Assembly: GCA_030524485.1 (NCBI GenBank)
Contig: JAUNGR010000005.1
Location: 1-45,087 of the forward strand
Source: a bacterium
GTDB lineage: Bacteria > Bacillota > Clostridia > Lachnospirales > Lachnospiraceae
Direction of reading: 5' to 3'
DNA: 45,087 bases
In this document: positions 1 to 45,087 of the stretch, one piece after another
How positions within the stretch are numbered: position 1 is the first letter of the stretch
Layout: every line of letters starts with the position of its first letter
Notes under the pieces: generated by a model
Told to the model about the DNA's origin: nothing
Databases searched by the model: none
The model's input: the letters and a program-made list of their open reading frames with translations, nothing else
Position numbers and translations under genes: made by a program

Positions 1-272
1 ACAAGCATAAGCAAAAGCATAAGCAAAAGCCGCAGCATAGCATTCATGGTTGCACGTTTTCTCGCCGGTTCCTCCGCTTTCAAATCCAACGTGCGTTCCG
101 AAGTCATTGCCATATGCACAAACAGCAAAATAGCTGCCAGACCTCCCGCTATGAGTCCCCAAAAAACATCCGACTTCATTCGCAGAACGGCCGCCAAAAT
201 CAGCAACAGGACATCATACAAAACAATGCCAAGCGAAACTTCTCCCACCAGCCTCTTAATTTCCGCTCTCAT
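1..272 (-). CDS. atpI: ATP synthase subunit I (AtpI family), 3' end beyond window
   Basis: The frame opens at an ATG (272-270) and runs off the left edge, giving about 90 residues. It shows hydrophobic stretches at about residues 14-31 and 38-53, then a charged segment and a third hydrophobic run at the cut edge. This fits the small membrane protein AtpI, which assists assembly of the c-ring or Mg2+ supply in F0F1 ATP synthases. It overlaps the end of atpZ by 17 bases, the usual order at the head of an atp operon, so atpB and the rest should follow beyond the left edge. The last visible codons contain a 12-base tandem repeat coding Leu-Leu-Leu-Met twice. Identification rests on context and topology more than on diagnostic residues. 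Confidence 0.7.
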   Translation of the reverse strand, partial: MRAEIKRLVGEVSLGIVLYDVLLLILAAVLRMKSDVFWGLIAGGLAAILLFVHMAMTSERTLDLKAEEPARKRATMNAMLRLLLMLLLML

Positions 273-513
273 CCTTCTCGTCCTCCTTCTTTTCTTCCTG
301 CTGGTTCGTCTCGATGGTTCTCTTTGCCAACAGATAGGTATTGCGTGCTCCGGCAAGGAAGCCCACAATCAAAAACCAGAAGGTTGTCCTAAGACCGGTC
401 TTTCCGTCAATGAGAGAACCCAGCAAAATACAGAGAAATACAGGGGTCATCATACTTAAGCCCAACTGTGTCACCAAGGCGAAATTCCGTACTATACTTT
501 TTCTGTATTTCAT
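256..513 (-). CDS. atpZ: AtpZ / ATPase_gene1-family protein, first gene of the F0F1 ATP synthase operon
   Basis: An 85-residue membrane protein with two hydrophobic segments (about residues 14-34 and 42-60) joined by a short loop containing Gly-Ser-Leu-Ile-Asp-Gly, and an acidic, lysine-rich C-terminal tail. This is the pattern of the AtpZ (ATPase_gene1) family that precedes atpI in Firmicutes. The frame is open to a GTG at 522, but the ATG at 513 is preferred because AGGTG sits six bases before it. A good promoter lies just upstream at 562-590. Overlap with atpI suggests translational coupling. The exact role, possibly Mg2+ transport or c-ring assembly, is family knowledge and not seen here. 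Confidence 0.75.
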   Translation of the reverse strand: MKYRKSIVRNFALVTQLGLSMMTPVFLCILLGSLIDGKTGLRTTFWFLIVGFLAGARNTYLLAKRTIETNQQEEKKEDEKDESGN

Positions 514-561
514 ATCCTGCACCTACTTTCTGTATATCCGGTATCTGTACATATAAATCAT

Positions 562-590
562 ATTATACCCAAAAAAAGAAAACTTGTCTA
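562..590 (-). promoter_or_regulatory. Predicted sigma-A promoter of the atp operon
   Basis: On the minus strand TAGACA (590-585), a 17-base spacer and a perfect TATAAT (567-562) lie about 50 bases before the atpZ start. This would start the ATP synthase operon transcript near position 555. Between it and the upstream terminator (673-718) I see only AT-rich sequence. Confidence 0.75.
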
Positions 591-672
591 TCTATCCTTC
601 CAAAATAATTTTTTTCAATACCACTTTTTTTCGCACATTTTTGCCAATATCTCAAAAGTGTTTTTATGCATT

Positions 673-718
673 TTTTCAAAAAAAGGTCGATTGGAGTTTT
701 TCTCTCCCATCGACCTTT
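673..718 (-). terminator. Rho-independent terminator after the HAD phosphatase gene
   Basis: Minus-strand RNA forms a stem with arms at 704-718 and 682-696 (AAAGGTCGATGGGAG with one mismatch) around a short A-rich loop. It is followed by a run of U interrupted once. It begins 20 bases after the stop of the gene at 738-1373 and isolates it from the atp promoter. Confidence 0.85.
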
Positions 719-737
719 GTACACATCTGCTAATCTG

Positions 738-1373
738 TTAAATTGTCTCAATTTTTGTCAATTCTCGAAATGCATGAATTTTTCCTGCACATTCCGAATC
801 TTTTACCTCTCCAAATCCATAGGCCGCAAACACGAAGGGCACCCCTGCCTTCTTGGAGGCCTCACAGTCTCCCTTGGTATCCCCCACATAGACCGGCTGC
901 TTTAGAGCATTTCTTTCCATCACCAGAGCGATGTTTTCCGCCTTCGCAAAGCCGCTTCTTCCCGGATTTTCATAATCCTTAAAATATTTTTGTAAGCCAT
1001 GAGCCTCAAAAAAGGCCTCAATGTAGCCGTCCTGACAGTTGCTCACGATGAACAGAGGCATTCTCTGCGAGAGTTCTTTTAAGGTCTCCTCCACGCCATC
1101 AAAGAGCCTTCCCCCTGTTTTTGCCACATACTCGTTCTCATAGCTGCAGCATTCCCTCAACACAGACAGCATCTCTTCCTCCGGAAGCTGCGGAAAAAGC
1201 TTTCTTCCGATGTCCTCCATCACCATTCCCATACAATCATGGATGTCCTGCTCACAAATGCGTGCTTCCTTCCCCAAGCGTCTCTCTATCACCTGATTCC
1301 AAGACTCTGTGACAGGGGCAATCGAATCCCAAAGTGTACCATCCAAATCAAAAATCATGCTATCTGCCTTCAT
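738..1373 (-). CDS. HAD-superfamily hydrolase, phosphoglycolate phosphatase-like
   Basis: A 211-residue cytosolic HAD phosphatase of the Gph/PGMB type. Motif I FDLDGTLWDS carries the nucleophile Asp9 and general acid Asp11. A helical cap follows, then motif II with the Ser of IVSNCQDG, a motif III lysine in the region around GFAKAENI, and motif IV VGDTKGDCEA for Mg2+ binding. AGGAG upstream of the ATG at 1373 supports the start. No promoter is evident between this gene and the tRNA-Gly gene ending 58 bases upstream, so it may be transcribed with the two tRNAs. It ends at a clear terminator. The true substrate cannot be read from the sequence; phosphoglycolate or another small phosphate ester is possible. 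Confidence 0.8.
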   Translation of the reverse strand: MKADSMIFDLDGTLWDSIAPVTESWNQVIERRLGKEARICEQDIHDCMGMVMEDIGRKLFPQLPEEEMLSVLRECCSYENEYVAKTGGRLFDGVEETLKELSQRMPLFIVSNCQDGYIEAFFEAHGLQKYFKDYENPGRSGFAKAENIALVMERNALKQPVYVGDTKGDCEASKKAGVPFVFAAYGFGEVKDSECAGKIHAFRELTKIETI

Positions 1374-1431
1374 GCCTTTCCCTCTCCTTTGCCTATGCCT
1401 CTCTTATTTTTCAATTTCGGGCAACAAAAAA

Positions 1432-1502
1432 AGCAGGTGATGGGAATCGAACCCACGTATCTAGCTTGGAAGGCTAGTGTTCTACCATTGAACTACACCT
1501 GC
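1432..1502 (-). tRNA. tRNA-Gly (anticodon TCC)
   Basis: A 71-base cloverleaf with a perfect acceptor stem (GCAGGTG with CACCTGC), D stem GTTC/GAAC, anticodon stem CTAGC/GCTAG, loop CTTCCAA and a T arm with TTCGATT. The 3' CCA is not encoded; a T-rich run follows instead. It lies downstream of tRNA-Phe on the same transcript. The missing CCA fits with the CCA-adding enzyme gene at 37558-38832. Confidence 0.97.
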
Positions 1503-1521
1503 AAATAAAAAATATAATATG

Positions 1522-1541
1522 TTGTCTGTTCTCACAGACAA
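1522..1541 (-). other. Small hairpin between the two tRNA genes
   Basis: A 7-base perfect inverted repeat (TTGTCTG and CAGACAA around TTCTCA) lies directly after the 3' end of tRNA-Phe. It may guide processing of the precursor or attenuate transcription between the tRNAs. It has no clear U tract directly after it. Confidence 0.45.
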
Positions 1542-1542
1542 G

Positions 1543-1615
<73 letters not shown>

Positions 1616-1630
1616 GTTCCTGACTTTTGC

Positions 1631-1659
1631 ATTCTACTACATTTTTTAGGGTTTGTCAA
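1631..1659 (-). promoter_or_regulatory. Predicted sigma-A promoter of the tRNA-Phe/tRNA-Gly unit
   Basis: A perfect TTGACA (1659-1654), a 17-base spacer and TAGAAT (1636-1631) on the minus strand, placing the start near 1624, just before tRNA-Phe. It is back to back with the promoter at 1702-1730. Confidence 0.85.
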
Positions 1660-1701
1660 TTTTTTTTTTCAATTTTTTCATCTATTTGTCTCAATTCTCT
1701 C

Positions 1702-1730
1702 TTGTCATACGTTCTGGGATTCTCTATAAT
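1702..1730 (+). promoter_or_regulatory. Predicted sigma-A promoter of the BMP-family gene
   Basis: TTGTCA (1702-1707), a 17-base spacer and a perfect TATAAT (1725-1730), about 50 bases before the start at 1781. The intergenic stretch 1616-1780 otherwise holds only the divergent tRNA promoter and T-rich sequence. Confidence 0.85.
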
Positions 1731-1780
1731 GAAGGCAAAGTTTTTCGCACTTTTCAACTTCAATTGTGAGGAGGTTCGCA

Positions 1781-3718
1781 ATGCTTGTTTTTGATGAATA
1801 TAACAAAGCCAAACGAATGGCCGAGCGTGAATATCGCTTTGCCGTCGTTTCCGGTAAATATCCCTATCTTCCTGCCTTGGATGAGATTCTCCCCTTCGTG
1901 GAAATCGCTGCGGAGACCAATCTCGGTCTTGTCGAGGTTCCCCTCAATCTGGTGGTCGGAACCAAAACCGCAGGCCGCCAGTCCGCTATGGCCAGCAATT
2001 TTATGCCCCTGTTGGACGACAAATCCGAGTTTGCAGGCAAGTGGATGTCCCTCTTAAATGCACAGGAAAAAGAAGGCATCCGTGACCCGATTCTGGCCTT
2101 TGAATACATGAATAAATTTTATGTTCAAGAGGGAAACAAGAGAGTCAGTGTTCTGAAATATATGAAGGCAGCGAGCATTCCTGCCTATGTGACACGGATT
2201 GTTCCAAAGAGAAGCAACACTCTGGACAATAAGATTTATTATGAATTTATGGACTTTTATCGGGTCTCCCAGATGAATGACATCTGGTTTTCCCGTGAGG
2301 GCAGCTTCCCCGAGCTACTTCAACTGCTGCACGTTGACAGCGAGACCCCTTGGAGCGAGGATTTCCGCCTCAATGTGCGTTCCCTGTATCTTCGCTTCTC
2401 CAAACAATTTAAAAACAAGGGCGGCGATAAACTCTCCATCACCAGCGGAGACGCTTTCTTGGTCTACCTAAAGATTTTTGGACTGGACCATATTTCTGGG
2501 CTGTCCGACCGCCAGCTTGGGGAGGAGATATCCAAAGTCTGGGACGAATTCCTTCTGGTCTCTCAGGGCAATGCCATCGCTCTGGTGGAGCAGCCGGAGG
2601 AGATGCAGCCTTCCTCTCTCTGGAACCGCATTCTTCCCCCCGCTTCCGCCCAGAAGAAGTATAAAATTGCCTTCATCCACGAAAAGACGGCAGAGACTTC
2701 CAGCTGGACTTACGGCCATGAGTTGGGACGCTTGCATCTGGAGGAAGTCTTTGGGGACAGAGTCACCACCATGCACTTCGATGAGATTGACTCCGATGAA
2801 AAGGCAGAGGCAGCCATAGACCTCGCCCTGTCTGCTGGCTGCAACCTCATCTTTACCACCACCCCAAAGATGATTACAGCAAGCCTTCATGCGGCTGTCA
2901 ACCATCCGGATGTTAAGATTTTAAATTGTTCGGTCAACACCTCCTACAAATCCATCCGCACCTACTACGGTAGAATGTACGAGGCCAAGTTCCTGATTGG
3001 AGCGGCCGCCGCCTCCATCTCCCAATCCAACAAGATTGGCTATATCGCGGACTACCCCATTTATGGGATGATGGCAAACATCAACGCCTTCGCTTTGGGA
3101 GCACAGATGATCAACCCGAACGTAAAGATTTATCTGGAGTGGTCCACAATGAGAAACCACGACACCCACCGCTCCTTAGAGCACAACGGTATCACCTTCA
3201 TCTCCGGTCAGGACATGATCACGCCGGTCGAGATGTCCAGACAGTTTGGTCTGTATGAGAAAGCAGGCGAGTCCACCATTCATCTGGCAACCCCCATCTG
3301 GCACTGGGGCAAGTATTATGAGAGAATTCTGCGCAGCGTGATGGAAGGTTCTTGGGATTCGGCGGAAAGGAGCATGGGAGAGCAGGCTCTCAACTACTGG
3401 TGGGGAATGTCCGCAGATGTCATTGACGTGATTTACTCCCATACCATACCAGAGGGAACCAAGCGTCTGATTGAACTTTTAAAACATGCCATCTGCTCCG
3501 GAGATTTCCACCCCTTTGGCGGCATCCTGCAGTCTCAGGACGGTTCCATCACCACCAAGGAAACCGACCTTTTAAAACCAGAGCAAATCGTCACCATGAA
3601 CTGGCTGGCTGCCAACGTCATCGGAAAAATTCCTTCCTTTGATGAGTTGAACGATGAAGCGCAGCAGGTCGTAAGGGTACATGGCATTCAAAAGAAAAAT
3701 CTGACAACGGAGGATTAG
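1781..3718 (+). CDS. Cytosolic BMP-family (PnrA-like) binding protein with an N-terminal ParB-like domain
   Basis: A 645-residue protein. Residues about 50-128 resemble a ParB/sulfiredoxin-type nucleotide-binding fold. They include VPLNLVVGT, NFMPLL and then YVQEGNKRVSVLKYM, which looks like the ParB box (…G.kR..A). From about residue 285 to 600 the sequence resembles the BMP/PnrA periplasmic-binding fold known from purine nucleoside lipoproteins. There is no signal peptide or lipobox, so the protein should stay in the cytosol, unlike classical BMP proteins. The frame opens at a GTG at 1766, but GAGGAGG lies inside that extension and is well placed for the ATG at 1781. A phosphoesterase gene begins three bases after the stop. 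The ligand is unknown; a nucleoside or nucleotide sensing role is inference. Confidence 0.75.
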   Translation: MLVFDEYNKAKRMAEREYRFAVVSGKYPYLPALDEILPFVEIAAETNLGLVEVPLNLVVGTKTAGRQSAMASNFMPLLDDKSEFAGKWMSLLNAQEKEGIRDPILAFEYMNKFYVQEGNKRVSVLKYMKAASIPAYVTRIVPKRSNTLDNKIYYEFMDFYRVSQMNDIWFSREGSFPELLQLLHVDSETPWSEDFRLNVRSLYLRFSKQFKNKGGDKLSITSGDAFLVYLKIFGLDHISGLSDRQLGEEISKVWDEFLLVSQGNAIALVEQPEEMQPSSLWNRILPPASAQKKYKIAFIHEKTAETSSWTYGHELGRLHLEEVFGDRVTTMHFDEIDSDEKAEAAIDLALSAGCNLIFTTTPKMITASLHAAVNHPDVKILNCSVNTSYKSIRTYYGRMYEAKFLIGAAAASISQSNKIGYIADYPIYGMMANINAFALGAQMINPNVKIYLEWSTMRNHDTHRSLEHNGITFISGQDMITPVEMSRQFGLYEKAGESTIHLATPIWHWGKYYERILRSVMEGSWDSAERSMGEQALNYWWGMSADVIDVIYSHTIPEGTKRLIELLKHAICSGDFHPFGGILQSQDGSITTKETDLLKPEQIVTMNWLAANVIGKIPSFDELNDEAQQVVRVHGIQKKNLTTED

Positions 3719-3721
3719 ACT

Positions 3722-4384
3722 ATGCGGATTTTAGTGGTTGCTGACGAAGAATCCAAATCCCTCTGGGATTATTACGATCCTTCCAAGCTTTCCGATATTG
3801 ATTTGATTATTTCCTGCGGTGACTTGTCTCCGCACTATCTTTCCTTTTTGGTCACCATGGGCCGTGCACCCCTCATCTACGTTCACGGCAACCATGATGT
3901 CCAATATGACCGAAATCCACCGAGCGGCTGCACCTGCATCGACGACCAGATTTATGAATACAAGGGCATCCGCTTCCTCGGTTTGGGCGGAAGTATGCGC
4001 TACAAACCCGGTCCTTACCAATATACCGAACGCCAAATGCGGCGAAGAATTGCCAAACTGCGCTTTTGTCTCCTGCGCAAGAGAGGCTTTGACATCCTTG
4101 TCACCCACTCTCCGGCTTATCAACTTCACGATGGGGATGACCTGCCCCACAAGGGCTTTCAGTGCTTCCTCAAGCTGCTGGAAAAATACAAACCCAAGTA
4201 TTTTCTGCACGGCCACGTGCATCTAAACTATGGCGGACGAGCCGTGAGACAGACCAACTACAGCGATACCATAGTCATAAATGCCTTTCAATCCTATATT
4301 TTTGAGGTGGACGAGACGGAATTGGCTTCCCACCACTCCAAATTGCTTTGGCTGCCCAAGTTAAAAACGGCAAAGGCTCGATAA
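3722..4384 (+). CDS. Calcineurin-like metallophosphoesterase
   Basis: A 220-residue protein with metallophosphoesterase motifs: GDLS at 33-36, GNHD at 56-59, a VTHSP segment and HGHVH near the C-terminal third. The usual first motif D-x-H appears as Asp8-Glu-Glu10, so one metal-ligand His is replaced. CGGAGGA overlaps the stop region of the upstream gene and serves the ATG at 3722, so the two are almost certainly co-translated. The pairing with a BMP/ParB-like protein suggests a phosphodiester or nucleotide substrate, but nothing in the sequence fixes it. The gene ends ten bases from the convergent HAD gene, with no obvious terminator between. Confidence 0.8.
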   Translation: MRILVVADEESKSLWDYYDPSKLSDIDLIISCGDLSPHYLSFLVTMGRAPLIYVHGNHDVQYDRNPPSGCTCIDDQIYEYKGIRFLGLGGSMRYKPGPYQYTERQMRRRIAKLRFCLLRKRGFDILVTHSPAYQLHDGDDLPHKGFQCFLKLLEKYKPKYFLHGHVHLNYGGRAVRQTNYSDTIVINAFQSYIFEVDETELASHHSKLLWLPKLKTAKAR

Positions 4385-4394
4385 AAGCTAGGCA

Positions 4395-5228
4395 TTAGGC
4401 ATTGAGAACCCAATGATAGAGTGCATAGGCAACGCCATCTTCCAGATTGCTCTTGGTCTGACGCATTGCCGCCTGCACGGCCTGCGGCATGGCATTGCCC
4501 ATCGCTACGCTCAATCCCAAAGGCAGGGACAGCATGGAGACATCGTTGCCGCTGTCACCGATGGCGATGATATCCTTTTGTGCGACTCCCTTCTTTTGGG
4601 CATATTCCATCAATGCCTTTCCCTTCTGTGCTTGGCTGGAAGTGATTTCAATGTTTGTGACATCGGAGGAGGCAAGTGCCAAGCCGCCTTCCTCCTCCAA
4701 AATTTTTTCCACTCTCTCCAGCACCATTCGATTTTTATGAAGAATAGAAATCTTAAAAATATCCACCTTCTTCTCCAACAATTCCCTGCTGTCAATGTAC
4801 TGAAAGCGTCTCCACATAGACTCCACATCCAAGTTCACCATGGGAAGCAGAATCTTATCCTCAAAGCCCCTGTAAAACTCTTCCTTCTTCATGGTGGTAT
4901 AGCTTCTGTCTTCCCCCATCAAATCGGTTGCCAGACCATATTGCTCTGCCAACTCCAAAATCCTTTGAATTCTTCCAAAAGGTAGCGTTTTCTTGGATGT
5001 GAGTCTTCCGTCGCTCTGATAGCAGGCCGCCCCATTCATGCAGATAAAATCACAGTTCAGTCCTGCCTCCCGCAGCGGAAGGGCTGCATCTGGAAAACTT
5101 CTTCCAGTACAGACCACAACCTGTCCGCCTCTTTCTTGAAATTTGCGAATGGCTCTGCTATTCTCCTTTGAAACCCTTCCTTCTGGCAAGAGCAAGGTGC
5201 CATCCATATCCACCGCTAATACTTTCAT
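4395..5228 (-). CDS. Cof-type HAD-IIB phosphatase, last gene of the ugp-like operon
   Basis: A 277-residue HAD-IIB hydrolase. The nucleophile motif VDMDGTLL is at the N-terminus, CTGRS follows as motif II, a large C2 cap occupies the middle, and GDSGNDVSML is motif IV near the C-terminus. A longer frame opens at 5303 inside the glycerophosphodiesterase gene. The ATG at 5228 is preferred because the HAD core starts at once there and it lies 13 bases after the preceding stop. Cof-type enzymes dephosphorylate sugar phosphates and cofactors. Its position after a G3P-type transporter and GDPD hints at a glycerol phosphate or related phosphomonoester, which is inference. Confidence 0.8.
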   Translation of the reverse strand: MKVLAVDMDGTLLLPEGRVSKENSRAIRKFQERGGQVVVCTGRSFPDAALPLREAGLNCDFICMNGAACYQSDGRLTSKKTLPFGRIQRILELAEQYGLATDLMGEDRSYTTMKKEEFYRGFEDKILLPMVNLDVESMWRRFQYIDSRELLEKKVDIFKISILHKNRMVLERVEKILEEEGGLALASSDVTNIEITSSQAQKGKALMEYAQKKGVAQKDIIAIGDSGNDVSMLSLPLGLSVAMGNAMPQAVQAAMRQTKSNLEDGVAYALYHWVLNA

Positions 5229-5241
5229 TTTTCTTCTCACT

Positions 5242-5979
5242 CTAATTCTTCTGTTTGGCCACAGCTCTGCGACAAATATCCGGATAATTGGTAATGATGG
5301 CATCCACGCCCAAGTGCAGCAGCTCCTCCATATCCTCTTTTCGGTTCACGGTCCACACATGTACCTTAAGCCCTTTTCTGTGACTTTTCTCAATCAATTT
5401 TGTGTCATTTTTCACATGATACCAAGCCGGATGAATCGCCTGTACCCCCAGATTTTGGGCATAGGTTGGAACCTTAAGCCATCCATCCGCATATAAGATT
5501 CCTGTCACTGCCTCCGGATCGATTTTTTGTAGCTTCCGCAAGCTCCCGTGATTGAAAGAAGAATACAGTACCTTATCTTCCACTCCCATCTGTCTGGCAA
5601 GCTTACACACCCTCTCCTCCAACTTCGGATAGGGAATCACACTGTTTTTTAGCTCCACATTTATCATCATTTTGCTCTCTTTGACAAAGGCAAAGACTTC
5701 CTCCAGCAATGGCAATTTCGCTGTCGGGTATTCTGGATGCAATTGATTAAAATTGATTTCTAAAAGCTCCGAGTAGGTCAAATCCTTCACAAAACCACTT
5801 CCCAAGCTCGTTCGGTCTATGGTCTCATCGTGAATCACCACCAACTCTTTGTCCTTTGTCATCTGCACATCTATCTCTATGCCGTCTGCTCCCTGCTCTT
5901 TGGCCAGTCGAAAGGCTTCCATCGTATTCTCCGGTGCATAAGCAGAGGCTCCTCGATGTGCCCAAACCTGTGTCTTCAT
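5242..5979 (-). CDS. ugpQ: Glycerophosphodiester phosphodiesterase
   Basis: A 245-residue GDPD. It starts with the family hallmark HRGASAYAPENTMEAF, then EIDVQMTKDKELVVIHDETIDRT holds the metal-binding Glu/Asp and catalytic His. The C-terminal VHVWTVN is typical of the TIM barrel. It hydrolyses glycerophosphodiesters to glycerol-3-phosphate and an alcohol in the cytosol. The frame extends to 6015, but GAGGTGA is well placed for the ATG at 5979. It follows the binding-protein gene by 28 bases, matching the ugp operon logic in which imported diesters are cleaved inside the cell. Confidence 0.92.
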   Translation of the reverse strand: MKTQVWAHRGASAYAPENTMEAFRLAKEQGADGIEIDVQMTKDKELVVIHDETIDRTSLGSGFVKDLTYSELLEINFNQLHPEYPTAKLPLLEEVFAFVKESKMMINVELKNSVIPYPKLEERVCKLARQMGVEDKVLYSSFNHGSLRKLQKIDPEAVTGILYADGWLKVPTYAQNLGVQAIHPAWYHVKNDTKLIEKSHRKGLKVHVWTVNRKEDMEELLHLGVDAIITNYPDICRRAVAKQKN

Positions 5980-6007
5980 CGTTCCTATCACCTCTTTTTC
6001 CTTATGA

Positions 6008-7363
6008 CTAATCATTCAACAGATTATACTCCTCTATGGAAGCATTGATGTTTTTTGCGATTTCATTTACCACATCCTGTGGATTCTTATTTTGGTTCAA
6101 CATGCTTTCAATCGCTGTCTCCACCACCTGTCTTGCCTCCGGAAATATAGAGAGCAAGGCTCCTGTGGACTCAGGTGTGGAATCATGGAGCTGATTGATG
6201 GCTGTCATAAACTGTGGATACTTTGCGATATTATCTTTGAAAATCGGCTCATCATGTGCTGCAACGGTCACTGGGAAATATCCCGTCTGAGCGTTCCAGT
6301 AAGCCTGACTCTCCGGAGATACCAAAAACTTTACAAATTCCCAAACAGCCGCCTCTTTGTCAGGATTCTCATTGTTCAAAGCCCAAAGAGAACCTCCTCC
6401 TATGGAAACGCCTCCCTCATCCTCATCGCTTACCTTCGGGAAGTACGCCGTTCCCACTTCAAACTTCCCATTCACATCGTTCAAAATCTGTTTCAAAGAA
6501 GCGGTGGAACCCAAGGTCATAGCTGCCTTTCCGGAACTGAAATCAGCAAGTCCGGCATCTCCACCCCTACCCACATTTGGGGCATATCCGCCATCATACA
6601 GTTCCTTCCATGCCGTTAAGGTTTTTAAAGCTGCTTGGTTGCTGTCAAACTCCACTGCGGTTGCAGCAGCCTTTCTTCCATTTCCATTGTTCACATATTG
6701 TAAGCCCTGTTTGCTGGTAAACTGCTCAAAAAACCAGCCATAAATGGCTAGAGAAATCACTTCCCCCGCTCCGCCCTGTTCCTTCAAAGCATCTCCAATT
6801 TCTGCAATTTTAGGCAAACTGTCTGGCACTTCGGTGATTCCAGCTTTCTCAAACATATCCTTGTTATAGTACAATATCGGGGTGGAAGAGTTAAAAGGCA
6901 TGGAATATAAGGTATCCTGCACGGTGTAATAAGCTGCAATGTTCGGCTCCAACTGAGAGACATCCCACTGTTCGGCATCCATCCATTCCTGCATGGGAAT
7001 CACCCAACCAGAGTCAATCATAAAACGAGTTCCAATGTCATAAATCTGCACCAAATCCGCTCCCATATTTCCAATCTGTGCACTTCTCAGTTTATTGATG
7101 GCATCGTCATAAGAGCCTTGGTACTGTGCTTCCACGTGAATGCCCTGACTGTTTTCCGAATTAAAACGATTCACCAGATAATCAATGGCCTCTCCATTGA
7201 CTCCTCCCATCGAATGCCAGAAGGTAATCGTCTGTCCCTGCGGACTTGTTGTTCCTACGGTTGTTGTTTCTGTGGATTCTGTGCTTGCTGCTCCCCCACA
7301 CCCCATCAAACTTCCTGTTGTCATTGCGATTGCCATCAAAGCGGCGATTGCTCTCTTTCTCAT
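6008..7363 (-). CDS. ugpB: ABC transporter substrate-binding lipoprotein, UgpB-like
   Basis: A 451-residue extracytoplasmic binding protein. It has a signal peptide with a lipobox ending at Cys22 (SLMGC), then a Ser/Thr-rich tether and a family-1 solute-binding fold starting TITFWHSMGG. The FWHSMGG opening, the SAQIGNMGADLVQIYDIGT and MPFNSSTPILYYN segments are characteristic of UgpB-type glycerol-3-phosphate binding proteins. The frame extends to 7393, but AAAGGAG suits the ATG at 7363. It lies between the permease genes and the glycerophosphodiesterase, which strengthens the glycerol-3-phosphate or glycerophosphodiester call. Confidence 0.85.
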   Translation of the reverse strand: MRKRAIAALMAIAMTTGSLMGCGGAASTESTETTTVGTTSPQGQTITFWHSMGGVNGEAIDYLVNRFNSENSQGIHVEAQYQGSYDDAINKLRSAQIGNMGADLVQIYDIGTRFMIDSGWVIPMQEWMDAEQWDVSQLEPNIAAYYTVQDTLYSMPFNSSTPILYYNKDMFEKAGITEVPDSLPKIAEIGDALKEQGGAGEVISLAIYGWFFEQFTSKQGLQYVNNGNGRKAAATAVEFDSNQAALKTLTAWKELYDGGYAPNVGRGGDAGLADFSSGKAAMTLGSTASLKQILNDVNGKFEVGTAYFPKVSDEDEGGVSIGGGSLWALNNENPDKEAAVWEFVKFLVSPESQAYWNAQTGYFPVTVAAHDEPIFKDNIAKYPQFMTAINQLHDSTPESTGALLSIFPEARQVVETAIESMLNQNKNPQDVVNEIAKNINASIEEYNLLND

Positions 7364-7414
7364 TGCATTTTTCTCCTTTTTGTTTTTCTTCATAAAAGTA
7401 GTGGAAATTCTTTC

Positions 7415-8329
7415 TTATCCCTTCACAGCTCCGGAAAACATCCCTCGAATCAGCTGTTTTTGTCCAACAATGAAAATCGAGATGGACGGGATAATAATCA
7501 TCACAACACCGGCTATCATCAATGTGATGGACTGCGAATCCACACTATCCAACATTCCGATTCCGATTTGCACGGTACGCAGCTCATTGGAACCCGTTAC
7601 CAAGAGCGGCCACATATACATATTCCAAGCATTGATAAAGGTATAAACTGCCATTGCGCCGATTGCCGATTTGGTCAAGGGCAACAAAATTTTAAAGATA
7701 AAACGCAGGTTGGAACAACCGTCTATCTTTGCCGATTCATACAGAGAAATCGGAAAGGACATATAAAACTGTCGGAAAAGGAAAATTCCCATTGCACTGG
7801 TAAGATAGGGAACAATCAATACATGGTAGGAATCCAGCCATCCCAGTTTGCTCACAGTCAAATAATTCGAAATGATGGTGGCCTCCCCTGGAATCATCAT
7901 CGTCGCCATCACCAACATAAACAGGAAATTTTTTCCCTTGAAATCCAAGAAAGAGAAGGCAAAGGCTGCCAACGAACAGGAAATAATCTGTCCGATGGTG
8001 ATACATCCGGCCGTCACAAAGGAATTTAACACAAATCTCAGCAACGGAACCTTCACCAGTGCCTGTGCAAAGTTCTCCAAAGTCGGATTCTTCGGAAGAA
8101 GATTCATTTCTGTTGTGAACAGTTCGCTGGAAGGCATGAAAGCGACGCTGATTGCATACAACAAAGGCAACAAAATAAAGACTGCCATAACTACATTCAA
8201 AGCCATTAAAATGCCTTTCTCCATGCGGCGTTTTGCCAATGCCCTCGCATTTGCCTCCTGCTGCAGCCGAAGAATTTCTTCTTTGTTTTTTTCCATCAAT
8301 GAATTCTTAATCACGACACTCTGGTTCAT
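7415..8329 (-). CDS. ugpE: ABC transporter permease, UgpE-like
   Basis: A 304-residue inner-membrane permease with about six membrane segments and the cytoplasmic EAA loop YESAKIDGCSNLRFIFKILLPL-type sequence, which contacts the ATPase. The N-terminal 40 residues are charged and cytosolic. It pairs with the UgpA-like permease to form the heterodimeric channel. The start overlaps the upstream stop as ATGA, implying translational coupling. GGGGG lies ten bases before the ATG. Confidence 0.88.
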   Translation of the reverse strand: MNQSVVIKNSLMEKNKEEILRLQQEANARALAKRRMEKGILMALNVVMAVFILLPLLYAISVAFMPSSELFTTEMNLLPKNPTLENFAQALVKVPLLRFVLNSFVTAGCITIGQIISCSLAAFAFSFLDFKGKNFLFMLVMATMMIPGEATIISNYLTVSKLGWLDSYHVLIVPYLTSAMGIFLFRQFYMSFPISLYESAKIDGCSNLRFIFKILLPLTKSAIGAMAVYTFINAWNMYMWPLLVTGSNELRTVQIGIGMLDSVDSQSITLMIAGVVMIIIPSISIFIVGQKQLIRGMFSGAVKG

Positions 8330-9204
8330 GAATAGCTGACCCCCTTTTTCTCTATCTGAAACATAAGCAATGTCAACAACATAATCATAGCAAAGAGCAA
8401 GACCGACTGTGCCGCAGCACTTCCGAAACGGTAATTAAAGAAGGCATCTCGATAAATCGAGTAAACTATCAGGTTGGTGGACTCTCCCGGTCCTCCCTGC
8501 GTCAACACCTTCACCTGCCCAAAGGCTTGAAAGGCCTGAATGATGTTGACCACCAAAGTGTAAAACATAATCGGACTTAGCCCCGGAAGCGTCAGGTTCC
8601 AGAACTTTTGAAGCCCATTTGCTCCATCTACAGAAGCTCTCTCATAGATACTCTCATCAATGTTGCTTAGTCCAGCACTAAAATACAAGAAATTGATTCC
8701 ACTGTTCAGCCAAGCCGTCAACAACGCCACACAGACCAGTGCATAGCGGGGGTCGGAAATCCAGTTGATCTCCAGTCCCAACACCTTATTGACAATGCCG
8801 ATGGATGGATGCAGCATAATTTTAAAAATCATCGCCGCCGAACTGGAAGCAATCGCCATGGGAAGTGCATAGGAAGTACTGAAAAAGCGAATGCCTGGAA
8901 AGGTCTTGTTGCAAAGAATGGCAGCAAGCAAACCTAACAGCATACTCCCCGCTACCACAATCAGCACAAAGAGCAAAGTCACCAAGATACTGTTATAAAA
9001 AGATTCCGAGGTAAGAAAGTCTCTGTAATTTCCCAAGCCATAAAATAACTTTGCCTCCCCCATCTTATTGGTCTTATATAAACTTAAGTAAATCGTCTTA
9101 ATAAATGGATAAAACAAAAATACTGCAAACACTGCCATCGCTGGAACAATGTAGGCATAAGGATTTGTCTTTTTCCAAAAATGATACCATCCTGCATTCT
9201 TCAT
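8326..9204 (-). CDS. ugpA: ABC transporter permease, UgpA-like
   Basis: A 292-residue permease with about six membrane segments and an EAA loop (IYERASVDGANGLQKFWNLTLPGLSP region). An N-terminal FLFYPFIKTIYLSLYKT segment is typical of the MalF/UgpA group. AAAGGAAA precedes the ATG. It sits 26 bases after the ATPase gene and overlaps the next permease by four bases, so ATPase, both permeases and the binding protein should be made in step. Confidence 0.88.
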   Translation of the reverse strand: MKNAGWYHFWKKTNPYAYIVPAMAVFAVFLFYPFIKTIYLSLYKTNKMGEAKLFYGLGNYRDFLTSESFYNSILVTLLFVLIVVAGSMLLGLLAAILCNKTFPGIRFFSTSYALPMAIASSSAAMIFKIMLHPSIGIVNKVLGLEINWISDPRYALVCVALLTAWLNSGINFLYFSAGLSNIDESIYERASVDGANGLQKFWNLTLPGLSPIMFYTLVVNIIQAFQAFGQVKVLTQGGPGESTNLIVYSIYRDAFFNYRFGSAAAQSVLLFAMIMLLTLLMFQIEKKGVSYS

Positions 9205-9230
9205 TTTCCTTTCACTGCCTCCTTCTTATC

Positions 9231-10340
9231 CTAGTCATACCAAATAGCTTCCTCGGTCTCCCCGTCAAACAGATGAATCCGGCTCATATCCAGATAGAGC
9301 CGCACTGGCTCTCCTGCCTGTATCTTACAGTCCGACGGCATCTTAGCGGAAATCTGTACATCCTCAATATTTCCATGCAGCAAGACTTCTGCCCCCAGAA
9401 GCTCTCTTACCTGCACACTTAGGATGATGTAGCTGTCTCCTCTTCCTTTTTCGTCCTGCTCATGCAAGTCTTCCGGTCGAATCCCCAGCACCAGCTTTTT
9501 TCCTAGGTAGCCTTTTTCTATCAGTCTTCTTCCCTCATGTACTCCTAATTTTACCTGCTGCCCATAAAAGGCCAGATAAACTCCTCCTTTTCTTTGTTCT
9601 ACCTCTGCTTCTATAAAATTCATGGCAGGGGAACCTATAAATCCAGCAACAAATTTGTTGATTGGTTTTTGGTATAACTGTGCCGGAGCATCTATCTGCT
9701 GAATTTTTCCCTCTTTCATCACAACAATGCGACTGCCCAAGGTCATTGCCTCCACTTGGTCGTGCGTCACATAAATAATGGTTGCGTGCAGACGTTCGTG
9801 AATCTTTGCCAGTTCCACTCGCATTTGCGTGCGCAACTTGGCATCCAGATTCGAGAGAGGCTCATCCATCAAATAGGCTTTTGGCTGCCGCACAATCACA
9901 CTCCCAATCGCCACCCTCTGCTTCTGTCCACCGGACAGAGCTGCCGGTTTTCGCTCTAAAAGATGTTCGATTTCCAGAATCTTTGCCGCTTCCTTCACTC
10001 TGCGTTCAATCTCTTTTTTGTCTATTTTTCTCACTTTCAAACTAAATGCCATGTTATCATACACTGTCATATGCGGATACAGTGCATAATTTTGAAACAC
10101 CATAGACAAGTCTCTGTTTTTGGGTTCCACAAAGTTTGCGAGCTGATTGTCTATCCACAATTCACCGGAGGAAATGTCCTCCAAGCCTGCAATCATACGC
10201 AGCGTGGTTGATTTTCCACATCCAGAAGGACCTACAAAAATAATAAATTCTCCCTCTTTCACATCCAAATTGAAATCTTTCACCGCATGAAAGCCATTTG
10301 GATAAGATTTGCAGATATTTCTCAATGATAAGCTTGCCAT
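9231..10340 (-). CDS. ugpC: ABC transporter ATPase of the UgpC/MsmX type
   Basis: A 369-residue ATPase. The Walker A GPSGCGKST is at 37-45, Q-loop Gln83, signature LSGGQ 135-139, Walker B AYLMDEP 155-161 and switch His193. A C-terminal OB/TOBE-like regulatory domain runs from about residue 235 to 369, the usual size for UgpC/MsmX/MalK proteins. The residues after the signature read AIGSVIVR where most relatives have ALGRAIVR. It is the first gene of the ugp-like operon. As the only such ATPase here, it may also energise the second sugar transporter at 15903-19027, which lacks one; that is inference. Confidence 0.9.
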   Translation of the reverse strand: MASLSLRNICKSYPNGFHAVKDFNLDVKEGEFIIFVGPSGCGKSTTLRMIAGLEDISSGELWIDNQLANFVEPKNRDLSMVFQNYALYPHMTVYDNMAFSLKVRKIDKKEIERRVKEAAKILEIEHLLERKPAALSGGQKQRVAIGSVIVRQPKAYLMDEPLSNLDAKLRTQMRVELAKIHERLHATIIYVTHDQVEAMTLGSRIVVMKEGKIQQIDAPAQLYQKPINKFVAGFIGSPAMNFIEAEVEQRKGGVYLAFYGQQVKLGVHEGRRLIEKGYLGKKLVLGIRPEDLHEQDEKGRGDSYIILSVQVRELLGAEVLLHGNIEDVQISAKMPSDCKIQAGEPVRLYLDMSRIHLFDGETEEAIWYD

Positions 10341-10434
10341 AGCGATACTTCCTTTCTTGCTCTTATCCCTTTCCTTTGACAGACCTTATTCTAGCGAATT
10401 TCCCCTTTTGCTTCTACCAAGTTTCAGATAAATA

Positions 10435-10464
10435 TTTGTAAAGTCTCCGTATGAAAAAAGTCAA
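10435..10464 (-). promoter_or_regulatory. Candidate promoter of the ugp-like operon
   Basis: TTGACT (10464-10459), an 18-base spacer and TACAAA (10440-10435) on the minus strand. It lies about 95 bases before the ugpC start in a 230-base gap that otherwise holds only the terminator at 10517-10564. The -10 match is modest. I see no convincing operator. Confidence 0.4.
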
Positions 10465-10516
10465 TCTCCCGATTCTATGACAGAAAAAGACTTTTGCTCT
10501 TTCTTTCCTATAAGAC

Positions 10517-10564
10517 AAAAACCCCCATGAAACGATGCATCTGCATCCTTCCACGAAGGTTTTT
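10517..10564 (-). terminator. Long-stem terminator after the aromatic acid exporter gene
   Basis: A 48-base hairpin: 23-base arms with a two-base apex, flanked by A5 and T5. In minus-strand RNA the arms pair throughout with several G-U pairs and one mismatch. In plus-strand RNA the same positions become A-C mismatches. It starts six bases after the stop at 10571, so it serves the minus-strand gene. Confidence 0.85.
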
Positions 10565-10570
10565 GACTCA

Positions 10571-11563
10571 CTATAAGCCCTTATCTTTTTTCCAATATCG
10601 CTCCAATTGATGTTTGCTCAACTCGTCCACAAATCTCTTTTTGTAGAACAAAAATTCCTCAATGTCCATCAAAATATGGTAGAGCATCGCACGGCTCTCA
10701 AACTCCTCACGACTCACCGGCAGCGGCTCCTTTTTCATATCCTGAAAGATTGCTTCCAATTTTTGTATCTGCTTGGTCGGCACATTGACCTCTATCACAT
10801 AATCGGTCAAATAGAGAATGTACTCCGCAATGACCCTTGCCTGCACGGGCATGGTTCGGATTTTTTTCATCTCATAATGCAGATTGTGCAGCACGCCAAG
10901 CTGCTGAGAGCGCATCTCAAAATACTCAATGTAATATTGCGGATGGGACTGAAAGGTATTATTCTGATAGTCCCAAGCCATGCTGACAAATTCTCTCAGC
11001 TGTTGTTCCAACTCCTTGATATCCGCCCACACGTCTCTCTGCATATTTTTATTGGACAAATAGGCTGCCATCTCCCCCAAAATCATCTGCAGACGCTGCT
11101 CGGTAAAGCGCATATTTTGAATAATTTTCTTTTTCTGCCCCTCATTTCCATTAAATAAATTTAAGACAATCGCAATGGAAATGCCAATCACTAAAAGCAG
11201 CAACTCATTAATCACAAAATGATGGCTGAAGTCCTTTGCTGTGAGAAAATGTGTGCCAATCACCGCATTAACAGAGATGGTGCTTTTCCATCCCAATAGT
11301 TCACAAATCAGCACAATCAAAAAGATATACACTCCGTATGCCACCCATGCACTGTTAAAGTGTAAAAATAGAATCCATCCCAAAGCAACCGTCAGCACAA
11401 AGGTTACTATCCTTGCAAGCGACAACTTTAGAGTCTCCCACTTCGTTGTCAGAATGGTCAAAAGTGCAATGCTGCCCGCTGCCGTCGCTCCGTCCAAATG
11501 TAGAGCATCTGCCACATAAATTGCCAAACAGCTTCCCACCGCAATCTTCCCTGCCTGCAGCAA
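10571..11563 (-). CDS. Aromatic acid exporter-family membrane protein (start uncertain)
   Basis: About 330 residues. The N-terminal third has four or five hydrophobic segments beginning KIAVGSCLAIYVADAL, with TILTTKWETLKLSLARIV after the second. A long soluble helical C-terminal half follows. This is the layout of the ArAE_1/DUF939 family of putative aromatic acid exporters. The given start is a TTG without a clear ribosome site. A strong GAGGAGGGAAGGA lies 40 bases upstream with an ATG (11601) out of frame by one base, and the intervening frame would extend the family-like N-terminus (KHKLNQK). See the finding on a possible indel. A clear terminator follows the stop. The substrate is unknown. 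Confidence 0.7.
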   Translation of the reverse strand: MLQAGKIAVGSCLAIYVADALHLDGATAAGSIALLTILTTKWETLKLSLARIVTFVLTVALGWILFLHFNSAWVAYGVYIFLIVLICELLGWKSTISVNAVIGTHFLTAKDFSHHFVINELLLLVIGISIAIVLNLFNGNEGQKKKIIQNMRFTEQRLQMILGEMAAYLSNKNMQRDVWADIKELEQQLREFVSMAWDYQNNTFQSHPQYYIEYFEMRSQQLGVLHNLHYEMKKIRTMPVQARVIAEYILYLTDYVIEVNVPTKQIQKLEAIFQDMKKEPLPVSREEFESRAMLYHILMDIEEFLFYKKRFVDELSKHQLERYWKKDKGL

Positions 11564-11653
11564 AAGTTTTTGATTTAATTTGTGTTTTTTGATTACCCCA
11601 TTCCTTCCCTCCTCACAAATCTCTCGAAAAACACGTCAAACTTCCAAACTTCC

Positions 11654-12181
11654 CTATAGCTGCTTATGAATCCACTCTCTCAGCGCTGCTCCTGCCTCTT
11701 TTACATAGGTTCCATGAATCGGCAGTCCCTCTCTTATCTCGGCTCCCACCACCAGCTCTTTTAAATCTTTTTCACTGTTTCCCATTCCACTGCCCTCATT
11801 GGTGCAGAACGGAAGCAACCTCTTTCCCTCCCACACATGATTTTCCAAAAAAGTCCACACTGGCATGGGCATGGTTCCACACCAGTTTGGATACCCCAAA
11901 CAGACCACATCATAGGCGGAAATGTCCACGTCCTCCGCCAATTGTGGCCTTGCATTGTCCTTCTTTTCCTGCACCGCCACATTGACGCAGGCACGGTACT
12001 CCTGCGGATATTCCTGCTGCCTACGAATCTCAAACACATCGGCTCCTCCCAAAGCCTCCGCTAGCAGCTCAGCCGCCACCGCTGTGTTCCCCTTCTCCAA
12101 CTGCACCATCTTTCCCTGCGAGTAATTTTCTCCCTTGTGTGAAAAGAACGCTACCAAAATTTTTCTGTCTTCCTTCTCCAT
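11654..12181 (-). CDS. Flavodoxin-like protein
   Basis: A 175-residue protein with the flavodoxin fold: KILVAFFSHKGENYSQG at the N-terminus as the FMN phosphate-binding loop region, VCLGYPNWCGTMPMPVWTFLE in the middle for the isoalloxazine loop, and CTNEGSGMGNS after. It belongs to the group of stand-alone flavodoxins (Flavodoxin_4-like) that reduce partners or quinones in the cytosol. The open frame reaches 12259, but AAGGAGG is seven bases before the ATG at 12181. The exporter follows after about 90 bases containing a duplicated GAAGTTTG and no strong terminator, so the two may be co-transcribed. Confidence 0.82.
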   Translation of the reverse strand: MEKEDRKILVAFFSHKGENYSQGKMVQLEKGNTAVAAELLAEALGGADVFEIRRQQEYPQEYRACVNVAVQEKKDNARPQLAEDVDISAYDVVCLGYPNWCGTMPMPVWTFLENHVWEGKRLLPFCTNEGSGMGNSEKDLKELVVGAEIREGLPIHGTYVKEAGAALREWIHKQL

Positions 12182-12234
12182 TCCGTTTCCTCCTTCTTTC
12201 ATAAGATTTGCTCCATCTTCCCCTCCACCACAAA

Positions 12235-12264
12235 GAGCCATGCCCGCTTCCGCAGACATGGCTC
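12235..12264 (-). terminator. Stable GNRA-capped hairpin between amidohydrolase and flavodoxin genes
   Basis: Minus-strand RNA folds into a 13-base stem (GAGCCATG/CATGGCTC plus inner pairs with G-U) closed by a GGAA tetraloop, followed by only UUUG. It may be a weak terminator for the sugar operon or part of the flavodoxin 5' leader. A TATAAT lies upstream of it on the same strand (12292-12287). Confidence 0.5.
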
Positions 12265-12286
12265 AAAAATGCCTTTGGTATTTTTT

Positions 12287-12292
12287 ATTATA
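12287..12292 (-). promoter_or_regulatory. Candidate -10 element for the flavodoxin gene
   Basis: A perfect TATAAT on the minus strand (12292-12287) about 105 bases before the flavodoxin start. The -35 at a 17-base spacing is poor (TGGTTT). If used, the GGAA-capped hairpin lies in the leader. Confidence 0.35.
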
Positions 12293-12323
12293 TACCACTT
12301 ATGGCATAGAAACCAGTTAACAT

Positions 12324-13415
12324 TTATAAAATTTTTCTCAATTCTTCTATGGTTCTCTCAAATTCTGGAATTACCTGTGGGCAATCGCCTTTTTTCTTAA
12401 TTTTTTCAAGCAATTCCTCCGCCATTTTTTCCACCGCTGGCAGATTCACCTTCTTTGGCTCCTCAGGAAGCCAACGGAAGAAATTTTCACTCTCTATCTC
12501 AGCCACTACGGCCTCTGTGAGATGTAGTCCATTCAAATCCGCTCCGTCAAAGTGGCAGCTCTCCTGCCGAAGGAACGCTCGCATCTCCTCGATTTTCTTT
12601 TGATTTGCAGCAAGCTGTTTTCCCCAGTCTCCGTCGCTCTGGCTTCCAAAATTATCGGTTCCGAACAGTATCCTATCATGGTAATCCATAAAAAATGCCC
12701 GAGCCTCATCCTGACAAACCGAAAAGTTATAATACATCTCGCTCCCTGGTGTAATGTCAATCTGGACATTCGGATAAGCTTCCATGAAGCGGCGCAAACG
12801 CTTTAAGTTGTCTGACAGGAAGTAAAAATGCGGTATCGTCAGATTTAAATGGGGGAATTTTTGCAAAATCTTATCCGTTTCCTCGTAGAAGGAAGCATAA
12901 CTGGGCACACTCTCATCGTAGAACCAGCCCGCATCGTACATCACCTTCGGAATCTTATCCTTCAGCCAAAATTCCTTGGGGTCTCCCACATGAAACATAA
13001 GCGGTGTCTGCTCTTTCTGAAGATAGTCCCACATTTCATCAAAATTTTCATGGTAGTAGGGAAGACTCCATTCTTTTTTATACAGGGGCTTATTTAAAAA
13101 CTTGATTCCGTCACAGCCCATCTCTAAGAGTTTTTGCACCTCTTCTTTGTAGGGATAGGCTTCTGTTTGATTTTGGGGTTCGGGAAAGACCAAACCACCA
13201 AAGACATAAAGATCCTTGGGACTCTTCGCCTTTGCCAAAAGGGAGAGCGGATTTCTCAGATAGCGGCTGCTATAAAAGAAAATGATGTTATGAATGCAGA
13301 CTGCACGAAGTCCTGCCTTCTCCTTATAATCCAGCAATTCCTCCATATGTTTGTAGCGAGTCAATTCTCCCGTTCTTGTGATGTGATAGTGTGCATCCAC
13401 CAATTGTCCTGCCAT
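12324..13415 (-). CDS. Amidohydrolase-family (Amidohydrolase_2-like) protein
   Basis: A 363-residue TIM-barrel metal hydrolase. The N-terminal metal motif HxH is His9-Tyr-His11 (VDAHYHI). Other expected ligands are the His in LMFHVGDP, the His in LTIPHFYF and the Asp in RILFGTDNFG, as in the Amidohydrolase_2 family. Such enzymes hydrolyse or decarboxylate small ring or amide substrates, and some act on sugar lactones. The frame stays open to 13589 and overlaps the kinase stop, but that extension crosses a structured repeat (13498-13575). AGGAG lies before the ATG at 13415, which starts directly at the barrel. It closes the sugar operon with GH4 and PfkB, so a carbohydrate-derived lactone is a reasonable guess. 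Confidence 0.72.
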   Translation of the reverse strand: MAGQLVDAHYHITRTGELTRYKHMEELLDYKEKAGLRAVCIHNIIFFYSSRYLRNPLSLLAKAKSPKDLYVFGGLVFPEPQNQTEAYPYKEEVQKLLEMGCDGIKFLNKPLYKKEWSLPYYHENFDEMWDYLQKEQTPLMFHVGDPKEFWLKDKIPKVMYDAGWFYDESVPSYASFYEETDKILQKFPHLNLTIPHFYFLSDNLKRLRRFMEAYPNVQIDITPGSEMYYNFSVCQDEARAFFMDYHDRILFGTDNFGSQSDGDWGKQLAANQKKIEEMRAFLRQESCHFDGADLNGLHLTEAVVAEIESENFFRWLPEEPKKVNLPAVEKMAEELLEKIKKKGDCPQVIPEFERTIEELRKIL

Positions 13416-13497
13416 ACGTTTGCTTCTCCTCTCTTCTGTCTTAGCTTTTCTATCTGCTATACCCTCTAGCAGCTTCCTGTTTTTTGGTAACTCTTTG

Positions 13498-13575
13498 TTA
13501 CTCTGAAAGTCCCGCTGCCAATAAGCAGCACTAAGTTCAGGGATGCCAAGTGCACCCGACAGACTTTCAAAGTGA
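13498..13575. repeat. Dispersed structured repeat, copy A
   Basis: A 78-base element bounded by an imperfect 14-base inverted repeat (13498-13511 with 13562-13575, core GAAAGTC/GACTTTC), with a GCTGC/GCAGC hairpin inside. Its left 17 bases, TTACTCTGAAAGTCCCG, are identical to copy B at 25118-25134. It lies in the gap between the pfkB-like gene and the amidohydrolase gene. Confidence 0.7.
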
Positions 13576-13588
13576 GCTGGTGCATCCA

Positions 13589-14515
13589 TCAGTCGGGTAC
13601 ATAAAGGTTTACTCCTGCCTGCTCCAACAATTCCTCTTCGGTCGGAAAGCTGCTCAGGCAGCCAACTGCCTGCACGCAGTAGCCTCCCGTCACATTTCCC
13701 AGACGAATGCAGTCCTCTGTGCTATATCCGTAATACAAGCCATACATAAATCCAGCGAGAAAGGCATCTCCGGCTCCGGTTGCATCCACGGCTCGAATGC
13801 CCTGCATGGGGGCAAAGCATTTTCTGCCCTCCCGATTTTGATAAAAACAGCCATCCTTTCCCAGCTTGATAATCACCTCATCAAAGTACTCTGCCAACCG
13901 CTCTGCCGCTGCCTCCACGCTGTCTGTTCCGGTAATCTTTTTGGCTTCTTTCTCATTTGGTGTGTAAAAATCGGCCAGTTGCAGATACTCATGGTATTTC
14001 TGCAAGGAGAGGTCCTCCTCCCAGCCCGTATCCATGGTCAGGATGGCTCCCTCCTGCTTTAATTTGGCATAGAGTCTTAGCAGTTCCCGATTGCCCTCCT
14101 CGTAGTACATCTTTACGATTTTGGCTCCCTTGGAATAGGCATAGATTTCCTCTATATCCCCGTCCTTTAGACATATCTCCCCCTGATAGGAGAGAAAGGT
14201 GCGGTCGGCTCTGGTGATGGCTACCGCCGTCACACAGATGGGAATGCCGCTCCCGTGATACAGATTTTTAAAACGAATTTTTTTGTCCTCCAAGATGTCC
14301 TGCATAGATGCCGAAAACATATCCGTCCCTAAAAAGGTGCAAAACTGCACCGGAAGCCCTAGTCTGGCCAAATTCACCATGATGGCTGGGAGACCGCCCC
14401 CCAGCTGCACAGCAAAGGCCTTAGAAAACACTTCCTCCCCCTCGTTTGGGATTCCCGTCAGCCCACTATAGAGCAAATCACAGTTAATCGTTCCCACTCC
14501 GGTCACAAAACTCAT
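13589..14515 (-). CDS. PfkB-family carbohydrate kinase
   Basis: A 308-residue ribokinase-fold sugar kinase. QLGGGLPAIMVNLARLG is the N-terminal signature region, and DATGAGDAFLAGFMYG near the C-terminus carries the catalytic Asp of the GAGD motif. It phosphorylates a sugar with ATP in the cytosol; the substrate is not evident. The frame reaches 14563 inside GH4, but the ATG at 14515 follows the GH4 stop by one base with GGTGG upstream. In the operon it would phosphorylate a monosaccharide released by GH4. Confidence 0.85.
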   Translation of the reverse strand: MSFVTGVGTINCDLLYSGLTGIPNEGEEVFSKAFAVQLGGGLPAIMVNLARLGLPVQFCTFLGTDMFSASMQDILEDKKIRFKNLYHGSGIPICVTAVAITRADRTFLSYQGEICLKDGDIEEIYAYSKGAKIVKMYYEEGNRELLRLYAKLKQEGAILTMDTGWEEDLSLQKYHEYLQLADFYTPNEKEAKKITGTDSVEAAAERLAEYFDEVIIKLGKDGCFYQNREGRKCFAPMQGIRAVDATGAGDAFLAGFMYGLYYGYSTEDCIRLGNVTGGYCVQAVGCLSSFPTEEELLEQAGVNLYVPD

Positions 14516-14516
14516 A

Positions 14517-15881
14517 TCATTTCCACCCTTCGATGTAGTCCTTATTAGAAGCAAGATAGGCATCCGTCAATTGTTCTGCCAGAGACCATGAATTAACCAG
14601 CGGATGTACAAACAGACACTTGACTGCCGCCCTGCGGCTTTTTGTGCGAATCGCCTCAGAAGCATATCTTTCATACAATTTCACTCGGCGAATCAGCTCC
14701 AGCGGTATGCGTCCTGCCTCCTTCACCGGCACCGGTGTACAGCTTCCCCCTTCGATGTGGCAACTTATCTCCACCACATCGCTATCCAAAAGTTCAGGCA
14801 CCGCTCCTTGATTTGGCACGCAAAGTATCATATCTGTGGCACTTTTCGTCTGCTCGGCCCGAATATACTGCAAAGCCACTCCGGCATAACCGCCATCGTC
14901 CTTCTCATACACATCAAAATGGAACTTCTCACTCGTATCCACGCCAGTCTCATTTTTCATATACTGGTCGGAACGCAGCCCATGCCAATGTTCATAAATC
15001 TTAAGACAGTCCTCAAAGTCCTTGGCTATGTCTTTTTGAGCCAGTTCCTTTCTCATCTCTTGGTTGACATAGCGAATCCATTCGCCTCTCGTCTGTCCCG
15101 CTTTTTGGATATTCTCCACGGCTTTCTCCCGATAGAAAAAGTAGTAGAGATACTCATTTAACAGACAGCCCATCTCCTTTGCCAGTGTTTTATCAAAAAA
15201 GCGCATATCCGTCTTCTGATACATTCTATCATCCTCAAGCAGAGTTTGCAGCATCTCTTTTCCCTGAAAGCGAATGCTGTCAAAAAAGGAGAGGTGATTC
15301 AGACCATAGCAGTGTGCCGTGATATCGTCCCCCTCGATTTGATAGAGCTTGGCAATGCTCTGTAGCAGGCTGCTCGGTGCATCGCAAATCCCATAGGTAA
15401 AATCGTAACCCATATCCCGCAGTGTCTGGGAAACCACCCCCGCCGGATTGGTGAAATTAAACACCTTCGCTCCCGCCGCTGCATAGCGTTTCACAAGCTC
15501 ACAGTAGCTTTGCAGAGCTGGCACCGAACGCAGGGCAAAGGAAAAACCAGCTGCTCCTGTGGTCTCCTGCCCCAGCACACCATGCTGTAAGGCAATCCTC
15601 TCATCGTCCACCCTTTTTTCATCTTCCCCGACACGGATGGTGGTGATAATATAAGAAGCATCCCACACAGCCTCCACAGGGTCGCTCGTCAACTCAAAGC
15701 GAAGATCCGGCTGCAAACGCAGAGCCGTTTGCCTCGCCATCTCTCCAAAAATCCTCAATTTTTCTTCGTTGTTATCCATAAATACGATATGATCCAGCTG
15801 CAGCTCCTTCGCATACTGCACCAAGCTCCTCGCCAAAAACACAGAGCGGACACCGCCCCCGCCAATCACTGTCAGTTTCAT
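14517..15881 (-). CDS. Glycoside hydrolase family 4 enzyme
   Basis: A 454-residue NAD+- and Mn2+-dependent glycosidase. The Rossmann start is KLTVIGGGGVRS, FTNPAGVV lies in the substrate loop, and the metal-binding Cys and His lie in GICDAPSS and GLNHLSFF. The family uses redox chemistry and covers 6-phospho-glucosidases as well as alpha-glucosidases, galactosidases, glucuronidases and galacturonidases. The transporter beside it is an ABC system, which delivers unphosphorylated sugar, so a 6-phospho substrate is not assured. The frame opens at an ATG at 15893; GGAGG falls inside those codons and suits the ATG at 15881. Confidence 0.85.
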   Translation of the reverse strand: MKLTVIGGGGVRSVFLARSLVQYAKELQLDHIVFMDNNEEKLRIFGEMARQTALRLQPDLRFELTSDPVEAVWDASYIITTIRVGEDEKRVDDERIALQHGVLGQETTGAAGFSFALRSVPALQSYCELVKRYAAAGAKVFNFTNPAGVVSQTLRDMGYDFTYGICDAPSSLLQSIAKLYQIEGDDITAHCYGLNHLSFFDSIRFQGKEMLQTLLEDDRMYQKTDMRFFDKTLAKEMGCLLNEYLYYFFYREKAVENIQKAGQTRGEWIRYVNQEMRKELAQKDIAKDFEDCLKIYEHWHGLRSDQYMKNETGVDTSEKFHFDVYEKDDGGYAGVALQYIRAEQTKSATDMILCVPNQGAVPELLDSDVVEISCHIEGGSCTPVPVKEAGRIPLELIRRVKLYERYASEAIRTKSRRAAVKCLFVHPLVNSWSLAEQLTDAYLASNKDYIEGWK

Positions 15882-15902
15882 CTTTTCCTCCATTCTTCTC
15901 TG

Positions 15903-16748
15903 CTAACCCTTGATTCCCGTGGAAGCCACACCTTCTATGAATTGTTTTTGTCCCAAGGCAAACACCAGAATACAGGGCAGAGTCACCATCACACTCGCTG
16001 CCATCAACAGATTGTTCTTTGTATCGTAAATTCCCTTGATGGCCGCCACCGCCACCGCAAGCACTCTCCTTTTCTCCGTGTCTGTGATAATCAGCGGCCA
16101 CATCAAGTCGTTCCATGTGGAATTGAAGGCAAAGATGGCCAAGGTCACCATGCCTCCCTTCGCCAAAGGCAACATGATTCTGCTATAAATGCCCCAGTAA
16201 TTGCAGCCATCTATCCTCGCCGCATCCTCCAGCTCCCTCGGAATGCCCATAAAGAACTGTCTCAGCAAAAACACCCCAAAGATACTGGGAATCAGCGGAA
16301 GAATCAATCCGGCATAGGTATCCGAGAGTCGCAGGTGGTAAATCAAAAGATACCTCGCAATGATGGTCATCTGTCCAGGAACCATCATGACCGCCAACAA
16401 CAGGAGAAAGAGCGTTTTGCGGAAACGAAAGGCAATCCTTGCAAAGGCATAGCCCGCCATGGAACAGACCAAAAGCTGCCCTGCCACCACTCCGACCACC
16501 ATGATGATAGAGTTTTTATAGTACAGCAGAAAGTTCATCTTCTCCAGCACATAGGCGTAGTTCTCCAGCGTCCAGACTTTGGGAAACCACACGATGGGAA
16601 GCTGTACCGTCTCTGCATAATTCTTAAACGAAGTCAAAAGCATCCACAAAAAGGGCAGAATCATCACCAGCACGCCTGCACTCAGAATCAGGAAGGAGAG
16701 GATGAGACGCAGATTTTTCTTGATTTTTAGAAGCGTTTTCTTATTCAT
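15903..16748 (-). CDS. Sugar ABC transporter permease, MalG-like
   Basis: A 281-residue permease with about six membrane segments and the EAA loop ELEDAARIDGCNYWGIYSRI-type sequence, followed by a C-terminal ALGQKQFIEGVASTGIKG tail typical of MalG-like permeases of the CUT1 family. It overlaps the upstream permease gene by eight bases. With the MalF-like partner it forms the pore for an oligosaccharide or glycoside. Confidence 0.9.
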   Translation of the reverse strand: MNKKTLLKIKKNLRLILSFLILSAGVLVMILPFLWMLLTSFKNYAETVQLPIVWFPKVWTLENYAYVLEKMNFLLYYKNSIIMVVGVVAGQLLVCSMAGYAFARIAFRFRKTLFLLLLAVMMVPGQMTIIARYLLIYHLRLSDTYAGLILPLIPSIFGVFLLRQFFMGIPRELEDAARIDGCNYWGIYSRIMLPLAKGGMVTLAIFAFNSTWNDLMWPLIITDTEKRRVLAVAVAAIKGIYDTKNNLLMAASVMVTLPCILVFALGQKQFIEGVASTGIKG

Positions 16749-17616
16749 AGTACACCCACTTCCTCTCTCCCCAAAACTGAAACAACGTCACCAGCAAGAT
16801 GATGGCAAACAATATCATAGCCTCCGCTGAGGCATAGCCCATGCGGGAATACACAAAGGCCTTCTGGTAGATGCCGTACACCATCGTCCTCGCCGCCTGT
16901 TCCATAGGACCAAAAGCATTGTTGATGAAAATATAAATCAGGTCAAAGACTTTCAAGCTGTTCATAAATTCCATGATAATGACAAAGAAGAGGCTTGGGG
17001 TCACCAGAGGAATGGTGATTTTTAGGAAACATTGCAGGGAGGAAGCCCCTTCCACCCTCGCGGCCTCGTAGTACATCATGGGCACGTTCTGGAGTCCAGC
17101 AAGGAGGATAATCATGTCATAACCAACTCCCTGCCAGATAGCCACCAGAATAATTGCTGCAAAAAAGTATTTGGTATCTGCCATCCAATACGGTCCCTGA
17201 ATGCTAAACCAACTCAGAATGTCGTTGACAATGCCATACTGGGAATTGAATAGATAGCGCCACACCAGCCCGACTGCCACTGCCATCGTGATGGAGGGCA
17301 AAAAGTAAATCACCCGAAACATCCCCTTGAATGGCAATTTTTCATTGAGCAGGTAGGCGAGCACCATGGAGATGGCAACTCCAATCGGTACCTTAAAAAA
17401 TGTAAATATCAGAGAGTTTTTGATTTCTGTTTGTACGGTCAAATCCCGAAACAGTTCCCTAAAATTGTCCAAGCCAATAAAGACACCACTGCCGCTCAAT
17501 TTCCAATCCGTCAAGGACATATAAAAGGCAAACAGTATCGGCCCTATCGAAAAAACCAGCATCATAAGGAGCAGTGGCATAATGAATGCATATCCCCAAG
17601 CGTTTTCCGATTTCAC
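16741..17616 (-). CDS. Sugar ABC transporter permease, MalF-like
   Basis: A 291-residue permease of the CUT1 family with six membrane segments, MSLTDWKL after the first, and the EAA loop YYEAARVEGASSLQCFLKI-type sequence. It starts with GTG at 17616, supported by GGAGGTGA six bases upstream. It follows the binding-protein gene by 49 bases. No ATPase gene is in this operon. Confidence 0.9.
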   Translation of the reverse strand: MKSENAWGYAFIMPLLLMMLVFSIGPILFAFYMSLTDWKLSGSGVFIGLDNFRELFRDLTVQTEIKNSLIFTFFKVPIGVAISMVLAYLLNEKLPFKGMFRVIYFLPSITMAVAVGLVWRYLFNSQYGIVNDILSWFSIQGPYWMADTKYFFAAIILVAIWQGVGYDMIILLAGLQNVPMMYYEAARVEGASSLQCFLKITIPLVTPSLFFVIIMEFMNSLKVFDLIYIFINNAFGPMEQAARTMVYGIYQKAFVYSRMGYASAEAMILFAIILLVTLFQFWGERKWVYYE

Positions 17617-17665
17617 AGCCAGTCACCTCCCCTTGCTGCTTTCTCTTTGTTTGATTGCAAGTGTG

Positions 17666-19027
17666 TTATTGTCCTACCATGGCATCGCACTCCGCCACAT
17701 AGCGAGCGGTAATCTCCTCAATTCCGGCACGGTCTAAGCCCTGCGTCAGATAGATTTCGCTCAGGCAGGAGTACAACTTGGTCTGAAACTCACTGTTGTA
17801 TTCTTTGGAGTAGAGAATCGGAATCAATTCACTGCTCTCCAGCGTAGTCTTTATGGCTGTCGCATCAATACCCAGATTTTGTTCATAGGTCTCAAAGCAG
17901 TCCAGATAAGCCGTCAAGCCAGCCTTGGATAAAATCTCCATACCTTCCTTGGAAGCAACATAGCTTAAGAAATCCTGCACTTCTTTTGGATGCTTGGTAT
18001 TGGCATAGCCAGAAATGCTGCACACACTCAGAGAGCAGGCATCCCGCTTTCCTGCCGGAATGACAGCCACTCCTATCTTATCTGCCCCCAGAGCATCCGC
18101 ATAATTCACGATGGTTGGCGGAGCACCAAATACCATAGCGGCTTGTCCGGATTGAAAATAGGTATCTCCCTGAATCTCGGTGAGCTGTGCCCCGCTCGGA
18201 ACGCTGCCGTCCTGATACATCATCTCATACAAAAATTCCCACGCATCCACCGCTTCTGGCTCCGCAAACAGAGCCTTGCTGTTCTTCCAATCAAAGAAAT
18301 CGCTGCCCCCTGACATCAGCCATTCGTCAATGGAACCCTGTCCGCTGTCTATGCGGAAGCAGTAGCCATATTGGGAGCCATCCTCCTTAGTCAAAGTCTT
18401 CGCTGCTGTGCGAAAATCTTCCCAAGTCCAGTCGTCTGTCGGGTAAGCGAGACCCGCCTCATCAAACATTGCCTTGTTGTACATCATAACATTGGGGTCT
18501 AATAGGAAGGGAACCGCATAATACTGGTCTCCATCCCCCTTTAGAAGGTCTATGGCTGTCTTAGCATACTGCTCGGTCTCCATCACCCCATCCTCCAAAG
18601 CCAACAGATAACCGGCCGGCTCATAGGAGATAAAGTGTGCCAGATTCATCCAAAAGAGGTCGGGAGCCGCCTCCCCCGTCGCTAACATAGTCTCCAATTT
18701 TGTCCAGTATTCTGCCCAAGGAAGCTGCGTTGCCTCAATCGCAACCTCTGCGTGTTCGGCTGTGTAGCCGTCAATCAGCTCCTGCACCTCCTCGGAGAAA
18801 TTGGCATCCCAATAATAGAAACTCAGTTCTGTCTTTCCTTTTTGGCTCTCTCCTCCTTCGCTCTCTGTGGCTTTCGCCTCCTGTGTGCTGCTCTCGCTTG
18901 TCGCCTCGTTTGCTGTCTCATTTCCGCTCCCATTGCTGCAGGCCATCAATCCCACTGCCATCAGGGCTGCCGCTGCAAACTTTGCCGCTCTTTTTCTTTG
19001 TGTCTGTTGCAAGCCTCTTTGTTTCAT
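17666..19027 (-). CDS. Sugar-binding lipoprotein of a CUT1 ABC transporter
   Basis: A 453-residue extracellular binding protein. The signal peptide ends at lipobox Cys30 (VGLMAC), a Ser/Glu/Thr-rich tether follows, and the family-1 binding fold starts ELSFYYWDANF. PDLFWMN, VPFLLDPNVMMYNKAMFDEAG and WTWEDFRTAAKTL are standard for such proteins. AGGAGG precedes the ATG at 19027. It is the first gene of the second sugar operon, and its short leader is filled with GAAAC repeats. The ligand is unknown; the GH4 downstream suggests a glycoside or disaccharide. Confidence 0.9.
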   Translation of the reverse strand: MKQRGLQQTQRKRAAKFAAAALMAVGLMACSNGSGNETANEATSESSTQEAKATESEGGESQKGKTELSFYYWDANFSEEVQELIDGYTAEHAEVAIEATQLPWAEYWTKLETMLATGEAAPDLFWMNLAHFISYEPAGYLLALEDGVMETEQYAKTAIDLLKGDGDQYYAVPFLLDPNVMMYNKAMFDEAGLAYPTDDWTWEDFRTAAKTLTKEDGSQYGYCFRIDSGQGSIDEWLMSGGSDFFDWKNSKALFAEPEAVDAWEFLYEMMYQDGSVPSGAQLTEIQGDTYFQSGQAAMVFGAPPTIVNYADALGADKIGVAVIPAGKRDACSLSVCSISGYANTKHPKEVQDFLSYVASKEGMEILSKAGLTAYLDCFETYEQNLGIDATAIKTTLESSELIPILYSKEYNSEFQTKLYSCLSEIYLTQGLDRAGIEEITARYVAECDAMVGQ

Positions 19028-19043
19028 CCCTTTTCCTCCTTTT

Positions 19044-19081
19044 GTTTCTTGATTGTTTCACGATATGTTTCTTGATGTTTC
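19044..19081. repeat. Cluster of four GTTTC repeats over the sugar-operon leader
   Basis: GTTTC starts at 19044, 19055, 19067 and 19077 on the plus strand (GAAAC in the mRNA), spaced 10-12 bases, about one helical turn. The cluster fills the space between the predicted start (about 19077) and the ribosome site. A second set lies at the regulator promoter. Confidence 0.6.
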
Positions 19082-19083
19082 TG

Positions 19084-19112
19084 ATATTAGCACATGTCAA
19101 GAAAAAATTCAA
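19084..19112 (-). promoter_or_regulatory. Predicted promoter of the sugar operon
   Basis: TTGAAT (19112-19107), a 17-base spacer and TAATAT (19089-19084) on the minus strand, giving a start near 19077 and a leader of about 50 bases. Confidence 0.6.
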
Positions 19113-19213
19113 TTGTTTTTTATGCAAGTGTAACATTTTTCTCTGATTTTTTTTATATTTTTCGGTATTTTTCACATTTCACAAAGAAAACAGATTCTTT
19201 ATCTGCCCATTAT

Positions 19214-19223
19214 GTAACGTTAC
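19214..19223. promoter_or_regulatory. Candidate LacI-family operator
   Basis: A perfect palindrome GTAACGTTAC with a central CG, as in LacI/GalR operators. It lies between the two divergent promoters, about 20 bases before the -35 of the regulator gene. TATGTAACGT (19211-19220) recurs inside the regulator gene at 19409-19418. Confidence 0.6.
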
Positions 19224-19245
19224 GTTTCTGGAGTTTTCTTTTCTC

Positions 19246-19274
19246 TTGACTTGTTTCTTTTTGTTTCTTATAAT
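19246..19274 (+). promoter_or_regulatory. Predicted promoter of the LacI-family regulator gene
   Basis: TTGACT (19246-19251), a 17-base spacer and a perfect TATAAT (19269-19274). GTTTC repeats at 19253, 19263, 19276 and 19291 lie in the spacer and at the start site, which suggests autoregulation. The leader is about 100 bases. Confidence 0.8.
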
Positions 19275-19383
19275 TGTTTCAGACCTTTTTGTTTCCTGTC
19301 TGCTTTCTTTTTCTGTCGATTTTTGTTAGAATACACTTAGATAAACGCATTGAACTTTAAGAAAAAAGAAGGGAAGCCCTGTT

Positions 19384-20361
19384 ATGACCATTCGAGAATT
19401 TGCCAAATTATGTAACGTATCCCCTGCCACTGTTTCCCGCTATTTCAGCGGAGCTGCCAATCTGAGTCCTGAAATCGCAAAAACCATACAAGAAAAGGCT
19501 GCTGCCTTCGCTTATACCCCCTCTTCCAGAGGAAAACACAGCAACAGCCATTTTATATTTCTTTTTACTCCTTTATGGAGACACTGTTTTTTTAACGATA
19601 TGACCGCTCTCCTTCAGGAGAAGGCCTCCTCGTTTTCGTTCCAAATAGCGGTATTTCCCTCTAAATGGGACAATTATGAGGCCTGTTCGGAACTTCTGAC
19701 TCGTTTTTCTCCCGCCGGAGCCATCCTGTTTGACGAGCTGCTGGACGACCCTCTCGCTCGTCTCCTACAGAAGCAACAAATCCCTACGGTAATGTGTGGT
19801 TCTCTCTCTTTAGACCATCTCTTTCCCGCCGTGCACATCGACGACCTGTCTGCGGCCTACGAGGGGACAAACTATTTGATTGGTCTTGGCCATACGCACA
19901 TCGGAGTCATCTCCGCAAGGTTGCAAACCATCAGCTCCGGCTATCAGAGAGTCATGGGTGCTAGAAAGGCTCTGGAAGATGCCTCTCTCTCCCTTCCAGA
20001 AGAACACATTGTCTACTGCGGAAGTTCCTTTCAGGACGGCTATGAGGGCATGAATGCCCTGTTTTTGCGAAAACTGCCTCTCACGGCTGTCTTTGCTTTC
20101 AGCGACGATATGGCGGCCGGAGCCATTGTCTCCATCCAAGAACACGGTCTCTCCGTCCCAGAAGACATCTCCGTGCTGGCCTTTGACAACTCCTCCGCCG
20201 CCTTGGAGTGTAGACCGAAGCTCAGCACCATCGGCCAGCCTCTGGAGCTGATTGCACAGAGAAGTCTGGAACTGCTCACAGACTATCCCTCTGTGCCAGA
20301 GACCATCACCCTGCGGCACAGCCTCATTCAGAGGGACAGCTGTGCTCCCAAAAAAGCTTAG
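19384..20361 (+). CDS. LacI-family transcriptional regulator
   Basis: A 325-residue regulator. The N-terminal helix-turn-helix (about residues 2-22, IREFAKLCNVSPATVSRYFSG) has the SPATVSR recognition helix. A hinge and a periplasmic-binding-like sensor domain from about residue 55 follow. The C-terminal half holds the family motifs GYEGMNALF, FAFSDDMAAGA and ISVLAFDNS. It is divergent from the sugar operon and most likely represses it until its sugar binds. GAAGGG lies ten bases before the ATG. The 3' end overlaps the convergent ROK gene by four bases. Confidence 0.92.
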   Translation: MTIREFAKLCNVSPATVSRYFSGAANLSPEIAKTIQEKAAAFAYTPSSRGKHSNSHFIFLFTPLWRHCFFNDMTALLQEKASSFSFQIAVFPSKWDNYEACSELLTRFSPAGAILFDELLDDPLARLLQKQQIPTVMCGSLSLDHLFPAVHIDDLSAAYEGTNYLIGLGHTHIGVISARLQTISSGYQRVMGARKALEDASLSLPEEHIVYCGSSFQDGYEGMNALFLRKLPLTAVFAFSDDMAAGAIVSIQEHGLSVPEDISVLAFDNSSAALECRPKLSTIGQPLELIAQRSLELLTDYPSVPETITLRHSLIQRDSCAPKKA

Positions 20362-21236
20362 GCCTCAAAAGCCAGCTCATCCAAGGCCAGCTTCAGTGCA
20401 CCCATAATGCCCTGATTGTCATTCAGACTCGGCAGCACCACATAGTGTTCCATGTCATTCAGCTCCTTGGTCTGAATGTAACCTGCCAACTGTCTCTTTA
20501 CCTCCTCACGCACCAGCGGAAGCATATGCTCCTGATGCATCACACCACCGCCCAGAACGATTCTCTCTGGAGAGAGGGTAACGATATAGTCCACCAGTGC
20601 CTGTGCAATGTAATAGGCCTCCATCTCCCAGACTTCCTTCTTGTCTGCCAGCTCAAAGCCCTTCTTGCCCCATCTCGCCTCAATTGCCGGACCTGCCGCC
20701 ATGCCTTCCAGACAGGTCTTGTGGTAGGGGCACCTGCCCTCATAGTTGTCTTTCGGGTGTCTCACCATCAGCAGATGTCCTGCCTCCGGATGCAGCATTC
20801 CGTGCAGCAGCTTTCCGTTGGTGATGATTCCGGCACCGATACCAGTTCCGACCGTAATATACATACTATTCTCTAAGCCCTTTGTGATGCCCCAAGTCGC
20901 CTCTCCCAGTGCAGAACCATTCACATCGGTGTCAAAGCCCACTGGAACCCCCAGTGCCTTCTTTAACTCTCCCACCATGTTATAGTTTCTCCATGCCAGC
21001 TTCGGGGTGGTTGTGATGTATCCATAAGTCTCCGATTCGCGCTTCAAGTCAATCGGCCCAAAGCAGCCGATTCCCAGTGCCTCAATCTGCTTGTCCTTAA
21101 AATATTCCACAATCTGTGGCATCGTAATCTCCGGTGTCTCCGTTGGAATCGAAATTCTCTCAAAAATCTCTCCATTCTCGTTTCCGATGGCACACACCAT
21201 CTTGGTTCCCCCAGCCTCTAAAGCTCCTAATCTCAT
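20358..21236 (-). CDS. ROK-family fructokinase/glucokinase
   Basis: A 292-residue ROK kinase. GALEAGGTKMVCAIG is the ATP phosphate loop, GFDTDVNGSALGEA carries the catalytic Asp, and ITVGTGIGAGII follows. The zinc site is HPKDNYEGRCPYHKTCLEG, typical of bacterial ROK fructokinases. It would make fructose-6-phosphate, the entry point to sedoheptulose-7-phosphate and so to the heptose route in the operon behind it; that link is inference. The frame extends to 21299, but GGAGG is eight bases before the ATG at 21236. It follows the lipoprotein gene by 74 bases with no terminator, so read-through from the polysaccharide operon is likely. Confidence 0.85.
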   Translation of the reverse strand: MRLGALEAGGTKMVCAIGNENGEIFERISIPTETPEITMPQIVEYFKDKQIEALGIGCFGPIDLKRESETYGYITTTPKLAWRNYNMVGELKKALGVPVGFDTDVNGSALGEATWGITKGLENSMYITVGTGIGAGIITNGKLLHGMLHPEAGHLLMVRHPKDNYEGRCPYHKTCLEGMAAGPAIEARWGKKGFELADKKEVWEMEAYYIAQALVDYIVTLSPERIVLGGGVMHQEHMLPLVREEVKRQLAGYIQTKELNDMEHYVVLPSLNDNQGIMGALKLALDELAFEA

Positions 21237-21310
21237 CGTCTCATCCTCCATCTTCTCGGCTATCCTGCCGTATTCGTTTTGCAATGATATCATCCCCACA
21301 CAGTAAGGCT

Positions 21311-21850
21311 CTATTCCGTGGCCTGCAGCGGACGATATCCTTCTCCCTTTTCCAATCTCTCATGCACCAGCCAAGTGCTCTCATCCTCCACCGTGCTTTC
21401 CGGCGCCACTCCGACGGAAACGGCATAGCGTTCGTAGAGACCTCCGTAGGTCACGCCTTCCTCCGCTTTTGCGATGGAGAAGTCTTGGTCTGCCACGGCA
21501 TTGTTCGTGTCCTCCAAGGCTCTCTGTGCATAGTCCACCGCTGTTTCTTTGTCCATATCATCCTTCACCGATATCACAATGCTAATTTCATCTAACTCCG
21601 TATCCACAAGCACCGACACATCTGTCATATCTGGATAATAGTTCGCATTTCGCAGCACATCATCGACATCCGCAATGCCCTGCTCCCAATCCAACTCAAT
21701 GTCATCGTGGATTTCCATATCTGGAGTGGGAATGGTCATAGTCTCTGTCTGCCCATTCTCTGCCTGTGTCGTCGGATTTGTCACCGTACTTTCCATACAA
21801 CCGCTCATCAAAACAGCGGTGCAGGCCAACATCACTGCCCATTTTTTCAT
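21311..21850 (-). CDS. Small lipoprotein of unknown function
   Basis: A 179-residue secreted lipoprotein that I do not recognise. The signal peptide MKKWAVMLACTAVLMSGC ends in a lipobox at Cys18. A Thr/Pro/Glu-rich stretch follows, then a compact acidic alpha/beta domain of about 110 residues (VSVLVDTELDEISIVISVKD, DYAQRALEDTNNAVADQDF). The frame is open to 22006, but GGAGG precedes the ATG at 21850, which overlaps the upstream stop as ATGA. Its place at the end of the polysaccharide operon suggests a cell-surface role; nothing more can be said. Confidence 0.65.
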   Translation of the reverse strand: MKKWAVMLACTAVLMSGCMESTVTNPTTQAENGQTETMTIPTPDMEIHDDIELDWEQGIADVDDVLRNANYYPDMTDVSVLVDTELDEISIVISVKDDMDKETAVDYAQRALEDTNNAVADQDFSIAKAEEGVTYGGLYERYAVSVGVAPESTVEDESTWLVHERLEKGEGYRPLQATE

Positions 21851-22815
21851 TCTATTTTTTCCTCCTGTTTGTTCTGCGTCTTCCCCTTTATGTTGCAGGT
21901 CTCCCCGACAATGTAAATGGGTCTTCCTTTTAATTCTGTGAACAAAATCGCAATGTATTCCCCGATAATCCCCACAATCAAAAACAGCACCGCAAACATA
22001 AAACAAAGCAGCACCACAATTGTGGCATAGCCGCTCGGCGTTCCCACCTGAATCCAGCTATATATCGTATACAGCATCATCAAAAAACCCAAAATGGCAG
22101 AAAAGATGCCCGCATAGATGCCTAACTTCAGCGGCATATTGGAAAAACACATGATGGTGTTCATAGAAAACGTAAATAGCTTTTTAATGTTATATTTGCT
22201 CTCACCCGCTACCCTTGCTCTCGCCTCAAACTCTATGGTCGTCTTGCGAAAACCGATATTTTGCACAAATCCTCTTAAGAAACGCACCTTCTCCCTGTAG
22301 TCTTGGCGAAGCACTGCGGCCGCCTGTGCATCCACAGCGAAAAAGTCGGAGGCATTGTTCTCAAACTTCACATCAGAGAGAGCATTGATCACCTTGTAAA
22401 ATCCCACGGAGGTGATGCTTTTGAGCCAACCTGCAGAATCGTTCTTGGTTCTCACCATATTGATGACCTGAAAGCCCTCTTCCATCTTCTCCAAAATCTT
22501 TGGGATGTACTCCGGTGGATGCTGCAAGTCCGCATCCATACAGATGATACAGTCCCCCACAGCATAGTCCAAACCGGCAATCATGGCGGCCTCATGCCCG
22601 AAATTTCTGGAAAAGCTGATAAGCTTCACCTTCTCATTTTGTCTGGCAAAGTCCTTTAGGACAGAGAGACTGTCATCCACACTTCCGTCGTTGACAAAAA
22701 TCAGTTCATAGTCCCAAGTCAGTGTCTGCAAAATGCGGGAAGTCTCCTGATAAAATGCCTGAAGAGCCTTCTGCTCATTGTAGACCGACACCACCACCGA
22801 TACCACTTTTTTCAT
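21847..22815 (-). CDS. Polyisoprenyl-phosphate glycosyltransferase (GT2, GtrB/ArnC-like)
   Basis: A 322-residue membrane GT2 enzyme. The N-terminal GT-A domain has VSVVVSVYNEQ, VNDGSVDDS (Asp43) and the metal-binding D-A-D at 94-96 in CMDADLQHPPEY. Two C-terminal membrane helices lie at about 231-255 and 265-290. This is the GtrB/ArnC/dolichol-phosphate-mannose synthase pattern, which loads a sugar onto undecaprenyl phosphate at the inner face. It overlaps licD by four bases. The sugar it charges could be used outside by a GT-C transferase such as the membrane protein at 27145-28533. Confidence 0.88.
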   Translation of the reverse strand: MKKVVSVVVSVYNEQKALQAFYQETSRILQTLTWDYELIFVNDGSVDDSLSVLKDFARQNEKVKLISFSRNFGHEAAMIAGLDYAVGDCIICMDADLQHPPEYIPKILEKMEEGFQVINMVRTKNDSAGWLKSITSVGFYKVINALSDVKFENNASDFFAVDAQAAAVLRQDYREKVRFLRGFVQNIGFRKTTIEFEARARVAGESKYNIKKLFTFSMNTIMCFSNMPLKLGIYAGIFSAILGFLMMLYTIYSWIQVGTPSGYATIVVLLCFMFAVLFLIVGIIGEYIAILFTELKGRPIYIVGETCNIKGKTQNKQEEKIE

Positions 22816-23699
22816 TTTGTCTCTCCCTCGTCGTCAAATACTAAGATTTCTGTGTTGGAGTGGGAGGGAACTCTCTTTTCCTTCGGCGGAAGTTTTCGAT
22901 AATCTCCATATACCATCTCCAACACCTGCTCCCAGCCCACCGGAACCATGAGCTTGGTATCCTCAAAATCCATATCTGTCACATGCACACACCAGTCTTT
23001 CTCCAGCGTCACATACAGATAATCCGGCTGGTAATTGCTATAATAATATTGCGTGGCCTTGTGTCTCCGACAGCAGAGAGAGAGCCGCCTCTGCAGGCGG
23101 AAAATCCAGCGTAAAGGCAGGCACTTGCCTATGGTCGCCAGCGTGCCCACAAAGATTTTATCTTTCCCTTTATACTTTTGATAATTCAGCTGGTAACGAT
23201 GCCCCATCGCAAAGCCATAGAGCACCTTCTGCAAAAATTTCACCATTTGAATCTGCGTCTTCTTTGCGGGGAGCTTATCCAAAATAAACAAATCCACCCA
23301 GATATGATTTAGCTTGCCGTCATAGTAACGCATCTCCTCGCTGTCCTTGCGCATTTGGCTGTTTTCATAGATAATTCTCGGGGTAAAATCATAGAAAGCC
23401 TTGCCATCGTGATATTCATCCGGCATAACCAAAGTCATTCCGGCAGGCAGTTCCCGCCTTGCCACTCTCAAAAAGGCCTCAAAATGATTTCTGGTAAAAA
23501 CCACATCCGCATCGTCATCCCAAGGAATGAAGCCCTGATGCCTCGCCGCCCCAATCAGCGTCCCCGCATCCAAGGCATATTGAATCTTATATTTTCTGCA
23601 AATTCGGTCTATCTCTTTGAGAATCTTTAGGCTCGCACGATGCACATGGCTCAAATCATACGTTTTCTCCGTCCCTGTTTCCCTTGTCGCTTCTTGCAT
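22812..23699 (-). CDS. LicD-family phosphotransferase
   Basis: A 295-residue protein with the LicD core at residues 43-67: LDAGTLIGAARHQGFIPWDDDADVVF, read as nucleotidyltransferase-fold DxD metal site. LicD proteins transfer phosphocholine or another phospho-alditol from a CDP donor to cell-surface glycans. No choline kinase or CTP:phosphocholine cytidylyltransferase gene is in the window, so the donor is open. It lies between rfbH and the GtrB-like gene in the polysaccharide operon. GAGAGA lies near the ATG at 23699, with AGGAGG somewhat further upstream. Confidence 0.88.
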   Translation of the reverse strand: MQEATRETGTEKTYDLSHVHRASLKILKEIDRICRKYKIQYALDAGTLIGAARHQGFIPWDDDADVVFTRNHFEAFLRVARRELPAGMTLVMPDEYHDGKAFYDFTPRIIYENSQMRKDSEEMRYYDGKLNHIWVDLFILDKLPAKKTQIQMVKFLQKVLYGFAMGHRYQLNYQKYKGKDKIFVGTLATIGKCLPLRWIFRLQRRLSLCCRRHKATQYYYSNYQPDYLYVTLEKDWCVHVTDMDFEDTKLMVPVGWEQVLEMVYGDYRKLPPKEKRVPSHSNTEILVFDDEGETK

Positions 23700-23747
23700 T
23701 GTCTCTCTCTTGCCTCCTTCGTCCCCGCAAGGCTTCCCTCTGCTCTC

Positions 23748-25088
23748 TTAGGCTTCTTCCACCGCTGCCCGAATTGCAGCTGCCATATCGTCAATCATCT
23801 CATCGTTCATTCCAGGATAAACGCCCACCCAAAAGGTATCCCGCATAATCCGCTCTGTCTGCTCCAGATTTCCCACAACACGGTAGCCGCTCTGGCTTTT
23901 TCTCATCTCATCAAAGCAGGGATGCTTAATCAGGTTTCCGGCAAACAGCATTCTGGTCTGCACCCCCTGCTTCTCCACCGCCTGCACCACCCGATTGCGG
24001 TCCACGCCTTCCTTGCAGGTAATCAAAAAGCCAAACCAGCTCGGATTTGCGTGCTCACAGGCTTCCGGCAAAATCAGCTTGTCGCTCAAATCCGCCAACC
24101 TACTGTACAGTCTCTTAAAATTGTGCCTTCTCCTCTCCACAAAGGAAGGGAACTTCTTTAGCTGTGCACAGCCAATCGCTGCCTGCATATCGGTCGCTTT
24201 CAGATTGTAGCCGAAATGGGAGTAGACATACTTGTGGTCATAGCCCAGTGGAAGCTCCCCATACTGCTTGTCAAAGCGATGGCCGCAGAGATTGTCCATA
24301 CCGGACGGACAGCTACAGTCCCGTCCCCAATCCCGAAACGACCGCATAATCTTATTTAAGAGGGGCTGGTCCGTGTACACGGCTCCTCCCTCTCCCATCG
24401 TCATGTGATGCGGCGGATAGAAGCTGGAAGTGCCAATGTCGCCTATGGTGCCGGTCAGTTTGACCTCACCATTTATCTCATACTCGCTTCCTAATGCATC
24501 GCAATTATCTTCCACCAACCAGAGTCCATGTCTTTCACAGAAGACCTTCACCGCTCCCAAATCAAAGGGATTGCCCAGTGTGTGAGCGATCATGACGGCC
24601 TTCGTCCTCTCGGAGAGTGCCTGCTCCAGCAAAGTGACATCCATGTTATACTGCGGAATGGTCACATCCACAAATACCGGCACGGCTCCATACTGAATCA
24701 TCGGAGTCACCGTGGTCGGAAAGCCTGCCGCTACCGTGATGACCTCATCTCCTCTTCGGATTTGCCTCTCCCCCAAAAGTGGGGAAGTCAGAGTCATAAA
24801 GGCAAGCAGATTTGCGGAGGAACCGGAATTCACTAAGGCACAGTAACGCACGCCCAGATACTTTGCCAACTCCCTCTCAAATTTCTCTGTATAACGTCCG
24901 GAAGTCAGCCAAAATTCAAGGCTGGAATCCACCAGATTCACCATCTCCTCCCTGTCGTACACACGGGAGGCATAGGGAATCCTATCCCCTTTTTGATATG
25001 TTTTTTTTGTGTGAAAGGTATCGCAATACTCTGCTACCTGCTCTAAAATCTTCTCTCTTGCCTGCTGTTCGCTCATTCCTTCAAACAT
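23748..25088 (-). CDS. rfbH: CDP-4-dehydro-6-deoxyglucose 3-dehydratase (E1)
   Basis: A 446-residue aminotransferase-fold dehydratase. The usual PLP lysine region reads SSFYPPHHMTMGEGG, with His227/His228 in place of Lys, the mark of the E1 3-dehydratase. A [2Fe-2S] site is suggested by Cys258-x-Cys260-x7-Cys268 (GRDCSCPSGMDNLC) and Cys196 upstream. It removes the C3 hydroxyl of CDP-4-keto-6-deoxyglucose on the way to 3,6-dideoxyhexoses. It normally needs the E3 reductase (ddhD/rfbI), which is not in the window. AGGAG is seven bases before the ATG at 25088; the longer frame to 25148 runs into the repeat region. It follows rfbF and rfbG in pathway order. Confidence 0.9.
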   Translation of the reverse strand: MFEGMSEQQAREKILEQVAEYCDTFHTKKTYQKGDRIPYASRVYDREEMVNLVDSSLEFWLTSGRYTEKFERELAKYLGVRYCALVNSGSSANLLAFMTLTSPLLGERQIRRGDEVITVAAGFPTTVTPMIQYGAVPVFVDVTIPQYNMDVTLLEQALSERTKAVMIAHTLGNPFDLGAVKVFCERHGLWLVEDNCDALGSEYEINGEVKLTGTIGDIGTSSFYPPHHMTMGEGGAVYTDQPLLNKIMRSFRDWGRDCSCPSGMDNLCGHRFDKQYGELPLGYDHKYVYSHFGYNLKATDMQAAIGCAQLKKFPSFVERRRHNFKRLYSRLADLSDKLILPEACEHANPSWFGFLITCKEGVDRNRVVQAVEKQGVQTRMLFAGNLIKHPCFDEMRKSQSGYRVVGNLEQTERIMRDTFWVGVYPGMNDEMIDDMAAAIRAAVEEA

Positions 25089-25117
25089 GGAGGCTCTCCT
25101 TTCCCTTCTATCGAATT

Positions 25118-25212
25118 TTACTCTGAAAGTCCCGGACGGCGGTTGCACAGACCGTGCGAAGCACGGAGCAATCGACTTTCATACCTAGTGCTGATTCGCC
25201 GCAGGCGAATCA
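25118..25212. repeat. Dispersed structured repeat, copy B, with adjoining palindrome
   Basis: Starts with the same 17 bases as copy A. The outer GAAAGTC/GACTTTC arms (25125-25131, 25174-25180) enclose nested GGTTGC/GCAATC and CCGTGC-GAA-GCACGG stems. A separate 9-base palindrome arm pair follows (25192-25200 with 25204-25212, TGATTCGCC/GGCGAATCA). It lies in the 130-base gap between rfbG and rfbH. Confidence 0.75.
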
Positions 25213-25218
25213 TGTCCG

Positions 25219-26286
25219 TTATTTTTCCTCGAAGAATGCGGCTATCTGCTCTCTCGTCACAGCCTGCATCTCTTCTCCTCTCTCGTAGGCCTTCGCCCAC
25301 TCTACCGTCTTCTGCACGGCCTCCCTTACATGATAACGAGGCTTCCAAGCAAAGGTCTTCTTTAACTTGGAGCAGTCCAACTTCAAAAAGTTGGCCTCAT
25401 GCGGGCCTCCGTCATAATGGTTCTCCCAGTGCAGTCCCTCTCCCCAAAATTCACAGAAGAAATCCGCCAGCCTTCCCGTGGACACACAGTCCTCGTCGTC
25501 CGGTCCCACGTTGTAACTGCCCTCAAAGCTTCGGTCCATGTACTGTTTTGCTGCCACCGTAAGGTACACGGAAAGTGGCTCCAGCACATGCTGGTAGGGG
25601 CGGATGGAGTGGGGATTGCGAAGCACCACTGCCTCCTTTTTCAAAGCGGCACGGATGCAGTCCGGCACGATTCTATCTTTGGCGAAATCGCCGCCGCCAA
25701 TCACATTTCCCGCACGCATCGTGGAGATGGCACAGCTGCCATCGGCAAAAAAGGACTGCTTATAACTGTGCGTCACAAGCTCCGAACAGGACTTGCTGTT
25801 GGAATAGGGGTCATAGCCGTCCAGACGATCCAACTCTCGATAGCCATACTCCCACTCCTTGTTCTCATATACCTTATCGGTGGTGACATTGACGAAGGAT
25901 TTCACGCAGGGATGTCTGCGAACACACTCTAGGATATGCACCGTTCCCATCACATTGGTCTCATAGGTGTACACAGGGTCTTCGTAAGAAGTCCGAACGA
26001 TGGGCTGTGCGGCCAAATGCAACACAAGCTCCGGCTGCACCTCATCAAACACCGCCTCCAATTGAGTGAAATTGCGAATATCTCCCTCTATCGAACGCAT
26101 TCCCTCCTGCACCTTTGCAAGCACAAACAAGCTCGGCTCAACCGGTGGCAGAGCGTAACCGGTGACTTCGGCTCCCCACTGCTTTAGAATCTCACACAGC
26201 CAAGAACCCTTAAAGCCCGTGTGCCCCGTCACCAGCACTCTCTTTCCCTGATAAAACTTGCAAATTTCTTTTGTCTCTGCATCCAT
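25219..26286 (-). CDS. rfbG: CDP-glucose 4,6-dehydratase
   Basis: A 355-residue extended SDR enzyme. The NAD-binding GHTGFKG is at 21-27, LVLHLAAQP follows, and catalytic TTDK is at 135-138 with Tyr161-x3-Lys165 (YSNSK). The WEYGYRE-LDRLDGYDPYSNSKSC region and ISTMRAGNVIGGGDF are typical of CDP-glucose 4,6-dehydratases. It converts CDP-glucose to CDP-4-keto-6-deoxyglucose, the substrate of RfbH. The frame opens much further upstream (26451) inside rfbF; the ATG at 26286 is chosen from family length and a GGGAG upstream. Confidence 0.92.
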   Translation of the reverse strand: MDAETKEICKFYQGKRVLVTGHTGFKGSWLCEILKQWGAEVTGYALPPVEPSLFVLAKVQEGMRSIEGDIRNFTQLEAVFDEVQPELVLHLAAQPIVRTSYEDPVYTYETNVMGTVHILECVRRHPCVKSFVNVTTDKVYENKEWEYGYRELDRLDGYDPYSNSKSCSELVTHSYKQSFFADGSCAISTMRAGNVIGGGDFAKDRIVPDCIRAALKKEAVVLRNPHSIRPYQHVLEPLSVYLTVAAKQYMDRSFEGSYNVGPDDEDCVSTGRLADFFCEFWGEGLHWENHYDGGPHEANFLKLDCSKLKKTFAWKPRYHVREAVQKTVEWAKAYERGEEMQAVTREQIAAFFEEK

Positions 26287-26353
26287 GCCCTCTGTTCTCC
26301 CTGTCCTTTCTGTTTCTTTTCTTGTCCTTCTTCTCTTACCTGCACGGCGAGTC

Positions 26354-27130
26354 TCAATCCCTCCAGCTCTTCCAAGGTGCTTTTCCAGACTGCCACAGCT
26401 CCTCCAACTGCATCTTATCCCTCTGGGTGTCCATGCACTTCCAGAAGCCATTGTGACGGTAAGCCATCAGCTGCCCATCCGCTGCCAGCCTCTCCAAAGG
26501 CTCCTTCTCAAATGCAGTCTTATCTCCCTCGATATAATCAAACACACCGGCGTTCATCATCATGTAGCCGCCGTTAATCAAGCTGCCATCCAAATCGTTC
26601 TTTTCCCGAAAGGAACCGATGCCTCCGTCCTCGGCTACGTCCAACACCCCAAAGCGTTGGCCGACATTTACCGCTGTGATGGTGGCAATCTTTCCATGGC
26701 TCTCATGGAAGCGTCTCAACTCATGGAGATTCACATCCGCCACGCCATCGCCGTAGGTCAGCATAAAAGGCTCCTTCCCAATGTATTTTTGAATTCTCTT
26801 AATGCGGCCTCCCGTCATAGTGTGAAGCCCCGTGTCCACCAAGGTCACCTTCCAAGGCTCCGAATAATTGTTATGCACCTCCATGCGGTTGTTCGCTAAG
26901 TCAAAGGTGACATCGGAGGTATGCAGAAAATAGTCCGCAAAGAACTCCTTCACCATATATTGCTTATAGCCCAAACAAATCACAAAATCGTGCATTCCGT
27001 ACTGAGAATAATGCTTCATGATATGCCACAAAATCGGTCTCTCACCTATCTCTATCATCGGCTTCGGTCTCAAGTGACTCTCCTCACTGATTCTTGTCCC
27101 GAATCCGCCTGCCAATATTACAACCTTCAT
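26354..27130 (-). CDS. rfbF: Glucose-1-phosphate cytidylyltransferase
   Basis: A 258-residue nucleotidyltransferase. The signature LAGGFGTRISEE is at 6-17, RPKPM at 21-25 and the metal-binding YGDGVAD at 126-132. VDTGLHTMTGGRI and NGGYMMMNAGVFDYI are typical of RfbF/AscA. It makes CDP-glucose from CTP and glucose-1-phosphate, the entry to the 3,6-dideoxyhexose route. AGGAGG precedes the ATG at 27130; the frame to 27166 includes the ribosome site itself. It lies 14 bases after the membrane protein gene. Confidence 0.93.
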   Translation of the reverse strand: MKVVILAGGFGTRISEESHLRPKPMIEIGERPILWHIMKHYSQYGMHDFVICLGYKQYMVKEFFADYFLHTSDVTFDLANNRMEVHNNYSEPWKVTLVDTGLHTMTGGRIKRIQKYIGKEPFMLTYGDGVADVNLHELRRFHESHGKIATITAVNVGQRFGVLDVAEDGGIGSFREKNDLDGSLINGGYMMMNAGVFDYIEGDKTAFEKEPLERLAADGQLMAYRHNGFWKCMDTQRDKMQLEELWQSGKAPWKSWRD

Positions 27131-27144
27131 CCCCTTGTTTCCTC

Positions 27145-28533
27145 CTATTCCCGAAATACATTCCAATGGTTCTCTTTTAAGATACCAAGAGCCCTGCGAA
27201 TCTGTTCCGGTCCTTTTTTATACTGAAAAATTGTTTCCAGCTCCTCGTCGCTCCATTCCTCATAGCGAAGAGCCGCCTCTCTCTTCTCGATTAAATTGTT
27301 CTTTCTGTAAGGTGCCTTCTCCCACTCCTTCCATCCGGTGTAGGAGTTGCCTGCCAAAAAGACTGCCGTGATACAGACTGCCACCCCAAAGAGTACTCTT
27401 CTTGGAACCGTTTTTCTCACCCGCTCCTTCAGGCAGGCGAAGGTCAGCAAAATGCCAAATATTCCCACCTGAAACTGCAGGGCGTAGCGGGAACTCATGC
27501 CATAGTCCACATTCATAAAAATCCAGCGGGACAGTAGGATGAGCACATGGTTCATGCCACCCGCTGCCAAAAGCAGCAGAGGCAACAAAGTTCTCTCGTA
27601 CAAGCGATATCTCAAATTCAGCACCAATGCAAAGACATAACAGGCCACCACAAAGACTCCCAACAGCACAATCTGCCCATCTTCTTGGCATATCTGCCGA
27701 ATGCATTCATCCCCCAAAACCGTGGAGGCAAAGGAACTGAAAAAGAATTGTACAAAAAACAGCGGCTGTTCCAAAAGGGTGTCCACAAGGGAGGCATCCA
27801 CCGCTCCGGCATGCTCTTCCACCGTGTGAGCGTTGCTCCACATATAAAGCAGCAGAGGCAACAAGGCACATAGCAAGTAAAGCAACCATTCTCCAAGCTG
27901 CGTTCTGACTGCCCGAAAGGACTTTGCCCGCTGCAGGCGAAGCCCCATCGTCCACAGACAGGCCAAGATAAGAACGGCCGAGTAGACCGCACAGTAAGGT
28001 CCCGCCACCCCCAATGTGATGGCGAAAGGCAACAGACACATCCTGAGTTTGTCATGAGGCCTTGCCTCCTGCCGATACACTCTATCTAGCACCGTGTAGT
28101 GATAATAGAAGCAGGCAAAGGCTGCAAAATGCACCCAACCTGTCCCATTTGTGAGCATCTCCCACTTATTGAGACCAAACAGCAGAAACATCAGGGATAG
28201 ATACCAACCCAAAGAAAACTGCTGCTTTTTGCAGTAGGAAGCCAGAACCCAAGCCGAAGCTCCCAGCCCCAGCACCCCCAATGCCATCTCCACAACCGTA
28301 TTATAGCCAAAGAAGGTGACATTCACAATTCTTTCCACATAATTTAACGGAATGCGTGTCAGCACATCTGCAACAAAAAACTTTTGGGGATTCCAAACAT
28401 CCGGTAAGTAAGCATTAATCAGACGTATGTAATCCGTGTATGCCACATCAATCACCGCACGGTTCAGATAGAGAAAGCAAAATAGAATTCCAATGAGCGG
28501 AACCCAGTCGTAAATCCATCTCTTTATTTTCAT
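27145..28533 (-). CDS. Polytopic membrane protein, possibly a GT-C glycosyltransferase
   Basis: A 462-residue protein with about 10 to 11 hydrophobic segments and a soluble C-terminal tail of about 60 residues. The first external loop, just after the first membrane helix, contains YTDYIRLINAYLPDV. An acidic residue in this loop is common to GT-C enzymes that use polyprenyl-phosphate sugars. I do not recognise the exact family. Size and topology do not fit Wzm (about 260 residues, six helices). It lies between gmhBA and rfbF. A role in side-chain glycosylation or polymerisation is inference. GGGAG lies eight bases before the ATG. Confidence 0.6.
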   Translation of the reverse strand: MKIKRWIYDWVPLIGILFCFLYLNRAVIDVAYTDYIRLINAYLPDVWNPQKFFVADVLTRIPLNYVERIVNVTFFGYNTVVEMALGVLGLGASAWVLASYCKKQQFSLGWYLSLMFLLFGLNKWEMLTNGTGWVHFAAFACFYYHYTVLDRVYRQEARPHDKLRMCLLPFAITLGVAGPYCAVYSAVLILACLWTMGLRLQRAKSFRAVRTQLGEWLLYLLCALLPLLLYMWSNAHTVEEHAGAVDASLVDTLLEQPLFFVQFFFSSFASTVLGDECIRQICQEDGQIVLLGVFVVACYVFALVLNLRYRLYERTLLPLLLLAAGGMNHVLILLSRWIFMNVDYGMSSRYALQFQVGIFGILLTFACLKERVRKTVPRRVLFGVAVCITAVFLAGNSYTGWKEWEKAPYRKNNLIEKREAALRYEEWSDEELETIFQYKKGPEQIRRALGILKENHWNVFRE

Positions 28534-28564
28534 GCCATCGGCTCCCTGTATATTCTACTTCTTC

Positions 28565-29872
28565 TCAATCTTTAAAGAAGTGTTCCTCCAACATCAGGCA
28601 AAGTGCGTGATAGACCGGTAGATGCAGCTCCTGAATCTTAAAGGTCTCCGTCTCCGGAACCACAAGAGCCACGTCACAGCAGCCCCTTAAGGCACCGCCG
28701 TCTCTTCCCAACAAACCTACCACCTTCATCCCCTTTGCCTTCGCCGCGCAGGCTGCATAAAGCACATTTTTGGAATTTCCGGAGGTCGAGATGCCCAAAA
28801 ACACATCGCCAGCCTGCCCCAGACCATAGAGCTGCTGGGCAAAGGAGAGAGTTCCATCCACATCGTTCAAAAAGGCAGTTGTAAGCCCTGCATGTCCAGT
28901 CAAGGAGAGAGAAGGCAAGGCTCCCTGCAACTTTTGAGCCAGCTCTGCCCCTAAATCCGCATCCACCGCACAGAGTTTCTCCTGAAACTCCTGCGGCAGC
29001 GTCCTCTTTTTCACAAAGCCCTTCATCAGCTCGCCCACGATGTGCTCCGCATCTGCACAGCTCCCGCCATTTCCAGCCACCAACAGCTTGTTGCCAGCGG
29101 CATAGCAATCTCGCAGCAACTCGTAAGCTCTCTGTATGTCCTCCTGTATCGCTGCCAATTTGGGATAACGCTCGATCAGTTCTCTCAGATATCTTTGTTC
29201 GTCCATCGTTCTCTCCCTCTTCTCCTTGTCTTGTGCCCTCGGTTTCGTCTCCTCCGTCTCGTCCATAGCGTCCTCCAAAATCTGAGACACCGCCGCTTGC
29301 AAGTCCTTGCAGTAGCAATCGTAGTCCGACTGCCTTCCTTCCTGCAAATCTTTTTTGCGAATCTCCTCCCCGTAACCGGTTCCGACCAAGATGGAACGAA
29401 GACCAAAGCGTCTTCCAGCCTCGGTGTCCGAGAGCTTATCTCCTATCATCCACGAATGCTCCCTATCAATCCTTCCATTCTGCTCTGCCTGCTCCAAAAG
29501 CCCAGTATCTGGTTTGCGGCAGTGGCACTCACAGCGATATTTGCCAATGCCATTGGTGGGGTGATGAGGGCAGTAATAATAAGCATCAATAAAAGCTCCT
29601 TGCTCCTTTAAGACCTCATCCAGATAGCGATGCAGAGCCTTCACATCTTCCTCCGTGTAGTAGCCCCTCGCCACCCCCGCCTGATTGGTCACTACCACCA
29701 CCTCATACCCTGCCTGATTGAGGCGAGCGATGGCGGCGGCCACCCCGTCCAGCAGCTGCAAATCTTCTTTTCGATGCAGATAATGCACCTCTTTGTTTAT
29801 CGTACCGTCTCTATCCAAAAATACGACTTTTCGTCCCTTTTCTTCTCTGTAAAATTCTCTATGAAAGCTCAA
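28565..29872 (-). CDS. Fused heptose-bisphosphate phosphatase / phosphoheptose isomerase
   Basis: A 435-residue fusion. Residues about 13-200 are a GmhB HAD phosphatase: FLDRDGT at 18-24, VTNQAGVARG, zinc ligands in CPHH (101-104) and CECHCRKP (114-121), and MIGDKLSDTEAG. Residues about 223-435 are a GmhA SIS isomerase: GNGGSCADAEHIVGEL and ISTSGNSKNV. Together they cover sedoheptulose-7-phosphate isomerisation and dephosphorylation of heptose-1,7-bisphosphate. The start is TTG at 29872 with AAGGAG seven bases upstream, overlapping hddA by 14 bases. An internal ATG at 29206 has its own strong GAGGGAG site, so a separate GmhA may also be made. Confidence 0.92.
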   Translation of the reverse strand: MSFHREFYREEKGRKVVFLDRDGTINKEVHYLHRKEDLQLLDGVAAAIARLNQAGYEVVVVTNQAGVARGYYTEEDVKALHRYLDEVLKEQGAFIDAYYYCPHHPTNGIGKYRCECHCRKPDTGLLEQAEQNGRIDREHSWMIGDKLSDTEAGRRFGLRSILVGTGYGEEIRKKDLQEGRQSDYDCYCKDLQAAVSQILEDAMDETEETKPRAQDKEKRERTMDEQRYLRELIERYPKLAAIQEDIQRAYELLRDCYAAGNKLLVAGNGGSCADAEHIVGELMKGFVKKRTLPQEFQEKLCAVDADLGAELAQKLQGALPSLSLTGHAGLTTAFLNDVDGTLSFAQQLYGLGQAGDVFLGISTSGNSKNVLYAACAAKAKGMKVVGLLGRDGGALRGCCDVALVVPETETFKIQELHLPVYHALCLMLEEHFFKD

Positions 29873-30932
29873 ATGTATACTCCTTATTTGGCATTTTTAC
29901 GGACACTTGGCGATAATCCCAACGGTTCTCGTCCGAGCACCAACTCTGTGCCCCACGAAGCTCAAAATTCCAGTCTGTGAGCTGACCGCCCACCTTCTCC
30001 AACCTCTCCGCTACCTTATGCTTTACGTTGTAGGGGCAGTACAAAAGCAGAAAGCCTCCTCCACCTGCTCCCAAGAGCTTGCCGCCCAAGGCTCCCGTTT
30101 TTAGGGCTTCCTCGTACAACTCATCCACCTTGGGGTTGGTAATCTTGCTGCTCATACGCTTTTTGCTCTGCCAACCATAGTCCAAAAGCTTTCCGAAGTT
30201 ATGAAGATTGCCCCGCAACAGCTCATCCTTCATCGCATAGGCCAGTGCCTTCACCTCGCACATCGCCTCAAAGGGGTCCTGTTTTTTGTAGTTGCTCACT
30301 TGGTCCTTGATGATGTTTGCCGACACATGAATGTTGCCCGTGTAACAGAGCAGCAGATTGTACTGCAGCTCATGAATGATGTCCTTCTTGATACGCAAAG
30401 GATTCACCACCACGTTGTTGCGTCCGTGGAACTCAATGAAATTAAAGCCACCAAAGGTCGCCGCATACTGGTCTTGGTAGCCGCCTGCAATCCCCAAATC
30501 CTCACGCTCCACACCATAAGCCAAATCCGCCAACGCATAACCGTCCATCTGCACGCCCTTCCACCTGCCCATCGCCGAGAGCAAAGCCACCATCACGGTG
30601 GAGGAAGTGCCAAGACCGGACCCCGGAGGGGCATCGCACTGCAAATACACCTCGCAGCCCTGCCGGATGTCCATCGCTTTTAAGGCTGCCGTCACCAAAT
30701 CCAGCTTTCCGTCGTAAATATAATTTTCTTTCGTGTTGTACTTGACCGTCATATCAAAATCCAAGGAATGTACCACAATCTGGTCATCCTCCCTTGGGAT
30801 AATCGAGCAATATGCATATTTGTTGATGGTGCTGCCGATAATTGCACCGCCCTGCTCCTCACAGAAGGGAGCCACATCCGTTCCGCCCCCGCCAAAGCTC
30901 ACCCGCAGGGGTGCCCGTCCTCGAATTACCAT
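29859..30932 (-). CDS. hddA: D-glycero-D-manno-heptose 7-phosphate kinase
   Basis: A 357-residue GHMP kinase. The N-terminal RAPLRVSFGGGGTDV is the hallmark of HddA-type kinases. The ATP-binding PPGSGLGTSS is at 102-111, and GALGGKLLGAGGGGFLL lies near the C-terminus. It phosphorylates C1 of heptose-7-phosphate to the 1,7-bisphosphate that GmhB then hydrolyses. It overlaps hddC by seven bases and gmhBA by 14. AAAGGA is eight bases before the ATG. The related L-fucokinase group is less likely given the neighbours. Confidence 0.92.
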   Translation of the reverse strand: MVIRGRAPLRVSFGGGGTDVAPFCEEQGGAIIGSTINKYAYCSIIPREDDQIVVHSLDFDMTVKYNTKENYIYDGKLDLVTAALKAMDIRQGCEVYLQCDAPPGSGLGTSSTVMVALLSAMGRWKGVQMDGYALADLAYGVEREDLGIAGGYQDQYAATFGGFNFIEFHGRNNVVVNPLRIKKDIIHELQYNLLLCYTGNIHVSANIIKDQVSNYKKQDPFEAMCEVKALAYAMKDELLRGNLHNFGKLLDYGWQSKKRMSSKITNPKVDELYEEALKTGALGGKLLGAGGGGFLLLYCPYNVKHKVAERLEKVGGQLTDWNFELRGAQSWCSDENRWDYRQVSVKMPNKEYTFELS

Positions 30933-31633
30933 ACAATGTTTCCTTTCTCAACGTCCTCCCGAAAACGGAAATAATCCTCCGGAATTCCGATGTCAATAAA
31001 ATATCCGTCATGCACCAAACCGCCAATCTTCTTTCCTTCCTTCATCCATCTGGGAATCATCTCATTCTCCAGAGAGACCTTCCCGTCTGGAATTTCGTCC
31101 AGCAGTCTGCGGCTCATCCAATAAATACCTCCGTTTATCGTTCCCGCTCTCTTTTCACTGGTTTTTTCGTTAAAACCGACCAGACGATTGCCCAAAAGCT
31201 GTGCCTCCCCGTAGCGGGAAATGTCCTCCACCTCCCGCAGCACCAGAGCCATATCCGTCTGCTCCTTCGCTGCAAGCTGCCACAGCTTTTCATACGAGAA
31301 CAGATAAAAGGTGTCGGCATTCAAAACCAAAAAACTCTCATCATGCACAAAACGCCCCGCATTCTTGATGGCTCCCGCCGTTCCCAACAACTCTTCCTCA
31401 TAGGCGTAAGAAATCTGTAGGCCAAAAGACGCACCATCCTTAAAATAGTCTTCCACCATGCTTCCCTTATATCCCACAGCAAAAATAATTTCCGTGATTC
31501 CCTGCTTTGCCAGCTCATGAATCAGATATTCCATAAATGGCTTTCCCTTAGCAAGAGCCATCGGCTTTGGCCTGTCGTTGACCACGGAACGCAGCCTTGT
31601 CCCCAATCCTCCTGCGAGCAGTATTGCCTGCAT
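30926..31633 (-). CDS. hddC: D-glycero-alpha-D-manno-heptose 1-phosphate guanylyltransferase
   Basis: A 235-residue nucleotidyltransferase. LAGGLGTRLRSV is at 6-17, RPKPM at 21-25, the metal-binding VLNADTF is in the middle, and the C-terminus GYFIDIGIPEDYFRF is typical of HddC. It makes GDP-D-glycero-alpha-D-manno-heptose. It is the first gene of the polysaccharide operon, with AGGAGG eight bases before the ATG. A strong promoter and a 5' hairpin lie just upstream. Confidence 0.92.
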   Translation of the reverse strand: MQAILLAGGLGTRLRSVVNDRPKPMALAKGKPFMEYLIHELAKQGITEIIFAVGYKGSMVEDYFKDGASFGLQISYAYEEELLGTAGAIKNAGRFVHDESFLVLNADTFYLFSYEKLWQLAAKEQTDMALVLREVEDISRYGEAQLLGNRLVGFNEKTSEKRAGTINGGIYWMSRRLLDEIPDGKVSLENEMIPRWMKEGKKIGGLVHDGYFIDIGIPEDYFRFREDVEKGNIVW

Positions 31634-31659
31634 ACGTATGCCCTCCTGTTTGGCTTTTC

Positions 31660-31674
31660 GGGGTTTTCACCCCC
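31660..31674 (-). other. 5'-terminal hairpin of the hdd/polysaccharide operon mRNA
   Basis: GGGGT-GAAA-ACCCC in the minus-strand RNA: a 5-base GC-rich stem with a GNRA tetraloop, starting within about ten bases of the predicted transcription start. It is probably a stabilising 5' structure. Confidence 0.6.
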
Positions 31675-31688
31675 TAATGTCTTGTTGA

Positions 31689-31717
31689 ATTATATCATTT
31701 TTACACGGTTGAATCAA
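31689..31717 (-). promoter_or_regulatory. Strong predicted promoter of the polysaccharide operon
   Basis: TTGATT (31717-31712), a 17-base spacer and perfect TATAAT (31694-31689) with an extended -10 (TGATATAAT). Start near 31682. Genes from hddC to the lipoprotein, perhaps ROK, would be read from here. Confidence 0.85.
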
Positions 31718-31746
31718 TTACGAATGCATTAAGATTTCCAGAAAGG

Positions 31747-31795
31747 CAAAAACTGCCATTTCGCTTCCTCTCGGAAGTCCAAACAGCAGTCTTTC
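31747..31795 (-). terminator. Terminator after the large glycosyltransferase gene
   Basis: Minus-strand RNA pairs ACTGC-TGTTT…CTTCC with GGAAG…AAATGGCAGT around a GAGA loop, followed by UUUUUG. It begins about 14 bases after the stop at 31809 and separates the two polysaccharide transcripts. Confidence 0.85.
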
Positions 31796-31808
31796 TTCTT
31801 TCCTCTGG

Positions 31809-34800
31809 TTATTCAAAATCTTCTTTGATAATATCCCAAACGGCATCCACACTGAAATGCTCTCGGATATAGTTCTGGGTGTTTTGGCTCATCTTTGCAC
31901 ACTGCTCTGGATTTTCATACAGTGCAATCACCTTCTCGGCAAAGGCGGCTGCCTCATCCTCCACGCAGAGCACCTCCTCCACCTGCGGAATTCCCTCCGC
32001 TCCGATGGATGTGGTCACGATGGCGGCTCCGTTGTAGATGGCCTCCACCACCTTGCCCTTCACACCGGCTCCGTAGCGCAGCGGCACCACCACAATGCGG
32101 GTGACGGCATACAGCCTTGCCAGTTCCTCCTCGCTCACAAAGCCCTTGACCAAAATGCCCTTTTCAGGGTCATGCAAAGCACGGATTTCCTCGGTGGCCT
32201 TGGAACCCACGATGTAGAAAGGAATCTTCAGCTTTTCGTAGATTTTCGGGAAGATTTCCTGTGTGAACCAGAGCACGGCATCGGCATTCGGCGGATGGGC
32301 AAAGCCCCCGACAAAGAGCAGTCCCTCTCTTCTGGCAAAGTCCGCAGGAATGTTGTCCAAAAATTGCTCATATACATAGGCGGTGATGGCCTTAACCGGA
32401 ATGGAAGCGTCGATGGCATGAATCGCATTCTCCTCCACATAGGAAGGGTAGTAGGACATGTCTGCCCGTCTCATCATTCCCAACTCAATGGTCTTCCAAT
32501 ATTCCGCTTCCCGCCTCTTTTTCTCATCCTTTGTCAACTCATACTCCCTGCTCTCCCGCAAGAAGTGCAGGTCATGACCATAATAAATCACCTTAATGTC
32601 GGTGTTCTCCCGAATGAAATCGACGTACTTGGTCGCAATGTGCGGTCGATTTAGGTAAGCAAAGTCAATCTCATCCTTGTTCTTGAGAATCCAATCCCAG
32701 ATACCTGCCTGATACTCGGCTCCGTAGAGAATCTCAATGCCCATCTGCTGCAAAGCGGTGGAATATGGCTCCTCGTGCAGGAAGTTATCTCCCAAGAATT
32801 TCACAACATAGCCCTTTTTCAGGAACATCTTTAGGTACTGATAAGTGGTCTTGGAACCAGCATCTTTGTCGAAGGTCGGAACATAGTGGTCCACCACCAG
32901 AATCAGGGGCTTGCCTTGGCTCCTCTCCCTCGCTCTAAAGGGGTTGGGATTTCCTGTGTTTTTGGACTGCTTTTGGAACTCTTCCGCCCACTTTTCCTTC
33001 AACTTCTTGCTGTTTTCCACCTGATACCGCTTTAAACCGCTGCCGTTGACATCCGTTCCGTTGGAGATGCCTTCAAAATGCACAATCTTGGAGAGGGGCT
33101 GATACACCACCCGATAACCAGCCTTGCGAACCTCAAAGGCCAAATCAGAGTCCTCACAATAAGCAGGAGCAAATCTCTCATCAAAACCGCCAATCTCATC
33201 CCAGAGCTTCTTACTTAGAAGAATCGCCGCTCCAGAAATGTAATCGACATCCTTCACATAGTTGTATTCTGGCTTATCTGGGTCATCCAAGCGTCCGTAA
33301 TTCCAGCCAGAACCATCGCTCCAGATGATGCCGCCTGCCTCCTGCAAGCGTCCATCCGGATACACCAGCTTGGAACCTACCATGCCTATGCTCTCATCCG
33401 CTTCAATCAGCTGCACCAGAGAGGAAAGCCAGCCCTCCGTCACCTGTGTGTCATTGTTTAAAAACATCACATAGCGACCTCTTGCCTTCTTTGCTGCCTG
33501 ATTGCAGTTCTTCAAGAAGCCCTGATTGGTGACATTGCGGCTGATGACCAGATTTTTGACAAACTTATCCAATTTCTGGGTGGCATCCGTGGACACATCG
33601 TCGGCAATAATCACCTCATACTCAACATCCCTTGTGTGCTCAGCAATCGAACGCAGGCATTCGTAGGTGTAGTATACCTGATTGTAGCAGGGGATAATCA
33701 CAGAGACCAGCGGCTGCTCACATTTAGGAAGCACCACTCTTCCGTGCTCCAGATAGCCCTCCCCTATCGCAAAGTCTCCCGCGATGCGGTTGCGTCCCTC
33801 ACCGGTCAGATACAATTTCAGATACTTCGCCGGATGCCGCAGGGTATTTTTCAGGTAATTGAGCACCTTACGCCTTCTCGTGCCCTTCGGGAAGCTCTCG
33901 TCCACCAGATGGAAGAGGCGGCGAGCCACCTTAAACAGCACCGACTCGTGCTTGTTTAAATACACCAAAAGCTTTGCCTGTTCCTCAATCTCATGCCGCA
34001 AGTCCCGAATCATAATCTCCAGATTGGTCACATGGTTATTGGTGAGTCTCTGAATCTCCTGCATTTTTTTGATGGTCTCGTCCCTCTCGGCGATGGCCTC
34101 ATCTCTCGCCTCTATCTCCAACTTGCGTCCCTCGGCAAGACCGATTGCATCCTTTCTCTGCTGCTCCTTATCTGCCCAAGATTCTGGTGTGTAGACCGGT
34201 TGTAAGTAACGCAGCAAATAAGAACTGCCGCCATTCTTTCCGCCATGCACATAGTTTTGGAAGGAAGTTTCCATCGCGGCATATACCGCCGCTAACTCCT
34301 CAAAAATGCCGAAAGCAGCCAGATAGTCTCCCTCCGAGTCAAAGGGCAGTCGGTCTCTGGCTTTCAGATAAAAATAGTACAGATTGCGGTACCACAGATA
34401 TTCCAGCGGAATCGGGAAATCAAACACCCACTCATAATCCATGCCACAGATGCCCCCATCCTCCTGCACCATCATATTTTCAAACAGACCATCTACGTTG
34501 GAGAGCACAAAACTGTCCCCCTCAAGCAGGGCATACTGCTCCTGTGTCAGGTTCTGCCCAAATACAGCAGCAAATTCCTCCGTCCTCTCAAAAGGTCTCG
34601 TTTTTCCTCCGTCAAAGAGCTTCTTTAAGGCCGAAGCCAGCTCCTCCACCACATGTGCGGCCTCCTCGTCATCCACGACCTGTCCGCCACACAGCTCATC
34701 CATCAGTAAGTTCTCCATCGTCTTACCTTTCAAGAAAGGAAACCTTGCTGTGGTCTTGTCCTCACTCAGCTCGACAGGAACCATGCGAAGAGAAGGAAAT

Positions 34801-35813
34801 TGCTCCAGAATCTTTTCCCTCTTCTCCTTCAGAGAGGCGATGTGCATGCTGTGGCTGCCAATCGCTTGCTTCTCCACAAAACGCTCTCCGTTCTCCAAAA
34901 CAATGCTGGTCTTGGTTTGAAATTCCTCTTTGCGAGTTCCATTGTACTTTACAAACAAAAGCTCTTTTTGACTCTCTTTTGGCTTAGAATCCGCCTTAGC
35001 ATCCGCCTTCGTCCAAAGCAACAGGTAGGAACTGGTAAACTGTGTAAACTGCCCTTCCTCGCAGCAGAGATTCAAGGCATCTTCCTCCGAAATCACTTGG
35101 TATCTCGGTGCATCATAGGCTGCTCCCAGATTGCGAAACTCTCCATGCATCGGCAGATAGGCATCCGAGTATAGACTGACCGGCAACCTATAGTCCGAAA
35201 TTGGGTAATACCAACGCAGGCTGCCCTCTTCCTCTCCTTCCTCAAACAGCTCCTCCAGTTCTCTCTTTGTGAAGTCCCGCTCCAGCCTTGCCGCCCCACT
35301 GAAGTAACGCACCGCCATCTTGTTCATCGCTGTGACAAACAAAGTGCCGCCTTCCTTCACATATTCCTTCGCTTTTTGCAGCAGCTCACTGTAGGGATTT
35401 TTTGAGGAAAACCACTCCGCTGCTCGTCCCAAACTTCCCACAAGCACCACATAATCAAAGGCTTGGCTGCCCTGCTCGTCCACAATCTCTTTCACATAGG
35501 AAAGTCTTGCCTCTCCTTCTTTCTCCTCCAGAACCTTCGCATAACGGCTTCTTCCCACCAAAATTTCCTCGTCATCGGTCTCAAATACCGTCACCGACAA
35601 CCCTTTTTCGAGAAAAAGGCCAGTCAAGGCTCCCGCTCCTGAGCCAATCTGCAGCAGGCATTTTCCCTTTTCAAAGGGGAACCACTCCAACAGATTTTCC
35701 CTCAACTTAGAACAAGCATACAGAACGGCCGGTTCCGTCTCCTGCCTCACCGCCGCCTCCATATCCCCCTGATACCGCTCCAACACTTCCAAAATCTTAT
35801 CTGCGTCTCTCAT
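31809..35813 (-). CDS. Multidomain methyltransferase-like / kinase-like / coiled-coil / GT2 / GT4 glycan enzyme (WbdD-like front end)
   Basis: A 1334-residue protein. Residues about 45-270 resemble a class I SAM methyltransferase (LLQIGSGAGALTG, 53-65). Residues about 285-545 resemble an aminoglycoside- or eukaryotic-type kinase: Lys315 in RFVEKQA, SNVDGLFEN with Asp441 and Asn446, and MDYEW with Asp459. A charged coiled coil spans about 545-615. A GT2 domain starts at 701 (PLVSVIIPCYN), with NND at 786-788, GGFDERF and CEDSDLAFEV. A GT4-like C-terminal region contains LLFVGGFAHPPNADAV, GFVSEEELARLY and PLRYGAGVKGKVVEA. The order methyltransferase-kinase-coiled coil matches the O9a chain terminator WbdD. 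The ATG at 35813 is chosen over 35879 because it lies after the wzt stop; its Shine-Dalgarno is modest. No signal peptide. Confidence 0.8.
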   Translation of the reverse strand: MRDADKILEVLERYQGDMEAAVRQETEPAVLYACSKLRENLLEWFPFEKGKCLLQIGSGAGALTGLFLEKGLSVTVFETDDEEILVGRSRYAKVLEEKEGEARLSYVKEIVDEQGSQAFDYVVLVGSLGRAAEWFSSKNPYSELLQKAKEYVKEGGTLFVTAMNKMAVRYFSGAARLERDFTKRELEELFEEGEEEGSLRWYYPISDYRLPVSLYSDAYLPMHGEFRNLGAAYDAPRYQVISEEDALNLCCEEGQFTQFTSSYLLLWTKADAKADSKPKESQKELLFVKYNGTRKEEFQTKTSIVLENGERFVEKQAIGSHSMHIASLKEKREKILEQFPSLRMVPVELSEDKTTARFPFLKGKTMENLLMDELCGGQVVDDEEAAHVVEELASALKKLFDGGKTRPFERTEEFAAVFGQNLTQEQYALLEGDSFVLSNVDGLFENMMVQEDGGICGMDYEWVFDFPIPLEYLWYRNLYYFYLKARDRLPFDSEGDYLAAFGIFEELAAVYAAMETSFQNYVHGGKNGGSSYLLRYLQPVYTPESWADKEQQRKDAIGLAEGRKLEIEARDEAIAERDETIKKMQEIQRLTNNHVTNLEIMIRDLRHEIEEQAKLLVYLNKHESVLFKVARRLFHLVDESFPKGTRRRKVLNYLKNTLRHPAKYLKLYLTGEGRNRIAGDFAIGEGYLEHGRVVLPKCEQPLVSVIIPCYNQVYYTYECLRSIAEHTRDVEYEVIIADDVSTDATQKLDKFVKNLVISRNVTNQGFLKNCNQAAKKARGRYVMFLNNDTQVTEGWLSSLVQLIEADESIGMVGSKLVYPDGRLQEAGGIIWSDGSGWNYGRLDDPDKPEYNYVKDVDYISGAAILLSKKLWDEIGGFDERFAPAYCEDSDLAFEVRKAGYRVVYQPLSKIVHFEGISNGTDVNGSGLKRYQVENSKKLKEKWAEEFQKQSKNTGNPNPFRARERSQGKPLILVVDHYVPTFDKDAGSKTTYQYLKMFLKKGYVVKFLGDNFLHEEPYSTALQQMGIEILYGAEYQAGIWDWILKNKDEIDFAYLNRPHIATKYVDFIRENTDIKVIYYGHDLHFLRESREYELTKDEKKRREAEYWKTIELGMMRRADMSYYPSYVEENAIHAIDASIPVKAITAYVYEQFLDNIPADFARREGLLFVGGFAHPPNADAVLWFTQEIFPKIYEKLKIPFYIVGSKATEEIRALHDPEKGILVKGFVSEEELARLYAVTRIVVVPLRYGAGVKGKVVEAIYNGAAIVTTSIGAEGIPQVEEVLCVEDEAAAFAEKVIALYENPEQCAKMSQNTQNYIREHFSVDAVWDIIKEDFE

Positions 35814-35832
35814 CTTCTCTTTTATGCCTCTC

Positions 35833-37152
35833 TTAGTCAGCCGGATAGAATTTCGTTTCCACCTTAGACTCCATATCATAGACTCCGACCGTGTTCTTGT
35901 TAGAAATCACAGTCAGACTCGCCACATCGTACATTCTGTGGTACACGACATGCTCGCCTTCCTCAAAGCCGGTACAACTCATGGAAATCAGATACTCTCC
36001 GCCCTGAAGTGTCATCTTTTGCTTAAATTCCACCTGATACATGTCTCCATCTTTCACGGGATGAATCTCACAGCCCTCGTACATGGTGTTGGTGCCTGTC
36101 AAATCTGCTCCCTTTTTGTCCTTGATGGTGTAAGTAAAAATCGGTGCCTCCAAAGCGGCATGAAAACGGATTTTTTCTCGAATCGTGAACGTCTCTCCCT
36201 TTAACAGGAGATTGGTGACATTGCCCCTCTCGTCCAGAAAGCCAAAATCAAAAATCTCCGCTCTTCCGTCTCCGTACTCGGTCCGGTTGGGATTGATGGT
36301 CAGCTTTTCCTTCATCAGGGAGGTCAGCTCCCCCTCTTTCGGGTGTTTTTCCTCTGCCCTATTCCCCTCCGGCTTCGCCTTCTTGGAGAGTTCTTCCTCC
36401 AACGCATCCATCTGTCCCGCAAGAATCTTCTTGTACAAATCCACCATGTGACCGGCCTCTCCCTCTGCGACAAAGTTGCCTCGATTCAGTAAAACCACCT
36501 TATCGCAGTATTTGATGATGCTGCCCATGTCGTGCGTCACCATCAAAATCGTGGTCCCATTTTGGCGGATTTCCTCCATCCTGCGGTAGCACTTCGCCTG
36601 AAAGAACACATCTCCCACCGAGAGTGCCTCATCCACAATCAAAATCTCCGGCTCCACATTGATGGCTAAGGCAAAGGCCAGCCGCACAAACATACCACTG
36701 GAGTAGGTCTTCACCGGTTGGTATACAAAGTCCCCGATGTCCGCAAAGTCCAAAATCTCCTGCAGTTTCTCATCCATCTCCTTCTTGGTGAAGCCCATCA
36801 TGGTACCGTTCATGTAAATATTCTCAATGCCGGTATAATCCATATTGAAACCGGCTCCCAGCTCCAACAAGGCCGAAATCTTTCCATTCACCGTCACCGT
36901 TCCGGTGGTCGGAGTCAGCACTCCTGTGATAATCTTCAAAATTGTGGATTTTCCGGAACCGTTTGTTCCGATGATTCCCACCGACTGTCCCTTTTCCACC
37001 TCAAAAGACAAACCGTTCAGAGCATAAAAATCCCTGTGATAACTCTTATGAGTCAGGCTGATGGACTCCTTCAGCCGGTCAATCGGCTTTTCGTAGAGCC
37101 GATACACCTTCGTTACGCCTTGAACGCTTATCGCAGATGTTTCTTGCTTCAT
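35833..37152 (-). CDS. wzt: Polysaccharide ABC exporter ATPase with C-terminal carbohydrate-binding domain (Wzt)
   Basis: A 439-residue ATPase. Walker A GTNGSGKST is at 62-70, LLELGAGF follows, the signature YSSGM is at 150-154, Walker B LIVDEAL at 171-177 and His207 is the switch. A Lys/Glu-rich linker (about 245-285) leads to a beta-rich C-terminal domain of about 145 residues like Wzt-C, which in E. coli O8/O9a binds the capped glycan end. The start overlaps the DUF3783 stop as ATGA, and the gene is followed at once by the WbdD-like gene. No Wzm permease gene is in the window, which is unusual. Confidence 0.9.
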   Translation of the reverse strand: MKQETSAISVQGVTKVYRLYEKPIDRLKESISLTHKSYHRDFYALNGLSFEVEKGQSVGIIGTNGSGKSTILKIITGVLTPTTGTVTVNGKISALLELGAGFNMDYTGIENIYMNGTMMGFTKKEMDEKLQEILDFADIGDFVYQPVKTYSSGMFVRLAFALAINVEPEILIVDEALSVGDVFFQAKCYRRMEEIRQNGTTILMVTHDMGSIIKYCDKVVLLNRGNFVAEGEAGHMVDLYKKILAGQMDALEEELSKKAKPEGNRAEEKHPKEGELTSLMKEKLTINPNRTEYGDGRAEIFDFGFLDERGNVTNLLLKGETFTIREKIRFHAALEAPIFTYTIKDKKGADLTGTNTMYEGCEIHPVKDGDMYQVEFKQKMTLQGGEYLISMSCTGFEEGEHVVYHRMYDVASLTVISNKNTVGVYDMESKVETKFYPAD

Positions 37153-37571
37153 TCCCCTTTATCCTTTCCCAAAGGCTCTCCGGCTTCTCCATGCAGCGTC
37201 CGGTGTTCCTTTCGCAGTTCCTGATACAATTCTTTGGAATTCCATGCCCGATTCGACTCCGTCACCACAGCCTTCAAATCCACTCTCGCCTTCTGCCTGC
37301 GCAGAGCGAGCAGCAACTCATCCAGACGGCTCCCACTAAAGCCAGAAAGCACCAACATTTCTTCCTCAAATTCGCACAGTTCCTCTTCCGTCGCCTCTAA
37401 CAAAGCCTCTGGCTCCGTTTTTCCCTCCAGCAGCTGCGCAAGCGGAAGAGCATACTGCTTTGGCTCCACCATACGAATTCGGACTCCCATCAGAAGAAGC
37501 AAAGTCTGAATCTTCTTTCTCTTTTCTTTGTCTTTGATTGCATACAAAAGCACCGTCTCATTCCGTCTCAT
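37149..37571 (-). CDS. DUF3783-type small protein
   Basis: A 140-residue soluble acidic protein, probably of the DUF3783 family of Firmicutes. It begins ETVLLYAIKDKEKRKKIQTL and continues with MGVRIRMVEPKQYALPLAQLLEG, where the family shows a similar (I/V)R.V..E.Y..P...L.G pattern. Residues 45-70 are Glu-rich, then a helix around LSGFSGSRLDELLLALRR. Its function is unknown. It is translationally embedded: 14 bases overlap cca upstream (GGGAG seven bases before its ATG lies in cca) and four bases overlap wzt downstream. Confidence 0.65.
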   Translation of the reverse strand: MRRNETVLLYAIKDKEKRKKIQTLLLLMGVRIRMVEPKQYALPLAQLLEGKTEPEALLEATEEELCEFEEEMLVLSGFSGSRLDELLLALRRQKARVDLKAVVTESNRAWNSKELYQELRKEHRTLHGEAGEPLGKDKGE

Positions 37572-38832
37572 GCGCCATCTCCCTCTTCTTCGCTGCTATC
37601 CGAAGCAGCAACTCTTTTTGATTGTCCTGTGGATACTCCAGCACATGTTCCAACAAAAAGTGCAGAAGTTCTCCCATCTGTCTGCCTGACTGAATTCCCG
37701 CTGAAAGCAAATCTTTTCCGCTCACGGCAAGCTGCTTCAAATCCAGACAGTCTCCTGCGGCAAGAATCTCCTCGGCCAAGCGTCTTTCCTGCTGCCATTT
37801 CCAAGCCTCCCTCGGCTCGTCCATGGGACCTTGCGGCAGCAACTGCCGCAGCAGCTGTCCATCCAAAAACAGCTCGCTGCCCATTCGATGCATCCAATGC
37901 CGGAGGGCAACCTTATCCAAAACATAAGACTCCTCACACGCTTCCACCAAAAGCAGTGTCTTCTTTCGGGTCTCATTGTCCGATTTCAGCTCTCTCAGCA
38001 TCCGGTTTACGGTTTCGCCTTCCATTCCGCAAAAAGCCGCTGCAAATCGCAGATGTCGTTTGGCTGGCAGCGAAGAGGCTCGTCTTAAAATCTCCTCCCT
38101 CTGCCCACAGAAAGCCCTTCTTCCTTCTTCTGCGAAAAAGAGCTGTTCAAAGTCTTTTGTGATATACTTGGCCATGCCGGTTCTCCACACGTCCATCAAG
38201 CGTTCTGGATGTGCAGAGAGCAGGAGTTTGGTGAGTTCCACCAAGATTCTTTCCTTGCTCACCCTTTTTAAGTTAGGGGCAATCTTGCCAATCGCCGCAT
38301 AGGTCTCTTCCTCGATGGAAAAACCGAGCTGTGCCGCAAAACGCAGGGCACGCAGAATTCGCAGAGCATCCTCCGTAAACCTCTCCCTTGCCAATCCGAC
38401 ACAGCGAATCACGCCTGCCTTTAAGTCTTCCTGCCCGCCAAAAGCATCCACAACACCTGTGCTGTGGCTGTAGGCCATTGCATTGATGGTAAAATCCCTG
38501 CGTTTTAAATCTTCCAACAGACTTCGGGTGAACTCCACCTGCTTGGGATGCCTCCCATCTTCATACTCCCCATCAATTCGATAGGTCGTGACCTCGTAAC
38601 CTTTGCCGTGCAGCAGCACCGTCACGGTGCCATGTTGAATGCCAGTATCCACAGTTTTCTTGAACATCTCCTTCACCTGCAGCGGAAGAGCCGAGGTGGT
38701 GATATCCCAGTCATTGGGGCATCTCCCCAAAAGGGTGTCACGGACACAGCCGCCAACGGCATAGGCCTCGAAGCCCCGCTGATTCAGGTGTTCTATGATT
38801 TCCTCCACATCCTTTGGAATCGCAATCTGCAT
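37558..38832 (-). CDS. cca: CCA-adding tRNA nucleotidyltransferase
   Basis: A 424-residue class II nucleotidyltransferase. YAVGGCVRDTLLG and DWDITTSA hold the catalytic Asp pair, RRDFTINAMAY and the ERFTEDALRILRALRFAAQLGF block are the nucleotide-binding motifs, and a helical body follows. It adds or repairs the 3' CCA of tRNAs; both tRNA genes in this window lack it. The frame opens at 38946 inside proS, but AAGGGAG is seven bases before the ATG at 38832, which is 20 bases after the proS stop. Confidence 0.95.
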   Translation of the reverse strand: MQIAIPKDVEEIIEHLNQRGFEAYAVGGCVRDTLLGRCPNDWDITTSALPLQVKEMFKKTVDTGIQHGTVTVLLHGKGYEVTTYRIDGEYEDGRHPKQVEFTRSLLEDLKRRDFTINAMAYSHSTGVVDAFGGQEDLKAGVIRCVGLARERFTEDALRILRALRFAAQLGFSIEEETYAAIGKIAPNLKRVSKERILVELTKLLLSAHPERLMDVWRTGMAKYITKDFEQLFFAEEGRRAFCGQREEILRRASSLPAKRHLRFAAAFCGMEGETVNRMLRELKSDNETRKKTLLLVEACEESYVLDKVALRHWMHRMGSELFLDGQLLRQLLPQGPMDEPREAWKWQQERRLAEEILAAGDCLDLKQLAVSGKDLLSAGIQSGRQMGELLHFLLEHVLEYPQDNQKELLLRIAAKKREMAHETE

Positions 38833-38852
38833 CCGTGTTCTCCCTTCTTTTA

Positions 38853-40286
38853 TTAATAAGCTTTTCCCCAGTATACCATCTTGGTGGCTGCTTTTCCACA
38901 GCACACACAGGTATCTGCCACTTTTTCCTGTGCAAATGGCATACATCTGGAGGTCGCTCCTGTCAGCTCTTTGATTTTATCCTCACACTCCTGACAACCG
39001 CACCACATCGCCTTCACAAAGCCCGGTTTCTCCTCCACGGTCTTTGCAAATTCCTCCAGTGTCACAGCCGTATAGGTATGTGCTTCTCTGTGTTGGCGAG
39101 CCCGCTCCAGCATATCGCTCTGCATGTTCTCCAAAAGCTCTGCCACGGTCTCGTTCAGGGCATCCAAAGACACGGTCATCTTTTCGTGGGTATCACGCCG
39201 CACCAATACAGCCTGATTTGCCGCAATGTCTCTCGGTCCTATCTCCACACGCAGCGGAATGCCTCTCATCTCGGACTCGCTGAACTTAAAGCCCGGACTC
39301 TTATCGGAGTCATCCACCTTCACACGGAAGTTGCTGAGAACGCTCTTCAGTTCCATTGCTTTTTCCAGAACTCCCTCTTTATGCTGCTGTACTGGCACAA
39401 TCACCACCTGTGTCGGTGCAATTCTTGGCGGCAGCACAAGGCCGCTGTTGTCACCGTGTACCATGATGATGGCCCCAATCAGACGAGTGGTCATACCCCA
39501 AGAAGTTTGATGTACATATTGGAGTTTGTTCTCCTTGTCCGAGTACTGAATCTCGAAGGCCTTTGCAAAGCCATCTCCAAAGTTATGGCTGGTTCCAGAC
39601 TGCAAAGCCTTGCCGTCATGCATCAAAGCCTCAATCGTGTAAGTCGCCTCGGCACCGGCAAATTTCTCCTTATCGGTCTTCTGTCCCCGAACCACTGGCA
39701 TTGCCAACACGTTCTCACAGAAATCCGCATACAGATTCAACATTTGAATGGTTCTTGCTTCCGCCTCCTCTGCTGTCGCATGAGCGGTGTGTCCCTCCTG
39801 CCACAAAAACTCTCTGGAACGCAGGAAGGGTCTGGTGGTCTTCTCCCAGCGCACCACAGAACACCATTGGTTATAGCACTTTGGCAAATCTCGATAGGAC
39901 TGAATCTCTCTCGCATAAAAATCACAGAATAAGGTCTCAGAGGTTGGTCTCACGCACATTCTTTCCGCAAGTGGCTCCAAGCCTCCATGTGTCACCCACG
40001 CCACCTCTGGTGCAAAGCCCTCCACATGGTCTTTTTCCTTCTGTAGCAGGCTCTCCGGAATGAACATCGGCATGTACACATTCTCCACACCTGTCTCCTT
40101 GAAGCGGGCATCCAACTCTTTCTGGATGTTCTCCCAGATGGCATAACCAGCTGGTTTGATTACCATACAGCCCTTGACGCTGGAATAGTCAATCAGCTCT
40201 GCCTTCAGCACCACATCGGTGTACCACTGTGCAAAATCCTCTTCCATCGATGTGATAGCCTGCACCAGTTTCTTATTCTCTGCCAT
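38853..40286 (-). CDS. proS: Prolyl-tRNA synthetase, archaeal/short type
   Basis: A 477-residue class II aminoacyl-tRNA synthetase of the short ProRS type, without the editing insertion. [12 protein letters not shown] and [18 protein letters not shown] are the active-site motifs, and [22 protein letters not shown] carries motif 3. The C-terminal zinc domain has [10 protein letters not shown] and CVCCGK, and the protein ends in Tyr as in archaeal and eukaryotic relatives. It charges tRNA-Pro. AGGAGG precedes the ATG. The 5' leader is structured but does not look like a T-box. The gene heads the proS-cca-DUF3783-wzt run. Confidence 0.96.
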
Positions 40287-40306
40287 AGCAACATAACCTC
40301 CTGAAT

Positions 40307-40422
40307 CTCTTATTCTTTGTAATTCTTTTTTGCCTCATCATATGATGATGTTGGGAGCAAAAGGTATTTTGCCCCCTATGATACCGGATTGCTCCGCATG
40401 AAATGCCCCCAGTATTCATATC
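40307..40422 (-). promoter_or_regulatory. Structured 5' leader of proS
   Basis: The roughly 135-base leader contains GCAT-TTC-ATGC, CGGA-GCAA-TCCG with a GNRA loop, and a perfect 10-base stem GGGGGCAAAA/UUUUGCUCCC (40376-40353) with loop UACC. That loop can pair with GGUA upstream (part of CCGGTATC), forming a pseudoknot. A CATCATATGATG palindrome follows. No T-box sequence (GGGTGG-like) or U tract is seen. Confidence 0.5.
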
Positions 40423-40428
40423 CGTTTA

Positions 40429-40457
40429 GTTTTAAGACATTTTTCGCTTTTTGTCAA
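40429..40457 (-). promoter_or_regulatory. Predicted promoter of proS
   Basis: Perfect TTGACA (40457-40452), a 17-base spacer and TAAAAC (40434-40429) on the minus strand, starting near 40422. It lies directly after the C-S lyase stop at 40473. Confidence 0.7.
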
Positions 40458-40472
40458 TGCTTCGGCAATGGC

Positions 40473-41660
40473 TCAGTCATTTTCATGCTTTTTGAGGGCC
40501 TCATACAGTCTCTCTAAAGCCTCCATCAGAACCTTTTTGGGGCAGGCAATGTTCACTCTCTCAAAACCGATTCCCTCATCGCCAAACAGATAGCCCTCAT
40601 CCAAGAACAGAAAGGCCTCCTTGGTCATGATTTCCTCCAGCTTTTCTTTGCTAAATCCGTAGGCACGCAAATCCAGCCACTGCAAATAGGTTCCTTCCAA
40701 ATCAATCACTGCAATCTTAGGAAGCTTTTCTTCCATAAAAGCCTTCAAGGCTCTCCGATTCTCCTCCAACACAGCAAGCAGCTCATCCAACCAAGCATCG
40801 CACTGCGTATAGGCAATCTCACAGGCTTTCAGCCCCAAAATGCCCGGTCCATGCTGTGCTGTCTCTGCCATACTGGCCGCAAACTGCTCCCTCTCCCTCT
40901 CGTTCGGAATCACGATGCAGCTGGTCTGCATTCCCGCCAAGTTAAAGGTTTTGCTCGGTGCATAGCAGACCATGAGCTGCTCTGGCTCCTCCGCAACAGC
41001 AGCCATAGGTGTGAAATGGTGTCCCGGAAGAATCAAGTCACAGTGAATCTCATCCGAAATCAAAAAGACCTTATGCTTCTTACAAATGTCATATACCTTC
41101 TTTAATTCTTCCTTCGTCCAGACACGGCCGACGGGATTGTGAGGGTTGCAGAAAATCATAGCGGTGTTTTTGGGATTGGCAGCCAACTCTTCCAAAAGAG
41201 CAAAGTCAATCGTGTATGTATGATTCTCGTAATGCAAAGGACAGGTGACCAACTCCCTCTTTCCCTGCTTCACAGCACCAAAAAATGGATAGTACACTGG
41301 AGTCATCACAATCACCCCGTCTCCCTCTTTCGAGAAACAGCGCACACCATGGAAGAACGCCGTCACCACGCCCTGCGTGAAAACCAACCAGTCTTTCTGT
41401 ATACTCCATCCATAGCGTCTCTCTATCCAGTCCACCACAACCTGACGGAACGTTTCCGTCGGCGCTGGATAGCCCAAAACCACCTCATCCAAATAGGCCT
41501 TCAATCCCTCAAGGAGCTCCGGCGGATTCTTAAATTCCATATCTGCCACCGAGAGCGGTACAATTCCATCCGGGACCTCCGGATTGATTGCCTTCATCGC
41601 ATTCCATTTGGCAGAACCTTGCTCCCAACGGTCCACCAGTGTCTCAAAATCGTACTTCAT
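40473..41660 (-). CDS. PLP-dependent C-S beta-lyase / aminotransferase, MalY/PatB type
   Basis: A 395-residue fold-type I PLP enzyme. The N-terminal VPLSVADMEFKNP is a MalY/PatB hallmark, NPHNPVGR is at 172-179, SDEIHCDL contains Asp203, and the PLP lysine is Lys237 in APSKTFNLAG. These enzymes cleave cystathionine or other cysteine conjugates to thiol, pyruvate and ammonia. GGGAAAGGGAAA precedes the ATG. It is monocistronic by appearance; a dyad overlies its candidate promoter. Confidence 0.9.
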   Translation of the reverse strand: MKYDFETLVDRWEQGSAKWNAMKAINPEVPDGIVPLSVADMEFKNPPELLEGLKAYLDEVVLGYPAPTETFRQVVVDWIERRYGWSIQKDWLVFTQGVVTAFFHGVRCFSKEGDGVIVMTPVYYPFFGAVKQGKRELVTCPLHYENHTYTIDFALLEELAANPKNTAMIFCNPHNPVGRVWTKEELKKVYDICKKHKVFLISDEIHCDLILPGHHFTPMAAVAEEPEQLMVCYAPSKTFNLAGMQTSCIVIPNEREREQFAASMAETAQHGPGILGLKACEIAYTQCDAWLDELLAVLEENRRALKAFMEEKLPKIAVIDLEGTYLQWLDLRAYGFSKEKLEEIMTKEAFLFLDEGYLFGDEGIGFERVNIACPKKVLMEALERLYEALKKHEND

Positions 41661-41802
41661 TTTCCCTTTCCCATCCTTTCTTTTTATCTGTCTTGTCTGT
41701 TTTCTCTATCGTATCGGTTCTTGCTATTCTTGTCGTCTTTGCGATTCTGCCTTTTCTGATTCCACTTTTTCCACTTTTTCTTTGCCCCCAAAAATATTCT
41801 TT

Positions 41803-41821
41803 AGTATAGCACACTTTGTGC
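41803..41821 (-). promoter_or_regulatory. Extended -10 promoter with adjoining dyad before the C-S lyase gene
   Basis: TGCTATACT (extended -10, TATACT at 41808-41803) follows a 13-base dyad GCACA-AAG-TGTGC (41821-41809) on the minus strand. The -35 is poor. The dyad could be a regulator site. The 170-base gap otherwise holds pyrimidine-rich sequence. Confidence 0.45.
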
Positions 41822-41832
41822 CAATATTTCTA

Positions 41833-42903
41833 TCATTTTGCCAATCTTTCATAGCTTTTTACAAAATCTTCAATGATGAGCAAACCCAAAGGTCCCAGCA
41901 AAAAACCCCAGAGTCCAAACAACAACAGACCTACATAAATCGCCATCAAAGTTTCCAGAGGCGTGAGTCCTACCTCACTCCCCATCATCTTCGCCTCCAA
42001 GCCCTCCCGCACAAAGTAGCAAACAAGATAAATCAGCAACAAAAAAAGAGCCTCCTTCCAATCCTTTTGAAACATTTCTATCAAAATCCACGGAACAAAC
42101 ACCGTTCCCGTTCCAAATACCGGAAGGGCATCCAAAAAGCCGATGGAAACCGCCGCCAACAAATAGTAGGGATTTCCCAACAAAAATAAGCCCAGAGAAC
42201 AAATGGCTATGGTGGCTGCCATTATCAGTCCCTGTGTTTTGAGATAGGCTCTCCCCACATTGACTATCCTCTCTCCAATCATAGCAAACTCCTCCCGAAA
42301 GAGGGATCTGTCCCGCCGCTTGCGAATCGCATCCATCTCTTGCAAGGACAGCACGCTGGCCATCATCGTAACCAAGAAGACAAGCAAGCCTCTCACTCCC
42401 TTTTGAAACCAATTCACAGAATTTCCAACCAGATAGGGCATGGCCGCTCTCCGGATATTGGCTAACACGTCTGTGATTCCCTCCCGCAGCAGAGCCGGTA
42501 TCAAACCCTTTCGGATGTGAAACAGCTCCTCTATTTTGCTGCAGCTTCCAGTCAGTTTTGCATCCAAGGCAGCCAAAATCTGCGGAAAGGCCTCCGAGAG
42601 GCGCTTCATTTCTTGCAGCAGCTTACAAGCTCCCAGATAAGAAAAAGCAGCAAACAGTCCAGTCAACCAGAGAAGCAGCAAAAAAGCCGCCAAAGCGATG
42701 GGAAAGCCGTGGCGTTTTCCTCTCCAAGTCCAAGCGATGTGCCTATGCATCCACAAAACCGGCCTCCGCAAAAAAAGGGCGATTCCATAGGAAATGAAAA
42801 AGGGAAGTACGAGAGGCAGCAAGTATCGAATACTCGCATAGACCGCTCCCGTAATTCCCATTATCACAAAAATCCTCTTTAGTTTTCCACTTGGCTTCCC
42901 CAT
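41833..42903 (-). CDS. AI-2E/YtvI-family membrane protein
   Basis: A 356-residue polytopic protein with about seven to eight membrane segments: paired helices at the N-terminus, a soluble amphipathic section around residues 105-160, then a hydrophobic C-terminal block. The LGNPYYLLAAVSIGFLDALPVFGTGTVFVPW segment is the family signature (PxxGTxxxxxPW), and LTPLETLMAIYVGLLLFGLWGFLLGPLGLLI closes the fold. Members include autoinducer-2 exporter-like proteins, Na+/H+ antiporters and the sporulation protein YtvI; this length and group are closest to YtvI. Function cannot be fixed. Its leader has a duplicated TTTTGTAC (42921 and 42932). Confidence 0.82.
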   Translation of the reverse strand: MGKPSGKLKRIFVIMGITGAVYASIRYLLPLVLPFFISYGIALFLRRPVLWMHRHIAWTWRGKRHGFPIALAAFLLLLWLTGLFAAFSYLGACKLLQEMKRLSEAFPQILAALDAKLTGSCSKIEELFHIRKGLIPALLREGITDVLANIRRAAMPYLVGNSVNWFQKGVRGLLVFLVTMMASVLSLQEMDAIRKRRDRSLFREEFAMIGERIVNVGRAYLKTQGLIMAATIAICSLGLFLLGNPYYLLAAVSIGFLDALPVFGTGTVFVPWILIEMFQKDWKEALFLLLIYLVCYFVREGLEAKMMGSEVGLTPLETLMAIYVGLLLFGLWGFLLGPLGLLIIEDFVKSYERLAK

Positions 42904-42991
42904 GAACTCACCTGTTTCTGTTTTGTACTTCTTTTGTACAATCCTAGTATGAGTTGTGAAAGCCTTTTTTATTCTCGGTTTTTTTCAAATT

Positions 42992-44560
42992 TTATCCAAA
43001 AATTCTCCAACCACAGATGAAGTTGCTTCTCCACCAAGAACTTAAGCTTCGGTACACTACCTTGCCATTACCGGAGGAAGCATCCACCACCATGCCACCA
43101 CCCGCTGCAATACCGACATGTCCATTTACCACCACGATATCTCCTGCTTGCAGGCTGTTAAAGTTCGTAATCTTGGTATAACGTCCCGGACTTCTCCAAC
43201 CAGAAGAAGTCAGATAACTCTGTTTCACTCCGGAATTGTTCAGACACCAGTACACAAAACCGGAACAGTCAAAGGTATTTGGTCCCTTGGCTCCCCAGAC
43301 ATAGGAGGAACCCACCTTAGACTTTGCCACTGCCACGAGACGGGAAGCTCCACCTGCCACGGAAACGGTGCTGCCGCCTCCGCCAGACCCTCCGCTGTTA
43401 TTCTTTCCGCCGCCGGAATTGTTTTTGCTTCCACCGCCACCGGAATTGCCCCTTGTCCCCGACTGGGAGGAGGTAGAAGGTCTGCTCGCCTTCTTCACGT
43501 CACTGCTGCTTAACTTGGTTATGGTCGCCACTCCAGCAATTCCATCCGAAACCAGACCATTTGTCTTCTGGAAGCTCTTCACGGCATTCTCCGTCAGCTC
43601 TCCGTAGTATCCAGTCACATTTCCAGAATACAGATAGCCATACTTGCTCAAAAGCTGCTGAATCTTTGTGACTTGCACGCTGTCATCTCCCAGACGAAGA
43701 CCGTTCGCCACCGCACTGCCGCTGTTTAGAATCGCTCTTGTGGAAGGTCCCAGATAGCCATCCACCACTTGGTCATTTCGGGACTGGAACTGTTTGACCG
43801 CCAGCACCGTGTCCGCACCGTAGGTTCCATCCGGCTCAGAAGTCAGATATCCCAGCTCTCGCAGTCTCTTTTGGCTGGCCAAAACCACATCGCTCTTCTC
43901 GCCATAAGCCAACATATTGGGTTTGATTTCATCGCTGTACAGAAGGTTAAAGGTCTGTTTTCCAACCTTTCCGTCCTCTGTCAGTCCATTGACGCTCTGC
44001 AGCTTCTTCACCGCTGCCTCTGTCGCATCCCCGAAATTTCCCGTCAGCTGGTCAGCGGTCGCCAAATATCCCAACTCATACAGACGCTGCTGAATCTGAT
44101 AAATATCATCTCCCGAAACACCATTTTCTACCATGTAATACTTCGCATCCGGAGACATAATCGCCTGAAAAGTTGCCGGTCCAACCACACCGTCCTGATT
44201 CAATTCATACTGCCGCTGAAATTTCATAACAGAAGCCTTGGTGGTCTCACCGAAATAATTCGTTGGCTCATCGTTATCCATAAAGCCCAGCTCCATCAAT
44301 CTCTCCTGCAACATGGCCACCACCGAATGTCTCACACCAATCCGCAGATACTCCGGAGCCGCTTCCTCTTCCGTCTCCAGAGAGGCATCCGTTCCCTCCA
44401 CCGTCAGCGTCTCAGGTTCGCTCTCTGTCTGGTCCCCCTGCCACTCTGTCGTCGCAATGGTCTCATACGCTGGCTGAGAAGAACATGCCGAGGCCAGTGT
44501 CATCAGTCCAATCAAGGCACTGGTTTGTATCACCTTTTTCTTTATGTATTTCCATCTCAT
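42992..44560 (-). CDS. NlpC/P60 cell-wall hydrolase with four peptidoglycan-binding repeats
   Basis: A 522-residue secreted lipoprotein. The signal peptide ends in a lipobox (TLASAC). Four PG_binding_1 repeats of about 65 residues follow from about residue 72 to 350, each with a YG/FG…VK.FQ pattern. A Gly/Ser/Asn linker (about 355-412) precedes the NlpC/P60 domain, with catalytic Cys432 in NTFDCSGFVYW and His481 in NGHVGIA. Such enzymes cut the stem peptide between gamma-D-Glu and the third residue or a nearby bond. A direct repeat typical of OmpR-family regulators lies upstream. Confidence 0.93.
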   Translation of the reverse strand: MRWKYIKKKVIQTSALIGLMTLASACSSQPAYETIATTEWQGDQTESEPETLTVEGTDASLETEEEAAPEYLRIGVRHSVVAMLQERLMELGFMDNDEPTNYFGETTKASVMKFQRQYELNQDGVVGPATFQAIMSPDAKYYMVENGVSGDDIYQIQQRLYELGYLATADQLTGNFGDATEAAVKKLQSVNGLTEDGKVGKQTFNLLYSDEIKPNMLAYGEKSDVVLASQKRLRELGYLTSEPDGTYGADTVLAVKQFQSRNDQVVDGYLGPSTRAILNSGSAVANGLRLGDDSVQVTKIQQLLSKYGYLYSGNVTGYYGELTENAVKSFQKTNGLVSDGIAGVATITKLSSSDVKKASRPSTSSQSGTRGNSGGGGSKNNSGGGKNNSGGSGGGGSTVSVAGGASRLVAVAKSKVGSSYVWGAKGPNTFDCSGFVYWCLNNSGVKQSYLTSSGWRSPGRYTKITNFNSLQAGDIVVVNGHVGIAAGGGMVVDASSGNGKVVYRSLSSWWRSNFICGWRIFG

Positions 44561-44640
44561 GAATCCTATCCTCTTTCTGTGTTCCGTGTTCCCTCTGTGT
44601 TTTTCCTCCTTATCTTACAACAATCTTCTTTCCTTTTGCA

Positions 44641-44683
44641 ACTATATGCCGACATTTCCCCAAAAACTTAATGAAATCTTAAG
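44641..44683 (-). promoter_or_regulatory. Candidate promoter with TTAAG direct repeat for the NlpC/P60 gene
   Basis: TATAGT (44646-44641) lacks a good -35. Instead the minus strand shows TTAAG-N6-TTAAG (44682-44667), an 11-base-period direct repeat covering the -35 zone. This pattern suits an OmpR/PhoB-type response regulator acting as activator. The 140-base gap holds nothing else evident. Confidence 0.4.
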
Positions 44684-44703
44684 ACTTCAAAACTCCCCCT
44701 CGC

Positions 44704-45087
44704 TTAGAGCGTGAGTCTCTCCAGCACTTCCTCAAAGCCTGCAAAGGCCTCAGATTTTGGCAACTCCAGAAAGTGCAAAGGCTGCCCGCTCTTTGGATGC
44801 ACCAAGGAAAGACGATAGGCAAACAGAGCCAAAGGCTGCCCCCAACCACCATACTTGCCATCTCCATACAAAGGCAGCCCATGAGCCGCAAACTGTGCCC
44901 GAATCTGGTGATACCTACCGGTTTTTAATTCCACCTCCGCCAGTCCCACTGGCCTTCCTTCCCTCTCCGTCTCGGCCAAAACACAGTAGGAAAGCTCGGC
45001 TCTCTTTGCCTCCCTCTCCCCTGCCTTTGCCACTCTTGCCATATGACTTTTTCCATCTTTCACTAAGTTATCCACAAAGTTATCCAC
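44704..45087 (-). CDS. RluA-family pseudouridine synthase, C-terminal part, N-terminus beyond window
   Basis: The last 127 or so residues of an RluA/RluD-type enzyme. ELKTGRYHQIRAQFAAHGLPLYGDGKYG is the conserved C-terminal motif III, with LALFAYRLSLVHPKSGQPLHF after it. The catalytic Asp in HRLD lies outside the window. It modifies uridines in 23S rRNA or tRNA. The visible start reads VDNFVDNL from a 12-base tandem repeat, which also creates DnaA-box-like sequence. Confidence 0.88.
   Translation of the reverse strand: MDNFVDNLVKDGKSHMARVAKAGEREAKRAELSYCVLAETEREGRPVGLAEVELKTGRYHQIRAQFAAHGLPLYGDGKYGGWGQPLALFAYRLSLVHPKSGQPLHFLELPKSEAFAGFEEVLERLTL

Follow-up and report, generated by a model that had tools for sequence, protein, structure and literature searches.

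A candidate polymerase and chain terminator for an ABC-exported glycan, encoded beside wzt in Lachnospiraceae

The window analysed here, a 45,087-nt stretch of a Lachnospiraceae genome (GCA_030524485.1, contig JAUNGR010000005.1), encodes a single protein in which a methyltransferase (MT), a kinase-like domain, a long predicted helix and two glycosyltransferases (GTs) follow one another. Its gene lies next to that of a Wzt-type ATPase carrying a C-terminal Wzt_C domain (Table 1). We consider it probable that this protein serves an ABC-transporter-dependent glycan pathway both as polymerase and as chain terminator. The control of chain length through capping is understood from the O antigens of Gram-negatives; the Gram-positive MT-kinase-GT module described below looks common in Lachnospiraceae and uncharacterised.

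Results

The protein is read from an uninterrupted minus-strand frame of 1356 codons (31809-35879). An in-frame start at 35879 would give a product of 1356 residues; the start used here is Met23 of that longer frame, its codon beginning at 35813, 3' of the wzt stop and preceded by GAGAGG. As originally predicted from the sequence, Pfam finds MT, GT2 and GT4 domains in this order, and the segment claimed as a coiled coil is modelled as one helix between the kinase-like domain and GT2 (pLDDT about 55-80). The GT4 region also matches NCBIfam TIGR03087 (E 1.4e-26), under the cut-off of that model. In the interval between MT and GT2, Pfam applied to the whole protein returned only a chance-level match to MINDY_DUB (E 0.061).

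Table 1. Features of the module and its neighbourhood in the window
Feature	Position	Strand	Residues	Remarks
Whole MT-kinase-helix-GT2-GT4 protein	31812..35813	-	1334 residues	stop codon 31809-31811
Class I SAM methyltransferase	35028..35813	-	1-262	Pfam Methyltransf_23, E 1.9e-6
Kinase-like domain	34239..34970	-	about 282-525	Lys315, Asp441, Asn446, Asp459
Single predicted helix, candidate coiled-coil ruler	33894..34187	-	543-640	contains conserved stretch RLTNNHVTNLEIMIRDLRHEI
GT2 glycosyltransferase	32934..33719	-	about 699-960	Pfam Glycos_transf_2, E 3.7e-24
GT4-type glycosyltransferase	31812..32909	-	about 969-1334	Pfam Glyco_trans_1_4, E 7.1e-22
Wzt, ABC ATPase with C-terminal Wzt_C carbohydrate-binding domain	35833..37152	-	Wzt_C 290-427	PF00005, E 1.6e-23; PF14524, E 3.3e-42
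HddC-like, HddA-like and GmhB-GmhA-like (single ORF) genes	28565..31633	-		probable GDP-heptose precursor supply

The kinase-like domain is recognisable by fold rather than by family. The 289-residue segment matched 0 Pfam families at E values up to 1, only one of the corresponding segments of 17 members gave a single Pfam match (E 0.095), and a search of PDB sequences with the kinase profile brought up nothing beyond chance rows, designed helical proteins among them. Profile searches, as proposed with the original prediction, assigned a family to the MT and none to the kinase. By contrast, the AF2 model of the region is confident (pLDDT 89.9, pTM 0.84) and matches APH, MPH, RIO2, LicA and AmiN in Foldseek and VIA searches; WbdD and Src-type kinases are absent from the VIA rows displayed, which need not include every matching family. 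Kinases of the APH type come nearest to the modelled domain, and the same has been reported for ORF6 of Klebsiella pneumoniae O7 (see below). Lys315, Asp441, Asn446 and Asp459, the residues on which the kinase assignment had been based, are invariant in 27/27 rows of one alignment and 67/67 of another, the window protein included. A different fold of residues 285-545 had been named beforehand as evidence against the proposal, and the model gives a kinase-like fold there. We therefore rejected the possibility that the region is something other than a kinase, the fold model being clear despite the empty Pfam and PDB-sequence searches.

Five alignments were used, each including the window protein. 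The kinase alignment A1 holds 16 of the 29 available rows, chosen for a stop-free extended reading (the start of L016 was trimmed), and A3 is A1 minus one row containing Ns. The MT alignment A2 comprises 19 of the 29 MT rows, A4 every fused relative in which GT2 and GT4 are complete (26), and A5 66 non-redundant sequences of 76 relatives.

A kinase-profile scan of 84,980 species genomes yielded 525 confirmed relatives, with names including Lachnospiraceae, Enterocloster, Hungatella, Lacrimispora and Clostridium. The loci of the best 80 of the 525 were fetched, a choice that by itself favours the MT-kinase-GT architecture. A single ORF carries MT and kinase in 29 of these loci, and adjacent genes encode them in 51; GT2 and GT4 lie within the kinase ORF in 76/80, and Wzt_C is present in 79/80. 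Such retention of the module in relatives argues that the long frame is not a chance ORF. The four loci without both GTs are either cut by the end of the fetched stretch (L057, L108) or have broken frames (L040, L095), and the sole locus without Wzt_C (L072) is one in which the contig stops 42 bases before the module.

The association with Wzt_C extends through the family. Among 150 family genomes, one per genus, the MT-kinase region was matched at E 1e-10 or better in 79 and Wzt_C in 94, with 76 genomes carrying both, 3 the module alone (Wzt_C not found in G010, G076 and G090), 18 Wzt_C alone and 53 neither. The odds ratio is 75 and the Fisher p value 3e-21, the latter only indicative because the genomes are related. 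The best Wzt_C match reached E 3.8e-35 in 77 genomes, 76 of which carry the module. Judging from the 80 strongest Wzt_C matches, the domain lies within 2.5 kb of the best module match in 68/79 genomes and within 6 kb in 5 more, and none was seen on the contig of the module in 6/79. A consistent lack of a Wzt_C partner among homologues had been set in advance as counting against the proposal; the partner is present in 76/79 module genomes, and the neighbourhood survey that had been called for bears out the co-occurrence. In a sample of 299 genomes of the phylum, only 7 matched the kinase profile, 4 from the same family (source genome included) and 3 from other families. Thus, the module looks rare elsewhere in the phylum.

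As claimed originally, the ATPase beside the module is of the Wzt type, and its Wzt_C domain gives the single Wzt_C match in the source genome (86% complete). In 75 of the 80 loci, Wzt_C overlaps the MT frame or ends no more than 300 bases from it. Whether this proximity merely reflects near-identical relatives was considered and rejected, since the family sample and a more distant set show it too: of 20 distant loci, hand-picked from the 79 module-bearing genomes of the family sample, all but L133 and L135 (18/20) contain Wzt_C together with a clear Wzm in the fetched stretch. In the window itself wzm is not adjacent to wzt, a DUF3783 gene lying upstream instead. The source genome has three ABC2_membrane matches, two of them above the cut-off; the permease on contig C159, which ends about 1.1 kb past that gene, matches permeases whose genes immediately precede wzt in relatives (E down to 2e-147) and is probably the Wzm partner. 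A Wzm of this type adjoins wzt in 26/80 loci and occurs elsewhere in the fetched stretch in 13/80; none was found in the stretches of the other 41.

On a tree built from the GT2-GT4 region of 77 proteins, fused and separate MTs require at least four changes, compared to a mean of 22.4 after shuffling, and the window protein, with its fused MT, pairs with L038, in which the MT is separate. The join is thus easily made or broken and is not a defining trait. These data bear on an alternative in which the end group is something other than a methyl phosphate, MT and kinase making either a sugar O-methyl group plus a separate phosphate, or just a phosphate or cyclic phosphate. The MT being a separate gene in 51/80 relatives is consistent with it, and there are precedents: in a Gram-positive, the cap added by WsaE is a 2-O-methyl group (PMC2943079), and in an S-layer glycan of Clostridioides difficile, the locus of which includes an ABC transporter, a rhamnose cyclic phosphate was assigned at the end (PMC6254364). 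However, the two activities are fused or adjacent in 80/80 loci, and together with the repeated changes of fusion state this points to two enzymes working one after the other on a shared substrate, as WbdD and O7 ORF6 do. We therefore regard a different end group as unlikely and a methyl phosphate as the preferred reading.

The genes around the module suggest candidate sugar precursors. GmhB scores above its NCBIfam cut-off, and the HddC-, HddA- and GmhA-like matches fall under theirs; tblastn homologues over half the length of the HddC-, HddA- and GmhB-GmhA-like genes were found in 49, 46 and 28 of the 80 loci, respectively. Downstream of them lie a nucleotidyltransferase, taken for RfbF, and then CDP-glucose 4,6-dehydratase and RfbH, both above the NCBIfam cut-offs. 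Heptose and a dideoxyhexose are thus likely precursors. The capsule of Enterocloster bolteae has been reported to consist of alpha-mannose alternating with beta-rhamnose (PMC8353590), and a GT4 and GT2 pair could make such a polymer. Because the E. bolteae MAG locus L042 has heptose genes beside its module, we do not claim the module as the maker of that capsule.

After RfbH come LicD and a PgfS-like GT2, and a membrane protein of 462 residues is also encoded in the neighbourhood; all three might be decoration genes. Kinase and MT could accordingly decorate repeat units or a linkage region, with chain length set elsewhere, and a part of the helix more conserved than a spacer needs (see below) would agree with this. 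The tight link to Wzt_C, however, fits recognition of an end group, and decoration of every repeat would not need that domain; we consider decoration very improbable and terminal capping the better explanation.

In 77 proteins (76 of the 80 relatives and the window protein), the helix segment from the kinase to a conserved RLTNNH stretch is 40 residues long in 52 and 41 in 16, the additional residue being close to the segment start, so that 68/77 have one of these two lengths. It measures 43 residues in 6 proteins, 47 in two (the window protein and L056) and 61 in L038, from a congener of the window genome. From RLTNNH to the GT2 border the distance is exactly 96 residues in 77/77. Relative to the common 40, the three longest forms are extended by 7, 7 and 21 residues, that is, by whole heptads, whereas the +1 and +3 classes (16 and 6 proteins, respectively) are not. 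Near-constant lengths and heptad steps fit a coiled coil under a length constraint. A period of 3.5 residues was the best found in the helix and was not significant, being equalled in 66 of 1000 shuffles. Furthermore, residues 581-620 are conserved beyond the need of a mere spacer, with near-invariance around residues 583-624, and in the neighbourhoods searched this stretch was confined to kinase-carrying ORFs (81/81 hits in one set, the window's copies included, and 1/1 in the other); it may therefore dock a partner.

Such docking, or the tethering of the catalytic domains, would make the helix a scaffold that does not measure the chain, a role compatible with capping. The near-invariant stretch with its restriction to kinase ORFs, the lack of significant periodicity and the +1 and +3 classes all suit it; the 40 or 41 residues found in most proteins and the whole-heptad extension of the three longest forms argue for measurement instead. 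We judge a pure scaffold rather doubtful, somewhat less so than a different cap, and continue to prefer a ruler. Because the rod is near-constant, with one extra heptad in the window protein and three in its congener, nature supplies a test of the ruler model. In our view, this is the most useful new point, since natural heptad variants of a near-constant rod make the model testable.

Comparison with known systems

The closest known architecture is that of ORF6 of K. pneumoniae O7, in which one protein was shown to join an MT, a kinase that is not apparent from sequence but resembles AmiN in its model, a coil and a pair of GT2 modules (Kelly et al. 2024, PMC11231755). ORF6 made a phosphorylated and a methyl-phosphorylated product, and its Asp441Ala variant gave no phosphorylation, the polysaccharide formed in vivo being read by the authors as not terminated or exported (PMC11231755). 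Compared with this published description, the window protein has, in the same order, an N-terminal SAM methyltransferase, by fold and residues an APH/AmiN-like kinase with a catalytic-type Asp, a candidate coil and two C-terminal GTs; the ORF6 cluster, too, holds wzm and wzt. The differences are that ORF6 has a carbohydrate-binding fold after the kinase, whereas in our model the last kinase helix (ending at 523) is followed after just 19 residues by the long helix (starting at 543), and that its two GT2 modules are replaced by GT2 followed by GT4. The aligned ORF6 orthologues come from alpha- and gammaproteobacteria and cyanobacteria, with homologues noted in Methanoculleus, and the words Gram-positive, Firmicutes and Clostrid are absent from the main text (PMC11231755).

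A Gram-negative relative was found in Citrobacter braakii, in which plasmid pF217-3 (NZ_CP136728.1) encodes, in order, a permease, a Wzt_C ATPase and a 649-residue MT protein with no glycosyltransferase match. Its MT scores 145 bits against the family MT profile, and its kinase part scores a marginal but colinear 5.2 bits against profile A3. Residues G91, G93, E112 and Y158 of ORF6 are one position, and D441 five positions, off the matching Citrobacter residues, and Y28 and Y66 misfit the offset; at the level of sequence, this hints that the window family and ORF6 may be related. No match to the Citrobacter gene came from an E. coli genome search, and residues 1-700 of the window protein matched one of 72,556 plasmid records.

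WbdD of E. coli O9a is likewise described as an MT, a kinase and a C-terminal helical region, with a partner Wzt carrying a carbohydrate-binding module; unlike the window protein, it has no glycosyltransferase domain in that description, and its kinase is placed close to eukaryotic kinases such as Src (PMC3482155). The window kinase models nearest to the APH type among the matches displayed. In the structural comparison suggested originally, WbdD is the best Foldseek match of residues 1-700, but the TM-scores are low (0.18 and 0.27). According to the same WbdD paper, Gram-positives use similar systems for O-linked glycans (PMC3482155). A Gram-positive counterpart with two GTs is WsaE of Geobacillus stearothermophilus, which joins an MT to two rhamnosyltransferases in one protein; its gene, beside wzt, overlaps wzm-wzt, and the Wzt is predicted to bind the methylated chain (PMC2943079). 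WsaE is reported to have three active domains, no kinase among them, in contrast to the window protein; its methylation was independent of chain length in vitro, and the term coiled-coil has 0 occurrences in the paper (PMC2943079). These comparisons leave the window protein as a variant of established designs.

WbbB of Klebsiella O12 is not known to have an MT-kinase part. As proposed here for the window protein, it unites all required enzymes in one polypeptide with a coiled-coil ruler; its three GT modules belong to other families (PMC11231755).

The original prediction held that fusing the terminator to GTs was a new arrangement, and this did not survive the comparison, O7 ORF6 already being MT-kinase-coil-GT2-GT2 (PMC11231755) and WsaE MT-GT-GT in a Gram-positive (PMC2943079). 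Neither the fusion nor Gram-positive capping is new as an idea, because O7 ORF6, WsaE, the C. difficile glycan and the WbdD paper precede. What is new is a variant, present in about half of the sampled family genomes, that includes a GT4, lacks the inserted carbohydrate-binding module, has its MT either fused or as a gene of its own and keeps a near-fixed rod. A search of titles and abstract openings, with subscription journals mostly outside its scope, found no literature describing the module in Lachnospiraceae.

Discussion

We propose the following mechanism. On the inner face of the membrane, the C-terminal GT2 and GT4 would lengthen a polyprenol-linked glycan, and the long helix would assemble as an oligomeric coiled coil that keeps the capping domains at a fixed distance. 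Once the non-reducing end reaches these domains, the kinase would phosphorylate the terminal sugar and the MT would methylate the terminal phosphate, which would halt elongation. Wzt would then bind the capped end through its Wzt_C domain and, with a Wzm permease that is probably the one on C159, would export finished chains only. The earlier claim that one protein extends, measures and caps a glycan, with an MT-kinase terminator, a rod, two GTs and a near-constant Wzt_C neighbour, is well supported by inference, but the novelty of the fusion is not supported. Direct observations are the domains, the fold of the kinase model, its invariant catalytic-type residues and the conserved linkage to Wzt_C, and from these we predict the enzymatic activities, the methyl phosphate, the oligomeric coil, length measurement and recognition of the cap.

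Several observations weigh against this mechanism. There is no wzm beside wzt, 41/80 loci had no Wzm and three genomes no Wzt_C in our searches. The helix has non-significant periodicity, the non-heptad classes +1 and +3, a part too conserved for a spacer and a pLDDT of 55-80. Finally, the TM-scores to WbdD are low, and WsaE methylates in vitro independently of chain length.

More tentatively, and with less confidence than we place in the function of the window protein, we suggest that about half of the sampled family genomes (79/150) may produce surface glycans with phosphate and methyl at their ends, Wzt_C acting as proofreader and a near-fixed rod setting their length; the window genome (+7) and its congener (+21) would then be natural ruler variants. 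If this is true, the capping logic of Gram-negative O antigens, together with the same unannotated type of kinase, would govern the surface glycans of a common gut family.

Sugar genes adjoining the module

Homologues of the heptose genes were sought by tblastn in the best 80 of 525 relative loci, and were found at 49 (HddC-like), 46 (HddA-like) and 28 (GmhB-GmhA) of these. The membrane-like protein, which had no match in Pfam or NCBIfam, has tblastn homologues in 28 of the same 80 loci and is perhaps, as a guess, a GT-C enzyme. The genes at 21847-27166 likely constitute a dideoxyhexose and decoration set.

Sugar genes and related loci
Feature	Position	Strand	Remark
HddC-like, HddA-like, GmhB-GmhA (single ORF)	window 28565-31633	-	GDP-heptose-type; directly downstream of the MT-kinase-GT gene
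Membrane-like protein, 462 residues	window 27145-28533	-
Nucleotidyltransferase, CDP-glucose 4,6-dehydratase, RfbH, LicD, PgfS-like GT2	window 21847-27166	-
Second polysaccharide region (L122)	own genome (G000), contig C159, 20000-34411		Glf-like mutase, LicD-like protein, nucleotidyltransferase, flippase-like protein, GTs, RfbC-like; then, at the contig end, Wzm and a ManA-like gene
Plasmid stretch (L143)	NZ_CP136728.1, 85336-104208

A second polysaccharide region lies on another contig of the same genome; its genes were named by eye, except Wzm.

Variants among relatives

In the relative locus L056 (9986-10819 and downstream) the predicted helix between kinase and GT2 is likewise seven residues longer. 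In the comparison of 150 family genomes, one (G081) had a strong match to Wzt_C but none found to MT-kinase. A conjugative plasmid of Citrobacter braakii (L143) carries rhamnose genes, an ABC permease, an ATPase with Wzt_C and a MT protein related to the MT-kinase family of the window protein.
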